NCBI GenBank assembly: GCA_947581825.1
Contig: CANPVP010000005.1
Location: 1-64,000 of the forward strand
Direction: 5' to 3'
DNA length: 64,000 nucleotides
Source: an uncultured Clostridia bacterium
GTDB lineage: Bacteria; Bacillota; Clostridia; TANB77; CAG-508
Positions 1-64,000 of this stretch are shown piece after piece (position 1 is the stretch's first letter; every line of letters starts with the position of its first letter). The position numbers and the translations under genes were made by a program. A model generated the notes under the pieces. It made no database searches and was not told where the DNA came from. It saw only the letters and a program-made list of their open reading frames with translations.

Positions 1-1
1 T

Positions 2-77
2 TCCTCTTTAGCTCAGTTGGTAGAGCGCTCGGCTGTTAACCGATAGGTCGTTGGTTCGAGTCCAACAAGAGGAGCCA
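2..77 (+). tRNA. tRNA-Asn (GUU)
   Basis: A complete cloverleaf with encoded CCA can be read. The acceptor arm TCCTCTT at 2-8 pairs with AAGAGGA at 67-73, followed by discriminator G74 and CCA 75-77. The anticodon loop CTGTTAA puts GTT at 35-37, and the T-arm has the usual GGTTCGAGTCC core. It is the intact relative of the three broken tRNA-Asn-like copies at 9.09, 9.30 and 11.46 kb. Confidence 0.97.
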
Positions 78-116
78 GCGAAGTTTCTGTTCGAACTTTA
101 TAGAACAGAAGATATA

Positions 117-146
117 AAATCAATCAGTTAATCTGGTTGATTTTTT
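117..146 (+). terminator. tRNA-Asn terminator
   Basis: An 11-bp stem (AAATCAATCAG at 117-127 with CTGGTTGATTT at 133-143, one G-U pair) with a 5-nt loop runs into six T. A second hairpin, TTCTGTTC/GAACAGAA, lies just upstream at about 85-109 and may act in tRNA 3' processing. Confidence 0.8.
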
Positions 147-193
147 CTTTTGGAAAAAATCATCCTAAATCTGTAAAGAAAGGATGGTGTAAT

Positions 194-463
194 ATGAAAA
201 TAATAAAACAGGAAATACAATTTGAAGAAAATCTAAAACAACGCCTGAAGTTTATATGTGAGTTTTCTAAAGTAAGTCCTATTTTTATCAATGGTAGTAT
301 TAGAAAAATTGAAAAAACTAATATTTCGTATATTGAGCCACACAGAGTATTAGTTAAAGATATTACATTGTTAGTTTTTAACTATTCAAATGATGTATAT
401 ATTTCTAATTTATCTAAAAAGATAAAACTATCTGAACTAGAAAATTATTTAAAAAGCATATAA
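194..463 (+). CDS. Hypothetical protein, 89 aa
   Basis: I do not recognise this small protein. The start is placed at ATG 194 because AAAGGATGG lies just upstream; an in-frame extension to 137 would run into the tRNA terminator. The product is basic, has no membrane segment, and looks like a mixed alpha/beta domain (MKIIKQEIQFEEN... to ...ELENYLKSI). It sits between tRNA-Asn and the recombinase promoter, so it could be either the outermost gene of the mobile element or a host gene at its edge. No function is proposed. Confidence 0.5.
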   Translation: MKIIKQEIQFEENLKQRLKFICEFSKVSPIFINGSIRKIEKTNISYIEPHRVLVKDITLLVFNYSNDVYISNLSKKIKLSELENYLKSI

Positions 464-475
464 ATAAGGTAATAT

Positions 476-503
476 TTGACATTTTAGAAAATCGTGATAT
501 AAT
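476..503 (+). promoter_or_regulatory. Sigma-A promoter for leader peptide and recombinase
   Basis: TTGACA at 476-481, 16-nt spacer, TATAAT at 498-503. Both hexamers are perfect consensus. It drives the leader peptide at 553 and the attenuator at 592. Confidence 0.8.
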
Positions 504-552
504 ATTTACGGTAAACTACTTATGTTTATTGTAATATTAGGAGATGAATTGT

Positions 553-591
553 ATGATTTCAAAGAAATTGTATTTCAAAAAGAATAGATTT

Positions 592-606
<15 letters not shown>
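553..606 (+). CDS. Putative leader peptide, 17 aa
   Basis: ATG 553 follows an AGGAG motif at about 540 with good spacing (an in-frame ATG also exists at 544). The short basic peptide MISKKLYFKKNRFKRCQ stops at TAA 604. Its last codons (AAG AGG TGT CAA) are the 5' arm of the terminator at 592-636, so a ribosome finishing the peptide would cover that arm. This is the arrangement of translation-coupled attenuators ahead of resistance and mobility genes. Inferred from layout only. Confidence 0.5.
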
Positions 607-2574
<1,968 letters not shown>

Positions 2575-2798
2575 TTGTTGCAACGATTACTTTATAATTT
2601 TGCATTGTTGCAACAACAAATTAACGAGAGCAAGGGGTCCCGAAAAGCAGTGCTTTTTGGGAAAGAGGAAAAGTAACGGAACGAATAAAAAGGTCAGATG
2701 TTAATATGACCTTTGATGAGTGAAGTTTACTTTGACGAGGCGATAGTTAATTTGAATAAAATTTATTTGATGAAAATAAATTTTATAGCCTCGCAGAG
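2575..2798. other. Noncoding region 5' of oriT with nested hairpins
   Basis: There is no credible gene between the recombinase and the relaxase. Visible structure: AAAGGTCA/TGACCTTT (2689-2696 with 2707-2714), and a large hairpin in which CGAGGC near 2739 pairs with GCCTCG near 2788 around an inner AAATTTATTT/AAATAAATTT stem. Such foldback structures are usual next to MobV-type transfer origins. Confidence 0.5.
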
Positions 2799-2836
2799 CC
2801 CCCGAGTTGTGTTAGTATGACACAACTCATAGGGGG
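2799..2836 (+). other. oriT: Candidate oriT for the MobV relaxase
   Basis: A two-part inverted repeat: CCCCC (2799-2803) with GGGGG (2832-2836), and inside it GAGTTGTGT (2804-2812) with ACACAACTC (2820-2828). The loop side carries TGTG-TTA, the nick context of pMV158-type MobV origins, so the predicted nick lies between 2811 and 2812. It sits about 95 nt upstream of the relaxase start, the usual place. The nick is inferred by analogy. Confidence 0.7.
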
Positions 2837-2931
2837 TTAGGACTTATGACAGAGCCAAAGTCCTGCAAAAAAATACTTCGTATTTTTTCAAAGCCTTCGG
2901 CTTAAAAAGTGATTTTAAGGAGGTGTTTTAA

Positions 2932-4320
2932 ATGGAGCAAGAATTAGCTTATTCTTTTCACTTGGGTAGTGATAAAAACAAAAGTAAATTAGCAAAGAAA
3001 GTGGCAAAAGAAAATGTATCTGGTACTACTTCTCTTTCAAATAATGCTATACAAAATGCAAAAGATTTATCAAAAGTAAATAAACATAACTTGCGAGATT
3101 ATGATAATCAAAAAGAACTTATTAGAACGATTTATGGAACTGATGATATAGTAAAAGATGTTAAACAAGTATATTTAGATGAATTTGAAGAAGCAAGATT
3201 AGAATATAATAGTAAACTAGATCGTGAAAGTAGAAAAATAAATGATTATTTTAAAAAAGTATGTGAATCTCAAAATGATATTGCTTGTGAAATAATAATA
3301 GAGCTTGGAGATATGGACTTTTGGAAAGATAAAGATGATGAGTATAGGCTAAAAATGATAGATGTATATAATGAACAAGTTAAAGACTTGATTAACATTA
3401 TACCAGATTTTAAAATTGCAAATGCAACAATACATTTTGATGAAACTTCTCCCCACTTGCATATTATAGGTGTTCCAGTTAGTTGTGATTGTAAAAAAGG
3501 AATGACAAAGCAAGTAGCAAAATCAAAATTGTTCACAAAAGAGTCTTTAACTAAAATACAAGATAAAATGAGAACAGCTTGTATTAAATCATTTAATAAG
3601 TTTTATGATATAGATTTTAAATTAAAAGAGAAACAAAAAGGCAGAAATCAAGACATCAATGTCAAAGATATGGGCAATTATAGAGAAATAAAAAAACAGT
3701 TAAAACAAAAAGAACAAAAATTAGCTGAAGCAAATAAACAAACAGAAACATTAGATAATTCAACTAATGATATAAATAAAATATTAGATAATTTAAAACT
3801 ATCTAAACTAAACAAAAATAATATGGTTATTTCAAATGAGGATGTCCGAAAAATTAAAAATTATACAAAAGATGTAAAAGATACTACTGAAACAGTTAGA
3901 AGTGTAAATGACTTAAATATGGCAATTAAAGATTTCGAACATTCTGCACTTGAAGTAGAAAAAGAAAATCGTTCATTAAAATATCAAATAGAAGAAAAAG
4001 ACAATGAAATAAATAAGTTAAAAGATAAGCTGTCTTTAAAAGATAAAATCATAAACGGATTACAAGCTGAAAAAGAAAGGCTAAAACAAGAGTTACAGAA
4101 ATTCAAAGGCTTTTGGTATAATATTATGAATCACTTTCATAAGAAGATTTGTTATGATAAAGATGAAAACTATAAAATTGTAAGTGATGATTTATATAAA
4201 AATGGTATATTTGATAATAACGATAATGAAATCGCTAATAACATTTACAGAAAAGTAAGTATACCAACTGAAAACAAACAAAATAAGGGCAAAAAGAAAA
4301 ATGATTTTAATTTGAATTAG
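2932..4320 (+). CDS. MobV/Pre-family relaxase (TnpZ-like), 462 aa
   Basis: Plasmid recombination/mobilization enzyme that nicks oriT and leads single-strand transfer with help from a conjugative element. The N-terminal relaxase domain (aa about 1-215) contains the metal motif HFDETSPHLHIIGVP (three-histidine site) near aa 167-181. The C-terminal half is a long charged coiled coil (about 245-290 and 330-390), typical of the family. AAGGAGG stands 9 nt before ATG 2932, and the gene follows its candidate oriT directly. TnpV begins 15 nt after the stop. The length fits the family. Confidence 0.92.
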   Translation: MEQELAYSFHLGSDKNKSKLAKKVAKENVSGTTSLSNNAIQNAKDLSKVNKHNLRDYDNQKELIRTIYGTDDIVKDVKQVYLDEFEEARLEYNSKLDRESRKINDYFKKVCESQNDIACEIIIELGDMDFWKDKDDEYRLKMIDVYNEQVKDLINIIPDFKIANATIHFDETSPHLHIIGVPVSCDCKKGMTKQVAKSKLFTKESLTKIQDKMRTACIKSFNKFYDIDFKLKEKQKGRNQDINVKDMGNYREIKKQLKQKEQKLAEANKQTETLDNSTNDINKILDNLKLSKLNKNNMVISNEDVRKIKNYTKDVKDTTETVRSVNDLNMAIKDFEHSALEVEKENRSLKYQIEEKDNEINKLKDKLSLKDKIINGLQAEKERLKQELQKFKGFWYNIMNHFHKKICYDKDENYKIVSDDLYKNGIFDNNDNEIANNIYRKVSIPTENKQNKGKKKNDFNLN

Positions 4321-4334
4321 GAGGAATTGAAGTT

Positions 4335-4727
4335 ATGGAAAATATTGAATTAAAAGAAAGATTTATAGATGAAAAAACAGGAATTGAATATACAAGAAAA
4401 GGAGATTATTATATACCAAATTTAACATTACCGAAACAAGAGAAAATCAATTTAAATAAATATGGTAGAATGAGGTTAAAGTATTTGAAAGAACATAAAA
4501 AAGCAGATTATATGACAATGCTAATGGAAGGAACATTAAATTCACATTTAAAAGAATTACAAGAAAAAGCTGAAACTAGAGTTGAACAGACAATAAACCA
4601 ACTAAAAGAAAAAAGCAATTTGACAGAGGATATGAAAAATACAGATCCATTATATTGGGTAGGAACAATGAATACTATAAAAAATCAAGCAGAGGAAATT
4701 GTGTTTAGTGAATTGATTTGTGATTAG
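4335..4727 (+). CDS. tnpV: TnpV transposon-encoded protein, 130 aa
   Basis: Small protein of unknown biochemical role found in Tn4451-family elements. Visible family features: an N-terminal YTRKGDYYIPNL segment, the central MEGTLNSHLKELQEKA helix, and the C-terminal YWVGTMNTIKNQAEEIVFSELI block. An AGGAGG site precedes ATG 4335. It follows the relaxase by 15 nt and is probably cotranscribed. A fragment of a second tnpV lies at 9392-9469, showing that another element of this type once occupied the locus. Confidence 0.85.
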   Translation: MENIELKERFIDEKTGIEYTRKGDYYIPNLTLPKQEKINLNKYGRMRLKYLKEHKKADYMTMLMEGTLNSHLKELQEKAETRVEQTINQLKEKSNLTEDMKNTDPLYWVGTMNTIKNQAEEIVFSELICD

Positions 4728-4833
4728 TAGATATTACTGAATATTATATAAAATTATTTTTATTTTTACATTAAAAATGATTGTAATATGATGTATAGTA
4801 TAGTATAGTAGAATAACATAAAAGGAGTTTTTT

Positions 4834-6759
4834 ATGAATAGAGTTAAATTTTTTTCAAAAAATGATTGGGCTTGTGGTGGAAATTTAAAAAACTTAGAAA
4901 AAGTTTTAAATGAATTTAATGAAAGTAATATTTATAATATAAATGATATTATTGAATTTTATAATTGTATTAAATATATCAATAATGAGTGCTATTTAAA
5001 AGATTGGGCAACTGAATATATAAAAAAAATAAAAGAGAGTGTGAAAGAATTAAATAAAATTGTTGCTTGTTTTCTTTCAAAAATAGATGAAAGCAATTTA
5101 ACTTCTATCATGGAAAGTGTTGAGTACATATACGAAGATGATTTTTGGGAATTATTTGATCACTATAAAATTTATAATAGAATTTCTGAAAAAAAGTTTG
5201 ACGAAGTATTAAAAAATATTCATATTTTAGAGACAATTAGTAATTTTAAAAATATTATTATACATTATGGAAGTATTATAAGAGAACACTTATTAAATTA
5301 TGAAAATAGTGCAATTATTTTATTAGATAAATATGAGATTGTACGAGAAGATAAGCAAAAGCAAATCTATCTTCCTAATGAACTAACTGATGAAGATAAA
5401 GAATTAATATTAAAAAATTATATAAAATCTGAAAATCCAAATATAAACTATTTAAATGTAATATTTAATATGCAATCCACCAAAGATATGCCTATAAATG
5501 ATAAAACAAGATTGATGGCTAAAAGAAAAATCAAAGAAATAAATGATAAAATTTTTAGTGAAAATTCTGGTATATTAATGGAAACTTTAGTCAAATTTTC
5601 AAAAGATATAACAGAAGAAAAAATTCTTAAACTTAATGGTCAAAAGATAGATTGTACCTATAGTTCAGAATGGATAGAAAACAATACAGATTATCCTACT
5701 CTACTAAATAATTTTATTTACTTATTTGAATTTACAGATTTAAATATGAGAAGTAATTTTGTTAGTAAAGAATCACAATTAGGGATTTTTGAAAAATACA
5801 TATCCATTCAGACAAAAAAAGCTTATAGAAAGGGGGTTGCTTTTGATAGGTTAGATGTATTATCAACTTTACAAATGTCAGCATATTATAGCGAATTACA
5901 AAGAATAAACATACGTCTTGAAGATATAATAGAGTGGTTTTTTAAAAAATATTTATTAGATGAATTTAATATTAAAGATTATAGAATTAATGTTCCTTCT
6001 GAGAAATCTAACTATCTTGAAAAATGTAGAACTATATTGTCTGAATTGGATAATATATTAAAAGAATATAGATTAATTGTTGAGAATGATGAAATAGATC
6101 ATGAGTTATTTCAAATATCATCTCGACCAATTCCTTTTTATGATATTCCAAGTAAAGTAAAAAATAAATATATTTATAGGAATTCGGAAGAATATAATTT
6201 GATTTCATTTTTGTTTTTTTCTGACCAATGTATGCTAAAGTGTATTGAAAGACTAGAAGAAAAATACAGCAATTTTTTCGATACTATAAAAAATGAAAAC
6301 ATTAAACCAGAAGAATGCTTAGAATATGAACAGAATAATTTAAATATATTAATATCAAAAAATTATTTAGAAATAGATAAAGATGGATATTTAAGATTTA
6401 AAAATAAAGAAAGAATATTAATTTTTAGAGATATTAATTATAATGAAGTAACTTGCTATTGGAAATACCCTAAAAATTATCAAAAAGAAATAGATAAAAT
6501 GATTGATGAAGGTATATTAAAATCTGAAAATACATTATTTTCAAGACCAGAGATAGATTATCTTAACTACTATTTAAATAAATCAGAATTTAATAACGGT
6601 TTGGACTTAAGAAATATGTATATTCATGGTACACAACCTAGTGAAGTTCAAGCTGATACAATTCATAAAAATAATTATATGAGAATATTAAAAATATTTA
6701 TTTTGTCAGTAATCAAAATAAATGATGATTTATGTACTTATTATGATAATATTTCTTAG
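4834..6759 (+). CDS. Large protein with C-terminal HEPN-like motif, 641 aa
   Basis: Not assigned to a named family. It is helical, has no membrane segment, and ends in a segment reading NNGLDLRNMYIHGTQP (about aa 590-605). R-N-x3-H is the signature spacing of HEPN ribonucleases, and DUF4209-like proteins also end with an LRN...HG motif. The gene has its own start region (AT-rich gap 4728-4833, AAGGAG before ATG 4834) and lies convergent to the HpaII-type restriction pair, so it may be a separate defence cargo or an accessory to that system. The protein has no Walker or methylase motifs. The family link is an inference from one motif. Confidence 0.55.
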   Translation: MNRVKFFSKNDWACGGNLKNLEKVLNEFNESNIYNINDIIEFYNCIKYINNECYLKDWATEYIKKIKESVKELNKIVACFLSKIDESNLTSIMESVEYIYEDDFWELFDHYKIYNRISEKKFDEVLKNIHILETISNFKNIIIHYGSIIREHLLNYENSAIILLDKYEIVREDKQKQIYLPNELTDEDKELILKNYIKSENPNINYLNVIFNMQSTKDMPINDKTRLMAKRKIKEINDKIFSENSGILMETLVKFSKDITEEKILKLNGQKIDCTYSSEWIENNTDYPTLLNNFIYLFEFTDLNMRSNFVSKESQLGIFEKYISIQTKKAYRKGVAFDRLDVLSTLQMSAYYSELQRINIRLEDIIEWFFKKYLLDEFNIKDYRINVPSEKSNYLEKCRTILSELDNILKEYRLIVENDEIDHELFQISSRPIPFYDIPSKVKNKYIYRNSEEYNLISFLFFSDQCMLKCIERLEEKYSNFFDTIKNENIKPEECLEYEQNNLNILISKNYLEIDKDGYLRFKNKERILIFRDINYNEVTCYWKYPKNYQKEIDKMIDEGILKSENTLFSRPEIDYLNYYLNKSEFNNGLDLRNMYIHGTQPSEVQADTIHKNNYMRILKIFILSVIKINDDLCTYYDNIS

Positions 6760-6782
6760 AATTGAGTTTTAATATAATATAA

Positions 6783-6815
6783 AAGCGAATGAACAAAGTT
6801 TCATTCGCTTTTTAT
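6783..6815. terminator. Bidirectional terminator between convergent genes
   Basis: AAAGCGAATGAA at 6781-6792 pairs with TTTCATTCGCTTTT at about 6799-6812, with a T-run on the plus side and an A-run on the other. It sits exactly between the convergent 641-aa gene and the restriction endonuclease and overlaps the endonuclease stop. Confidence 0.75.
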
Positions 6816-7897
6816 GTGTGTATATTGTTTTGAAAATTTCTTGTATATCTTACTTGTAAATTTAGTGTAAAATAGTATTCATTTTTTTCTTTAAATATTT
6901 CTAACATATGATATCGAGTTGAACTTGGAGAATCTAATTGAGTGTTATTTATTAAATATTTTCTTACGGTATTTTCGTAATACACTAAATCCAATACAAC
7001 GACATTACCTTCATCTGTCACTATTAATAATCCACCATTTACAGCATTTTCTCCATTCCATTTTGTACCTGGAAAGAATCCAAAACTTATTGCTGATAAA
7101 AAATCTCCCAACTTTTTTTCAGCAAATTTTATATCGTTAAAATCATTGGAATTAATAAATATATCTTTTAGTATTTTATTATTTTTGCTATATGAATATA
7201 AAAGTGTATTAGCTATATATTTATCCATGGAAGTATCAATCATTTTTAAATTATATAAAAAATTTTCTGACACAACAGAATCATATATAATTTTACAATT
7301 ATTATTATATAAGCAATTTAATCTATCAAGTAATTTGGTTCTAGTATTTATGGAATTTATTTTTTTCATTAAATCATCATTCATTCCTATAACTTTATAT
7401 TTGAAATTAGTATGATTACTTGAATTTAACAAAGTAGCAGGACTACCTAGAGAAGATTTTATACTATACTTTAAATTGCTTTCAATTTTTCTATTGTTAT
7501 CGTATGCAATAACTTCTATATCTTCTTTAGAAACATTTTTTGCTTTTAATACTTGACCTAATGAAAAATTCCTTAAAAATTCTTCGATACTTTCTATTGC
7601 AAAAGAACCTGAAATAGAGGTATTAGTAATTATTTTTTTATATAATTCATTTCTATATTCATCAATTTCTTTTCTTGTATAGGAATTAATTCTATCTTTT
7701 ACTGCATATACTACAATACTATCGTGTACAATTTCATATTCTAGCGGAAAATTTGTTTCTGCTAGAATTTTTTTAATTTCAAATAATTCAGATGTGATTT
7801 TATTCATATTTTCATCAACTATTTCAAGTTTTGGTTTTATTAATAAGAATAAAACACAGTATAGTTCAGACCATTCACCTCTATTTAAAGTTATCAT
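6812..7897 (-). CDS. HpaII-type restriction endonuclease, 361 aa
   Basis: Predicted type II endonuclease; the family prototype HpaII (about 358 aa) cuts CCGG. Family features seen: N-terminal NRGEWSELYCVLFLL (aa 5-19), a central domain, then GTKWNGENAVNGGLLIV (about 275-291), NNTQLDSPSSTRYH (about 314-327) and a C-terminal FTLNLQVRYTR. It lies 10 nt downstream of the cytosine methyltransferase start-to-stop direction, so the two form a methylase-first operon. Recognition of CCGG is inferred from the family, not from the sequence itself. Confidence 0.75.
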   Translation of the reverse strand: MITLNRGEWSELYCVLFLLIKPKLEIVDENMNKITSELFEIKKILAETNFPLEYEIVHDSIVVYAVKDRINSYTRKEIDEYRNELYKKIITNTSISGSFAIESIEEFLRNFSLGQVLKAKNVSKEDIEVIAYDNNRKIESNLKYSIKSSLGSPATLLNSSNHTNFKYKVIGMNDDLMKKINSINTRTKLLDRLNCLYNNNCKIIYDSVVSENFLYNLKMIDTSMDKYIANTLLYSYSKNNKILKDIFINSNDFNDIKFAEKKLGDFLSAISFGFFPGTKWNGENAVNGGLLIVTDEGNVVVLDLVYYENTVRKYLINNTQLDSPSSTRYHMLEIFKEKNEYYFTLNLQVRYTRNFQNNIHT

Positions 7898-7907
7898 AAA
7901 TTTCTCC

Positions 7908-8852
7908 TTAAAAAATTGTTTTTAAAATACTTTCTCCATATGCTTTAATAGCTGGAATTGCAACAGAATTGCCTAACTGTTTCATTGCTTCATTATCACT
8001 TACAGGAAAAACATAATTATCTGAAAACCCTTGCATTCTTTTGCCTTCTCTAGGTTTTAGTCTGCGTTCTTTACCATCAACAATATATCCATCCCAATTT
8101 CTTCTATCTGTAATTGCTGAACCTTTTCCTCCAACACGCAAAGTAAAGCCTATTTCTTTATTGACTTTGGCACCATCAAAAATATCACTCATTGTTTTTG
8201 TAAGTGGCAACTTTTGCGGTTCCATAAAAATTTTTTTAATATCTTTTCTTATACAAACCATATATAATCTTGGTCTATGTTGAGGTAAATTAAAATCAGA
8301 GGCCTTTACTATATTATAATACATTCTGTATCCTAATTCTTCCATAGTATTTTGTATTACTTTGAATGTTTTTCCATTATCATGATTTAGTAATCCTCTA
8401 ACATTTTCTAAAAAAACAGCTTTAGGTTTTTTAGCTTTTACTATTTCTGCAACATTAAAAAATAATGTTCCTCTTGTATCCTCAAAACCTAATTTAAATC
8501 CAGCTTGTGAAAATGGTTGGCAGGGAAAACCAGCACATAATATATCATGTTCTGGAATTTCTTTTGGATTAAATTTTGTTATGTCTCCGCAAAAATACTT
8601 ATTAGGGGTACCATCACTATTAAATATTTTTGGACTCGTTTTTGAGAAATTTGCAGTATAAGTTTTTCTACAATTTTCATTCCATTCTGAAGCAAAAACA
8701 CATTCTCCACCTAGATCTTCCATTGCAATATGAAAGCCACCTATACCAGCAAATAAATCTATAAATTTAAAATTATATTTTTCAGTAATATTATAATTAG
8801 ACACAACATTATTGCCTATTACATATGTATCAAATATACTTATATTATCCAA
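7908..8852 (-). CDS. DNA cytosine-5 methyltransferase (HpaII-type), 314 aa
   Basis: Protective methylase of the R-M pair. Canonical m5C motifs appear in order: I DLFAGIGGF (aa about 33-41), IV GFPCQPFSQAG with the catalytic cysteine (about 112-122), VI ENVRGL (about 150), VIII LPQHRPRLYMV (about 192), IX RRLKPREGKRMQGF (about 264) and X QLGNSVAIPA (about 291). The short target-recognition region between VIII and IX holds TLRVGGKGSAITDRRNWDG. It is transcribed from a consensus minus-strand promoter at 8898-8926 and is followed by the endonuclease, which suits establishment in a new host. Confidence 0.95.
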   Translation of the reverse strand: MDNISIFDTYVIGNNVVSNYNITEKYNFKFIDLFAGIGGFHIAMEDLGGECVFASEWNENCRKTYTANFSKTSPKIFNSDGTPNKYFCGDITKFNPKEIPEHDILCAGFPCQPFSQAGFKLGFEDTRGTLFFNVAEIVKAKKPKAVFLENVRGLLNHDNGKTFKVIQNTMEELGYRMYYNIVKASDFNLPQHRPRLYMVCIRKDIKKIFMEPQKLPLTKTMSDIFDGAKVNKEIGFTLRVGGKGSAITDRRNWDGYIVDGKERRLKPREGKRMQGFSDNYVFPVSDNEAMKQLGNSVAIPAIKAYGESILKTIF

Positions 8853-8897
8853 TGTTTACTCCTTTTTATAAATCCTATGTAATTTTTTGACATTTCT

Positions 8898-8926
8898 ATT
8901 ATATACTTTATCTTCATTTTTTTCAA
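8898..8926 (-). promoter_or_regulatory. Promoter of the restriction-modification operon
   Basis: On the minus strand: TTGAAA (8921-8926), 17-nt spacer, TATAAT (8898-8903). It lies about 45 nt upstream of the methyltransferase start. Confidence 0.75.
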
Positions 8927-9055
8927 TAAAATTAAAGAAAGTAGTTGAATTTTTATGAATTATGTGTTAATGTAATTATAACTTGATTGATATTTATATC
9001 AATCGCAAAGAGATTTCGAAGTTGTAGATATCTACACCACCCGAGCCAAAAAAAA

Positions 9056-9165
9056 TAAGAAGTAGATTTATCTACTTCTTATTTTTTTGTGCTCCTCTTG
9101 GACTCGAGCAATGACCTATCGGTGTTATAGCTTTAGCTATTAACTGCTGAGAATACGAGCGCTGC
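9056..9165 (-). pseudogene. tRNA-Asn-like pseudogene copy A with terminator
   Basis: Read on the minus strand, 9091-9130 resembles the 3' half of tRNA-Asn: CCGATAGGTC then CTCGAGTCC then AAGAGGAGC. The anticodon region carries an insertion built on TAGCTAAAGCTATA, and the T-stem no longer pairs, so it cannot be a working tRNA. It is followed by a perfect 11-bp hairpin (TAAGAAGTAGA 9056-9066 with TCTACTTCTTA 9071-9081) with a T-run, like a tRNA terminator. Confidence 0.6.
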
Positions 9166-9270
9166 CAGTGGCAGAAGCAGCGAGTATTCGAAGGCGCATA
9201 AACTGTTGTTTCAGAATTTGCGAAAAGCGAATTTTGAAGCAACTAGTTTAAAGCTGAAGGAGTTGGTTCG

Positions 9271-9384
9271 GAAGTAGATTTATCTACTTCTTATTTTTTT
9301 TGTGTTCCTCTTGGACTCGAGCAATGACCTATCGGTGTTATAGCTTTAGCTATTAACTGCTGAGAATACGAGCACCTTATTTTA
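9271..9384 (-). pseudogene. tRNA-Asn-like pseudogene copy B with terminator
   Basis: Nearly identical to copy A over about 95 bases, including the same insertion and the GAAGTAGA/TCTACTTC terminator hairpin (9271-9290). It diverges abruptly at 9385. Copies A and B lie in the same orientation 212 bp apart, as from a tandem duplication. Confidence 0.6.
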
Positions 9385-9391
9385 GTTTACT

Positions 9392-9469
9392 AATGGAACG
9401 CTAAACAGTTATCTAAGAGAAATTCAAGAAACTGCTACTGAAATAGTAGAGCAAATAATAAAACAATAA
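9392..9469 (+). pseudogene. TnpV remnant
   Basis: An in-frame fragment reading NGTLNSYLREIQETATEIVEQ then a stop matches the central helix of TnpV (compare EGTLNSHLKELQEKA in the intact gene at 4335). No start or C-terminal half remains. It is evidence of an older Tn4451-type insertion here. Confidence 0.65.
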
Positions 9470-9538
9470 AAATTAATTAGTAATTTATATAGACGAAACA
9501 AATCGAATAATAAAAAATACAAATGGATAAAGCAATTA

Positions 9539-9615
9539 AAAATGGCAACGTATTTAAAACGAAACCTGCAAAAAGTGGCAACTACTTAAAAACAAACCTG
9601 CAAAAAGTGGCGAAA
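9539..9615 (+). repeat. Tandem repeat upstream of ATPase promoter
   Basis: About 2.4 copies of a roughly 31-bp unit; the best-conserved part, AAACCTGCAAAAAGTGGC, occurs at about 9562 and 9594. The array ends a few bases before the -35 box of the ATPase gene, so it may be an operator array. Confidence 0.6.
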
Positions 9616-9620
9616 CATTA

Positions 9621-9649
9621 TTGACTATTTATAGAAAATATGATAATAT
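9621..9649 (+). promoter_or_regulatory. Promoter of AAA/DUF4143 ATPase
   Basis: TTGACT (9621-9626), 17-nt spacer, TAATAT (9644-9649), 25 nt before the start codon. Confidence 0.55.
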
Positions 9650-9673
9650 TCTTAGCAGAGGAGAAGTGAATTT

Positions 9674-10978
9674 ATGAAAAGATTATTCGAAAAAAGATTG
9701 TTTGATTGGAAAAAATCAGGAATGAAAAAACCTCTAATGGTTGTTGGGGCAAGACAAATTGGAAAAACATATATAGTTGAAAAATTTGCCAAAGAGAATT
9801 TTGAAGAATACTTGTATTTCAATTTAGAAAAAAATATAGATGTTAGAAATATTTTTGAAAAATCAATTGATGATGAAAGAATTATAAGTGATATCGAATT
9901 ATATTTAGGTAAAAAAATTGATATTGAAAAAACAATATTTTTTTTCGATGAAGTGCAAGTTAGTGAAAATTTTATAGTATCCTTAAAATACTTTAATGAA
10001 TCTGAAAGACCATATAAAATAATATGTGCAGGAAGTTTACTAGGAGTGAAAATAAATAGATTTAAGGGATCATTTCCAGTAGGTAAAATAAGAATGGAAT
10101 ATATGTATCCTATGAATTTTGAAGAATTTTTAATAGCTACAGGAAATGAAATGCTACGAGATAAAATAATGGAATGCTATAAAGAGATGTCACCAATGCC
10201 AGATTTCGCACATGAACAAGCTATTACATTGTATAAACAATATTTATGTGTTGGTGGAATGCCAGAAGCTGTAAATAATTTTATAGAGAATGAATTAGAC
10301 ATATTAAGATTTGATTCACATATTATTTCTGACATAAAAGATATGTATATTGCGGATATGCAGAAATATGTCAAAAATAGTTTTGAAACTGTGAAAATTG
10401 AAAAGGTATATAAAAATATTCCTAGTCAATTAGCAAAAGATAATAAAAATTTTAAATATAATTTTGTTGAAGAAACTGGAAGAAAGAGAAAATATGAAAG
10501 TTCTATTGATTGGCTAGTAGCTTCAAAAATGATTTTAATAAACTACAATGCAAAGCGTATGGAAATACCTTTAAAAGTATATATTGATGAAAATACTTTT
10601 AAATTATATTTAAGCGATGTAGGTATATTAACAAATATGAGCGAAATTAAATTTCCAGATATTATGTTAGATAAGACTTTCATTTATAAAGGAGCTATTA
10701 CAGAAAACTATGTAGCACAAGAATTAACTTCTAAGGAAGAATCATTGTATTATTGGACGTCAAAAAGAAGTGCTGAAATAGATTTTATATTGTATAGTGA
10801 AGAAGATGGAATAATTCCAATAGAAGTTAAAAGTGGAAATAATGTAAGATCAGTAAGTTTAAATATGTATATTAATGAATATAGTCCTAAATATGCAATA
10901 AGATTTTCTACTAGAAACTTTGGATTTGAAAATAATATTAAATCAATTCCACTATATGCTGTGTTTTGTATAAAATAA
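9674..10978 (+). CDS. AAA ATPase with DUF4143 domain, 434 aa
   Basis: Stand-alone P-loop ATPase of the AAA_14/DUF4143 type; the cellular role of the family is unknown. Walker A is GARQIGKT (about aa 26-33), Walker B FFFDEVQ (about 97-103). The C-terminal DUF4143 region contains YYWTSKRSAEIDFILYSEE followed by IPIEVKSG (about 362-397), an endonuclease-like D...ExK arrangement. It is a single gene with a repeat array and promoter just upstream and tRNA-derived repeats on both sides, which suggests acquisition together with mobile DNA. The length is normal for the family. Confidence 0.88.
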   Translation: MKRLFEKRLFDWKKSGMKKPLMVVGARQIGKTYIVEKFAKENFEEYLYFNLEKNIDVRNIFEKSIDDERIISDIELYLGKKIDIEKTIFFFDEVQVSENFIVSLKYFNESERPYKIICAGSLLGVKINRFKGSFPVGKIRMEYMYPMNFEEFLIATGNEMLRDKIMECYKEMSPMPDFAHEQAITLYKQYLCVGGMPEAVNNFIENELDILRFDSHIISDIKDMYIADMQKYVKNSFETVKIEKVYKNIPSQLAKDNKNFKYNFVEETGRKRKYESSIDWLVASKMILINYNAKRMEIPLKVYIDENTFKLYLSDVGILTNMSEIKFPDIMLDKTFIYKGAITENYVAQELTSKEESLYYWTSKRSAEIDFILYSEEDGIIPIEVKSGNNVRSVSLNMYINEYSPKYAIRFSTRNFGFENNIKSIPLYAVFCIK

Positions 10979-11068
10979 TTTGTAATTAAAAAGAAATAAA
11001 GGAATGAGTATTTATGGAAGAAAAATGAAGAACTTATTTGAGTATTTAAAAGAAATATATGAATTAAA

Positions 11069-11221
11069 AACTAGAAATGTTATAGATGTGGTAATGATAT
11101 TGAAGATAATTTAGAATGTCCATTTTGTGGATATATAAATAAGGAAGAAACAAAGAAAAATATTAGAATTACTGATAGTAAAATTGCTTATTCTAATAAT
11201 GGAAAAAAGAATGAAAGATAA
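11069..11221 (+). pseudogene. Zinc-ribbon protein remnant
   Basis: An open frame reads CYRCGNDIEDNLECPFCGYI, a CxxC...CxxC zinc ribbon, to a stop at 11219-11221. An in-frame TAG lies immediately before it and an ATG-led fragment upstream (about 11026) is in another frame, so it is a frameshifted fragment. Confidence 0.45.
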
Positions 11222-11420
11222 TGAAAAAATATATTTAGTACCAAAAGTAAAAAAATCAACTTATACATATATAGAAAGTGAAAATAAATAAAATTTTTCA
11301 AAACTATTTGATTTATATAAAAAGTTATGTTAAATTATAACAATAGAATCAAATATAAAATACAATATAAATTTAGGGTTCGTATTTTTCGCACACGGAA
11401 GTGCTAAAGGAGCATAAAAA

Positions 11421-11555
11421 AGAAAGTAGATTTATCTACTTTCTTTTTTTTTTGTGTGCTCTCTTGACTCGAGCAATGACCTATCGGTGTTATAGCTTTA
11501 GCTATTAACTGCTGAGAATACGAGTGCTGCCAGTGGCAGAAGCAGCGAGTATTTA
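11421..11555 (-). pseudogene. tRNA-Asn-like pseudogene copy C with terminator
   Basis: Third copy of the repeat, 2.1 kb from copy B and in the same orientation. It has the same CCGATAGGTC and CTCGAGTC blocks and the same insertion. Its hairpin AGAAAGTAGA/TCTACTTTCT (11421-11444) differs from copies A and B by paired changes, keeping the stem intact. Confidence 0.6.
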
Positions 11556-11632
11556 CTTTCATTTTTATAAGAAATAATATATAATAAATTCAACGAATAT
11601 TTTATAGGAGAATAAAATAAGGAGTGATTTTT

Positions 11633-12160
11633 ATGCAAAATATTATAATTAGAAATGCAACTATTGATGACACAGAAGAAATCGCAGACATAAAAATTGA
11701 TGGGTGGCAAACGGCATATAGAGGAATTATTGATGATGATTTTCTTGATAATATGGATAGAGATAAGGAAATTGAGAAAAAAAAGCAGAATATTAAGGAT
11801 GGTGTAAATATTATAGTAGCTGAACTAAATAAGAATATAGTCGGATTTTGTTTATATCGAAACTATAATAAAGATACAGAAAAATATCCAAAAGCAGATT
11901 GTGAAATTTCTTCTCTTTATATAAAAAGTAATTTAAAAAGAAATGGAATAGGAAGACAACTTATTCAATATGCTATAGAACTATTAAGAAAAGAAGGCAA
12001 ACAACGAATGATATTAGGCTGCTTAAAAGAAAATTATCCATCAAGAGCTTTTTATGAAAAAATGGGTGGAAAAGTTATAAATTATGATGAAATTGAATTT
12101 GGAAACAAAAAATATGGATTAGCAATATATGAGTATGATATTGCTAAAATAGAAAAATAA
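11633..12160 (+). CDS. GNAT family N-acetyltransferase, 175 aa
   Basis: Acetyl-CoA dependent acyltransferase of unknown substrate. The GNAT fold is visible: N-terminal IIIRNATIDDTEEIADI, the beta-4 CEISSLYIKSNLKRNGIGRQLIQYAIE with the acetyl-CoA loop RNGIG (about aa 108-112), and a C-terminal SRAFYEKMGGKVI. The start is ATG 11633, 8 nt after GGAG; the GTG at 11624 would leave no room for a ribosome site. It is a single gene ending before a terminator shared with the convergent TetR gene. Confidence 0.85.
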   Translation: MQNIIIRNATIDDTEEIADIKIDGWQTAYRGIIDDDFLDNMDRDKEIEKKKQNIKDGVNIIVAELNKNIVGFCLYRNYNKDTEKYPKADCEISSLYIKSNLKRNGIGRQLIQYAIELLRKEGKQRMILGCLKENYPSRAFYEKMGGKVINYDEIEFGNKKYGLAIYEYDIAKIEK

Positions 12161-12204
12161 AGGAAGTAACAATATGGAAAATTATATAAAATATATTTGT
12201 TGCA

Positions 12205-12246
12205 CAAAGATAAGCATATCATTTATACGCGGATATGCTTATTTTT
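12205..12246. terminator. Bidirectional terminator
   Basis: AAGCATATC (about 12212-12220) pairs with GATATGCTT (about 12232-12240) with ATTTTT following. It overlaps the 3' end of the minus-strand TetR gene and also serves the GNAT gene. Confidence 0.65.
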
Positions 12247-12762
12247 ATATTCTTCTTTTATAATACTTTCTATTTCTTCTGGAGTTTCTTTGCAATTATT
12301 GCCTAACCATTTTTTTATTATAGCGTTGAACCCAGCCTTAAAAAATTCCATATGATATTCAATATATTTATCATCGTATAACAATTTCGATAAGTTAGTA
12401 TCATACTCATAGTGACTAATAATAGTGGTTTTATCCATATTTAATTTAAAATATGTTTTATAAAATATTTGATTTTCTCTAATATGATTTAATATCTTTA
12501 AAAAGTTATTCGTATTATTTTTAGTTTCTCGTTCTTCTTGATATAAGAAAGAAATGTCATTTTCTAATTTTTTCGCAATTTTGTCAGCCAAATCATAAAC
12601 ATCAAGATAATTAGCATAGAAAGTAGAACGATTTAAACCAGTTCTCTTACAAATATCAGTAACAGAAATATCAGATATTTCCTTAGTTTGAATTAACTGA
12701 ACAAAAACTTTCTCTATTTTTTCTTGTGATACTTTTCTTCTTTTATTATTAGGTGTATTCAT
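12223..12762 (-). CDS. TetR/AcrR family regulator, 179 aa
   Basis: Predicted repressor. The N-terminal HTH is clear: ISDISVTDICKRTGLNRSTFYANYLDVYDLADKI (aa about 30-63). The C-terminal ligand domain is diverged and ends ESIIKEEYKNKHIRV. It is transcribed away from the small-protein/membrane-protein pair at 12903-13591. The shared 140-bp gap holds two CAACAA-type sites (12799 and the perfect palindrome at 12866-12879), which suggests control of itself and that pair. AGGAG lies just upstream of ATG 12762. Confidence 0.85.
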   Translation of the reverse strand: MNTPNNKRRKVSQEKIEKVFVQLIQTKEISDISVTDICKRTGLNRSTFYANYLDVYDLADKIAKKLENDISFLYQEERETKNNTNNFLKILNHIRENQIFYKTYFKLNMDKTTIISHYEYDTNLSKLLYDDKYIEYHMEFFKAGFNAIIKKWLGNNCKETPEEIESIIKEEYKNKHIRV

Positions 12763-12822
12763 AAAAATTCTCCTTTTTAATAAAATTGTTTATTATTTCA
12801 ACAAATGTATGCAAATTGATGA

Positions 12823-12879
12823 TTGTTTTATTAATTTAAAGACATTATACTATAATTAAAGAAAAACAACAAGTGTTGT
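12823..12879 (+). promoter_or_regulatory. Promoter and TetR-type operator for 12903 operon
   Basis: TTGTTT (12823-12828), 17-nt spacer, TATACT (12846-12851). A perfect 14-bp palindrome ACAACAAGTGTTGT lies at 12866-12879, just after the predicted transcription start, and a half-site CAACAAATGT lies at 12799 towards the divergent tetR. Operator function is inferred. Confidence 0.45.
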
Positions 12880-12902
12880 AATAAAGGAAAGGAGAGATTA
12901 AA

Positions 12903-13145
12903 ATGGCAGATTCAAAATTTGTAAAAACAAATAAAAAAATTGCAGAAAAAATTGTAAAAGGACACAAAACAATAGAAAAAGGTGTCGTAGATGGCTACAA
13001 AAAAATTGAAGAAGGAGTTGTCGGAGGTTATAAAAAAGTTGAAGATAAGTTTGTAGATAAATTCCTTAAAAAAGATGGAGAAACTATTGAAGAAGCAAAA
13101 GCTAGATTAAAAGCAGAGGAAGAAAAGAAGACCACGAAAAAATGA
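12903..13145 (+). CDS. Small charged repeat protein, 80 aa
   Basis: Unrecognised lysine- and glutamate-rich protein built from an internal repeat: IEKGVVDGYKKIEEGVVGGYKKVEDKFVDKF in the middle holds three near-copies of a GYKKIEEGVV-type unit, giving an amphipathic helix. There is no signal peptide. GGAAAGGAG precedes ATG 12903. It is followed at 50 nt by a four-helix membrane protein and is probably cotranscribed; both lie opposite a TetR gene, so the pair may be an inducible envelope or stress response. No function is proposed. Confidence 0.65.
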   Translation: MADSKFVKTNKKIAEKIVKGHKTIEKGVVDGYKKIEEGVVGGYKKVEDKFVDKFLKKDGETIEEAKARLKAEEEKKTTKK

Positions 13146-13195
13146 TGGCAGAAATAAAAGCAAGAACAAATAAGAATTAAAGGAGATGTAGTAAA

Positions 13196-13591
13196 ATGAA
13201 GAAAGAAACATTATTAGAAATAATATTAGGAACTGTTGGAGGTTTAGTATTTGCAATAGGTATGTGTATGTGTTTAATACCGGAGTGGGATTTATTTAAA
13301 GCAGGTGTTGTTGTAGCAATTTTAGGTTTTATTATTTTGCTATGTATCATACCTGTTTATAGAAGCAATCATCCTAAAAAAGAACATGCACCTATAAATT
13401 GGGGGATTGTTATTACTTGGTTAGTAGGAACAGTTGGAGCATTAGTAATGGGATTTGGTATGAGTAAAGTAATGGTTGGTGATCCATCTAAAACTGATTT
13501 GATAATTGGTATTATCACAGGTATAGTTGGTTTACTTGTATGTGTGCTTAACTATCCAATATACTCTTATTTAAAAAACGACAAGAAGTAA
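13196..13591 (+). CDS. Integral membrane protein, 131 aa
   Basis: Unrecognised protein with four predicted membrane helices arranged as two similar halves: TVGGLVFAIGMCMCLIPEW... and TVGALVMGFGMSKVMV..., each followed by a second helix (GFIILLCIIPVYR and GIVGLLVCVLNYPIY). This points to internal duplication. AAGGAG precedes ATG 13196. It is probably in an operon with the 80-aa charged protein. A function cannot be given. Confidence 0.7.
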   Translation: MKKETLLEIILGTVGGLVFAIGMCMCLIPEWDLFKAGVVVAILGFIILLCIIPVYRSNHPKKEHAPINWGIVITWLVGTVGALVMGFGMSKVMVGDPSKTDLIIGIITGIVGLLVCVLNYPIYSYLKNDKK

Positions 13592-13680
13592 AATGAAAAT
13601 TATAAAAATTCTCATTTTAGATTAGAGGTTGTTATGAAAAAAATATTAAAAAAGATGTAATACAAATTATAATTGAAATG

Positions 13681-13727
13681 AGCAGGTGAAGATAGTTGCA
13701 ATCACTTGCTTTTTCAATATACTTTAA
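13681..13727 (+). repeat. Terminator-promoter repeat, diverged copy R1
   Basis: Hairpin AGCAGGTG (13681-13688) with CACTTGCT (13703-13710), T-run, then TATACTTTAAT. It is a diverged member of the family abundant at 33.6-45.7 kb; TTGCAA at the hairpin and TATACT after it give a promoter with a 16-nt spacer. Confidence 0.6.
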
Positions 13728-13780
13728 TTTGTAGGGTAGATACGTAATGTATAAAGATTTAAAAAATTTACAAAAACGTA

Positions 13781-13828
13781 TTGACATTGTGTCAGAATTG
13801 GCATATCATAATACTGACAAAGTGTCAG
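13781..13828 (+). promoter_or_regulatory. Promoter flanked by two TetR-type operators
   Basis: TTGACA (13781-13786), 17-nt spacer, TATCAT (13804-13809). One inverted repeat TTGACATTGTGTCAG (13781-13795) overlaps the -35 box, and a perfect one, CTGACAAAGTGTCAG (13814-13828), overlaps the transcription start. Both share TGACA-N3-TGTCA. The TetR gene at 14598 in the same operon is the obvious candidate ligand-controlled repressor. Confidence 0.7.
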
Positions 13829-13845
13829 AGAAAGGAGAAATCAAA

Positions 13846-14577
13846 ATGAATCGTTTTGAAGAAAGCAAAGAAGTTTTTAACAAGTTATTTGGAGAATTAC
13901 CAGATGCAAACAAAGAAATAGATCATGAACTTATGGAAATTTTAAGAAGATTTATATTTGGGGACGTATTTCATAGTAGTGATGAACTAGATATGAAGGA
14001 AAGAGAGTTAATTACAGTAACAATTTTAGCAGTATTACAAACTTTACCACAATTATCAGCACATATAAATGCAGCATTAAATGTGGGGGCTACACCTATT
14101 GAAATAAGAGAAACTATTTATCAATTAGCACCTTTTATAGGTTTTCCAAGAACATTAAATGCAGTTAGTACAATGAATGAGGTTTTCAAATCAAGAGATA
14201 TTAAGTTACCATTAGAAAACATGGGAACAGTAACAGATGAAACAAGATATGAAAAAGGATTTGCTATTCAAAACCCAATATATGGAGATGAAATAAAAGA
14301 AAAATATCCAGATGTACCAGAGATACCAAAATACTTAACAGAATTTGGATTTGGAGATTTTTATACAAGAAAAGGATTAGATATAAAAACAAGAGAATTA
14401 CTTGTATTAGTTGGATTAACAACAATAAGATCAGATACTCAAATAAAAGCACATGTGCTTGGAAATATAAAGGTAGGAAATTCAAAAGAAAAATTATTAG
14501 GGGCTATGCTACAATGTTTGCCTTATATAGGATTTCCAAATACAATGAACACAATTAATATTATAAAGAGTATTTAA
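13846..14577 (+). CDS. Carboxymuconolactone decarboxylase family protein, 243 aa
   Basis: Two CMD (AhpD-like) domains in tandem: ELITVTILAVLQTLPQLSAHINAALNVGAT (about aa 48-77) and ELLVLVGLTTIRSDTQIKAHVLGNIKVG (about 185-212). The AhpD CxxC pair is absent (the motif region reads TLPQLSAH and IRSDTQIKAH), so peroxidase-type thiol chemistry is unlikely. The start is ATG 13846 after AAAGGAGA, not the ATG at 13747, because the operator-promoter lies between them. It is the first gene of a cluster with TetR, two flavodoxins and a cupin, which suggests a redox or aromatic/quinone detoxification unit. Confidence 0.85.
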   Translation: MNRFEESKEVFNKLFGELPDANKEIDHELMEILRRFIFGDVFHSSDELDMKERELITVTILAVLQTLPQLSAHINAALNVGATPIEIRETIYQLAPFIGFPRTLNAVSTMNEVFKSRDIKLPLENMGTVTDETRYEKGFAIQNPIYGDEIKEKYPDVPEIPKYLTEFGFGDFYTRKGLDIKTRELLVLVGLTTIRSDTQIKAHVLGNIKVGNSKEKLLGAMLQCLPYIGFPNTMNTINIIKSI

Positions 14578-14597
14578 AAGAAAGAAGAGAGTGAAAA

Positions 14598-15206
14598 ATG
14601 GAATTTAAATCAGCAGATGAAAGAAAAGATGAAATTATAAATGCTTGTGAAGAATTATATCAAACAAAAAGTTTTAAAGAAATAACACTTAAAGACATAA
14701 GTGAAAAAACATCTTTTTCAAGACCTTCTATATATAACTATTTTCAAACAAAAGAAGAAATATTTTTAGCTCTTTTAAAAAGAGAATATGAAAGATTACT
14801 AAAAGATTTAAAAGATATATATGTTAAAAATGACAAATTAGAAAAACAAGAATTTGCAAAACAAATTGCTTTAAGTATTGAAAAGAGAGAACAGCTATTA
14901 AAACTACTTTCAATGAACTTATATGATATGGAAGAAAATAGTCGTATGGAACAATTAGTTGATTTTAAGAAAAGTTATGGAGAAACATTAAAATCAATAA
15001 AAAAGCTTTTGGATAAATTCTTTAAGAATATGAATGAGGAAGAAAAAGACAAATTTATTTTTTCATTTTTTCCATTAATGTATGGAATATATCCATATAC
15101 TTGTGCTACTGAAAAACAAAAAGAAGCTATGAAAAATGCAGAAGTTCCATTCAAGTTCTTTTCAATATATGAAATGGTTTATGAAAGCATAATAAAATTA
15201 TTATAA
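14598..15206 (+). CDS. TetR family regulator, 202 aa
   Basis: Predicted repressor with a clear HTH: KEITLKDISEKTSFSRPSIYNYFQTKEEIFLALLKREYE (about aa 25-63). The C-terminal domain is a TetR_C-type helical bundle with PLMYGIYPYTCAT. It lies 20 nt after the CMD gene and ahead of the flavodoxins. The paired TGACA-N3-TGTCA sites at the operon promoter fit autoregulation. GAAGAGAGTG provides the ribosome site. Confidence 0.88.
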   Translation: MEFKSADERKDEIINACEELYQTKSFKEITLKDISEKTSFSRPSIYNYFQTKEEIFLALLKREYERLLKDLKDIYVKNDKLEKQEFAKQIALSIEKREQLLKLLSMNLYDMEENSRMEQLVDFKKSYGETLKSIKKLLDKFFKNMNEEEKDKFIFSFFPLMYGIYPYTCATEKQKEAMKNAEVPFKFFSIYEMVYESIIKLL

Positions 15207-15238
15207 GAAATTTTTTTTAAATTGGATTGGAGGTCTAA

Positions 15239-15958
15239 ATGGAAACTAAAAAGATAATATTTTTAATTATTGCAATAGTAGTTATTGCAGCAGGTTTTGG
15301 CTTTTGGTTAATTAGTTCTAATAATAATAAATCTAACGATACCCAAAATGCTAATACTAATAATTTAAGTTCAAATTCAAATGTAAATATTAATGAGAAT
15401 GAGAATAATGAAACAGAAAATACTTTAGCAAATACAGAAGAAAATACAACAAATGTAAATAATGCAGAAGATAATGAAAATTCTGACGGTCAAAAAATAG
15501 CAATTATTTATTTTTCTGCAACAGGAACTACTAAAACAGTTGCAGGATATATAAAAGATGCAACAGGAGGAGATTTAATTGAAATAGAACCAAGAGATAA
15601 ATATACTGATGATGATTTAAACTATGGTAATAGTAATAGCAGAGCTACAAAGGAGCAAAACGATGCTACTGCAAGACCAGAAATATCAAGCAATATTGAT
15701 ACAGATTCTTATGATATAATTTATCTTGGGTATCCAATTTGGTGGGGAGATGCACCAAGAATAATTTTAACATTTTTAGATAATCATGATTTAAGTGGAA
15801 AAAAAGTTATTCCATTCTGTACATCAGGAAGTTCTGGAATAGAGAATAGTGTTAATTATTTAAAAAACAATTATAAAAATGTTAATTGGCTAGATGGAAA
15901 GAGACTTAGTACATCACAAAGTGAAGTAACAAATTGGGTTAATAATTTAGATTATTAA
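15239..15958 (+). CDS. Membrane-anchored flavodoxin, 239 aa
   Basis: An N-terminal hydrophobic anchor (aa 5-26) is followed by an Asn/Ser/Glu-rich linker of about 55 residues, then a flavodoxin domain. FMN features: phosphate loop YFSATGTTKTVA (about aa 93-104), YPIWWGDAPR (about 165-174) and CTSGSSGIENS (about 199-209). It is probably displayed outside the membrane, where it could carry electrons to the small partners of this cluster. GGAGGTC precedes ATG 15239. The anchor-plus-linker design recurs in the proteins at 34724 and 60221. Confidence 0.85.
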   Translation: METKKIIFLIIAIVVIAAGFGFWLISSNNNKSNDTQNANTNNLSSNSNVNINENENNETENTLANTEENTTNVNNAEDNENSDGQKIAIIYFSATGTTKTVAGYIKDATGGDLIEIEPRDKYTDDDLNYGNSNSRATKEQNDATARPEISSNIDTDSYDIIYLGYPIWWGDAPRIILTFLDNHDLSGKKVIPFCTSGSSGIENSVNYLKNNYKNVNWLDGKRLSTSQSEVTNWVNNLDY

Positions 15959-16004
15959 ATCGGATAAATGAGTAAATTCTTTGTTAAAAAATAAGGAGGT
16001 AAAT

Positions 16005-16529
16005 ATGAGTTTATTTGGTGGAAAAAAAGAAAGTTATAAAGATAAGAAAAGTTTAGTAATTTATTTTTCACGAGCTGATGAAAATTATGCTGTGGGATAT
16101 ATTGATAAAGGAAATACAGAATATATTGCAGAATTTGTAAGAGATATAACAAATGCAGATTTATTTAAGGTAGAGCCACTTGTACCATATAGCAAAGATT
16201 ATAATACTTGTATTCAAGAGGCAAAGCAAAGAGTTGGAAATGCACCAATTAAAGAAAATATAAAAGATATATCTTCTTATGAAGTTATTTATATAATGAC
16301 ACCTATATATTGGGGAACTTATGCTCCAGAATTAGAAACAGCTTTAAAAGAGTTAGATTTTACAGGAAAAATTGTTAGAATTGTTACTACTCACGAAGGA
16401 TCAGGCTTAGCTAATGTTCCAAGAGATGTTAAAAGAATTTGTAAAGGAGCAAATGTTTTAAACGATAGCATTGCAATTAGAGGTGCTGACTGTAAAAATG
16501 CTAAAAATAAAATAGAAAATTGGATATAA
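16005..16529 (+). CDS. Cytoplasmic flavodoxin, 174 aa
   Basis: Flavodoxin-like FMN protein without an anchor. YFSRADENYAVGYIDKGNTEYIAEFV (about aa 19-44) forms an extended phosphate loop, TPIYWGTYAPELETAL (about 100-115) and TTHEGSGLANVPRDV (about 128-142) supply the isoalloxazine loops. The start is ATG 16005, 5 nt after AGGAGG; the ATG at 15981 lacks a site. It is a paralogue of the anchored flavodoxin just upstream, and a cupin follows 18 nt downstream. Confidence 0.87.
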   Translation: MSLFGGKKESYKDKKSLVIYFSRADENYAVGYIDKGNTEYIAEFVRDITNADLFKVEPLVPYSKDYNTCIQEAKQRVGNAPIKENIKDISSYEVIYIMTPIYWGTYAPELETALKELDFTGKIVRIVTTHEGSGLANVPRDVKRICKGANVLNDSIAIRGADCKNAKNKIENWI

Positions 16530-16547
16530 GAAAGGAGAATATTATTT

Positions 16548-16967
16548 ATGGAAAAACAAGAAATTCATGGCGGAGCTTTTGGAATGGGGGAGCCAAATGT
16601 AAATTATGCAAAATTCTTTATAGGAAATTCATATTTAAAACAACTTGCTAAAACTGAAAACGGAATAGGATTTGCAAATGTAACATTTGAGCCAGGATGT
16701 AGGAATAATTGGCATATTCATCATGCTACAGCAGGTGGAGGTCAAGTTTTAATTTGTGTTGAAGGAGAAGGTTGGTATCAAGAAGAAGGAAAAACAGCTC
16801 AAAGTCTTAAAGAAGGAGATATTGTTGTAATTCCTGCAAATGTAAAACATTGGCATGGAGCCAAAAAAGATTCATGGTTTAGTCATATAGCAGTAGAAGT
16901 ACCAGGAGAAAATACATCAAATGAATGGTGTGAGCCTGTTACAGATGAACAATATGATAAATTATAA
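16548..16967 (+). CDS. Cupin domain protein, 139 aa
   Basis: Single-domain cupin. The metal motif is visible as WHIHHATAGGGQVLICVEGEGWYQEEG (about aa 50-76) and the second part as GDIVVIPANVKHWHGA (about 88-103), giving three histidines and a glutamate-like set. Small cupins of this type are often encoded next to CMD proteins and flavodoxins in Clostridia, and this cluster follows that pattern. AGAAAGGAG precedes ATG 16548. Substrate unknown. Confidence 0.88.
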   Translation: MEKQEIHGGAFGMGEPNVNYAKFFIGNSYLKQLAKTENGIGFANVTFEPGCRNNWHIHHATAGGGQVLICVEGEGWYQEEGKTAQSLKEGDIVVIPANVKHWHGAKKDSWFSHIAVEVPGENTSNEWCEPVTDEQYDKL

Positions 16968-16993
16968 TTTAATTAGTGAAAGGAAAGAATTTT

Positions 16994-17301
16994 ATGGAAA
17001 AAATTGATGTATTTGCACATGTTTTGTTACCTAATTATTATAGCAAAATGTTAAATATAAATAATGAAATTCCAAAAAAATAGGTTATGATTCTGAATCT
17101 ATAAGAATTATATTAAAATCAAGTATTGAAAAAGGTGAATTAAAAAAAGATGTTCCTATTGAAGAAATAGTTGGTTTTATTATAAGTACAATTTATGGAA
17201 TGATGCTAAGTTGGTGTATGACAGATAGGAAATACGAACCTCAAGAACATATAGACATAATAACGGAGTTTATATTAAATGGTATTAAGCCATATAGATA
17301 G
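16994..17301 (+). pseudogene. Chimeric remnant: amidohydrolase start joined to TetR end
   Basis: ATG 16994 with a good GAAAGGA site opens MEKIDVFAHVLLPNYYSKM, typical of the first residues of metal-dependent amidohydrolases, but stops at TAG 17081. Immediately after, another frame (17083-17301) reads to a natural stop as the C-terminal end of a TetR-type ligand domain (IVGFIISTIYGMMLSWCM). Neither half is complete, so one deletion probably joined two genes of the same cluster. Confidence 0.5.
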
Positions 17302-17305
17302 GGAA

Positions 17306-17322
17306 AGTAGTATTATACTACT
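17306..17322 (+). promoter_or_regulatory. Palindrome upstream of lar operon
   Basis: AGTAGTATTATACTACT, perfect 8-bp arms around one T, 31 nt before the larC start. It may be an operator (for example for a nickel or lactate regulator) or a short hairpin in the leader. Function unproven. Confidence 0.35.
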
Positions 17323-17353
17323 GACAATATGCTAGAAGAAAGGATGGTTAATT

Positions 17354-18562
17354 TTGAATACTTTATATTTTGATTGCTCAAGTGGGATTAGTGGAAATAT
17401 GGTACTTGGAGCTTTATTAGAAATCATAGGAGATGAAAATTACTTATCAGAAGAATTAAAAAAATTAAATGTAAATGGATATAAACTACAAATATCTAAA
17501 AAAGTAAAAAATGGAATAACTGGAACTTATGTAGATGTGGTGGTTGATGGAAAAGATGAATATGGACATATACATCATTTAGAAGAACACGAACACCATC
17601 ACCATGATCATGAACATCATCATCACGAACATAGAAATTTAAAAGATGTAAATGAAATTATTGATAATAGTTCTTTAAAAGAAGATGTAAAAGATTTAGC
17701 AAAAAGAATATTTTTAAGAGTAGCAAAAGCAGAATCTAAAGTACATAATAAATCTTTAGAAGAAGTGCATTTTCATGAAGTAGGAGCAATAGATTCTATT
17801 GTAGATATTGTTGGAACAGCTATTTTAATTAATAAAATAAATCCAGATAAAATTATTTCAAGTATTGTAAATGATGGATATGGATTTATAGAATGTGCTC
17901 ATGGAACTATGTCTGTGCCAGTACCTGCAACAAGTGAAATATTCGCAGCTTCAAATGTAAAATTTAGACAAATAGATGTAGATACAGAGCTTGTAACACC
18001 AACAGGTGCAGCAATAATTAGTGAACTTGCTGAAGAATTTATAAATTTACCTGCTATGGAAACTGAAAAAATAGGATGGGGAGCTGGATTTAAGGACTTG
18101 AAAATACCAAATATTTTAAAAGTATATTATGGAAAAATGGAAAAGCCAAATGAAGATTTTGTTGTAATGGAAACTAATATTGATGATTGTAGTGGCGAAA
18201 TATTAGGATATACACAAGAATTATTATTTAAAAATGGAGCATTAGATGTATTTTATACACCAATCTTTATGAAGAAAAATAGACCAGCTTATAGATTAAC
18301 AGTAGCATGTAAAAGAGAAGATATATACAAATTACAAAATATTATCTTTAAAGAAACAACTACTATTGGTATTAGATATCGCTTTGAGTATAGAACAGAA
18401 CTTGGTAGAGAAATGGCTCAAATAGACACCAAATATGGAAAAATAAAAGCAAAAAAAGTAATAAATAATGGAGAAACTTATGTATATCCCGAATATGAAA
18501 GTATAAAGGAATTGGCTGAAAAAAATAATATTCCATTGAAAGAATTTTATAAATTAACTTAA
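17354..18562 (+). CDS. larC: LarC, nickel insertion protein for the nickel-pincer nucleotide
   Basis: CTP-dependent cyclometallase that inserts Ni into the pincer cofactor used by lactate racemase-type enzymes. The N-terminal FDCSSGISGNMVLGALLE is typical. A histidine-rich stretch at about aa 74-98 (HIHHLEEHEHHHHDHEHHHH) probably stores or passes nickel. Later family blocks are HFHEVGAIDSIVDIVG and ELVTPTGAAIISEL. Full length (402 aa) in one frame, unlike Lactiplantibacillus plantarum where a frameshift joins two parts. The start is TTG 17354 after AAAGGATGG. It heads larC-larB-larE-larMN-larQ-larO. Confidence 0.93.
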   Translation: MNTLYFDCSSGISGNMVLGALLEIIGDENYLSEELKKLNVNGYKLQISKKVKNGITGTYVDVVVDGKDEYGHIHHLEEHEHHHHDHEHHHHEHRNLKDVNEIIDNSSLKEDVKDLAKRIFLRVAKAESKVHNKSLEEVHFHEVGAIDSIVDIVGTAILINKINPDKIISSIVNDGYGFIECAHGTMSVPVPATSEIFAASNVKFRQIDVDTELVTPTGAAIISELAEEFINLPAMETEKIGWGAGFKDLKIPNILKVYYGKMEKPNEDFVVMETNIDDCSGEILGYTQELLFKNGALDVFYTPIFMKKNRPAYRLTVACKREDIYKLQNIIFKETTTIGIRYRFEYRTELGREMAQIDTKYGKIKAKKVINNGETYVYPEYESIKELAEKNNIPLKEFYKLT

Positions 18563-18586
18563 ATAGGAGGTTGCATTTATTAGAAT

Positions 18587-19330
18587 ATGGATATAAGGGA
18601 GATATTAGAAGGTTTAAAAAATAATAAAATAACGATTGAACAAGCAGAAAAAGAAATAAAAAATAATCAATACGAAGATTTAGGATATGCAAAAATAGAT
18701 TATAATCGAAAACAAAGAACAGGTGCAAGTGAAGTTATTTTTTGTCAAGGAAAGCCTAATGAATTTTTAACAAATATTTATACTAATATATACAAAGAAA
18801 ATGGAGAAGTTTTAGGAACAAGAGCAAGTTACGAGCAATATGAGTTATTAAAAAAAGAAATTCCAAATATAGAATATGACAATATATCTAAAATACTAAA
18901 AATAGAAAAAAGAAAAGAAAAAGTAGGAAATATTGCTATTTGTACAGGTGGAACAGCAGATATTCCAGTTGCTGAAGAAGCAGCACAAACAGCAGAATTT
19001 TTTGGAAGTAAAGTAGAAAGAATTTATGATGTAGGAGTAGCAGGTATTCATAGATTATTATCACAAAGAGAAAAACTAGAAAAAGCAAATTGTATAATTG
19101 CTGTTGCAGGAATGGAAGGAGCTTTGGCAACTGTTGTGGCAGGATTATCTAAAGTACCAGTTATAGCAGTTCCAACTTCTATTGGATATGGAGCAAATTT
19201 TGGAGGAGTAGCAGCATTATTAAGTATGATAAATTCATGTAGCAATTCAGTAAGTGTAGTAAATATAGATAATGGTTATGGAGCAGGATTTATCGCAAAC
19301 CAAATTAATAAACTAATAGTTAAGCCATAG
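18587..19330 (+). CDS. larB: LarB, pyridinium-3,5-biscarboxylate mononucleotide synthase
   Basis: Carboxylates and hydrolyses nicotinic acid adenine dinucleotide in the first step of pincer-nucleotide synthesis. The C-terminal PurE-like domain is clear: AICTGGTADIPVAEEAAQTAEFFG (about aa 113-136), GMEGALATVVAGL (about 178-190) and VPTSIGYGANFGG (about 197-209). The N-terminal helical part starts MDIREILEGLKNNKIT as usual. ATG 18587 is 16 nt from AGGAGG, which is long, but an in-frame stop rules out an earlier start. Confidence 0.93.
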   Translation: MDIREILEGLKNNKITIEQAEKEIKNNQYEDLGYAKIDYNRKQRTGASEVIFCQGKPNEFLTNIYTNIYKENGEVLGTRASYEQYELLKKEIPNIEYDNISKILKIEKRKEKVGNIAICTGGTADIPVAEEAAQTAEFFGSKVERIYDVGVAGIHRLLSQREKLEKANCIIAVAGMEGALATVVAGLSKVPVIAVPTSIGYGANFGGVAALLSMINSCSNSVSVVNIDNGYGAGFIANQINKLIVKP

Positions 19331-19346
19331 AAAAGGAGAAACTAAA

Positions 19347-20168
19347 ATGTCAGAAATAGATGAGAAAGAAAAAGTATTAGAAAACTATTTGAAAGAATTA
19401 AAAAGTGTTGCAGTAGCATTTTCATCAGGTGTAGATTCAACATTGTTACTAAAAAAAGCAAAAGAAACATTAGGAAATGAAAATGTAATTGCTGTAACTG
19501 CTAAATCTTGTTCTTTCCCTAAAAGGGAGTTAAATGAAGCTATAGAGTTTTGTAAAAAAGAGGGAATAAGACATATTATTGTAGAAAGTGAAGAATTAAA
19601 TATAGAAGGATTTTCAAAAAATCCAAAAAATAGATGTTATCTATGTAAACATGAATTGTTTGAAAAAATAAAAAAAGTTGCAAAGGACAATAACATCAAT
19701 GAAGTAGTAGAAGGTTCAAATATGGATGATATGGGAGATTATAGACCAGGCTTACAGGCAATAGCTGAACTTGAAATAAAAAGTCCATTAAGATATGCTG
19801 GTTTATATAAACAAGAAATAAGACTTCTTTCAAATAAATTAGAACTTCCTACATGGGATAAGCCATCTTTTGCTTGTTTAGCTAGTAGATTTGTATATGG
19901 AGAAACCATAACTGAAGAAAAATTAAATAGAGTTGATAAAGCTGAACAATTATTATTAGATATGGGATTAAAACAAGTTAGAGTTAGAATTCATGGTGAA
20001 GATATGGCAAGAATTGAAATTGAACCAAATGAAATTGAAAAAATTGCCAAAAAAGAAAATAGAGAAAAAATCATAAAATTTTTTAAAGAATATGGCTTTT
20101 CTTATATTACATTAGATTTAGAAGGATATAGAATGGGAAGTATGAACAAATTTAAAAAGGGGGAATGA
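19347..20168 (+). CDS. larE: LarE, sulfur transferase for pincer-nucleotide synthesis
   Basis: PP-loop ATPase that converts both carboxylates of the LarB product to thiocarboxylates. The PP-loop is FSSGVDSTLLL (about aa 26-36). ACLASRF (about 174-180) carries the cysteine equivalent to the sacrificial one of L. plantarum. A CYLC pair in NRCYLCKHELF (about aa 98-108) adds two cysteines; a three-cysteine set has been linked to Fe-S-dependent, non-sacrificial LarE enzymes, so this may be that class (inference). It is 16 nt downstream of larB with AAAGGAG. Confidence 0.92.
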   Translation: MSEIDEKEKVLENYLKELKSVAVAFSSGVDSTLLLKKAKETLGNENVIAVTAKSCSFPKRELNEAIEFCKKEGIRHIIVESEELNIEGFSKNPKNRCYLCKHELFEKIKKVAKDNNINEVVEGSNMDDMGDYRPGLQAIAELEIKSPLRYAGLYKQEIRLLSNKLELPTWDKPSFACLASRFVYGETITEEKLNRVDKAEQLLLDMGLKQVRVRIHGEDMARIEIEPNEIEKIAKKENREKIIKFFKEYGFSYITLDLEGYRMGSMNKFKKGE

Positions 20169-20171
20169 AAA

Positions 20172-21182
20172 ATGCACATGGCAGATGCTATGGTAAGCCC
20201 AGTAGTTGGAGGAGCAATGTATGTAGCAAGTGGAATTGCAGCTACATATTCAATAAAAAAATTAAGAGAAGAAGATAATTTTAAAAAGAAAATATCAACG
20301 ATGGGGGTAATGGGAGCTTTTGTATTTGCTACTCAAATGGTAAATTTCACAATACCTGGAACTGGATCATCAGGACATTTATGTGGAGGAGTATTATTAT
20401 CTAGCATACTAGGACCTTATGCAGGGTTTTTAAGTATGATAGGTGTTTTATTGATACAATGTTTATTTTTTGCAGATGGAGGTTTGCTTGCACTTGGAGC
20501 AAATGTATGGAATATGGCATTTTATGGATGTTTTATAGGAAGTCTAATATGGAAATTTATTATGAGAAATGGTATGTCAAAAAGAAAAATAGCAATTAGT
20601 TCAATATTAGGCTCAATTTTAACATTGCAAATGGGTGCATTTTCTGTAACAATAGAAACATTATTATCAGGAATTACAGAGTTGCCATTTAGTGCATTTT
20701 TAGTCGCTATGCAACCTATACATCTAGCAATAGGATTTGTAGAAGGGTTAATTACATTATCTGTTCTATGTTTTGTATATGAAGCTAGACCTGAACTTTT
20801 ATGGAATAAAAAAGAAAAAATAAAAAAAGAAGCAAGATTATCATATAAAAAGACTATAACAATACTTGCATGTTTACTAATTATCATTGGTGGGGGAATT
20901 TCATTACTTGCTTCAAGTAATCCAGATGGATTAGAATGGTCAATAGAACGAATTACAGGAAATACTGAATTAGAAACTAGAGAAAATAACATATATGAAA
21001 CATCTGAAAAAATACAAGAAACAACTTCATTTTTACCAGATTACACATTTAAAGATACAGAATCTTCAATAGGAACATCAATTTCAGGAATTATAGGTTG
21101 TGGTATTACAGTAGCTTTTTTAGTAGGTCTAGGATCTGTTATAAAAATAAAAAGAAAAAAGGAAAAGGTTATTAATGAATAA
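20172..21182 (+). CDS. larMN: ECF nickel transporter substrate-binding fusion (CbiM/NikM-CbiN type)
   Basis: Membrane S-component for Ni (or Co). It starts MHMADAMVSPVVGG; His2 and the free N-terminus form the metal site in NikM/CbiM proteins. About six N-terminal helices form the CbiM part. The C-terminal part carries the PDGLEWSIERI motif of the CbiN/NikN-like PDGLE domain between two helices, so M and N are fused. It is 3 nt after larE and overlaps larQ by 8 nt. Position in the lar operon argues for nickel. Confidence 0.92.
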   Translation: MHMADAMVSPVVGGAMYVASGIAATYSIKKLREEDNFKKKISTMGVMGAFVFATQMVNFTIPGTGSSGHLCGGVLLSSILGPYAGFLSMIGVLLIQCLFFADGGLLALGANVWNMAFYGCFIGSLIWKFIMRNGMSKRKIAISSILGSILTLQMGAFSVTIETLLSGITELPFSAFLVAMQPIHLAIGFVEGLITLSVLCFVYEARPELLWNKKEKIKKEARLSYKKTITILACLLIIIGGGISLLASSNPDGLEWSIERITGNTELETRENNIYETSEKIQETTSFLPDYTFKDTESSIGTSISGIIGCGITVAFLVGLGSVIKIKRKKEKVINE

Positions 21183-21978
21183 AATAGAAGATGCTATTTA
21201 TCAAGTACACTATATAGACAATAATTCCAATAATAATAACATTTTAAATAAAATACATCCACTTGTAAAACTGATAATATCAGTAATTTATATTTTATTT
21301 TTAACATCTATTAACAAATATAATTTAACAATTACTCTTGCAATGAGTATATATTTAATAGTTGTCAGTATTATTGGAGATTTATCTATTAAAAATTGTA
21401 TAAAAAGACTAAAAATTGTATTATTTTTCCTAATTATTATTGGAATAGCAAATCCTATTTTAGATAGGCAAGTAGTAACTTTCATAGGAATTATACCGAT
21501 AACAACAGGTATGATTTCAGCACTAACATTAATATTAAAAGGAATATTTGCTATTATAAGTTCTTACTTTTTAATTGTAACTACTGGAGTAGAAAATATT
21601 TGTTATGCTTTAAAAAAACTACATATTCCTAATATTTTAATTACTATCTTTATGCTTATTTATAGATATATAATTGTGCTTTTAAAAGAAGTACAAAAAA
21701 TATGGATTGCCTATTCATTAAGAGCACCTAAACAAAAAGGAATACATTTTAAAGCATGGGGAAGTATGATAGGTAGTTTAATGATAAGAAGTATAGATAA
21801 AGCAGAAGTTATTTATCAAGCAATGGAGCTTAGAGTTTTCTCTCCAGATAACTTTTTTATGAAAAATCAAAAAATAGATAGAACAAGTATTATATATTTT
21901 ATGGCTGGACTTTTATTGCTCTTAATAATAAGATTTATACCTATCTTTGATTTAATAGGAAATGTATTTGTACATTAG
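21175..21978 (+). CDS. larQ: ECF transporter T component (CbiQ/LarQ)
   Basis: Energy-coupling membrane protein linking the CbiM-type component to the ATPase. It has about six hydrophobic helices, with the family coupling motifs seen as AYSLRAPKQKG (about aa 183) and YQAMELRVF (about 216-224), equivalent to the two ARG-type coupling helices. It overlaps larMN by 8 nt, implying translational coupling, and precedes the ATPase by 19 nt. Confidence 0.9.
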   Translation: MNKIEDAIYQVHYIDNNSNNNNILNKIHPLVKLIISVIYILFLTSINKYNLTITLAMSIYLIVVSIIGDLSIKNCIKRLKIVLFFLIIIGIANPILDRQVVTFIGIIPITTGMISALTLILKGIFAIISSYFLIVTTGVENICYALKKLHIPNILITIFMLIYRYIIVLLKEVQKIWIAYSLRAPKQKGIHFKAWGSMIGSLMIRSIDKAEVIYQAMELRVFSPDNFFMKNQKIDRTSIIYFMAGLLLLLIIRFIPIFDLIGNVFVH

Positions 21979-21997
21979 GAAGGAATGAAATTAAAAA

Positions 21998-22720
21998 ATG
22001 ATAGAATTGAAAAATGTTTCTTTTTCTTATAATTCTAATATTGAAGTGCTTTCAAATATAAACTTAAATATAAATAAAAACGAAAGTATAGGAATTATAG
22101 GAGCAAATGGTGTAGGAAAATCTACATTATTAAAATTATTAGTAGGGCTTGAATTAGGCTATACAGGAGAAATACTTATAGATGATATGAAAGTCGAAAA
22201 GAAAAAACTATCTGAAATAAGACAAAAAATTGGATATGTGTTTCAAGATAGCGATAGTCAATTATTTATGCCAACAATATATGAAGATGTAGCTTTTGCA
22301 CCCAAAAATTATGGATTTTCTGAAGAAGAAGTACAAAATAGAACAATAGAAGCTTTGAAAAATGTTGGAATAGAAGATTTAAAAGATAAGCCAATTTATC
22401 ATTTATCTGGGGGTCAAAAGAAATTAGCATCTATTGCTACAGTTTTATCTATGAAACCTGACATATTAATATTTGATGAACCTACTATTGCACTTGATCC
22501 TAGAAATAGAAGAAAATTTATAGAAGTATTAAATTCATTATCAGGAACAAAAATAGTAGCATCACATGATTTAGACTTAATTTATGATACTTGCAAAAAA
22601 ACAATTTTAATATCAGATGGTAAAATTATAAAAAACGGATTAACAAAAGAAATATTAAATGATAAAGAATTGCTAGAGAATAATGGTTTAGAATTACCAT
22701 TATCACTAATAAAAAGATAA
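21998..22720 (+). CDS. larO: ECF transporter ATPase (CbiO/LarO)
   Basis: ABC ATPase powering nickel uptake. Walker A GANGVGKSTLL (about aa 34-44), Q-loop VFQDSDSQLF, signature LSGGQKKLA (about 136-144), Walker B ILIFDEPT (about 157-164) and switch histidine ASHDLD. 240 aa is a normal single-ATPase length; one gene suggests a homodimer. It is the last gene of the operon, and no larA-like racemase is next to it. Confidence 0.93.
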   Translation: MIELKNVSFSYNSNIEVLSNINLNINKNESIGIIGANGVGKSTLLKLLVGLELGYTGEILIDDMKVEKKKLSEIRQKIGYVFQDSDSQLFMPTIYEDVAFAPKNYGFSEEEVQNRTIEALKNVGIEDLKDKPIYHLSGGQKKLASIATVLSMKPDILIFDEPTIALDPRNRRKFIEVLNSLSGTKIVASHDLDLIYDTCKKTILISDGKIIKNGLTKEILNDKELLENNGLELPLSLIKR

Positions 22721-22784
22721 AAATAAAAGGAATATTAAAATAGTATAACGATAAAAGATATTTATTAATTCTTTATTATTTCAA

Positions 22785-22950
22785 ATGTATATACCACAAG
22801 AAGGATTTGCAAACTTATTTAGCAACAAAGGATTTGGAGTATTAATGGCAGCAACAATTGGAGTTCCTGTTTATGTATGTGGAGGATTATATTATAGTAT
22901 TTGCTTGTGTTTCAGGTTTATTGATAGATTTTATTGGATTAACAGTATAA
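22785..22950 (+). pseudogene. YraQ/ArsP-type permease remnant
   Basis: The fragment IPQEGFANLFSNKGFGVLMA followed by ATIGVPVYVCGG matches the conserved segment of DUF318/YraQ permeases. It then shifts frame, and the +1 frame gives IIVFACVSGLLIDFIGLTV and a stop at 22950, which looks like the extreme C-terminus of the same family. A large internal deletion has therefore removed most of the gene. Confidence 0.55.
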
Positions 22951-22981
22951 AAAAATCGTTTATTAGAATAGAGGTTTATCA

Positions 22982-23977
22982 TTGAGAAAATTAGAAAAAT
23001 ATTTTGAAAATAAATCAATTAAATATAGTAAATTATTAGAAAGTGGGTTTATAAAAGAAAAAGGGCAATATGTATTAAAAAAGAGCATACTAAATAATCA
23101 ATTTCTAATAGTAATAGTAATTTCAGATAATATTCAAGAATCTAAATTAATTGACTTTGCCAATAATGAAGAATATATAATGGTTGATATAGAAGAATCA
23201 AATGGAGAATTTGTAGGAAAAGTTAGAGAAGAATATAATAATGAATTACAAAAAATAATTGAGAAATGTACAGTTCCTAATGTTTTTAAAACAAAACAAG
23301 CAAAGGATATAATAAAATATATAAAAGATAAATATAATGATGAATTAGAATTTTTATGGGAAAAATTTGATGATAATGCTATCTGGAGAAACAAACAAAA
23401 TAAAAAATGGTATGGGCTTCTAGCAAAAATATCTGAGAGAAAATTAGAAATTGATTCAGACAAGATAGTGGAAGCAATTAATTTAAGATATCAAAAAGAA
23501 AATATTGAAAAAATAATTGATAAAATAAAAGTATTTCCTGGATATCATATGAATAAGAAAAGTTGGATAACAATAAAATTGGACAATAGCATGGAAACCA
23601 ATACCATTTTTAAATTAATAGATAATAGTTATAATCTTGCAACAACTAATAATAAATGTGGATTAGAAAGTAATGAGCTTGCTCAAAAAGTATATAACTA
23701 TCTAACAACTATACCAAAAGGAAAAGTGGTAACTTATAAGCAAGTAGCAGAACATATAGGAAATAAAGGCTTGGCTAGAGTTGTAGGCAATATATTACAT
23801 AAAAATCCAGATGAAAATAAATATCCATGCTATAAAGTTTTAAATAGTAAAGGAGAACTTGCAGAAGCTTTTGTATTTGGAGGAGCTAATATACAGAAAT
23901 TAAAATTAGAAAAAGATGGGATAAAAGTAGTAGAAAATAAAGTGGATTTAAAAGAATATCAATGGAAAGAAGAATAG
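22982..23977 (+). CDS. YjbR-MGMT fusion protein, 331 aa
   Basis: The N-terminal two thirds (aa about 1-215) is an MmcQ/YjbR-like domain (cytidine-repressor-like fold) with a central IWRNKQNKKWYGLLAKIS motif. The C-terminal part (about 230-320) is the DNA-binding domain of O6-alkylguanine DNA alkyltransferases: GKVVTYKQVAEHIG, arginine-finger helix ARVVGNILHKNP and active-site PCYKVL with the reactive cysteine. It could repair or flag alkylated bases. The start is TTG 22982, with AGAGGTT upstream. Single gene, possibly cotranscribed with the permease remnant. Confidence 0.82.
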   Translation: MRKLEKYFENKSIKYSKLLESGFIKEKGQYVLKKSILNNQFLIVIVISDNIQESKLIDFANNEEYIMVDIEESNGEFVGKVREEYNNELQKIIEKCTVPNVFKTKQAKDIIKYIKDKYNDELEFLWEKFDDNAIWRNKQNKKWYGLLAKISERKLEIDSDKIVEAINLRYQKENIEKIIDKIKVFPGYHMNKKSWITIKLDNSMETNTIFKLIDNSYNLATTNNKCGLESNELAQKVYNYLTTIPKGKVVTYKQVAEHIGNKGLARVVGNILHKNPDENKYPCYKVLNSKGELAEAFVFGGANIQKLKLEKDGIKVVENKVDLKEYQWKEE

Positions 23978-23979
23978 AA

Positions 23980-24008
23980 TATTTTGATAATATATCAAAA
24001 TATTCTAT
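23980..24008. terminator. Bidirectional terminator
   Basis: AGAATATTTTGATA (23975-23988) pairs with TATCAAAATATTCT (23991-24004) around a short loop. It lies between the convergent YjbR-MGMT and TetR genes and includes the TetR stop region. Confidence 0.7.
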
Positions 24009-24546
24009 TAAACCATTTAATCATATTTTCGTGTAATTCATCCAAATTGTAATCACTTTCATCTCTAAAATATTTTAGTAACTCTGTCATAATTCCGTTA
24101 ATGAAAAAAGATACATCTAATTCCAAATAATCATTTTGTAAATCTTCGTTTTGTAAGGCAAATAATATTTTTTGACTAGCAAGTTTTTTTAATTTATCTA
24201 AAAAAAGTAATGGCTCAGTAGAAGACAAAAACATCTTATAAGTTTTTTCGTTTTCTTTCAAACAATTTATTATATCAGAAAAATAATTCAATACATCTTC
24301 TTTATTATATAAAATATTATCATCGCTAACTAATAAATCAATTGTTTCTAATTGATAATCATTAGCAACATCATAAATATCATCATAATGAGTATAAAAA
24401 GTTCCTCTAGTAATATCTGCTCTTTTTACTAATTCAGTAACAGTAATTTTACTTAATTCTTTCTTTTCATTCATTAACTCTGCAAAAGTTTCCTTTATTA
24501 AATTTCTTGTTTTTCTTGAAGATGAGTTTAAACCTTGTACTTTCAT
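23995..24546 (-). CDS. TetR family regulator of the RND/MMPL gene, 183 aa
   Basis: HTH: SKITVTELVKRADITRGTFYTHYDDIYDVANDYQ (aa about 31-65). The C-terminal part is a diverged TetR_C domain. It is divergent from the 1373-aa transporter. Its own promoter, TTGTCA (24667-24672) - 17 nt - TATAAT (24644-24649) on the minus strand, contains a perfect 16-bp palindrome (24656-24671), which argues for autoregulation and joint control of the transporter. Confidence 0.88.
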   Translation of the reverse strand: MKVQGLNSSSRKTRNLIKETFAELMNEKKELSKITVTELVKRADITRGTFYTHYDDIYDVANDYQLETIDLLVSDDNILYNKEDVLNYFSDIINCLKENEKTYKMFLSSTEPLLFLDKLKKLASQKILFALQNEDLQNDYLELDVSFFINGIMTELLKYFRDESDYNLDELHENMIKWFNRIF

Positions 24547-24643
24547 AAAAACCTCCGTTGATTTTTTGTATAAAAAATTACTAATAAAATAATTTTATCA
24601 TATATATATAATTATTTACAGAAGAGTAAAAATATTTATACAA

Positions 24644-24672
24644 ATTATAGCAGAATGTCAAAATTTTGACAA
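24644..24672 (-). promoter_or_regulatory. tetR promoter with embedded operator palindrome
   Basis: Minus-strand -35 TTGTCA (24667-24672) and -10 TATAAT (24644-24649). TGTCAAAATTTTGACA (24656-24671) is a perfect palindrome spanning the -35 box and spacer; TTGACA at 24666-24671 could also be read as a plus-strand -35 element. Confidence 0.65.
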
Positions 24673-24755
24673 TTTATTAGCATTTATCCTAGAAATGAGC
24701 ACAAAAATGTGGTATTATAAATGCTAGACGATTTTTAATATACGGAGGGAGAAAA

Positions 24756-27700
24756 GTGAAAAAATTTACAGATTTTATTGTTGACAAAAGGTATTTCATA
24801 TTATGTGTATTTTTGATATTAACAGTGATATCCGCTATTGTATCTAGAAATGTAAATATCAATTATGATATTTCAAAATACTTACCAAGTACTTCAGAAA
24901 CAAGAATAGGTATGGATATTATGGAAAAAGAATTCGAAGATAAAGAGAGTTCTTTTAATTTGATGTTTAAAGGTTTAACAGAAGAAAAGAAAGAAAAAAT
25001 ACGCAATGAGTTAGAGAAGGTTGATGGTGTAAGCTCAGTTGATTATGAAAAAAATGAAGATTATAACAAAGATGATTATACTCTTTTTGTAGTAAATGTA
25101 GATGATGTGGAAGATTCTAAATTAGCTACACAAGTTTTCGAAGAAATAACTGAAAAATATAAAGATTATGACATTAATACAAGTGGAGCTATTGCACAAA
25201 GAAATACACCAGTATTACCAACATGGATAGTAGTTTTAGCGGTAGGCTGTGCTCTTGTTATTTTAATAATAATGAGTGAATCTTATGTTGAAGCGTTTTT
25301 ATTCTTATTTACTATACTGATGGCAGTATTATTAAATAGTGGTACAAATATAATTTTCAGTAGTGTGTCTAACATTACAAGTTCAATATCTGCAATATTG
25401 CAAATGGCATTATCAATGGATTATTCTATCATGTTAATTAATAGATACAGGCAGGAAAGAGAAAAAGAAGATAATAAGATTGTAGCTATGAAGAAAGCTC
25501 TATATAATGCATTTAAATCAATATCAAGTAGTTCTGTAACAACAATTGTAGGACTTATGGCACTAGTATTTATGAGTTTTAAAATAGGTAGAGACTTAGG
25601 ATTTGTATTAGCAAAAGGAGTTTTATTCAGTTTAATATGCATTTTCTTTGTACTACCAGCATTAATATTGATGTTTGATAAATTGATAGAAAAAACAAAG
25701 AAGAAAAGCCCAAATATTAAACTAGACAAAGTTGGAAAAATAAGCTTTAAATTGAGATATATTGCTGTACCAGTTTTTATAATAGTATTTATAGTAAGCT
25801 TTTTACAAAGAGGAAATTTAGGAATCTTATATACAGATTCAGAATCAGATAATATATCTGAAGTATTTAAAGAAAACAACCAAATTGCTGTAATATATAA
25901 AAATGAGGACGAAGAAAAGGTTTCAAAATACTTAAAAGATATTGAAGAAAAGGATAAAGTAAAAGAAGTTTTAGCTTATGGAAATACTATAAATCAAGAA
26001 TTAAAATTTGATGAATTAAATGACAAATTAAAAGACTTAGGTTCAGATGTGGAAATAGAGGATTATTTACTACAAATAGTATATTATCATTATTATAATC
26101 CAGATGAAAACAATAAAATGACTTTTAGTGATTTTACGAAATTTATTAAGGATAAAGTTTATACAGACAAAGATTTAAGTGATAAATTAGATGATGAAGA
26201 AAAAAGAAATATTGATAGACTAGAAAATTTCACAAATGAAGAATTGATTAATAAAAAAAGAAATTCTAGTGAAATTTCAAAAATATTAGAAATAGATAAA
26301 AGCAAAGTAGATGATATTTTAGTTTATTATAATTCTAAAAATAATAATATAAAAATAAGTTTAGATGATTTTATAAAATTCATGAATAAGGATGTTTTAA
26401 CTAATGAAAAATATTCTAAAAAAATGGATAAAAGTACAAAGAATAGTTTAAATGAACTATCAAAGTTTACTAATATTTCAACTATTCAGAAAAAAATGAC
26501 AAGTAAAGAAATGGCAGACCTATTTGGAATCGATAGAAAACTAATGGAATCTTTGTATACATATTACATAAGTGTAAATAAGGTAGAAACTAAAATGTCT
26601 TTGGCAGAATTTTCAAAATTTGTGATAGAAGATGTATTAAATGATAGTCAATATAAAAAAATGTTTGATAAAGATACAGTAAATAGTATAAAAATGCTAA
26701 ACACATTTAGTAATAAAAATATAATAGAGAAAAATAAGAATGCAAAGGAATTAGCAGAACTTTTAGGAATAGATGAAGAATCTGTAAAACAATTACTATT
26801 TTTTAAATATAAAAATACTGAAAGTGACACAACACTTGGAATAGCAGAATTTATAAATAATGTAAACTATATAAGTAATAATACAAATTATTTAAAAGAT
26901 GTAGATTTAAGTAGTATTGAAAAATTATCAGTATTTGCACAAAATAATAATAATATAAATACTACAAAAATGGATAAAAAAACATTGTCTAGCATTTTTG
27001 ATAAAGTAAGTCCTGGATTAGTTGGAAACATATATTTATTTTTAGGAATGCCAGATAACTATACAATGTCACCACAAGAATTTGTAAATTTGATAATTAA
27101 TAATTTTTCAAAAGTGCAAAATGATAGTAGTATAGATGAGCCAGCTCTAAAGATAGATCCAGAAAAATTAAACAATTTAAAACTATTAAAGTTAGTAATA
27201 GATGATAGTATATCAAGCAACAAAGAATATACAGCAACAGAATTATCATCAATGTTAAATATAGATAAAGAGCAGATGTATAATTTATATGCACTAATAG
27301 ATTTAGTAAAAGACAATACAAAGAATTGGAAGAGTACACCAAATGAATTCGTAAAATTAATACTAGCAAATAGTGAGAATGATAGTATAAAAAGTAGTAT
27401 CAATAAAGAAACAATAGAAAAACTAAAATTGCTTTCAAATATAATGGAAAGTGCAATAAAAAATAAAACATATACATATGAAGAATTATCAAAGTTTATT
27501 GGAGTAGATAAAACAAGCAGTAAAAATATATATGCTTTATATAAAGCCAAAAATGTAACTTTAAAATTAAAACCTAAAGAATTTGTTGATTTTGTATTAA
27601 AACATAAAAATGATGATACATTATCTAAAAATTTAGATTCAAATACTATAAAGAGTTTAAAACTAGTTCAGTCAGTTATGAATGGAACTATAAATAGCGA

Positions 27701-28877
27701 AAAGTACAATGCAAAAGAACTAAGTAAATTACTAGGAATAGATGAAGAAAGCTTAAATCTATTATATGGATTATATAATTCAAAATATATAAATTCTAAT
27801 CAAACAATATCATTAAAGGAGTTTATAGACTTTTTAATAAATGATGTTATGAAAGATGCTGAATATTCAAAAGAGTTTGATGAAGATTCAACAACAAAAA
27901 TAAATGTAATAAGTAATATAATGGATGCAAGTATAAATAAAACAAAATATACAAAAGATGAGTTATTAGCAATTCTAAATAAATTAACAGATTATCTAGA
28001 TGATAAAATGATTTCTTTATTATATATCTACTATGGTAGTGCTAATAATTATGATGATGAATGGACTATGACTATTGAGAAGTTTATAAACTATTTAAAT
28101 GATGAAATTCTAACTGACAATAGATTTGAAGAATTTATAGAAGATGACATGAGAGAAGATATAATAGAAGCAAAAGACACTATAAATGATTCAAAAGAAA
28201 TGCTAATAGGAAATGATTATTCAAGAATAGTTATAAATACAAAATTTGATTTAGAAGGAGAAGAAACCTTTGAATTTGTTCAAGAAATCAAGGACAAAAT
28301 GAACAAAGACATAGAAAAGATATATGTAATAGGAAATTCACCAATGGCATATGAAATGAGTCAAACATTTAATGATGAATTAAATTTTATAACAGTACTT
28401 ACTATGTTACTAATATTTATAGTAGTAGCAATTACTTTTAAATCTATAATAGCACCAGTTATTCTTGTACTTACAATACAATGTGCCGTATTTATGACAA
28501 TGGGAATTTTAGCTTTATCAGGATCAGGAGTATATTTCATAGCAATTCTAATTGTTCAAAGTATACTAATGGGAGCAACAATTGATTATGCAATATTGTA
28601 TACATCTTACTATATAGAAAGTAGAAAGAGTATGAATATTAAAGAAGCGGTAATAAATTCTTATAATAAGTCAATTCATACGATACTAACATCAGCATCA
28701 ATTTTAATAATTGCAACTTTAATAGTAGGACATTTTGCTTCTGCAATAACAGCTAAAATATGTAAAACAATATCAGAAGGAACTATATGTTCAACAATAC
28801 TTATATTAGTACTATTACCAGCAGTAATTGCTGCATGTGATAGGTTAATAATGAGAAAACAAAAAAAGATTAAATGA
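24756..28877 (+). CDS. RND/MMPL family transporter with large repeat-bearing outer loop, 1373 aa
   Basis: Membrane exporter of unknown cargo. One N-terminal helix (aa about 13-32), an extracellular loop, then five helices (about 155-345) with the MMPL/SSD core (ALSMDYSIMLINRYRQERE). A second loop follows (about 350-1205), then the C-terminal helices (about 1210-1365) with the matching ATIDYAILYTSYYIESR. The second loop is extended by about nine tandem helical units of roughly 80 residues (about aa 435-1135), each with a motif like LGIDEESLNLLYGLY and an EFxxF-type helix. The start is GTG 24756 after CGGAGGG. Divergent tetR. Confidence 0.9.
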   Translation: MKKFTDFIVDKRYFILCVFLILTVISAIVSRNVNINYDISKYLPSTSETRIGMDIMEKEFEDKESSFNLMFKGLTEEKKEKIRNELEKVDGVSSVDYEKNEDYNKDDYTLFVVNVDDVEDSKLATQVFEEITEKYKDYDINTSGAIAQRNTPVLPTWIVVLAVGCALVILIIMSESYVEAFLFLFTILMAVLLNSGTNIIFSSVSNITSSISAILQMALSMDYSIMLINRYRQEREKEDNKIVAMKKALYNAFKSISSSSVTTIVGLMALVFMSFKIGRDLGFVLAKGVLFSLICIFFVLPALILMFDKLIEKTKKKSPNIKLDKVGKISFKLRYIAVPVFIIVFIVSFLQRGNLGILYTDSESDNISEVFKENNQIAVIYKNEDEEKVSKYLKDIEEKDKVKEVLAYGNTINQELKFDELNDKLKDLGSDVEIEDYLLQIVYYHYYNPDENNKMTFSDFTKFIKDKVYTDKDLSDKLDDEEKRNIDRLENFTNEELINKKRNSSEISKILEIDKSKVDDILVYYNSKNNNIKISLDDFIKFMNKDVLTNEKYSKKMDKSTKNSLNELSKFTNISTIQKKMTSKEMADLFGIDRKLMESLYTYYISVNKVETKMSLAEFSKFVIEDVLNDSQYKKMFDKDTVNSIKMLNTFSNKNIIEKNKNAKELAELLGIDEESVKQLLFFKYKNTESDTTLGIAEFINNVNYISNNTNYLKDVDLSSIEKLSVFAQNNNNINTTKMDKKTLSSIFDKVSPGLVGNIYLFLGMPDNYTMSPQEFVNLIINNFSKVQNDSSIDEPALKIDPEKLNNLKLLKLVIDDSISSNKEYTATELSSMLNIDKEQMYNLYALIDLVKDNTKNWKSTPNEFVKLILANSENDSIKSSINKETIEKLKLLSNIMESAIKNKTYTYEELSKFIGVDKTSSKNIYALYKAKNVTLKLKPKEFVDFVLKHKNDDTLSKNLDSNTIKSLKLVQSVMNGTINSEKYNAKELSKLLGIDEESLNLLYGLYNSKYINSNQTISLKEFIDFLINDVMKDAEYSKEFDEDSTTKINVISNIMDASINKTKYTKDELLAILNKLTDYLDDKMISLLYIYYGSANNYDDEWTMTIEKFINYLNDEILTDNRFEEFIEDDMREDIIEAKDTINDSKEMLIGNDYSRIVINTKFDLEGEETFEFVQEIKDKMNKDIEKIYVIGNSPMAYEMSQTFNDELNFITVLTMLLIFIVVAITFKSIIAPVILVLTIQCAVFMTMGILALSGSGVYFIAILIVQSILMGATIDYAILYTSYYIESRKSMNIKEAVINSYNKSIHTILTSASILIIATLIVGHFASAITAKICKTISEGTICSTILILVLLPAVIAACDRLIMRKQKKIK

Positions 28878-28918
28878 TAAAATATTGATAAAATAGTCAA
28901 TACATGTTAAAATAACTA

Positions 28919-28950
28919 GATAAAAATTAATTTTATCTAGTTATTTTTTA
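28919..28950 (+). terminator. Terminator of the RND/MMPL gene
   Basis: AACTAGATAAAA (about 28914-28925) pairs with TTTTATCTAGTT (about 28931-28942), followed by ATTTTTTAG. Confidence 0.75.
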
Positions 28951-28957
28951 GTAGAAG

Positions 28958-29974
28958 ATGATAGAATTTACTAACATAAGGGGATTGATAATTATTAGTA
29001 CTTTACAAATGTATATTGAAAATTTAAAAGAATATATAAAACAAAATCCAGAATTATCAGAAGAAGAAATTATTAGATATGTTTATTTAGACTTAGGAAA
29101 GAAATTTTCTTTTGATATTGAGTTCATACCTTTTGGAAATGGGAAGAAAAGGCAAGAAATATATAATCGACCAATAAATGAAACAGAAATAAATGATTGC
29201 ATGGAAAAATGGGTAGGAATTTGTAAGACAATGTCATATGCAATGGAATATATTTTACGAAATGTGGGAATAGAAATAATAACAATAAAAGATTTAGAAG
29301 ATAGAAGAAGAAATTGTCCACATGTATACAACATTATTTATCCTAAGGAAAAAAACAGAAAACCATATATAATTGATTTACAAGATGATGTATATAATAT
29401 ACAATCTCATTCATTTACTCCAAATTTTGGAAAATCACTTGAAGATAATGAGCCACCTGTAATAAGTAGATTAGAACAAGAACAAATGGATAGAAAATTA
29501 GGATATATAGATGACGAAAATTATTATGCAGATGATTACTTATATCTATTAAAATATGATATGGGATTTATTGAAGATTTTGGAGAAAGAGTAAGATTTG
29601 TTTTAGAAAATATAGATATCCATGATAATCCTGACATGGGATATATAGATAGACAATGGCATCATGTAAGCATATTAGAAGCATTATTTCCACCAAAAGA
29701 TTTTGACTATGGTAATGATGGAAGAATTCGTATGGTTGATTGTTATAAAGAAGTTAATAACATTAAGCATTGTATAAATTGTATAGCAGTTCTTACGAAA
29801 AGAGGGACAGAAATATATGTATATAATAAACAAGAATACAGATATAAACCGCTTGAGTTTAAATATTTTATACAAGCTGTACAAAACGGTTTGGTAATAC
29901 ATAATTGTAAAGTGCCAGGGCTAAAAAATGCATTGAGACAGGCAAAAATGGACGATGAACAATTAGGAAAATAA
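28958..29974 (+). CDS. Transglutaminase-like cysteine peptidase-fold protein, 338 aa
   Basis: Cytoplasmic protein (no signal peptide) with what looks like a transglutaminase/papain-like triad: Cys in WVGICKTMSYAMEYILRN (about aa 86-103), His in RNCPHVYNIIYP (about 119-130) and Asp in YIIDLQDDVYNIQ (about 138-150). The C-terminal 150 residues are unrecognised. The start is uncertain: ATG 28958 has only a weak site, and a start near 29009 is possible. Single gene ahead of a lipoprotein gene. The triad assignment is an inference from spacing. Confidence 0.6.
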   Translation: MIEFTNIRGLIIISTLQMYIENLKEYIKQNPELSEEEIIRYVYLDLGKKFSFDIEFIPFGNGKKRQEIYNRPINETEINDCMEKWVGICKTMSYAMEYILRNVGIEIITIKDLEDRRRNCPHVYNIIYPKEKNRKPYIIDLQDDVYNIQSHSFTPNFGKSLEDNEPPVISRLEQEQMDRKLGYIDDENYYADDYLYLLKYDMGFIEDFGERVRFVLENIDIHDNPDMGYIDRQWHHVSILEALFPPKDFDYGNDGRIRMVDCYKEVNNIKHCINCIAVLTKRGTEIYVYNKQEYRYKPLEFKYFIQAVQNGLVIHNCKVPGLKNALRQAKMDDEQLGK

Positions 29975-30053
29975 TAAAAAAATAAAAAATTTAAAAAAAT
30001 ATAGAATATATTTTTTATTAATGCTATAATACTTTTCAAAGGGAGGAGAGAAA

Positions 30054-30632
30054 ATGAAAAGAAAACAATTATTACAAGTATTTTTGGTTATATTATGCTT
30101 AGTTTTAGGTATGGTAAGTCTAGCAGGATGTGGAACAAAACAAGAAAGTCAAAATATTGAGGAAGAACAAAAAGTGCCAGAAGAAATTTCGAAAGCATTT
30201 GAATATATTAAGGAGATAGAATTAACAAGTAAAGTAGAAGATATTAACAAAAAAGTAGGAATAGAAGCTACTGAGGAAGAAGATGATGATGATATTAAGT
30301 ATACTTGGAAATTATCTGATAATGCTAGCTTAATTGCTACAATTAAGGAAGAAGGAGAAATTTATAGTTTAGCAGTTGAAGTTAAAGAAGATTATTTAAA
30401 AAATGCAAATGTAGATTTCTCAAAGTATAGCGAAATTAGTTCAGTATTAAAAGAAGGAGATACAATAACATATGACCAAGTTAAGGAAAAGCTTGGAGGA
30501 ACAGAAGGTAATATGATTGAAAAAAATTCAACAACTACTGTATATGAATGGGTAAACAATGAAGGAGGATTTTTAAAAGCAACATTCTCAAATTCAAATG
30601 GTAGATGTACATTAGTAAGTGGAAGATTCTAA
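30054..30632 (+). CDS. Lipoprotein with BLIP/DUF3862-like domains, 192 aa
   Basis: A signal peptide ends in lipobox SLAGC (Cys at aa 24), so it is lipid-anchored outside the cell. After an acidic linker there are two similar small domains; the second reads KEGDTITYDQVKEKLGG...TVYEWVNNEGGFLKATFSN, the BamE/BLIP-like pattern of DUF3862 proteins, which bind protein partners. Its own promoter lies about 30025. GGGAGGAG precedes ATG 30054. Function unknown; possibly a scaffold or inhibitor at the cell surface. Confidence 0.75.
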   Translation: MKRKQLLQVFLVILCLVLGMVSLAGCGTKQESQNIEEEQKVPEEISKAFEYIKEIELTSKVEDINKKVGIEATEEEDDDDIKYTWKLSDNASLIATIKEEGEIYSLAVEVKEDYLKNANVDFSKYSEISSVLKEGDTITYDQVKEKLGGTEGNMIEKNSTTTVYEWVNNEGGFLKATFSNSNGRCTLVSGRF

Positions 30633-30662
30633 AATAAAAGAGTAATTTATTTATCAGGAGCT

Positions 30663-30691
30663 TTGACAAAATAAAATGATTTTGCTAAAAT
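30663..30691 (+). promoter_or_regulatory. Promoter of the 30.7-kb leader RNA
   Basis: TTGACA (30663-30668), 17-nt spacer, TAAAAT (30686-30691). It starts a leader of roughly 130 nt before the DUF2798 gene. Confidence 0.7.
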
Positions 30692-30719
30692 ATTAGATAT
30701 AAAAATATTTAAAAAAGAT

Positions 30720-30826
30720 GACACATGTAGTGCTTAAGCACATAAATCTGATTACGGAACTTTTTATAAAGCGATATAGTTAGATTTGTTGCAAATAGTA
30801 ACTATGTGTGTTTTTGCTTTTTTTAG
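30720..30826 (+). ncRNA. Structured leader RNA (unknown class) before DUF2798 gene
   Basis: Closing stem ACACATGTAGT (30721) with ACTATGTGTGT (about 30801), then T-runs GTGTTTTTGCTTTTTTT. Inside are a perfect GTGC-TTAA-GCAC hairpin (about 30730-30741) and AAATCT (about 30744) with AGATTT (30782-30787) enclosing TACGGAAC...AAAGCG. It looks like a multi-helix junction whose closing stem is also a terminator, the design of a terminating riboswitch. I could not match it to a known riboswitch class. Confidence 0.5.
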
Positions 30827-30843
30827 AAAGGAGAAAAGAAAAA

Positions 30844-31434
30844 ATGCCACAAAACAAATTTCAAAAGTTAATGTTTGCTTTAATTACAGTTATAATAACA
30901 GTGCATGCCTATGTTTTCTTTAGCTTATATGTTGTTAATGGGAATACTTTGATGGCTATTAATGAAGAAACAAGTGTAATATCTGCAATAAATAAACAAG
31001 GCGGAGTTATGATGTGTGGTCAAATGCTACCAATATGGGCTATAATTTTAGTTGAATTTTGTTTAGCTTATAGCTTAGAAATATTTGTAGGACAGCCATT
31101 ATCATTCAAATTTGCTTCAAAAGTATTTGATATGAAAACAACTCATCCAGTTTTATTTGAAACTGCAATTATATGTGCAACAGTTGGAATAATGTGTCCT
31201 GCAATGAGTTTTATAGCAGCATTTTTATATTATCCTTATTATATGGGATTTAATATATTTACAGTACTTGCAAACTGGCTAAAATTAATGTGCTTTAATT
31301 TCCCATTTGCATACTTTACACAATTATTCTTTATTCAACCAACGGTTAGAACAATATTTAAGATGATATTTGTTAGAAATAAAAACAACAATAGTGCAAT
31401 GAACAAAGAAAAAGAATTAGCAAGTGTAAGATAA
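30844..31434 (+). CDS. DUF2798-like membrane protein, 196 aa
   Basis: Four predicted membrane helices: LMFALITVIITVHAYVFFSLYVV, MLPIWAIILVEFCLAYSLEIFV, the FETAIICATVGIMCPAMSFIAA segment and NWLKLMCFNFPFAYFTQLFFI; the paired-helix pattern and xFPxAxxxQ motif are those of DUF2798. The start is ATG 30844 after GAAAGGAG; the ATG at 30808 lies in the leader T-tract. The upstream structured RNA suggests ligand- or stress-dependent expression. Function unknown. Confidence 0.75.
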   Translation: MPQNKFQKLMFALITVIITVHAYVFFSLYVVNGNTLMAINEETSVISAINKQGGVMMCGQMLPIWAIILVEFCLAYSLEIFVGQPLSFKFASKVFDMKTTHPVLFETAIICATVGIMCPAMSFIAAFLYYPYYMGFNIFTVLANWLKLMCFNFPFAYFTQLFFIQPTVRTIFKMIFVRNKNNNSAMNKEKELASVR

Positions 31435-31469
31435 AACATTACAGAAAAAAATAAAAAAATACTTACATA

Positions 31470-31580
31470 AATTTTTAATTTGTGTTATAATTACAAAAGG
31501 TTAATAAGAAATATTTTAAATAGTGTGTAGTCTTTTAAAGGCGTAAGTCCAGCTTTTAAAAGATTGTGTACTATTTTTTT
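31470..31580 (+). ncRNA. Leader hairpin/attenuator before 31610 operon
   Basis: Promoter TTACAT-N17-TATAAT at about 31463-31491, then one long hairpin: AAATAGT (31518-31524) with ACTATTT (31570-31576), a symmetric GTGT/GTGT internal loop, an upper stem AGTCTTTTAAA/TTTTAAAAGATT and apical loop GGCGTAAGTCCAGC, followed by eight T. It may be an attenuator or a short terminated RNA. Confidence 0.5.
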
Positions 31581-31609
31581 TTATGCAATATAAATAAGGA
31601 GGTTATTTT

Positions 31610-31807
31610 ATGTCTGAAAAAAATATAAGTGATATAGTTAAAAATAAAGCAGTATTAGAACAGTTAAATCATTTGGAGATAAATACATTAGAAGAATTGT
31701 GTAGTTATTCGCCAAAAAGATTAACTGAAAAAGGAATTGCTAATCTATATGTTAAAGATATTGTTATAGCTCTACAATGTGAGGGACTAGATTTAAGTAA
31801 AAAGTAA
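31610..31807 (+). CDS. Small helix-hairpin-helix protein resembling RNA polymerase alpha CTD, 65 aa
   Basis: The sequence VLEQLNHLEINTLEELCSYS followed by GIANLYVKDIVIALQCEGLDL matches the helix-hairpin-helix pattern of the alpha subunit C-terminal domain, here as a free-standing 65-residue protein. It might bind DNA or polymerase. AAGGAGG precedes ATG 31610. It follows a hairpin leader and is 20 nt ahead of an 86-aa phage-type small protein, so the two form an operon possibly left from a prophage or plasmid. Confidence 0.6.
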   Translation: MSEKNISDIVKNKAVLEQLNHLEINTLEELCSYSPKRLTEKGIANLYVKDIVIALQCEGLDLSKK

Positions 31808-31827
31808 GCAAAGGTGGTGTTAAAATT

Positions 31828-32088
31828 ATGGAAAAGATAAATGAAAAATATTATCTTGGAAGTAATAAAAATACATTTATTTTATATGAAAAGAAAATTT
31901 CTTCAACAGGAAAAGAAAACTTTAAAAATGTAGGTTATATATCATCATTGGATGCAGTTTATAGTACTATTATAGAAAGAGAGATAAAATCGGATTTATC
32001 TATTATAAATAATATAGAAATTATAAAAAATATGATAAAGGAATTAAAAGAGTTTACTATAAAATATGTTGAAGGAGATAAGAGTTAA
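31828..32088 (+). CDS. Small phage-type protein, 86 aa
   Basis: Unassigned; the pattern YYLGSNKNTFILYEKK...NVGYISSLDAVYSTIIEREI...KNMIKELKEFTIKY resembles small proteins common in Firmicutes phages and plasmids (DUF5405-like). It has no membrane segment. GGTGGTG precedes ATG 31828. Cotranscribed with the alpha-CTD-like protein. The family link is from memory of pattern and weak. Confidence 0.5.
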   Translation: MEKINEKYYLGSNKNTFILYEKKISSTGKENFKNVGYISSLDAVYSTIIEREIKSDLSIINNIEIIKNMIKELKEFTIKYVEGDKS

Positions 32089-32163
32089 TATAAATGATAT
32101 AGTGTTCCACAAAATGTATGTGGTTAAAGAAATATATAATGATAAATAATCAATGAGTAGCTT

Positions 32164-32212
32164 AAAATGTGTAAATCCAATTGATTCTGGATTTGCATAT
32201 TTTTTTGTTTTA
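32164..32212 (+). terminator. Leader terminator before MATE gene
   Basis: GTAAATCC (about 32170-32177) pairs with GGATTTGC (about 32189-32196) followed by ATATTTTTTTG. It ends about 20 nt before the MATE gene. A second small hairpin CCAC/GTGG lies at about 32106-32124, so the 130-nt leader may be regulatory. Confidence 0.6.
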
Positions 32213-32234
32213 AATTAAGGAGGAAATGATTTTT

Positions 32235-33620
32235 ATGAATGAACAAAGAACAAATAAAATGGCAAGTACGCCAATGAAAGAATTGTTTTGGAAAATGGGA
32301 TTACCAATGATAATATCAATGGTATTACAAGCTTTATACAACGTTATAGATAGTATATTTGTAACTAACATGGGCGAACAGGGGGCTATTGCAAATCAAG
32401 CTTTAACTATTGCTTTCCCTATACAAATACTTATTATAGCAGTAGGAGTTGGAACAGGAGTAGGACTAAATGCACTTCTTTCAAAAAGTTTAGGAGAGAA
32501 AAACACAGAAAAAGTAAACAAAGTTGCAGGAAATGGAATATTTTTAAGTATATGTTTGTATATAATTTTCTTACTATTTGGAGCTTTTGAATCAAAATGG
32601 TTTATTTCACTTTTTGCGGGTGGAAACGAACAAGTTATATCTATGGGAACAATATATTTGCAAATATGTTGCTGTTTATCGGTAGGTGCGATTGGATTTA
32701 CAGTATATGAGAGATTTTTGCAAAGTACAGGAAAAACATTGCTTTCAACAATAGCACAAATATTAGGAGCTGTAACAAATATAATTTTAGATTATGTATT
32801 TATTTATCCATTAAACATGGGTGTAGCTGGTGCCGCTTGGGCAACTGTTATAGGTCAAATTATTTCATTATTAGTTGCTATGATATTTCACTATAAATTA
32901 AATAAAGAAATAAATGGAAATCCAAAATATATTAAACCAGAATTAAGCTTAATAAAAGCAATTTATAATATAGGAATTTCAGCAGCAATTATGCAGGGGT
33001 TACTTTCAGTTATGATGGCAGGGATGAATGCTATTCTTGGAATGTCAAAAGCTAATCCTATAATATTAGTAGGTTCATTTGGAATATATTATAAAATACA
33101 GCAAATTGTATTATTTTCAGCATTTGGTTTATCTAATACTATAATTTCAATTTTATCATTTAATTATGGTATGAAAGATAAAGAAAGAATAAATGCTTGT
33201 ATTAAATATGGAATTATTGATACAGCTATTGTAACTTTAATATTAACTTTTATTTTTGAATTGCTAGCAAAACCAATTTCAAGTTTATTTGGTCTTACTG
33301 GTGGAAACACAACAGAGATAATAGGCATATGTACAACGGCTTTAAGAATAGCAAGTATAGGTTATATATTTATGGGATTTTCAGTTGCAGTACAAGGTGT
33401 GTTACAATCAATTGGATATGCTATAAGACCTTTGATAATATCTTTATTAAGATTAGTGGTATTTGTATTCCCAATAGCATATTTATTTACTTTATCTAAC
33501 AATGTAACAAATGTTGTCTGGTGGACTTTACCAATAGCAGAAATTTTAACAGCAGTAATTTCAGTATTTATATTAAAAAAATCTTACAAAGAAAAGATAG
33601 AATCAATACAGCAAATTTAA
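32235..33620 (+). CDS. MATE family efflux transporter, 461 aa
   Basis: Twelve-helix Na+ or H+ driven multidrug/organic cation exporter. It begins STPMKELFWKMGLPMIISMVLQALYNVIDSIFV, the usual MATE N-terminus with the conserved first helix and P-x2-x-x motif, and has two similar halves joined near KYIKPELSLIKAIYN (about aa 235). The start is ATG 32235, 11 nt from AAGGAGG; ATG 32226 is too close to it. A terminator in the leader may regulate it. Repeat R2 and MITE M1 follow the stop. Confidence 0.92.
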   Translation: MNEQRTNKMASTPMKELFWKMGLPMIISMVLQALYNVIDSIFVTNMGEQGAIANQALTIAFPIQILIIAVGVGTGVGLNALLSKSLGEKNTEKVNKVAGNGIFLSICLYIIFLLFGAFESKWFISLFAGGNEQVISMGTIYLQICCCLSVGAIGFTVYERFLQSTGKTLLSTIAQILGAVTNIILDYVFIYPLNMGVAGAAWATVIGQIISLLVAMIFHYKLNKEINGNPKYIKPELSLIKAIYNIGISAAIMQGLLSVMMAGMNAILGMSKANPIILVGSFGIYYKIQQIVLFSAFGLSNTIISILSFNYGMKDKERINACIKYGIIDTAIVTLILTFIFELLAKPISSLFGLTGGNTTEIIGICTTALRIASIGYIFMGFSVAVQGVLQSIGYAIRPLIISLLRLVVFVFPIAYLFTLSNNVTNVVWWTLPIAEILTAVISVFILKKSYKEKIESIQQI

Positions 33621-33630
33621 GTATTATGAA

Positions 33631-33690
33631 AGCAAGTCGTTTTATTTACAAGCACTTGCTTTTTTGTTATACTTTAATAGAATAAATAAA
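33631..33690 (+). repeat. Terminator-promoter repeat R2
   Basis: Hairpin AGCAAGT (33631-33637) with ACTTGCT (33654-33660), then TTTTTT. TTTACA (33645-33650) inside the hairpin and TATACT (33668-33673) after it form a promoter with a 17-nt spacer. The family tail is GCTATACTTTAA-like. Confidence 0.75.
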
Positions 33691-33691
33691 T

Positions 33692-33910
33692 GTTTTATTA
33701 AGTTAAAGTTGTTCACTGTGATTTTGTTTCAATTTTCATCGCAACGCTCCAACTGCGCAGAGTATGTATTTAAAAATTTTCTTGCGAAAATTTTCTAAAC
33801 ATCCTCTAAGCTTGTCGGTCTCCACCCGTAACTTGCTCGAAAATTGAATTCAAAATCACCTCGCGCTACTCTACTTATAAAAAGAATTACTCAGATAAAT
33901 TGTAATTTTT
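33692..33910 (+). repeat. Palindromic MITE-like repeat, copy M1
   Basis: About 215 bp that folds back on itself: GTGATTTTGTTTCAATTTTC near the left end matches the inverse of GAAAATTGAATTCAAAATCAC near the right end in most positions, and an inner AAATTTTC-TTGC-GAAAATTTT hairpin sits at its centre. No coding capacity. Same orientation as M3, opposite to M2. Confidence 0.7.
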
Positions 33911-33933
33911 TGTTCAGATTGGAGGAAAAATAA

Positions 33934-34488
33934 ATGTCTGAAAAAGATAAAATGTTAGCAGGAGAAATATATGATGCTAATTATGATAAAGAATTAATAA
34001 AAGAAAGATTTAAAGTTAAAGATAAGTGCTTTGAGTATAATAATGTAAAACCATCTAACATAGAAGAAAGAAACAAAATAATGAATGAAATATTAGGAAA
34101 ACATAAAAATAGTTTTTATATTGAGCCACCTTTTTACTGTGATTATGGATATAATATTGAAGTAGGAGAGAACTTTTATTCTAATCACAATTTAGTAATA
34201 TTAGATGGAAATAAAGTTACTTTTGGGGATAATGTTTTTGTAGCACCTAATTGTGGATTTTATACAGCAGGACATCCATTGGATTATGAAAGGAGAAATA
34301 AGGGATTAGAATATGCTAAACCTATAAAAGTAGGAAATAATGTATGGATAGGTGGAAATGTTGTTGTACTTCCTGGAGTAACTATTGGAGATAATGTAGT
34401 AATAGGTGCTGGAAGTGTAGTAAATAAAGATATACCATCAAATGTGGTAGCAGTGGGAAATCCTTGTAAGGTCATAAAAAAATTATAA
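33934..34488 (+). CDS. maa: Maltose/galactoside-type O-acetyltransferase, 184 aa
   Basis: Acetyl-CoA dependent sugar acetyltransferase of the LacA/Maa type with a left-handed beta-helix. N-terminal MLAGEIYDANYDKEL matches the Mac domain; hexapeptide turns run from YCDYGYNIEVGENFYSNHN to VTIGDNVVIGAGSVV. The catalytic histidine is in FYTAGHPLDYERR (about aa 114), and the C-terminus ends VVAVGNPCKVIKKL. GGAGG precedes ATG 33934. It stands between MITE M1 and a partial MITE copy, transcribed from repeat R2 or a weak local promoter. Confidence 0.92.
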   Translation: MSEKDKMLAGEIYDANYDKELIKERFKVKDKCFEYNNVKPSNIEERNKIMNEILGKHKNSFYIEPPFYCDYGYNIEVGENFYSNHNLVILDGNKVTFGDNVFVAPNCGFYTAGHPLDYERRNKGLEYAKPIKVGNNVWIGGNVVVLPGVTIGDNVVIGAGSVVNKDIPSNVVAVGNPCKVIKKL

Positions 34489-34521
34489 CGAGAATTTACA
34501 AGTTTCTCTTAAATGTTTTTT

Positions 34522-34567
34522 TAGTTAAAGTCGCTCACTGTGATTTTGTTTCAATTTTCATCGATAA
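34522..34567 (+). repeat. Partial MITE copy
   Basis: AGTTAAAGTCGCTCACTGTG and the following TTTTGTTTCAATTTTCATCG equal the left end of M1, then the similarity stops abruptly at about 34566. Confidence 0.65.
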
Positions 34568-34723
34568 ATTATATTTTGGTGAACGGAATATCAGATATAG
34601 AAGTCTAATAATTAAAGAGGTAGTTATTTGTTAAAAAATCAATCAAACATCTAGTTCTTAAGGATTCAATGAGAAAATGAAAAAAATGAGCAAAATTTAT
34701 ATTTATAGAGAGGGGAATTTTTA

Positions 34724-35578
34724 ATGAAAAAAAGTGTAAAAATTTTAATTATAGTATTATGTTTGATAATTGTTGGACTAGTAACGTTTATTGTAGTGGA
34801 CAAAGTTATTAATAAAAAAGTAGAAACACCACAGTCTAATGATGAAAAAATAGTAAATAAAACAAGTAATACTAATAAAACTGATAATAGTACATCTAAT
34901 GAATCTAATAATAATTCTTCAATTCCAGAAGATAAAAAAGATAACCTAGAAAATAGTAATACATTGCAGAATCCAATAGCAGTTCAGAATGACAACGATT
35001 CTTTAAATATTAAGGATTCTGAATATGCTAAAGAATATATAAAAATTATTGATAATATTGAAAAAGATAAAGATTCTGATGATATTACATGTGATTTAAT
35101 CTATTTTAATAATGATAATATTCCAGATTTAGTAATTGGTAATCCTGGATATTGGGTTAGTCTTTATATATATGAAGATGGAAATGTATATAATCTAATT
35201 GATGATTGGGCATATGGTGTAATGGGAAATGCTGGATATTCATATATAGAGAAGAAAGGAATTATATTAAATCATAATTCTGACTTCGCTGGAGCAATTA
35301 GTATAGATTCTATATTGATACTAAATTCAAAAAATGAATTTGATGGATTACATAATATAAGCAAAGGAGCAGATATAGAAAAGACAGATCCAATGTATGA
35401 AGATGTACAAAAGACACTAGCTGAGACAGAAGGTTATAGTTATAATGAAGAGACGATAAGTGAACAAGAATATAATGATAAGTTAAAGGAGCTTTCAATA
35501 AACCCTAACGACTATAGTGCTTCTAAAATATTAGAAGGAAGTCAAACTACTGCAGAGTTGAAAAAACAATTACAGTAA
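34724..35578 (+). CDS. Membrane-anchored extracellular protein, 284 aa
   Basis: An N-terminal anchor (ILIIVLCLIIVGLVTFIVVDKV, aa about 7-28) is followed by a low-complexity Asn/Ser/Thr linker to about aa 85, then an extracellular domain of about 190 residues with CDLIYFNNDNIPDLVIGNPGYWVSLYIYEDG, resembling FG-GAP/VCBS-like secreted domains of Clostridia. The anchor and linker are nearly the same as in the RsiV-like protein at 60221, so a shared display module carries different heads. GAGGGG precedes ATG 34724. Function unknown. Confidence 0.7.
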   Translation: MKKSVKILIIVLCLIIVGLVTFIVVDKVINKKVETPQSNDEKIVNKTSNTNKTDNSTSNESNNNSSIPEDKKDNLENSNTLQNPIAVQNDNDSLNIKDSEYAKEYIKIIDNIEKDKDSDDITCDLIYFNNDNIPDLVIGNPGYWVSLYIYEDGNVYNLIDDWAYGVMGNAGYSYIEKKGIILNHNSDFAGAISIDSILILNSKNEFDGLHNISKGADIEKTDPMYEDVQKTLAETEGYSYNEETISEQEYNDKLKELSINPNDYSASKILEGSQTTAELKKQLQ

Positions 35579-35613
35579 AAGTATCAAAATGATTAATAAT
35601 TGCAGTTTATGTG

Positions 35614-35675
35614 AGCAAGTGAAATTATTTACAATCACTTGCTTTTTTGCTATACTTTTATCAAATAAACAGTAA
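35614..35675 (+). repeat. Terminator-promoter repeat R3
   Basis: Hairpin AGCAAGTG with CACTTGC (35614-35643), T-run, TATACTTTTATCAAATAAACAG tail. The promoter reads TTTACA-N17-TATACT. It ends the 284-aa gene and precedes the NUDIX gene. Confidence 0.75.
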
Positions 35676-35715
35676 TGTTCTATTGATATTGAATTTAAAA
35701 TTGAAGGAGTAAAGA

Positions 35716-36141
35716 ATGAGAAAATTAAATTTAATAGTAGTATTTGATACCAAGTTGGAGAAGGTACTTTTTTGTATTAGAGCAAAAGAACCTTATAAAG
35801 GTCTTTATAATTTTGTGGGTGGTAAGGTAGAGAATGATGAAACTAATGATGAAGCAGCATATAGAGAATTATTTGAAGAAACAGGAATATCTAACAAGGA
35901 TATAGTATTAGATCATTTTATGGATTTAAACTATTTTAAATATGAAAATAATATACAAGTTTATTATGGTATTTTAAAACACGAAGTAACTTTAGTAGAA
36001 GAGAAAAATAAGTTAGAATGGGTAACTATAAATGATGAATTATTAGATAATGAAAAATTTGCAGGAAATTATAATATTCCTCATATTATAAGACAAATAA
36101 AAGTATATTTAAAAAATGGTACAGGAATTGACAAATATTAA
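35716..36141 (+). CDS. NUDIX hydrolase, 141 aa
   Basis: Nucleoside-diphosphate-type pyrophosphohydrolase, possibly MutT/8-oxo-dGTP or sugar-nucleotide related. The NUDIX box is intact: GGKVENDETNDEAAYRELFEETGI (about aa 36-59), with REL and EETGI catalytic parts. AAGGAG precedes ATG 35716. The mgtA start lies 10 nt after its stop, so the two share transcription from repeat R3. Confidence 0.9.
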   Translation: MRKLNLIVVFDTKLEKVLFCIRAKEPYKGLYNFVGGKVENDETNDEAAYRELFEETGISNKDIVLDHFMDLNYFKYENNIQVYYGILKHEVTLVEEKNKLEWVTINDELLDNEKFAGNYNIPHIIRQIKVYLKNGTGIDKY

Positions 36142-36151
36142 GAGGTGGATA

Positions 36152-38764
36152 ATGAAAAATACAATTAACGTTAATCAAATTAACAAGAAAATAAAACAAT
36201 ATAGTCAGATGAATAAGAAGCAAATTTTTGAAAAATTGCAAACATCTGAAGAAGGAATTAGTATTGTTGATGTAGATGATAGAATTGAAGAATATGGAAA
36301 AAACATTATAGATATAAATAATAATATAACTTTATTAGATAGATTAAAAGAAGCTTTTATTAATCCATTTAATATTGTACTTATAATTGTGGCAATTGTT
36401 ACTTTTATAACAGATGTTGTTATATCATCAAACAAAGATTATGCAACATTTATTTTGATTACAAGTACGATTTTTATTTCAGCTTTGATTTCTTTTTGCC
36501 AACAAGCGAGTTCAGACAAAGCAGCACAGAAATTAAAAAAAATGATTTCTAATAAAATAGATGGAATAAGAGATGGCAATAGGATAACTATCGATTTTGA
36601 GAATCTAGTACCAGGAGATATTGTTAAATTGTCATCTGGAGATATGATACCAGGAGATATTAGAATTATAGATAACAAAGACTTATTTATTGATCAAGCC
36701 TCTCTTACTGGAGAATCAAATCCAGTAGAAAAATTTGCAGAATTGAAGGAAAAAGATGCAGACTTAACAGATTTATCTAATATAGCATTTATGGGAACAA
36801 ACGTTGTCAGTGGATTAGCAACAGCTGTTATTATTGCAACAGGAAGTAATACATATTTTGGGAGTATGACGAAATCATTATATACTGTAAATGAAAAAAA
36901 TAGTTTTGAAAAAGGTATTGATAATGTAAGTAGATTACTAATAAAGTTTATGGTTATAATGGTTCCAATTATTTTAGTTATAAACTTATTAACTAAAGGA
37001 GAGATATGGGATTCATTAATTTTCGCAATTACAATAGCTGTTGGATTAACACCAGAAATGTTGCCTGTTATAATGACTTCAACGCTTGCTAAAGGGGCAG
37101 TAACAATGTCAAAAAAGAAAACAATTGTAAAAAGACTAAGTGCTATTCAAACATTTGGCGAAATGAATATTTTATGTACAGATAAAACAGGAACTTTAAC
37201 AGAAGATGAAATAGTATTAGAAAAATATATGGATGTTTCTGGTGAAGAAAGTATTAGAATTCTAAAACATGCATTTTTAAATAGCTATTTTCAAACAGGA
37301 TTAAAAAATTTAATAGATGTAGCAATAATTTCAAGAGCAGAAAAAGAAAAACTAAATAGTTTAAAAGAGCAATATATTAGAGAGGATGAAATTCCATTTG
37401 ATTTTACCAGAAGAAGAATGAGTGTGGTATTAAAGGATAATAACGGAAAAAGACAACTTATAACCAAAGGTGCAGTTGATGAAATTATTTCAATTTGTTC
37501 ATATATTGAGCTAGATGGACAAGTAGTAGAACTCACAGAAGAATGGAAAAAGAAAGCATATAGTGTATATGAAAAAAATAATACTGATGGGCTAAGAGTT
37601 TTAGCTATAGCACAAAAAAATGAAATCCACGAAATCGATGTTTTTGGAGTTCAAGATGAAAGTAATATGGTTTTAATAGGCTTTGTAGGATTTTTAGATC
37701 CTCCTAAAAAAAGTGCAAAGCAGGCTATTTTAGCACTTAAAAGACATGGAGTAGATACAATAGTATTAACTGGGGACAGCGAAGGTGTTGCTATTAATGT
37801 TTGTAAAAAAGTTGGAATTTCAACTGAAAAGTGTTTATCTGGAAGAGATATAGATAATATGTCAGATGAGGAGTTAAAAAAAGCTTCAAAAGAATGTAAA
37901 TTATATTCTAAATTAACACCTTTACAAAAACAAAGGATAGTTAGAATATACCAAGAACAAGGTAATACAGTTGGTTATATGGGTGATGGAATAAATGATA
38001 GTCCACCTTTAAAACAAGCTGATGTTGGAATTTCGGTTGATACAGCAGTTGATATTGCAAAAGAAACTGCAGATATAATACTGTTAGAAAAAGATTTGAA
38101 CGTTTTGGAAGAAGGAGTAATCAATGGAAGAAAGACATTTACAAATATACTAAAATATATAAAAATGGCTACAAGTGGAAATTTTGGAAATATGCTATCA
38201 GTAGTAATAGCAAGTGTATTTTTACCTTTTTTACCAATGTTACCAATTCATATTTTAATGCAAAATTTACTAAATGATTTTGCACAAATAGGAATGCCAT
38301 TTGATAATGTAGATAAAGAATATTTAGAAAAACCAAAGAAATGGAATACAGAAGAAATTAAAAGTTATATGTTTGCATTTGGAATTATTAGTACAATTTT
38401 AGATGTATTATGTTTTATTGTATTGTGGTATGTTATGAAATTTAATACAATTGAAAAGGCAGTTTTATTCCAAACAGGTTGGTTTGCATTTGGAATAATA
38501 TCACAAACATTGATTATTCATATGATAAGAACATCAAAAATACCATTTGTCACAAGTAAATCATCAAAACAATTATTGATTTCAACGTTTGTCGTATCAA
38601 TGATAACATTAATAATTTCTTTTACAGATATTGCTACAATATTTGACTTAAAAAGACTACCAATACAATTTGGTTTTGTTATAATTGCATTGGTGCTAAC
38701 TTATGCTATAATTATACAATTATACAAAAAAGTATATTTAAAAATAAATAAAGAATGGTTATAA
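36152..38764 (+). CDS. mgtA: MgtA-type magnesium-translocating P-type ATPase, 870 aa
   Basis: P-type ATPase that imports Mg2+. Actuator TGESNPVE (about aa 189), phosphorylation motif DKTGTLTEDE (about 345), nucleotide-binding KGAVDEI, and hinge GDGINDSPPLKQADVG (about 616) are all present, with ten predicted membrane helices. The C-terminal NDFAQIGMPFDNVD is typical of MgtA/MgtB. The start is ATG 36152 after GAGGTGG; the ATG at 36116 lies inside the NUDIX gene. It is flanked by MITE M2 downstream. Confidence 0.92.
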   Translation: MKNTINVNQINKKIKQYSQMNKKQIFEKLQTSEEGISIVDVDDRIEEYGKNIIDINNNITLLDRLKEAFINPFNIVLIIVAIVTFITDVVISSNKDYATFILITSTIFISALISFCQQASSDKAAQKLKKMISNKIDGIRDGNRITIDFENLVPGDIVKLSSGDMIPGDIRIIDNKDLFIDQASLTGESNPVEKFAELKEKDADLTDLSNIAFMGTNVVSGLATAVIIATGSNTYFGSMTKSLYTVNEKNSFEKGIDNVSRLLIKFMVIMVPIILVINLLTKGEIWDSLIFAITIAVGLTPEMLPVIMTSTLAKGAVTMSKKKTIVKRLSAIQTFGEMNILCTDKTGTLTEDEIVLEKYMDVSGEESIRILKHAFLNSYFQTGLKNLIDVAIISRAEKEKLNSLKEQYIREDEIPFDFTRRRMSVVLKDNNGKRQLITKGAVDEIISICSYIELDGQVVELTEEWKKKAYSVYEKNNTDGLRVLAIAQKNEIHEIDVFGVQDESNMVLIGFVGFLDPPKKSAKQAILALKRHGVDTIVLTGDSEGVAINVCKKVGISTEKCLSGRDIDNMSDEELKKASKECKLYSKLTPLQKQRIVRIYQEQGNTVGYMGDGINDSPPLKQADVGISVDTAVDIAKETADIILLEKDLNVLEEGVINGRKTFTNILKYIKMATSGNFGNMLSVVIASVFLPFLPMLPIHILMQNLLNDFAQIGMPFDNVDKEYLEKPKKWNTEEIKSYMFAFGIISTILDVLCFIVLWYVMKFNTIEKAVLFQTGWFAFGIISQTLIIHMIRTSKIPFVTSKSSKQLLISTFVVSMITLIISFTDIATIFDLKRLPIQFGFVIIALVLTYAIIIQLYKKVYLKINKEWL

Positions 38765-38780
38765 GATTATAAATATTAAG

Positions 38781-39000
38781 AAAAAATTACAAGTTATCTG
38801 AGTAATTCTTTTTATAAGTAGAGTAGCGCGAGGTGATTTTGAATTCAATTTTCGAGCAAGTTACGGGTGGGGACCGACAAGCTTAGAGTATGTTTAGAAA
38901 ATTTTCGTAAGAAAAATTTTAAATACATACTCTGCGCAGTTGGGGCGTTGCGATGAAAATTGAAACAAAATCATAGGGAGCGACTTTAACTTAATAAAAC
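38781..39000 (-). repeat. Palindromic MITE-like repeat, copy M2 (inverted)
   Basis: Full-length copy in the opposite orientation to M1, with near-identical ends and central AAAATTTTCG...AAAATTTT hairpin. M1 and M2 bracket the maa-mgtA segment as inverted repeats. Confidence 0.7.
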
Positions 39001-39025
39001 ACTTAAGAAAATCACAATTTATAAA

Positions 39026-39090
39026 AGCAAGTGGTTATTTACAAGCACTTGCTTTTTTGCTATACTTTAAGCAAATGAATAGTAATAATA
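39026..39090 (+). repeat. Terminator-promoter repeat R4
   Basis: Hairpin AGCAAGTG (39026-39033) with CACTTGCT (39046-39053), TTTTTT, then GCTATACTTTAAGCAAATGA. Contains the TTTACA-N17-TATACT promoter. Confidence 0.75.
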
Positions 39091-39243
39091 TTACATTAAA
39101 ATAATATCAAAAAAGTAATATAGTAGAAATTATTTGTATTATTATGAGTAAAAAAAGGAAGGTTTATAAAATGTGGGATCATTTAATAAAACAAAAAATG
39201 AGATACCAAAAGGTCATGGTATCAATAGAAAGGAGGTATTTTT

Positions 39244-39783
39244 TTGAACAAAATTAAAGATTTGTTTATTTCAGTAACATCTTTTTGGATTTTTTTTGAA
39301 ATATTAAACATAATAGATAGAATATGGTTTAAAAATGCCAAAAATAATATGCCCAAAGGAATTATTAAACAGATATTTCCATCAACAAGATATCATCGTA
39401 GTAGTATATATGCAAAAGTATTAGTTGAAACAGAAAATGGAACAATAACAGCACATTGTCATGGTTGGTTTCCAAGAATTGGAGAAAAAGTAATTCTTAA
39501 GATAAATCCTTTATTACCGATATCTATTAAACATACGGATAAATATTATTCATGTTTTTCTGAAGAAAGATATTTAAAAGATTCAATGTTAAAATTATTC
39601 TTAATTCCAAGTAGATGTATAATGGCATTTTTATGGTCAGGATTTTTTTTATGGAGGTTAAATCCAAACTTATTTAGAAATATTTTCTTAAATTCAAGTA
39701 GAGTACTAATAAATTTTTCTTGGATAGCATTTTCATTACTATGGTTAGTAATTATTTTGATTAAAAGGAATAAGAAAAAATAG
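39244..39783 (+). CDS. Membrane protein of unknown function, 179 aa
   Basis: Unrecognised. One N-terminal helix (LFISVTSFWIFFEILNIIDRI), an 80-residue soluble part with VLVETENGTITAHCHGWFPRIGEKVILKINP, which resembles a small beta-barrel, and two C-terminal helices (aa about 120-175). The start is TTG 39244, 7 nt after AAGGAGG. It is a single gene between two MITE copies, transcribed from repeat R4. No function is proposed. Confidence 0.65.
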   Translation: MNKIKDLFISVTSFWIFFEILNIIDRIWFKNAKNNMPKGIIKQIFPSTRYHRSSIYAKVLVETENGTITAHCHGWFPRIGEKVILKINPLLPISIKHTDKYYSCFSEERYLKDSMLKLFLIPSRCIMAFLWSGFFLWRLNPNLFRNIFLNSSRVLINFSWIAFSLLWLVIILIKRNKKK

Positions 39784-39811
39784 CTTTATTAAAACTATAC
39801 ATATTTTTTAA

Positions 39812-39995
39812 TGTTTCATTAAGTTAAAGTCGCGCGAAGTGATTCTGTTTCAATTTTCATTGCAACGCCCCAACTGCGCAGAGTATGTATTTAAAATTTT
39901 TCTTACGAAAATTTTCTAAACAAACTCTAAGCTTGTCGGTCCCCACCCGTAACTTGCTTGAAAATTGAAATCCAAATCACCTCGCGCTATCATTA
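39812..39995 (+). repeat. Palindromic MITE-like repeat, copy M3
   Basis: Same orientation as M1; shares GCAACGCCCCAACTGCGCAG, the central hairpin, AAGCTTGTCGGT and the CACCTCGCGCTA right end. The distal part after CGCGCTA differs from M1, so M3 is slightly shorter. Confidence 0.7.
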
Positions 39996-40076
39996 GGCAA
40001 GTAATTTTATAAAATGATTATTTCAAAAGATTACTAATATTAAAAATTGGTAATCTTTTATTTTTTTATAAAAATA

Positions 40077-40124
40077 TTGACAAACTGTTACAACTGTTAT
40101 ACTATAAATATAACAGCTGTAACA
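40077..40124 (+). promoter_or_regulatory. Promoter and operator of the GntR/YtrA-ABC operon
   Basis: TTGACA (40077-40082), 17-nt spacer, TACTAT (40100-40105). A long inverted repeat covers the -10 box: TGTTACAACTGTTATA (40086-40101) against TATAACAGCTGTAACA (40109-40124), 16-nt arms with one mismatch and a 7-nt gap. This is the form expected for autoregulation by the GntR protein encoded first. Confidence 0.8.
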
Positions 40125-40141
40125 AAAAAGGAGAAATGATT

Positions 40142-40519
40142 ATGGATATTATTATTAGCAATAGTAGTAATCAACCTATATTTGAGCAAATTAAACAAGC
40201 TATAAAAAAAGCAATAGCAACAAATGAATTGAAAGAAAATGAATTGCTACCATCAATTAGAAATTTAGCACAAGATTTGCGAATTAGTGTTATGACAGTA
40301 AAAAGAGCTTATGATGAACTAGAGCAAGAAGGATTTATCAAGACAATTCATGGAAAAGGAAGTTTAGTTATATCAAAAAATATTGAATTATTACGAGAAG
40401 AACAGATGAAGGAGATTGAAAAATATATTGATAAAATTGTTTTAATATCGAAAACATCTAATATAAGTAAAGAAGAAATTTTAGAAACCTTTGAATATTT
40501 ATTTGGGGAGGAGAAATAA
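40142..40519 (+). CDS. GntR-family regulator, YtrA subfamily, 125 aa
   Basis: Repressor with a winged HTH (about aa 8-75): PIFEQIKQAIKKAIATNELK...LLPSIRNLAQDLRISVMTVKRAYDELEQEGFIKTIHGKGSLV. The C-terminal part is only a short helix pair, as in YtrA proteins, which control ABC exporters in response to cell-wall antibiotics. It overlaps nothing but abuts the ATPase start (stop 40519, ATG 40520). The start is ATG 40142 after AAGGAG. The inverted repeat upstream is its probable binding site. Confidence 0.9.
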   Translation: MDIIISNSSNQPIFEQIKQAIKKAIATNELKENELLPSIRNLAQDLRISVMTVKRAYDELEQEGFIKTIHGKGSLVISKNIELLREEQMKEIEKYIDKIVLISKTSNISKEEILETFEYLFGEEK

Positions 40520-41377
40520 ATGGAAAATATATTAGAAGTTAATAATCTATGCAAAAAATATAAAGGATTTGAATTGCAAAATGTTAATATTACATTACCT
40601 AAAGGGATGATTATGGGCTTTATTGGCGAAAATGGAGCAGGAAAGACAACTACGATTAAGGCAATTTTAGACCTTATTAGAGATTACACAGGCAAAATAA
40701 AATTATTTGGACTTGACAATAGGGAGGATAACAAAAAAATTAAAGAAAATATTGGTGCTGTCCTAGATGATATGTTTTTTCCAGAAATTCTTACACCAAA
40801 TGATATAAATAACATTATGAAAGATATTTATAAAAATTGGGATTCAAAGTTATATTTTAAATATTTAACTGATTTTTCATTACCAAACAATAAAGCAATA
40901 AAAACATTGTCTAAAGGAATGAGAAAAAAATTAGAAATAGCAACAGCAATTTCACATCATCCACAATTATTAATTCTTGATGAGCCAACATCAGGACTTG
41001 ATCCAGTAGCAAGAAACGAAGTAATAGATCTTTTTCAAAGTTTTATTCAAAATGAAGAATGTTCTATTTTCTTATCAAGTCATATTACAACAGATTTAGA
41101 ACATATTGCAGATTATATTACCTTTATAAATAATGGAAATATTATACTATCAAAAACTAGAGAAGAATTACTAGAAGATTATGGTATTGTTAAATGTTCA
41201 AAAGAAGAATTTGAAAAGATAGATGAAAAAGATTTTATTCAATATAAGAAAAGTAAATATGAATATGAAATTTTAATTGAAAACAGAAAAGTTTTTAATA
41301 AAAAATATGATATTGATACAATAGATAAAATAACACTTGAGGAACTTATGGTATTAATGATTAAGGGGGAAAAGTAA
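40520..41377 (+). CDS. ABC transporter ATP-binding protein, 285 aa
   Basis: Walker A GENGAGKTTTIK (about aa 35-46), signature LSKGMRKKLEIA (about 133-144), Walker B LLILDEPTSGLDP (about 152-164) and switch histidine SSHITTD. The glycine of LSGGM is replaced by lysine in the second position (LSKGM), common in this exporter group. The C-terminal 70 residues are a regulatory tail. It is translationally coupled to the GntR gene and to the permease (TAATG overlap). Probably peptide or antibiotic efflux. Confidence 0.92.
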   Translation: MENILEVNNLCKKYKGFELQNVNITLPKGMIMGFIGENGAGKTTTIKAILDLIRDYTGKIKLFGLDNREDNKKIKENIGAVLDDMFFPEILTPNDINNIMKDIYKNWDSKLYFKYLTDFSLPNNKAIKTLSKGMRKKLEIATAISHHPQLLILDEPTSGLDPVARNEVIDLFQSFIQNEECSIFLSSHITTDLEHIADYITFINNGNIILSKTREELLEDYGIVKCSKEEFEKIDEKDFIQYKKSKYEYEILIENRKVFNKKYDIDTIDKITLEELMVLMIKGEK

Positions 41378-42009
41378 TGTTAGGTTTTATAAAAAAAGAT
41401 TTATTAATGATAAAAAGTAATATTAAAATTCTTGCAATTTTATTACTTATATATATAGTTATGGCTTTTCAAGGTCAAATGGATTTATCTTTTTTATTGC
41501 CATTTATGAGCGTAATGATTATGATGTCAACATTTAGTTATGATACTTTTAACAAATGGGATGCTTATGCAATAACATTGCCAAATGGTAGAAAAAATAG
41601 TGTAAGGGGGAAGTATATTGCGACAATAATACTTATAATTGTAACAACTATAATTATAACGGCATTATCCTTTACGATTTTTTATGCTAAAACAAAAATA
41701 ATAGATTTTGAAAACATTATAGGCACAATATTAGGTTCTCTTTTTGCTACAATTTTATTACAATCATTTATGTATCCAGCAATGTATAAATTCGGTCCAG
41801 AAAAAGCAAGAATAGGAATATTTGTAGTAGTATTTGGTGTTGCAATTATAGGTGGATTTGTTACTAAATATGTTGATTTGTCACCAATGATAAAAATGTT
41901 AGATTCTATAGGTACATATTGGATGATAGTATTTCCAGTAACTATGATTTTAATGTTATATATATCATATAAAGTATCACAAAGAATTTATTTTAAAAAA
42001 GAAATTTAA
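41377..42009 (+). CDS. ABC-2 type permease, 210 aa
   Basis: Six predicted membrane helices and no other domain; the N-terminus MLGFIKKDLLMIKSNIKI is typical of ABC-2 permeases paired with YtrA-type regulators. The DTFNKWDAYAITLPNGRKNSVRGKY loop after helix 2 is the family signature. It overlaps the ATPase stop by one base (TAATG). Together with the ATPase it forms a half-size exporter. Confidence 0.88.
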   Translation: MLGFIKKDLLMIKSNIKILAILLLIYIVMAFQGQMDLSFLLPFMSVMIMMSTFSYDTFNKWDAYAITLPNGRKNSVRGKYIATIILIIVTTIIITALSFTIFYAKTKIIDFENIIGTILGSLFATILLQSFMYPAMYKFGPEKARIGIFVVVFGVAIIGGFVTKYVDLSPMIKMLDSIGTYWMIVFPVTMILMLYISYKVSQRIYFKKEI

Positions 42010-42059
42010 AATTGTTATAATCATACTTATGTAGGTTTATATATATTAAAATGGAAGAA

Positions 42060-42117
42060 TTTAAATCAAAATCACCATCGTGCTAATCTACTTATTAAAA
42101 AAATACTAAGACAAATT
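42060..42117 (+). repeat. Partial MITE copy (right end)
   Basis: AAATCAAAATCACCATCGTG and CTAATCTACTTATTAAAAAA correspond to the right end of M1 with small changes. Confidence 0.5.
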
Positions 42118-42122
42118 ATGAG

Positions 42123-42185
42123 AGCAAGTGTTTATTTACAAGCACTTGCTTTTTTGCTATACTTTAATCAAATAAATAGTAAATT
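42123..42185 (+). repeat. Terminator-promoter repeat R5
   Basis: AGCAAGTG with CACTTGCT (42123-42150), TTTTTT, GCTATACTTTAATCAAATAA tail; TTTACA-N17-TATACT inside. It ends the ABC operon and starts the 42229 pair. Confidence 0.75.
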
Positions 42186-42228
42186 TGTTAAATTTGTAGT
42201 ATACTATAATTTAAGGAGAGTGATAGAA

Positions 42229-42504
42229 ATGATGCATACATTATGCAAATATGCAGATGAAACAGAATTGGTTATATCAGATATCATTACAAGAGATAAT
42301 GGAGAAGAGGTAATAAGAGTTGTATTTGAAAGACCAACAGAACATGGATTTGATACATTAATATTTGAGTTACCAAGTTATAAAATTATAGAAAAAGATG
42401 GACAATACACACAAGAAGAAATAGAACTATTTAAAAAGGTAGTAGAACAAGGAGCAGCACATTTTTTTGAAATTGCAAGAGAAGGAGGACTTGAAAGTGC
42501 CTAA
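42229..42504 (+). CDS. Small protein, likely DUF4160 partner, 91 aa
   Basis: Unassigned small acidic protein: MMHTLCKYADETELVISDIIT, then VFERPTEHGFDTLIFELPSYKI. It resembles small DUF2442-type partners that are encoded next to DUF4160 proteins, but the match is not certain. The start is ATG 42229 after AAGGAGA; a longer frame to 42118 would start inside repeat R5. It overlaps the DUF4160 start codon at 42497, so translation is coupled. The pair may be a toxin-antitoxin-like module. Confidence 0.55.
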   Translation: MMHTLCKYADETELVISDIITRDNGEEVIRVVFERPTEHGFDTLIFELPSYKIIEKDGQYTQEEIELFKKVVEQGAAHFFEIAREGGLESA

Positions 42505-42776
42505 TATATTTGAAACAATGCGGATATAGTGTGTATTTTTGGTCAAATGAAAAAAATGAACCAATTCATATACATATATCAAAAGGAAAACCAACAGGAA
42601 ATTCAACAAAGATATGGCTTACAAAAGGTGGAGGAAGTATAATTGCTAATAATAAAAGCAATATACCTATAAATGATTTGAAGAAAATACAAAAGATTAT
42701 AAATGATAATTATTTCCTTATTTTGGACAAATGGAAGAATTACTTTGAAGGGCAAGATATTAAATTCTATTGTTAA
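42497..42776 (+). pseudogene. DUF4160 protein with frameshift near its start
   Basis: GTG 42497, 8 nt after AAGGAGG, reads MPNIFET as DUF4160 proteins do, then meets a stop; shifting by one base at about 42518 gives CGYSVYFWSNEKNEPIHIHI and the rest of a full DUF4160 domain (KIWLTKGGGS, WKNYFEGQ). The expected ETNGY junction could be restored by changing AACAATGCGG to AACAAATGG. Either a one-base mutation, a sequencing error or a programmed shift. Without the shift, only a TTG at 42510 could start it. Confidence 0.65.
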
Positions 42777-42805
42777 TCTTATTGAAGTATATAGTAATTC
42801 CCTTA

Positions 42806-42894
42806 AGTGTTTCATTAAGTTAAAGTAGCTCTCTGTAATTTTGTTTCAATTTTCATCGCAACGTCCCAACTGCGCAGAGTATGTATTTAGTTTT
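42806..42894 (+). repeat. Partial MITE copy (left half)
   Basis: Same left end as M1 through CAACTGCGCAGAGTATGTAT, then cut off and joined directly to repeat R6. Confidence 0.65.
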
Positions 42895-42899
42895 ATGTG

Positions 42900-42960
42900 G
42901 CAAGTGTTTATTTACAAGCACTTGCTTTTTGGCTATACTTTAAGCAAATAAAGAGTAAGT
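42900..42960 (+). repeat. Terminator-promoter repeat R6
   Basis: GCAAGTG with CACTTGC (42900-42925), T-run, GGCTATACTTTAAGCAAATA. TTTACA-N17-TATACT is kept. It precedes the ECF sigma gene. Confidence 0.75.
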
Positions 42961-42968
42961 GGCAAAGG

Positions 42969-42990
42969 AGAGTTTTTCTCCTTTTTTTCA
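42969..42990 (+). terminator. Short terminator before ECF sigma gene
   Basis: AAAGGAGAGTTTTTCTCCTTTTTTTC at about 42965-42990: an AAAGGAG/CTCCTTT stem with seven T. It would stop transcripts started in R6 about 90 nt before the sigma gene. Confidence 0.6.
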
Positions 42991-43079
42991 TAAATTTTTA
43001 TAAAAGTGTTACTTTTTTAGAAATTTTATCAATATAAAGATGTAAGGTATCTTAAAATAAAAAGGAGTTTAGATCTAAA

Positions 43080-43619
43080 TTGAACGAGAATAACAAGATA
43101 AAGCATTATATAAAAGATAATGAACTTGATTTAGAAAAAATAATAAATGAGTATTCATCGTATACTGCTACTATTGTAAATAATATGGCAAATGCTAGGC
43201 TGAATAATGAAGATAAAGAAGAAATAATTTCGGAGGTATTTTTTATATTATGGAAAAATAAAGACAAATTAGATTATAATAAAAAAATGAGTTCATATAT
43301 AGCAGGAATTGCAAGAAATGTAGTTAAAGAATATTTAAGAAAAAAACAAATCCATTTTGATATTTCTGATTATGAGAATAGTTTGTACAGTTATGATAGT
43401 GTAGAATTTCTAAATGACAATATAGAAGAAATAAAAAAAATTGAGAAAAAGCTAGAAACAATAAAAGAAATAGATAAAAAAGTATTTACTGATTTTTATT
43501 ATTCTTCTAAATCAATTAAAGATATAGCTAAAGAACAAAAAATTTCTGAATTTAGTGTAAAGCAAAGATTATATAGAATTAGAAATAAAATAAAGAAAGA
43601 GGTAAAATACTATGAATAA
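43080..43619 (+). CDS. ECF-type sigma-70 family factor, 179 aa
   Basis: Region 2 reads YTATIVNNMANARLNNEDKEEIISEVFFILWKNKDKLDYNKKMSSYIAGIARNVVKEYLRKK (about aa 22-82). Region 4 reads DFYYSSKSIKDIAKEQKISEFSVKQRLYRIRNKIKKE (about 140-176). The start is TTG 43080 after AAAGGAG. It overlaps the following anti-sigma-type gene by 8 nt, the standard partner arrangement. Confidence 0.88.
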   Translation: MNENNKIKHYIKDNELDLEKIINEYSSYTATIVNNMANARLNNEDKEEIISEVFFILWKNKDKLDYNKKMSSYIAGIARNVVKEYLRKKQIHFDISDYENSLYSYDSVEFLNDNIEEIKKIEKKLETIKEIDKKVFTDFYYSSKSIKDIAKEQKISEFSVKQRLYRIRNKIKKEVKYYE

Positions 43620-44679
43620 TGATAAAATTTTAGAAAAAGTAAAATTGAAAATAGCTATATCTAAAGTAGTAAAAGAGGAGGATATAGCAATGAATAGAAG
43701 TAAATTAAATGTTGGAAAAGGAATAGGAATAGCAGCTTGCATTGCTCTTTCAATGACAGGAGTTGTATTTGCTAAAACACAAATAATTAAAAAATTTGGA
43801 GAGAACATTAGTGATGGAATTCAAACAGCTATTGATAATGGTTATTATAGCGATGTAAATACAGAATATAAAGAAGCAAATGGAATTAGTACAAGTATAG
43901 AATCATTCTTAATAGATGATAATAATTTTGATATGAATATAAATATAAAATTTGATGATAGTTATAATTTAAACGATATGTTATCTAATAATGGAAGAAT
44001 AGACATAATGGATTTGAAAGTAGTAAATGAAAATAATGATAAAGTTTTTGCAACAAAGGAACTTGAATCTGAAGAAATGACATCATTATATAAAACAAAA
44101 CAAGAGGCAAGAGAAAATTATGATAGTTATAAGGGAGCATATAGTGAAAATATTCAAAAAATAAATGATAATGAAATAAAATTTTGCCTAACTGCAACAG
44201 GAAATCCAGTAGAATTTCCTATATCTCAAAAGTTGAAAGTAACATTTAACAAGATAAGAAATATATATTGGGAAAATGGAGAGGAAAAGTGTAGAATCTA
44301 TAAAGGCGCGTGGAATTATGAAATAGATGTACCTATCGAAATGGCACAATCTAATATAGTTCGATATAAATTAGTTTCTATTAGTGATGAGAATTATAAA
44401 TTTGATGGAGCAACACTTTCAAATACTGCATTCAAAATCTATTTAAGTAATTGTAATGGAATTGGATGGAATGAGAATGAGTGTGTCGAAACATCAGATG
44501 GAACTAAATATTATCCAGCACGAAGCTCAGATGGAGATGGAGAAATAAGTGTTAAAGAAGATGGAATTGTAAGATATTATAATACATTTAATTTAACAAA
44601 GTATGACGCAACAGATACATTAAAAGTGCATTTATTTAAGAAAAATGGTGATGAGGTAGTGGTTAAATTAAAAAAGTAA
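43612..44679 (+). CDS. DUF4179-type membrane protein, probable anti-sigma factor, 355 aa
   Basis: A short cytoplasmic N-terminus (about 40 residues), one membrane helix (GIGIAACIALSMTGVVFAK, about aa 43-62) and a large extracellular domain of the DUF4179 kind (IISDGIQTAIDNGYYSDVNTEYKEANGISTSI...). Such proteins hold an ECF sigma factor inside and sense a signal outside. It overlaps the sigma gene by 8 nt. The extracellular signal is unknown. Confidence 0.82.
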   Translation: MNNDKILEKVKLKIAISKVVKEEDIAMNRSKLNVGKGIGIAACIALSMTGVVFAKTQIIKKFGENISDGIQTAIDNGYYSDVNTEYKEANGISTSIESFLIDDNNFDMNINIKFDDSYNLNDMLSNNGRIDIMDLKVVNENNDKVFATKELESEEMTSLYKTKQEARENYDSYKGAYSENIQKINDNEIKFCLTATGNPVEFPISQKLKVTFNKIRNIYWENGEEKCRIYKGAWNYEIDVPIEMAQSNIVRYKLVSISDENYKFDGATLSNTAFKIYLSNCNGIGWNENECVETSDGTKYYPARSSDGDGEISVKEDGIVRYYNTFNLTKYDATDTLKVHLFKKNGDEVVVKLKK

Positions 44680-44706
44680 AATAGAGTAATAATTTACATT
44701 TATTCT

Positions 44707-52699: not shown

Positions 52700-53401
52700 A
52701 TGAATATAAGAGATTTCATTTATTATATGCCGATAATAATTTCAATTATAGGTATTGTATCAATAGCTCTTGCACTAAAAACAAAAGATAAGAAGAGTAA
52801 TAAATGCATTATTGTCATGAATATAATAAACATAATATATTTGATTAGCATATCGTTAATAATTCCTATGTTATTGCCAATTATAGTTGATTTAGGTATT
52901 ATAATAATTTGGTTCCTTTCTTTTTGTGGTGGAATTTTGTATATAATATCTATTAGTATTTGCTTGTTTAAAAGAAAAAAATTGGAAGATATCACAAAAA
53001 ATAAGAATATGTTTAAATATGTTTTGATAATAGTATTAATTCCGATTATATTATTTATGATAATCTTAGGAAGAGAAATATATTTAATAAATAATAGTAA
53101 TGTTTTATTATCATATTATTCAGCAGGAAATGGTGGATTTGGCGATTCAGATGAATTTACTTATGTAATAAATGATAAGTATTGCAAGGAAATTAGCATT
53201 GCTATTAGATATAGTAATTTATTTATACCAAAAAGTGCTAGAGAAATAGATGAAGATGAACTTGAAAGTTTAGGATATAATATTGTTTTAGATAATGATA
53301 ATTATATTTTAATATATAAAAATAATGAATTAATCCATAAAGAAAGAATTAATGAAAGCTATTTTAATATTGATCTGAAAAAAATATATTATAATGACTA
53401 G
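52700..53401 (+). CDS. Membrane protein of unknown function, 233 aa
   Basis: Unrecognised. Four hydrophobic helices in the first 130 residues (IIISIIGIVSIALALK, IIYLISISLIIPMLLPIIV, IIWFLSFCGGILYIISISICLF and YVLIIVLIPIILFMIIL), then an outer soluble part of about 100 residues rich in Asp, Tyr and Asn. It overlaps the next gene region by 8 nt in frame terms (stop 53401) but the phosphatase start at 53430 is after it. AGGGAG precedes ATG 52700. No function is proposed. Confidence 0.6.
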   Translation: MNIRDFIYYMPIIISIIGIVSIALALKTKDKKSNKCIIVMNIINIIYLISISLIIPMLLPIIVDLGIIIIWFLSFCGGILYIISISICLFKRKKLEDITKNKNMFKYVLIIVLIPIILFMIILGREIYLINNSNVLLSYYSAGNGGFGDSDEFTYVINDKYCKEISIAIRYSNLFIPKSAREIDEDELESLGYNIVLDNDNYILIYKNNELIHKERINESYFNIDLKKIYYND

Positions 53402-53429
53402 TATTAAGTTTAAGAAACGAGGGATAGAA

Positions 53430-54213
53430 ATGGAAGAATATTTAGAATTTGCAAAAGATATTGCATATCAGGCAGGTAAAATAATGCTTAAATATTTTAA
53501 TCAAAATAATGGTGCTAGTTATAAAGGCGATAAAACAATTGTAACTATTGCCGATACAGAAATTAATTCTTATTTAATTAAAAGAGTAAAAGAAAAATAT
53601 CCTGAACATAGTGTAGATGGTGAAGAAGAACAATTTGGAAAAAGTAATTTTGTATGGGTATGTGATCCAGTGGATGGAACAGCTATGTATGCTAGACATA
53701 TACCAGTAGCAGTATTTTCTTTAGCATTAGTAATTGATGGCGTTCCAAATGTTGGAGTAGTTTATGACCCTTTTACAGACAGTTTATATACGGCAATTAA
53801 AGGAAAAGGTGCTTATAAAAATAATGAAAAAATATTGGTAAATGATTATACTTTAGATGATATTAGAACGGTATGCCATTATGATTTATGGCCTAGTGCA
53901 GATTATAATATATCTAAAGCTGTACAAGAGTTAGAGCACAAAGCTTATTTTATTGGCTTAGGAAGTGTTATAAGGGCGTGTATGTGTGTTGCTTCTGGAG
54001 ATTTTACTCTTGCAATTTTTCCAGGTACTAAACATAAAAATTGTGATATTGCAGCAGTTAAAGTAATAGTTGAAGAAGCAGGTCGGAAAAGTTACCGATT
54101 TATTTGGGAATGAACAGAGATATGATCAAAGCATAAATGGTTCGATAATAAGTAATGGAAAAGTACATGATGAAGTTGTTGATACAATAAAAAAATATAT
54201 TATTAAGGAGTAG
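53430..54213 (+). pseudogene. Inositol monophosphatase family protein with late frameshift
   Basis: Mg-dependent sugar-phosphatase fold. Metal sites: DGEEEQFG (about aa 57-64), WVCDPVDGTAMYAR (about 70-83) with the DPxDG motif, and CDIAAVKVIVEEAG near the end. At about 54085 one extra C (GGTCGGAAAA) shifts the frame and gives the false end RKSYRFIWE. The other frame continues GGKVTDLFGNEQRYDQSING to TAG 54211-54213, the expected C-terminus. The start is ATG 53430 after GAGGG. The shift loses about 35 residues; mutation or sequencing error. Confidence 0.75.
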
Positions 54214-54280
54214 ACTATGAATAAATATATAATAGTCATACTGTAAGAAAATAAAAAGTAGAAATTTGTAGGTGAAAACG

Positions 54281-54805
54281 ATGAAGCTATGTGATATAAA
54301 AAATACTCAAGATGTATATCAGTTTATAGACGAAAATATAGAATATGGTTGGATAGATATTAATGGAAGTAAACATTTGAATACAATGAAGGATTTTAGA
54401 AAAATATATAAAACTTTATCGATAGATGAAATATTGAAATATAAGGTAGGAACATGTATCGAGCAAGTAAATTTAATACATTATTTATTAAATCAATTAA
54501 ATGTTAAAAATAAAATGTTTTGTTGCAGGATTTTTGAACCAGATGATTATGGCAATCTAGAGGAAGAAGAACATATGCATTGTTTTATACTTTATTATGA
54601 AAATGGAAAAGTATATCATATGGAACATCCAAATTTTGAAAGAAAAGGAATTTATGAATATAATTCAGAAGATGAGGCAATAAAAACTATAGTAGATTAT
54701 TACATAAAATTAAGAGGTGGCAAAGACAGTCCTACAAAAGAATTCTTTGAAGTACCAGTTGGTATTAGTTTTAAAGAATTCAATAAATATATTAATCATC
54801 TCTAA
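54281..54805 (+). CDS. Transglutaminase-like domain protein, 174 aa
   Basis: Small cytoplasmic protein with a probable Cys-His pair: LKYKVGTCIEQVNLIHYLLNQLN (about aa 60-82) and EEEHMHCFILYYENGKVYHMEHP (about 100-122). The order and spacing fit a transglutaminase-like fold (Cys helix, His strand, acidic residue on the next strand). No signal peptide. The start is ATG 54281, after AGGTG; the GTG at 54272 is too near it. It could be a small peptidase or deamidase. It shares the idea, not close sequence, with the protein at 28958. Confidence 0.6.
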   Translation: MKLCDIKNTQDVYQFIDENIEYGWIDINGSKHLNTMKDFRKIYKTLSIDEILKYKVGTCIEQVNLIHYLLNQLNVKNKMFCCRIFEPDDYGNLEEEEHMHCFILYYENGKVYHMEHPNFERKGIYEYNSEDEAIKTIVDYYIKLRGGKDSPTKEFFEVPVGISFKEFNKYINHL

Positions 54806-54869
54806 ATAAGTGTCAAAATAAATCTTTAATCATAAAATATACAAATTATGATTGGAGGTTTGTTTTTTT

Positions 54870-55190
54870 ATGGATTACGAAGTGATGATGAATGGAAATG
54901 TAAGAATAGGTGAGTATGCACCAGAATTTGAGGCTAATAGCACATTTGGTAATATATCTTTAAAAGATTTTAAAGGAAAATGGTTAGTTTTATTTTCACA
55001 CCCAGGAGATTTTACCCCCGTATGTACAACTGAAATGATAGCATTTTCTAATGCATATCCATACTTTCAAGAAAGAAATACAAATTTATTAGGATTAAGC
55101 GTAGATAGTAATCCTTCTCAAGAAGAGTTGCAAAAGTTACCAACAAAAATAGGACAAGCAATCACCTGCTATATAAAACATTATTATTAA
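54870..55190 (+). pseudogene. Peroxiredoxin, 5' part (interrupted by mobile element)
   Basis: The N-terminal half of a 1-Cys (Prx6-type) peroxiredoxin: [33 protein letters not shown] with the peroxidatic cysteine (about aa 47), then [10 protein letters not shown]. From 55120 the reading frame enters foreign DNA ([10 protein letters not shown]...) and stops at 55190. The 3' part lies at 59685-60116. Joining 55120 to 59687 restores DSNPSHLAWVYDIYNRAG, the expected sequence. While the element is inserted the enzyme is lost, unless the truncated form has another use. Confidence 0.9.
55119..55143 (+). other. attL: attL of the 4.57-kb element
   Basis: Host sequence AGTAATCCTTCT, crossover CA (55119-55120), then the element half-site AGAAGAGTTGCA AAAGTTACCAA (55121-55143). 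Its arm AAAGTTACCAA (55133-55143) is the inverse of TTGGTAACTTT at the right end (59662-59672). Confidence 0.75.
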
Positions 55191-55244
55191 CATAAATTTC
55201 ATAAATAAAAACATAATACATTAATAGGTAAGCTAGCACTTCGC

Positions 55245-55330
55245 TTGACAAAATTAAAATTTGAATGTTATATTTAATATAGTGAATTTAATCTTAGATA
55301 ATCTATGGAGTTTAGGTCAATTTTTTCATC
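55245..55330 (+). ncRNA. Diverged abiF-type RNA, copy 1
   Basis: Promoter TTGACA (55245-55250) - 18 nt - TATATT (55269-55274). The RNA keeps the fold of copy 2: stem ATCTTAG (55291-55297) with TTTAGGT (55311-55317), a 13-nt loop, pseudoknot ATAG (55279-55282) with CTAT (55303-55306), then CAATTTTTT. Most stem positions and the pseudoknot differ from copy 2 but stay paired. It precedes the 336-aa gene, not a toxin. Confidence 0.65.
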
Positions 55331-55385
55331 AAACATAGAATTTACTTAGAATAGAAAATACAATATTAAAGGAGAGAATAAAAAG

Positions 55386-56396
55386 GTGAATAAAAAAATT
55401 ATAGTATTATTTATAGCAACAATAGTATTAGTTATATTAATTTTGCTAATCATTTTTTTGGGAAATATAAATTATAAACCTAATGAAACTAATAATATAG
55501 AAGGGAATATTGCAAACGATAGGAATATTAATAGTTTAGTTGTGGGGGATATTGTACAGTATATCCCTAATGGTTACTATATAGCAGAAAACCAATATAC
55601 TGGTTATGAAAAAAATCAAATATTAAATAGTCAAAATGATGATTTTAAAATAACTGAATGGTATGTTTATGAAATAGATAAAGAAAATGTAACATTAATA
55701 TCAAAAAATGCCACAAATGGAACTTTATATTTAAATGGTTATAATGGATATAATAATGCTGTAAAAATACTTAACGAAGCATGTAAGTCATTATATTCAG
55801 ATACCCAAAAGGGAATAACAGCACGAAGTATAAATATTACTGATATCGAAAATCATATTAATAAGGAATTTATTAAAGAATTCAATGAAGAATTTGATGA
55901 TGATGATTATCATGCATATGATATAGAACATAGTTATTATCCTAATATATACATTAATGAAAAAAAGAGTGTAATAGATAATAGAGAAAATTTTAATGGG
56001 CTAAGAAATAGTGAACAAACTGATTTTATTTTCGGATATACACAAGGAAAAGAATTGAAGCCATATAACACTGCAAGAGAAGGTTATGACATAGATAATC
56101 CATTATTTGACCAGATTAATAAAAAAATTATTATTGGTGATCAAACAAACAATTTTGACTTGCAAGATGTGTGGATTGCTTCACGTTCTTGCACGTGTAA
56201 TATTTATGATGGTTGCTATTTTCAAATATATAAATTAGAAGTACCTGTTGGAGATAGTAATGCAAGTGTATGGTCAGATACTCTATTTAGATCCGATAAT
56301 TCAAGTGATGAAGCGAATAATACAATTCGTCCAATAATTGAAACATCATTTTCTCATTTTACAAAATTAGAAAATGGGAAGTGGAAAATTAATTAA
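55386..56396 (+). CDS. Membrane-anchored extracellular protein between two abiF-type RNAs, 336 aa
   Basis: N-terminal anchor (VLFIATIVLVILILLIIFLG, aa about 5-24), Asn-rich linker, then a large outer domain with KENVTLISKNATNGTLYLNG, AVKILNEACKSLYS and ITARSINITDIENHI, a module seen in surface proteins of gut Clostridia (LNDACSxLY...ARSxxxEDIE pattern). C-terminal part: DVWIASRSCTC and RPIIETSFSHF. The start is GTG 55386 after GGAGAG. Function unknown. It is not a HEPN protein, so why it follows an abiF-type RNA is unclear; perhaps it was inserted between two RNA copies. Confidence 0.7.
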   Translation: MNKKIIVLFIATIVLVILILLIIFLGNINYKPNETNNIEGNIANDRNINSLVVGDIVQYIPNGYYIAENQYTGYEKNQILNSQNDDFKITEWYVYEIDKENVTLISKNATNGTLYLNGYNGYNNAVKILNEACKSLYSDTQKGITARSINITDIENHINKEFIKEFNEEFDDDDYHAYDIEHSYYPNIYINEKKSVIDNRENFNGLRNSEQTDFIFGYTQGKELKPYNTAREGYDIDNPLFDQINKKIIIGDQTNNFDLQDVWIASRSCTCNIYDGCYFQIYKLEVPVGDSNASVWSDTLFRSDNSSDEANNTIRPIIETSFSHFTKLENGKWKIN

Positions 56397-56486
56397 ATTT
56401 TATATTGAAATATATTACTAATGTATATAGTATAAATTTTATAAATAAAAATATAATACTATTAATAGATAAATTTAACATTTTAC

Positions 56487-56570
56487 TTGACAAAATCAAG
56501 ATTAAAATGTTATACTATCTATAGTAGATCGTACCTCGGATAACCTACGGGCCCGGGGTCATTTTTTTAA
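56487..56570 (+). ncRNA. abiF RNA, copy 2 (antitoxin RNA candidate)
   Basis: Promoter TTGACA (56487-56492) - 18 nt - TATACT (56511-56516). The RNA, about 45 nt from about 56523, has GTAG (56524-56527) forming a pseudoknot with CTAC (56545-56548) in the loop of the stem ACCTCGG (56533-56539) / CCGGGGT (56553-56559), then CATTTTTTT. That is the build of the abiF RNA motif known upstream of Abi_2 genes. The abiF ribosome site follows at 56576, so transcription through the terminator makes toxin mRNA. Confidence 0.85.
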
Positions 56571-56587
56571 ACAACAGGAGGTAAATA

Positions 56588-57517
56588 TTGGAAAAAATAT
56601 TTAGAACAATAGATGAACAAATAGAAATATTAAAGTCTAGGAATATTGTTATAGATGATTATGAAAAAGCATATAAACTTTTATCAAAAAATAATAATTA
56701 TTATTTAATTAATGGATACAAAAATTTATTTCTTAATAATACAAGTAAAGAAGAAAAATATATTAAAAATACAACATTAGAAGAAATCTATGCTCTATAT
56801 CAATTTGATAAAAATATAAAAATTAATTTTTTAAAATACTTACTACTAATTGAAAATGAAATTGATACTTATATTGCATATGAATTTTCAAAATCATATG
56901 GACATAAAGATTATTTAGTTCTTAAAAATTTTAATAATTCTAATTATAAAAAATCCCTTATTGAAAAATTTATAAAAGATGTTAATTTAGAAATTGAATA
57001 TCAATATAAAAATTCTAACGAAATGATTATGCACTATTTAGATAACTATAAGTATATTCCTTTATGGGTGTTAGTTAGAGTATTATCATTTGGAAAAATT
57101 TCAAAATTTTTTAGTTTAATGAAACCAAAAGAGCAAAATGCAATCAGTAGAAAATATAATTTAAGAATACATGAATTTATAATAATATTACATAATTTAA
57201 CATTAATTAGAAATGTTTGTGCACATGATGAAAAGCTATATGATATAAAAATGAAGAATAGAATTTCATCTACTATTTATCATAAAAAACTTAAGATTGA
57301 AAATAAGAAAGGTAATTATCAATATGCTACAAGAGATTTATTTTCAATAGTTATTTCTTTGAAATTATTATTAGAAGAGGAACAATTTAGAGCATTTTAT
57401 ACTGAATTAATAAAAAGTATTAATACATTAGAAAAAGAACTAAAAACAATATCGATTGATAATGTTTTATATAAAATGGGATTTCCTAAAAATTATAAAA
57501 AATTGTTAAAACTGTAA
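56588..57517 (+). CDS. abiF: AbiF/AbiD-type abortive infection protein (Abi_2, HEPN), 309 aa
   Basis: HEPN-fold RNase-type toxin. Family blocks: TIDEQIEILKSRNIVIDDYEKAYKLLSKNNYY at the start, YQFDKNIKINFLKYLLLIENEIDTYIAYEFSKSYGH (about aa 72-108), YIPLWVLVRVLSFGKISKFF (about 154-173) and the catalytic LIRNVCAHDEKLYD (about 205-218) with R-N-x3-H. The start is TTG 56588, 6 nt after AGGAGG. The short pseudoknot RNA directly upstream is its predicted antitoxin. Known activity of the family: phage-triggered growth arrest by RNA cleavage. Confidence 0.93.
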   Translation: MEKIFRTIDEQIEILKSRNIVIDDYEKAYKLLSKNNNYYLINGYKNLFLNNTSKEEKYIKNTTLEEIYALYQFDKNIKINFLKYLLLIENEIDTYIAYEFSKSYGHKDYLVLKNFNNSNYKKSLIEKFIKDVNLEIEYQYKNSNEMIMHYLDNYKYIPLWVLVRVLSFGKISKFFSLMKPKEQNAISRKYNLRIHEFIIILHNLTLIRNVCAHDEKLYDIKMKNRISSTIYHKKLKIENKKGNYQYATRDLFSIVISLKLLLEEEQFRAFYTELIKSINTLEKELKTISIDNVLYKMGFPKNYKKLLKL

Positions 57518-57540
57518 TGAAAAAATTTATATATGATGGA

Positions 57541-57720
57541 GTAAAATTTATTCTATTATTTCAAAATCCAATAATAAATTTATCTCTCGGAGAGCAAAAA
57601 AGGTTTTAGGAGATTTTCTCCTAAACAGCAAAAAGGGTGTCAAAACACCAAGCTGGCGAATATTGGGCATTAAAAAATATCCACTATTCGTTTTCTTTTT
57701 TTATACCCTTTTTTCTTTAT
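57541..57720 (+). ncRNA. Structured noncoding region downstream of abiF
   Basis: Several hairpins in a row: AAATTT...ATTATT with AATAAT...AAATTT (about 57545-57580), TTTAGGAGA/TCTCCTAAA (about 57605-57624), GGTGT/ACACC (57636-57649), and CGAATA (57657-57662) / TATTCG (57685-57690). An outer stem AAAAAGGGT (57630-57638) / ACCCTTTTT (57705-57713) encloses the last two. It may be the abiF terminator followed by a structured RNA. No coding frame. Confidence 0.45.
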
Positions 57721-57834
57721 TTGTCCCCATTTTGATTAAATTAAAAAAATCTATGTTATTTTATTAATAATTTAAGAATAAAAAAAGTTATTTTTCTAAT
57801 TAAATTTTAATAAAATTTACGAAGGTGAATAAAT

Positions 57835-57975
57835 GTGAAAAAAAATAACACAGATAAAAAAGAGCAAGTTTTTTGTATATTTAATAATGATAAAGAAAAT
57901 ATAAATATACAAATAGAAAAAAGTTTTATTGCATATTTAAAAGATTCAATTAAAGATAATAAAAAAGATTGCTGA
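57835..57975 (+). CDS. Small basic protein before the recombinase, 46 aa
   Basis: GTG 57835 follows GAAGGTG at a good distance; ATG 57833 hits a stop at once. The product KKNNTDKKEQVFCIFNNDKE then a lysine-rich helix has no recognised domain. A short gene of this kind often precedes TnpX-type recombinases, where it may regulate or couple expression. It is 61 nt before the recombinase start. Confidence 0.5.
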   Translation: MKKNNTDKKEQVFCIFNNDKENINIQIEKSFIAYLKDSIKDNKKDC

Positions 57976-57995
57976 TTTAAATAAATAACGTTATA

Positions 57996-58025
57996 ATTAT
58001 TCTGGCAGGTGATTGCTAGAATAAT
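57996..58025 (+). promoter_or_regulatory. Hairpin abutting the recombinase ribosome site
   Basis: ATTATTCT (57996-58003) pairs with AGAATAAT (58018-58025); GGGAGG starts at 58026. The stem could limit or couple translation of the recombinase with the upstream small gene. Confidence 0.45.
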
Positions 58026-58036
58026 GGGAGGTGCAA

Positions 58037-59650
58037 ATGAATTTTAGCAATCAAATTATGAATAATAAAATTTTTAAAGTAGGAATATATATACGTTTAT
58101 CGCGTGAAGATGGAGATAAATTAGAAAGTGATAGTATTTCTAATCAAAGAGATATTCTGCAAAGATATATAAAAGAAAATCAACTTGTTTTAATAGATGA
58201 ATACAAAGATGACGGAATATCTGGCACAACATTTGATAGACCTGATTTTAATAGAATGATAAATGATATTGAAAATAAAAGAATCAATATGGTAATTACC
58301 AAAGATTTATCAAGACTTGGAAGAGATTATATAAAAACAGGGTATTACATAGAAAACTATTTTCCAGAAAAAAGTGTTAGATATGTTTCTATATTAGATG
58401 GAATAGATACATTTTTAGAAAGTAACAATAATGATGTAACACCTTTTAAAGCTATTATAAATGATATGTATGCAAAAGATATTTCTAAAAAAATAAAAGG
58501 AGTTTTAAGAGAAAAAGAATTAAAAGGAGAATATCTGGGAAGTATTGCTCCATATGGATACAAAAAAAGTACTACTCAAAAAAATAGATTAGAAATCGAT
58601 AAAAGTGTATCTTATATTGTAGAAAAAATATTTGAACTATATTTACAAGGAAATGGACTGCAGAAAATATCGAATATTTTAGATAAAGAAGGAATTGATC
58701 CTCCAAGCAAATACTTTAATTTAAAACATCAAAGAACAACATGGAGTCCTAAAACAATAAGAGCAATTCTTGTAAATGAAGTATATATTGGAAATACTGT
58801 ACAAAATAAATGTGTTTCAGTTTCATATAAAGTAAAAAAGCGAAAACCTAAGGATGAAAATGAATATATAAGAGTAAAAAATACACATGAAGCAATTATT
58901 TCAAAGGAGAATTTTATAAAGGCACAAGAAATTTTAAAAAGTAAAAAAAGCCTATCAACTCCAAAACATGATGAATTATTAAAAGGACTAATCTTTTGCC
59001 ATAATTGTGGGAGACAACTTAGAATTTGTTATCGAGGTAAAACAAAAAAGATTGGCTATATAGATTGTAGTTTAGCAAGAGGAAAAGACAAAAAATGTAA
59101 AACATGTAACTATAATTACAATAAATTTGAAAATAAAGTGCTTAATAATATAAAAGATATAGTTAATGCCTTTTGTGATAAAAATGCTTTAAAATTGATA
59201 TATGAAAAAAATAAAGATAGTTATAATCAGCTTATTAAAAAAGAAGAACAAAAATTATTAGTTATAAAAAACAAAATACAAGATATATCAAAAAAACTAG
59301 ATAAAATGTATATGGATAATTTAAATGGAATGATAACAGACAATGACTATTTTAGATATTCGAAAGATTTTATAAAGCAACGAGAAAAACTTGAAAATAA
59401 CTGCAAAGACATACAAGATAAAATAAAAATATTACAAAATAAAATTCAAATAAATCAAGATAAAGAAAGAACTAATCAAGTCATTGAAGAATTTTTAAAA
59501 TTTAAAAATCCAAGTAAGAAAGTATTATTTGAATTAATAGATAAAATAGAATTAGATGAGTTTAAAAACATATACATATACTTTAATTTTTCAGAATTAA
59601 ATATTGTGAAAGAAGGGTTAAGCAATATGAACTTCATCCAAAGTGCATAG
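58037..59650 (+). CDS. Large serine recombinase (TnpX/TndX-like), 537 aa
   Basis: Integrase of the 4.57-kb element. The catalytic domain starts KVGIYIRLSREDGDKLESDS with the nucleophile serine in RLSRE (about aa 16-20), then TKDLSRLGRDYIKTGYYIE and the PFKAIINDMYAKDISKKIKGV helix. A zinc ribbon CHNCGRQLRIC...CKTCNYNYN (about aa 325-365) and a long coiled coil (about 390-480) follow. The start is ATG 58037 after GGGAGG. The gene ends 22 nt before the inferred attR half-site (59662), the usual place for a serine integrase. Confidence 0.95.
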   Translation: MNFSNQIMNNKIFKVGIYIRLSREDGDKLESDSISNQRDILQRYIKENQLVLIDEYKDDGISGTTFDRPDFNRMINDIENKRINMVITKDLSRLGRDYIKTGYYIENYFPEKSVRYVSILDGIDTFLESNNNDVTPFKAIINDMYAKDISKKIKGVLREKELKGEYLGSIAPYGYKKSTTQKNRLEIDKSVSYIVEKIFELYLQGNGLQKISNILDKEGIDPPSKYFNLKHQRTTWSPKTIRAILVNEVYIGNTVQNKCVSVSYKVKKRKPKDENEYIRVKNTHEAIISKENFIKAQEILKSKKSLSTPKHDELLKGLIFCHNCGRQLRICYRGKTKKIGYIDCSLARGKDKKCKTCNYNYNKFENKVLNNIKDIVNAFCDKNALKLIYEKNKDSYNQLIKKEEQKLLVIKNKIQDISKKLDKMYMDNLNGMITDNDYFRYSKDFIKQREKLENNCKDIQDKIKILQNKIQINQDKERTNQVIEEFLKFKNPSKKVLFELIDKIELDEFKNIYIYFNFSELNIVKEGLSNMNFIQSA

Positions 59651-59661
59651 TTAAAATTATA

Positions 59662-59686
59662 TTGGTAACTTTAGCAATGCTTCACA
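59662..59686 (+). other. attR: attR of the 4.57-kb element
   Basis: Element half-site TTGGTAACTTT (59662-59672) and AGCAATGCTTCA (59673-59684), crossover CA (59685-59686), then host TTTAGCATGG. The half-site matches the inverse of the attL half-site at 19 of 23 positions. Confidence 0.75.
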
Positions 59687-60116
59687 TTTAGCATGGGTAT
59701 ATGACATATATAACAGAGCAGGAGTAGAAGTTCCTTTTCCGATAATAGCAGATAGAAATGGAAGTATAGCTAGAAAGTATGGAATGATATCAAATAGCAT
59801 TGATAATACAGCAACTGTTAGAAATGTGTACATAATTGATGATAAAGGGATAATACGTGCTATACTAATTTATCCAATGGAAACTGGAAGATTCATTCCA
59901 GAAATTATAAGAATAATAGATGCTTTGCAATTTCATGATAAGAATAATCTTTCAACAGCAGCAAATTGGATGGTAGGAAATCCAGGAATAAGACCAGTTC
60001 CTAAAACATATAAAGAATTAACCGAAAGGGTAAATGATTTACAGAAAAATGATAATGGTATGAGTTGGTACTTAAGTTTTCAAAAAGATGTTAAAAAAAT
60101 AGAAGATAACAAATAG
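59685..60116 (+). pseudogene. Peroxiredoxin, 3' part
   Basis: Continues the interrupted Prx6-type gene in frame: HLAWVYDIYNRAGVEVPFPIIADRNGSIARKYGMIS, then VRNVYIIDDKGIIRAILIYPMETGRF and the C-terminal dimerisation part ending WYLSFQKDVKKIEDNK. It has no start signal of its own, so it should be silent while the element is present. Confidence 0.9.
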
Positions 60117-60220
60117 AAAAATAAAAGTTGAAAAAAATTTTTGCTATTGTTATAATTTTTTTGAAAAAATGAACCAAAGAGATTTTGAAACAAGTCTAAT
60201 ATACAAAGGAGAGGATTTTA

Positions 60221-61126
60221 ATGGATAAAAAATCAAAAATTATCATAACTTTATTAGTATTAATAATATTAGGACTAATAACTTTTTTAGTGGTAGACAA
60301 GGTAATTGTAAAGAATTCAGAACAGAAAAATGGTGATAAAGTTTCATCAACATCTGCTACCAACAGCACTAATGAGTCTACAGATAATAACACTACAATA
60401 GGAGATAATGAAGGAATTGATATAACAAATACACAAGAAAATTCAGACGAGCAAAATACATTAAAAGAGGATAAAGACAAAGAATATGTTTATGATGTAG
60501 AATATGAAAGTAATGTATCAAAAGAATCATATAAAATTGGTAATAGGACTTTATATTTAAAAGATATAAAAGTTCCATACATAAACATAAAATCAGATGA
60601 TGCAGAAAAAGCAAACAAGGAAATAGAAGATGTTTATAAACAAGCAATTAAACAATATAATAATGGAATATCAGATGAAACAAGCTATGTAGATGAATGT
60701 AGTTATCATTATTATATTAATGATAATGTATTATCAGTAGTTATAAGATGGGCTTTTGGAGCAACGGATGTTCCAGAGGATAATTATTATACATGTAACT
60801 TTGATTTAAAAACAGGTAAAAAATTAGAATATAGCGAAGTATATAAAAATGCAGGATTCGATTCTAGTAATATAGATTCAAAAGTTGAAAGTGCAATTAA
60901 TACAAAAATGAAAGAAAAATCTAAAGATATGAAAGACGAAAATTATCCAGAAGGAACAAACTTTGATACTTATGATAAAGAGAGTAAGGATAATTATAAA
61001 GAAGATGTAAAAAATAATACTTTAAAATATTTCTTATCAGAAGATGGTAAACTAAATGTAGTGGTTGAATTGAGCATACCTGCAGGTAGAGGCGAATTCC
61101 CTACTATTATTGAAATATACAAATAG
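60221..61126 (+). CDS. RsiV-like membrane-anchored DUF4163/DUF3298 protein, 301 aa
   Basis: N-terminal anchor (IIITLLVLIILGLITFLVVDKV, aa about 6-27), an Asn/Ser/Thr linker, then a domain as in RsiV-type anti-sigma proteins: LYLKDIKVPYINIKSDDAEKANKEIEDVYK (DUF4163-like) and NVLSVVIRWAFGATDVPEDNYYTCNFDLKTGKKLEYSEVYK (DUF3298-like). In RsiV the outer domain binds lysozyme; whether this one does is unknown. There is no cytoplasmic sigma-binding part, so it is not itself an anti-sigma factor. GGAGAGG precedes ATG 60221. Confidence 0.8.
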   Translation: MDKKSKIIITLLVLIILGLITFLVVDKVIVKNSEQKNGDKVSSTSATNSTNESTDNNTTIGDNEGIDITNTQENSDEQNTLKEDKDKEYVYDVEYESNVSKESYKIGNRTLYLKDIKVPYINIKSDDAEKANKEIEDVYKQAIKQYNNGISDETSYVDECSYHYYINDNVLSVVIRWAFGATDVPEDNYYTCNFDLKTGKKLEYSEVYKNAGFDSSNIDSKVESAINTKMKEKSKDMKDENYPEGTNFDTYDKESKDNYKEDVKNNTLKYFLSEDGKLNVVVELSIPAGRGEFPTIIEIYK

Positions 61127-61228
61127 TTTTATATAACCATCATTATTAACAAGTTAATTTGGTTTTAAAACAAGTGGAATTAACAATGGGTGATATAATA
61201 AAATAAAAATCTAAAAGGGGATAAACGG

Positions 61229-61744
61229 ATGAATTTAGAATTGGTTGAAAAAGCTAAAGAAGGAGATGAAATCTCCTTCAATCAATTAATTGAACAAAAT
61301 AAATATAAAATTTATAAAACAGCAAAATCAATCTTAAAAGATGAGGATGATGTATGTGATGCAATACAAGAAGCACTTATAAGAGCATATAATAATATTA
61401 ATAAATTAGAAAAAAACGAGTACTTTACAACTTGGATTATAAGAATAGTTATTAATAAATGTTATGATATTGCCAAAGCAAATCAAAAGAAAAATCCTAA
61501 AGTGGTAGAGTTCAAAGAAGCTGAAACAATACAAGTCTATGATAAATATAATGAATCTGTTTTGGAACAAGTATTGAAAAAGTTGGATGATGATTTAAAA
61601 ACAGTAACGGTATTATATTATTATGATGATTTAGCAATAAAAGATATTGCTAAAATACTAAATATCCCTGGAGGTACAGTAAAGTCTAAATTATCAAGAG
61701 CAAGAAACAAACTATATGAAATGTTGAGAGAGGAGGAAGTCTAG
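61229..61744 (+). CDS. ECF sigma factor, 171 aa
   Basis: Region 2: AKEGDEISFNQLIEQNKYKIYKTAKSILKDEDDVCDAIQEALIRAYNNINKLEKNEYFTTWIIRIVINKCYDIAKANQ (about aa 7-85). Region 4: VTVLYYYDDLAIKDIAKILNIPGGTVKSKLSRARNKLYEML (about 128-168), with the HTH. SigV-like. Cotranscribed with the following 548-aa membrane protein (stop 61744, ATG 61745). The RsiV-like gene upstream suggests a joint cell-envelope stress response. Confidence 0.93.
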   Translation: MNLELVEKAKEGDEISFNQLIEQNKYKIYKTAKSILKDEDDVCDAIQEALIRAYNNINKLEKNEYFTTWIIRIVINKCYDIAKANQKKNPKVVEFKEAETIQVYDKYNESVLEQVLKKLDDDLKTVTVLYYYDDLAIKDIAKILNIPGGTVKSKLSRARNKLYEMLREEEV

Positions 61745-63391
61745 ATGGAAGATAATGAAAAAGATAAATTTATAAAAGAGACATTACAAAAAGATAAAAT
61801 TATTTCTAGTAAGGCAGAAAATATTTTTGACAGCATTGACTATAGTAAAAGAAATCCAGAGATAAAGAAAAGTACTTGGAAAGGTAAGATACTCACAATG
61901 GCTGCAGGTTTTGCCGTAGTTGTTGTATCTGCAGGAGCAGCTATATATGTTAATAAAGATAAATTAACAGATAAATATATTGTAGCTGAAGAAAAACATA
62001 CTACTGAAATAAAAGGGCAGAAAATAACAACATCAAAAAATGAAGAAATAGAAATACTAAGTAAAGAAGTAGAAGAAGATAATTTTTCTGTAATAAAAGA
62101 ATTAGAAGACGAATATGTTAAAGTTGTTTTGACCAGTGATAATAGGGTTTTAATAAAATTGAACGAAGCATTTATCGAAACAATTAATTGGAAAGGAAAT
62201 TCAGATAAATATTATGAAGTAGAAGGTATCATTAATAAAGTAAAAGACATTGCACTTGAAAAAGGATCTGCAATTATGTTACTCATAGAGGATGGAACCG
62301 TTGAATGTGTTCAGATTTTCAATGATGAAAATGTTCAAAAAAATGAATTGTATTTTTATAATCAAGGAAAAGTTGAAGGTCTAGAAAATATAAAAGAATT
62401 TAAACAAAACGAAGAGCCAATTGAGAATTCTGAAGAAACATATTCTAGTGTAAATGCAGTAAGAGAAGATGGAGAAGAAAAGAAAATAGAAATTGGCAAG
62501 TATAATAATATGGATAAAAGCAATTACGAAGAAGTAAAATTTGATTCACAAGATGGAACAAAAAAATATACAATAGAGGCACAAGATGGAAAATATGTTC
62601 AAGCAAGTGGTTGGGCAGGAGCATCAAATAATGTATATTATATATATGATGACAGCTTGTATCATATGGAATTAACAGATGGTAAAAAAACAAGAATTGC
62701 AACTGGTGTAGATGATATATGGATAGACGAATCAATGGAAAATCAAATAATAGCTAAAGCTAAAGAAATCGGCTTTGTATTACATAGAAAAGATCAATAT
62801 ATAAAAATATGCGATTGGGATGTTAGCAAATCTCCTGTAATAGATGTAAAAGAAAATGATGATATCATATTAACTCTAAAAAAAGATAAAAGCATAACAA
62901 TAGAATTTAAAACAGATAGACTAAAAAAAGTTATTAAAGAAGATAATTATTTTGAGGAGAATTTTATATATAATTTCTATGCAGATAATTGTTGCAAAGT
63001 AGATGAAAAAACAGGAAGATATTATGCAAATGCTGATATGATATATTTAGATAAAGTAGGAATAGATAACAAATATGGAATAGCATATGCAACAAAAAAT
63101 AAAGTTGTAACATTAGATTTATATGAATATATGAAGCAAGATATTAAGGCAGATTTTAATGTAAATGCTGTATATTATTGTGTCGATTATGAAGATAATA
63201 TAAAGAAATTAGAAAGTGATAAAGGAACAATTACTTTTGATGATGGAGAAAAAGCAAAATGTGGAATATTAAAAATAACTTTAGATGAAGGAACGGTAGA
63301 ATATAGTATTATAAGAGCAGATGGATTAAATAAAAGAGGTGGAGAACTCGAAGAACCAGATAAAACAAAAACTGTTTTTCAAGATTTATAA
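61745..63391 (+). CDS. Probable anti-sigma membrane protein, 548 aa
   Basis: A cytoplasmic N-terminus of about 45 residues (DNEKDKFIKETLQKDKIISSKAENIFDSI) is of the size that binds ECF factors. One membrane helix (ILTMAAGFAVVVVSAGAAIYVN, about aa 48-69) and an outer domain of about 475 residues that shows no recognised fold follow. It starts directly after the ECF gene stop, which is the standard partner arrangement. The outer domain is larger than usual and may bind a signal. Confidence 0.75.
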   Translation: MEDNEKDKFIKETLQKDKIISSKAENIFDSIDYSKRNPEIKKSTWKGKILTMAAGFAVVVVSAGAAIYVNKDKLTDKYIVAEEKHTTEIKGQKITTSKNEEIEILSKEVEEDNFSVIKELEDEYVKVVLTSDNRVLIKLNEAFIETINWKGNSDKYYEVEGIINKVKDIALEKGSAIMLLIEDGTVECVQIFNDENVQKNELYFYNQGKVEGLENIKEFKQNEEPIENSEETYSSVNAVREDGEEKKIEIGKYNNMDKSNYEEVKFDSQDGTKKYTIEAQDGKYVQASGWAGASNNVYYIYDDSLYHMELTDGKKTRIATGVDDIWIDESMENQIIAKAKEIGFVLHRKDQYIKICDWDVSKSPVIDVKENDDIILTLKKDKSITIEFKTDRLKKVIKEDNYFEENFIYNFYADNCCKVDEKTGRYYANADMIYLDKVGIDNKYGIAYATKNKVVTLDLYEYMKQDIKADFNVNAVYYCVDYEDNIKKLESDKGTITFDDGEKAKCGILKITLDEGTVEYSIIRADGLNKRGGELEEPDKTKTVFQDL

Positions 63392-63394
63392 TTA

Positions 63395-63436
63395 TCAAAG
63401 AAAACTTACAATCATCAGTTGTAAGTTTTCTTTTTG
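63395..63436 (+). terminator. Terminator of the sigma/anti-sigma operon
   Basis: AAAGAAAACTTACAA (63398-63412) pairs with TTGTAAGTTTTCTTTTT (63419-63435), a strong stem with a T-run. Confidence 0.85.
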
Positions 63437-63476
63437 TATATTATAATATTAAAAAAAAAAGAAACAGGTGATATTT

Positions 63477-63953
63477 TTGAAGAGAGATGACTATATTAGT
63501 TGGGATGAATATTTTATGGGAATAGCGCTATTGTCTGCTAATAGAAGTAAGGATCCTAATACACAAGTAGGAGCTTGTATAGTAAGTAAAGATAATAGAA
63601 TTTTGTCAATAGGATATAATGGAGCACCAAGGGGGTTACATGACGATGTTATGAAATGGGATAGAGAAGGTAGTGTTATTGATACTAAATATGCATATGT
63701 TTGTCATGGAGAATTAAATGCAATATTAAACTACAGAGGAAATTTGGAAGGAAGTAAAATATATGTTGCGTTATTTCCTTGCAATGAATGTGCAAAAGCT
63801 ATTATACAAGCAGGAATAAAGGAAATTATATATAAAGATGATAAATATGCAGATACAGATTTAATCAAAGTATCAAAGATGATGTTAGATACGTGTGGAG
63901 TTAAATATAAAAAATATAAATCAACCAATAGAAAATTAACATTGGAATTATAA
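63477..63953 (+). CDS. dCMP deaminase (ComEB-type), 158 aa
   Basis: Zn-dependent deaminase making dUMP for thymidylate synthesis. DYISWDEYFMGIALLSANRSKDPNTQVGACIV at the start and the Zn motif CHGELNAIL (about aa 80-88) with PCNECAKAIIQAGI (about 101-114) are typical; the usual HAE is HGE here. The start is TTG 63477, giving MKRDDYISW; the GTG at 63468 is within AGGTG, the ribosome site. It appears to be a single gene. Confidence 0.92.
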   Translation: MKRDDYISWDEYFMGIALLSANRSKDPNTQVGACIVSKDNRILSIGYNGAPRGLHDDVMKWDREGSVIDTKYAYVCHGELNAILNYRGNLEGSKIYVALFPCNECAKAIIQAGIKEIIYKDDKYADTDLIKVSKMMLDTCGVKYKKYKSTNRKLTLEL

Positions 63954-64000
63954 AAAAAAATAAAAAAAATCTTGCGTATAAAAATTGGTTATGTTATCAT

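Follow-up and report, generated by a model that had tools for sequence, protein, structure and literature searches.

A putative second class of AbiF-associated RNA precedes a HEPN toxin gene on a mobile element of a gut Clostridia bacterium

AbiF-RNA pairs are the proposed ancestor of CRISPR-Cas13, and Rfam has one RNA class for AbiF. In the consulted parts of the report on AbiF-Cd/RCd22, from a C. difficile prophage, the AbiF protein is toxic and is neutralised in cis and in trans by its upstream RNA, which carries two tandem motifs of the Rfam class RF03085 (PMC12373285). A second pair, PbAbiF/AbiFr, is represented by the structure PDB 8vz6 (PMC12737573, consulted in part). For AbiD1 of L. 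lactis pIL105, the sections of the source drawn on here describe a 50-nt transcript that ends just upstream of the gene and a phage protein that controls AbiD1 translation (PMC2661086). Within these portions of the literature, toxin binding and neutralisation by RNA are published for the RF03085 class only.

We analysed a stretch of 64,000 nucleotides (the window) from a gut Clostridia bacterium, comprising positions 1–64,000 of the plus strand of contig CANPVP010000005.1 in assembly GCA_947581825.1. It contains an abiF gene directly preceded by a predicted small RNA, here named class II AbiF RNA (Table 1). In anatomy, and in anatomy only, the locus is that of a type III toxin-antitoxin system, with one promoter, an RNA gene with a terminator and then a predicted RNase-toxin gene. 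It shares with AbiF-Cd/RCd22, as described in the consulted text (PMC12373285), the Abi_2 toxin, the upstream promoter, the small RNA and the terminator before the gene. The window holds a single RNA unit, while 13 of its relatives have two in tandem, as RCd22 does. Compared by description, the AbiD1 leader is likewise a short RNA with a terminator just before an Abi_2-type gene (PMC2661086, same sections). The consensus promoter named in the original prediction is present with 11 of 12 consensus bases, and its distance to the RNA is the same in 30 of 32 loci (window counted), all from the window's part of the family. The RNA ends were deduced from its start seven bases after the −10 element and from the T-tract, which gives a predicted transcript of about 45 nt.

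Table 1 Features of the abiF locus and its element, in window coordinates.
Feature	Position	Strand	Basis or remark
ahpC-type peroxiredoxin, interrupted, 5' part	54870–55117	+	
Element, about 4,566 bp	55118–59683		ends uncertain by about 10 bp; compared with intact ahpC of relatives
Decayed second promoter and RNA copy	55201–55332	+	promoter 55245–55274; RNA relic 55277–55321
Cargo ORF, 336 aa	55386–56396	+	
Sigma-A type promoter	56487–56516	+	sequence; TTGACA 56487–56492, 18-nt spacer, TATACT 56511–56516
Predicted class II AbiF RNA	56523–56568	+	covariance models R1 and R2
Pseudoknot 5' strand GUAG	56524–56527	+	covariation; core pairs 56525–56527
Lower stem 5' strand	56533–56539	+	pairing and covariation in relatives
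Pseudoknot 3' strand CUAC, inside loop	56545–56548	+	covariation
Lower stem 3' strand	56553–56559	+	pairing and covariation in relatives
T-tract (T7), terminator end	56562–56568	+	sequence
Ribosome-binding site AGGAGG	56576–56581	+	sequence
abiF (Abi_2) HEPN protein, 309 aa	56588–57517	+	TTG start, intact ORF
HEPN motif R-N-V-C-A-H, residues 208–213	57209–57226	+	sole R-x4-H of AbiF
Large serine recombinase of element	58031–59650	+	
ahpC-type peroxiredoxin, interrupted, 3' part	59684–60116	+	

The original prediction linked this RNA to the abiF RNA motif. The Rfam abiF model, the check by which it proposed to be judged, gave no match, so the window RNA differs from the motif named there. RF03085 had no match in the window at its gathering cut-off (37 bits), none over 55150–58050 at E ≤ 10 and none in the genome of origin, and 14 control genomes in the same scan were equally silent. 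Elsewhere, the model exceeded its cut-off at four loci, namely L020 (38.1 bits), L166 (37.6 bits, the leader of AbiF in C. difficile phage phiC2) and the Bacteroidota AbiF leaders L188 (59.1 bits) and L189 (40.1 bits), and stayed below it at L028 (33.1 bits) and L037 (34.2 bits). The L188 protein and PbAbiF share 55% identity over 211 residues; this homologue of PbAbiF thus carries an RF03085 RNA, whereas the window carries the other class. Two covariance models of the window-type RNA behave in the opposite way. R1, built from 18 upstream hairpins (alignment A3), finds nothing at E ≤ 1 in L166, L020, L028 or L037, and R2 nothing above 7.1 bits in L188 or L189. The window RNA, a seed of both models, scores 50.9 bits with R1 and 55.1 bits with R2 at 56519–56563, and RF03085 matched none of 13 scanned loci (10 + 3) that carry window-type RNA. 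Because matches to RF03085 and to R1/R2 were mutually exclusive in the loci scanned, we assign the window RNA, from sequence comparison, to a second AbiF-associated class that is not listed in Rfam. Among 120 AbiF proteins placed in a tree, the five RF03085-type rows, three matched by the model and two labelled by eye, form one clade (100/98); some rows labelled NA preceded any RNA search.

Both classes are short stem-loops next to abiF, which in RF03085 can coincide with the terminator (L188), and copies downstream of the gene occur in both, as in the second unit of L188 (1648–1707). RF03085 has a 6-bp stem and a 3-bp upper stem, with one unpaired base on the 5' side and six on the 3' side, whereas the window class has a 7-bp stem, a 2-bp upper stem, three unpaired bases on the 5' side and one on the 3' side, and a pseudoknot between loop and 5' flank. 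The pairing of AbiF with an RNA is itself known and the novelty lies in the RNA variant. The literature covered, consisting of the C. difficile paper, reviews and an older AbiD1 paper, contains no description of the window class in titles, abstracts or the sections consulted, and part of such a description may already be in print in the original PbAbiF work or in the publication that defined the abiF motif. The covariance model for class II reaches AbiF loci that Rfam misses, and a second class with a covarying pseudoknot and flexible placement would show an antitoxin RNA changing its shape while keeping its partner.

Folded as a single sequence, the window RNA is no more stable than its shuffles (z −0.38), so the case for the structure rests on its relatives. 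The window itself forms seven lower-stem pairs, one of them G-U, around a 13-nt loop. Across 72 distinct rows, with seeds preselected for pairing, the stem is 99% paired and all seven pairs show changes on both sides. The A3 seeds were chosen for at least six of seven stem pairs, and percentages on A3 and A4 therefore lean high. For this reason we built alignment A6 free of structural selection, from the last 66 bases before abiF in 32 close loci (29 distinct) aligned blind to structure, leaving out L041 (longer spacer), L054 and L066 (insertion), L083 (cut off) and, for a broken abiF, L069, L073 and L103. In A6, 95.5% of stem cells are paired, with both-side changes at two of the seven pairs. 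The predicted 7-bp stem and T-tract are both present in the window. In L054 and L066, a similar inserted stretch, by eye a small mobile repeat, places the RNA about 200 bases from abiF.

The GUAG/CUAC register of the pseudoknot ranks first by covariation and by pairing among 132 three-pair flank-loop helices, both on the 72 rows and on 31 thinned rows. Its inner pairs are kept in 94% and 85% of rows, and one of them appears as A-U, G-U, U-G and U-A. The register of the originally proposed 4-bp loop pseudoknot is upheld, with weak third and fourth pairs (67% and 38%). Pairing amounts to 71% of cells over four pairs and 82% over three; in A6, the three pairs form in 84% of cells with little variation. 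A different pseudoknot adjoining the stem, UCGU/ACGG, was rejected at 64% of cells paired, under the GUAG/CUAC register. There is likely an upper stem of two pairs, judging by columns 28–34 (paired in 66 of 71 rows) and 27–35 (44 of 71), of which the window forms only the first, and column 29 could take part in upper-stem pairing instead of the pseudoknot.

The protein half of the pair is readily placed. Window AbiF matches Pfam Abi_2 (PF07751) with 140.3 bits against a cut-off of 25.6 (E 1.2e-40) and PADLOC AbiD with 190.6 bits (1.1e-56). The HEPN R-N-x3-H motif of the original prediction is confirmed, since R208, N209, A212 and H213 are unchanged in all 31 aligned sequences. An AlphaFold model built on the 31-sequence alignment (pLDDT 94) superposes on PbAbiF (8vz6) with Z 25 and 2.1 Å over 280 residues, and the two proteins share the active-site motif. 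The proposed kinship to Cas13 is visible in the fold, as Cas13d (Z about 9) and Cas13b (Z about 6) are the second-best matches, with values that are moderate for a helical protein. Window AbiF differs from Cas13 effectors, which have two HEPN domains per chain, in being small (309 residues) with a single R-x4-H motif. Matches ranked below Cas13 were apparently unrelated and left unused. Measured against its nearest relative (L038, 96% identical), abiF has a dN/dS of 0.145. The modelled fold and the alignment make this protein a clear homologue of PbAbiF with invariant catalytic residues, and it is predicted to be an RNase.

We propose, with a probability of about 0.77, that the RNA and AbiF operate in the manner of a type III toxin-antitoxin system. 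Transcription from a constitutive promoter would yield mostly the RNA of about 45 nt, ending at its own stem and T-tract, and rare read-through would supply the AbiF mRNA. In the folded RNA, a short upper stem would top the 7-bp stem and the loop would pair with the RNA's own 5' end; in this form it would bind an AbiF dimer and block the HEPN RNase. That RNA in excess neutralises the toxin is proposed because of the anatomy together with the published AbiF-Cd/RCd22 case. If the RNA supply dropped, through loss of the element or take-over of transcription by a phage, AbiF would be freed, cut RNA and stop growth. If so, the unit would act as an antitoxin or in defence, as originally predicted.

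The pair resides on the small element of about 4.57 kb that had been predicted, with a large serine recombinase; its length follows from the ahpC halves, which meet at about 55117/59684, as shown by the intact copies of relatives. The two halves are the sole match in the genome of origin to a relative's intact protein, so no second copy of this ahpC-type peroxiredoxin is detectable there beside the one that the element interrupts. Among the abiF elements of relatives, two recombinases use two sites of the same ahpC (L038, L058 and L060–L063 vs L054, L057, L059 and L103); in the latter group the recombinase is only about 33% identical and ahpC is split near codon 48.

This setting raises the alternative that the pair serves the element, retaining it by stopping cells that lose it, rather than defending against phages. 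Such addiction is compatible with the type III-like mechanism at the molecular level and differs in purpose. RNA, abiF and recombinase are indeed direct neighbours in L038, L058 and L060–L063, with differing left-hand genes in the five inspected (L038, L060–L063), an adjacency that is no proof alone because these loci were fetched by abiF. We also searched 390 genomes of the family with the recombinase, scoring at most three candidates per genome, and obtained 20 loci at 67% identity or more (window included), 17 of which have the ahpC 3' half adjoining the recombinase. Five carry abiF, one an abiF fragment and one a MntA-HepT pair (L208); the ten others with at least 1.1 kb of upstream sequence have no abiF there, and three come without upstream sequence. 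Thus, abiF is optional cargo of the element, and on this account we halved the weight given to addiction. AbiF-type genes are, moreover, found on phages and have been linked to Lactococcus phage resistance (PMC12373285, in the consulted parts). We consider addiction unlikely. The notion of RNA, abiF and recombinase as the constant core of the element, drawn from the earlier, abiF-fetched loci, was abandoned given the minority share of abiF.

Distribution of the RNA units bears on a different alternative, in which the RNA is a leader attenuator only: the terminator hairpin would limit expression of the downstream gene in cis, possibly until a signal lifts the block, with no function of the RNA in trans. 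AbiF relatives occur in 6 of 56 related genomes and, at the level of the class, in 37 of 291 (own genome in both counts). The AbiF loci kept include at least 80 from genome contigs and 48 from viral contigs, the latter found with an alignment query; a single-protein query of the viral contigs gave no AbiF match. R1 located 78 units at 66 of 100 sources searched, 49 of them not seeds. R2 found a unit at 90 of 148 AbiF loci and none at the other 58; 66 of the 90 had fed R2 and 24 had not, and both models match their own seeds by construction. The 148 are the 163 sorted loci minus 15 (L130–L138, L140, L143, L148, L152, L154, L157), and some represent the same place reached twice (L004/L088, L014/L087). 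A well-supported clade of six AbiF proteins (L004, L005, L007, L094, L096, L097) has neither RNA class in the loci searched. This clade comes partly from the window's own family.

In 57 of the 90 unit-bearing loci the unit lies upstream only. In the window, stem and T-tract directly precede abiF, in keeping with an attenuator. Twelve others have two tandem upstream units, and L062 has two tandem units plus a third before a nucleotidyltransferase gene (Pfam Polbeta, L062 1775–2225). Two have the unit upstream of a broken abiF (L015, L103). Termination in cis is also described for RCd22, which cuts expression in this way (PMC12373285, consulted parts), and likewise for the AbiD1 leader (PMC2661086, consulted parts). 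The remaining placements are harder to reconcile with a mere leader. Five loci add a downstream unit in the same direction (L006, L008, L065, L099, L115), which in L065 heads a broken abiF copy. Ten add an antisense unit on the minus strand, over or next to the abiF 3' end (L075, L078–L082, L084, L086, L089, L092); nine of them, together with L118, make up a single clade of ten rows in the tree, most of which bear a Bacilli or Tenericutes label. L118 is the only row of this clade without a unit match, and the tenth locus, L079, was thinned from the tree. In L091, L111 and L119, all three members of one clade, the unit is downstream only. Since such a unit cannot be the leader of abiF, trans action is favoured, and the units after or antisense to abiF favour a trans-acting antitoxin over a plain leader terminator as far as sequence placement can tell. 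Furthermore, in the L009–L012 group the unit precedes a separate terminator and would itself be dispensable for termination, and the conserved, covarying loop and 5' flank are superfluous for a simple terminator.

Scanning genomes with the RNA models revealed units away from abiF. R1 gave 14 matches in 13 of 391 genomes, five of them seeds. Of the nine others, three lie directly before abiF (L176, L177, a fragment in L178), two (L179, L180) begin immediately behind an apparent abiF tail with which the contig opens, and for the remaining four (L182–L185) the stretch fetched contains no abiF. The RNA unit of L185 precedes a helix-turn-helix gene and an IrrE-type peptidase gene. R2 detected the RNA at E ≤ 1e-4 in at least 3 of 398 genomes of the phylum, a lower bound with 15 candidates scored per genome. 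A search of the leader DNA against phages returned 138 records at E up to 10, and those listed were partial and weak.

The MntA-HepT element, L208, lies in a genome where a different contig bears an RNA-abiF unit (L220); L208, L221 and L222 are on one contig (C29 of genome G1022). Its order is ahpC on the left, a promoter of the same kind as in the window, two tandem RNA units, a MntA-like nucleotidyltransferase, a HepT-like HEPN RNase (Pfam E 5e-17) and recombinase; the stretch fetched contains no abiF. The nucleotidyltransferase of L062 is related to that of the MntA-HepT pair. The leader thus appears to have moved in front of a second HEPN toxin (L208/L222), and this case and the four matches without a nearby abiF indicate that the association of the RNA with AbiF is not exclusive. 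The leader may have been captured to serve as promoter and attenuator, or else HepT is a further target of the RNA. A portable leader would be expected to produce exactly such cases, including the extra unit of L062, and the MntA-HepT element accordingly lowered our estimate for the trans-acting antitoxin from 0.8 to its present value and raised the attenuator by a small step. We still regard attenuation as the sole function of the RNA as improbable.

A broader reading can be put forward tentatively, as a conjecture we would not yet bet on: the short antitoxin RNAs used by HEPN toxins may fall into two or more classes that are unrelated or have diverged deeply. Class II would be a portable, self-standing RNA gene, able to occupy a place ahead of abiF, behind it, in both positions or antisense to its end, or to precede MntA-HepT in the same kind of element, and solo units that stay behind may shield cells from the toxin.

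Finally, that the RNA-abiF unit is a decaying, non-working relic is very improbable: it could draw on the decayed second copy 1.2 kb upstream and on the broken abiF copies with an RNA unit in relatives (the second copy in L065, L073, L103), but in the window ORF, promoter, ribosome-binding site, stem and pseudoknot are all intact, the low dN/dS argues against decay, and the 45-base RNA stretch is identical in L038. The decayed copy shares 72% DNA identity with the intact promoter and RNA (E 4.9e-13), and its RNA relic scores only 7.5 bits with R1 (E 1.3). It heads the unrelated cargo ORF, for which we found no known family and no relative in the compared AbiF loci. In the gap between abiF and the recombinase, two terminator-like hairpins are present on the minus strand (57605–57649).
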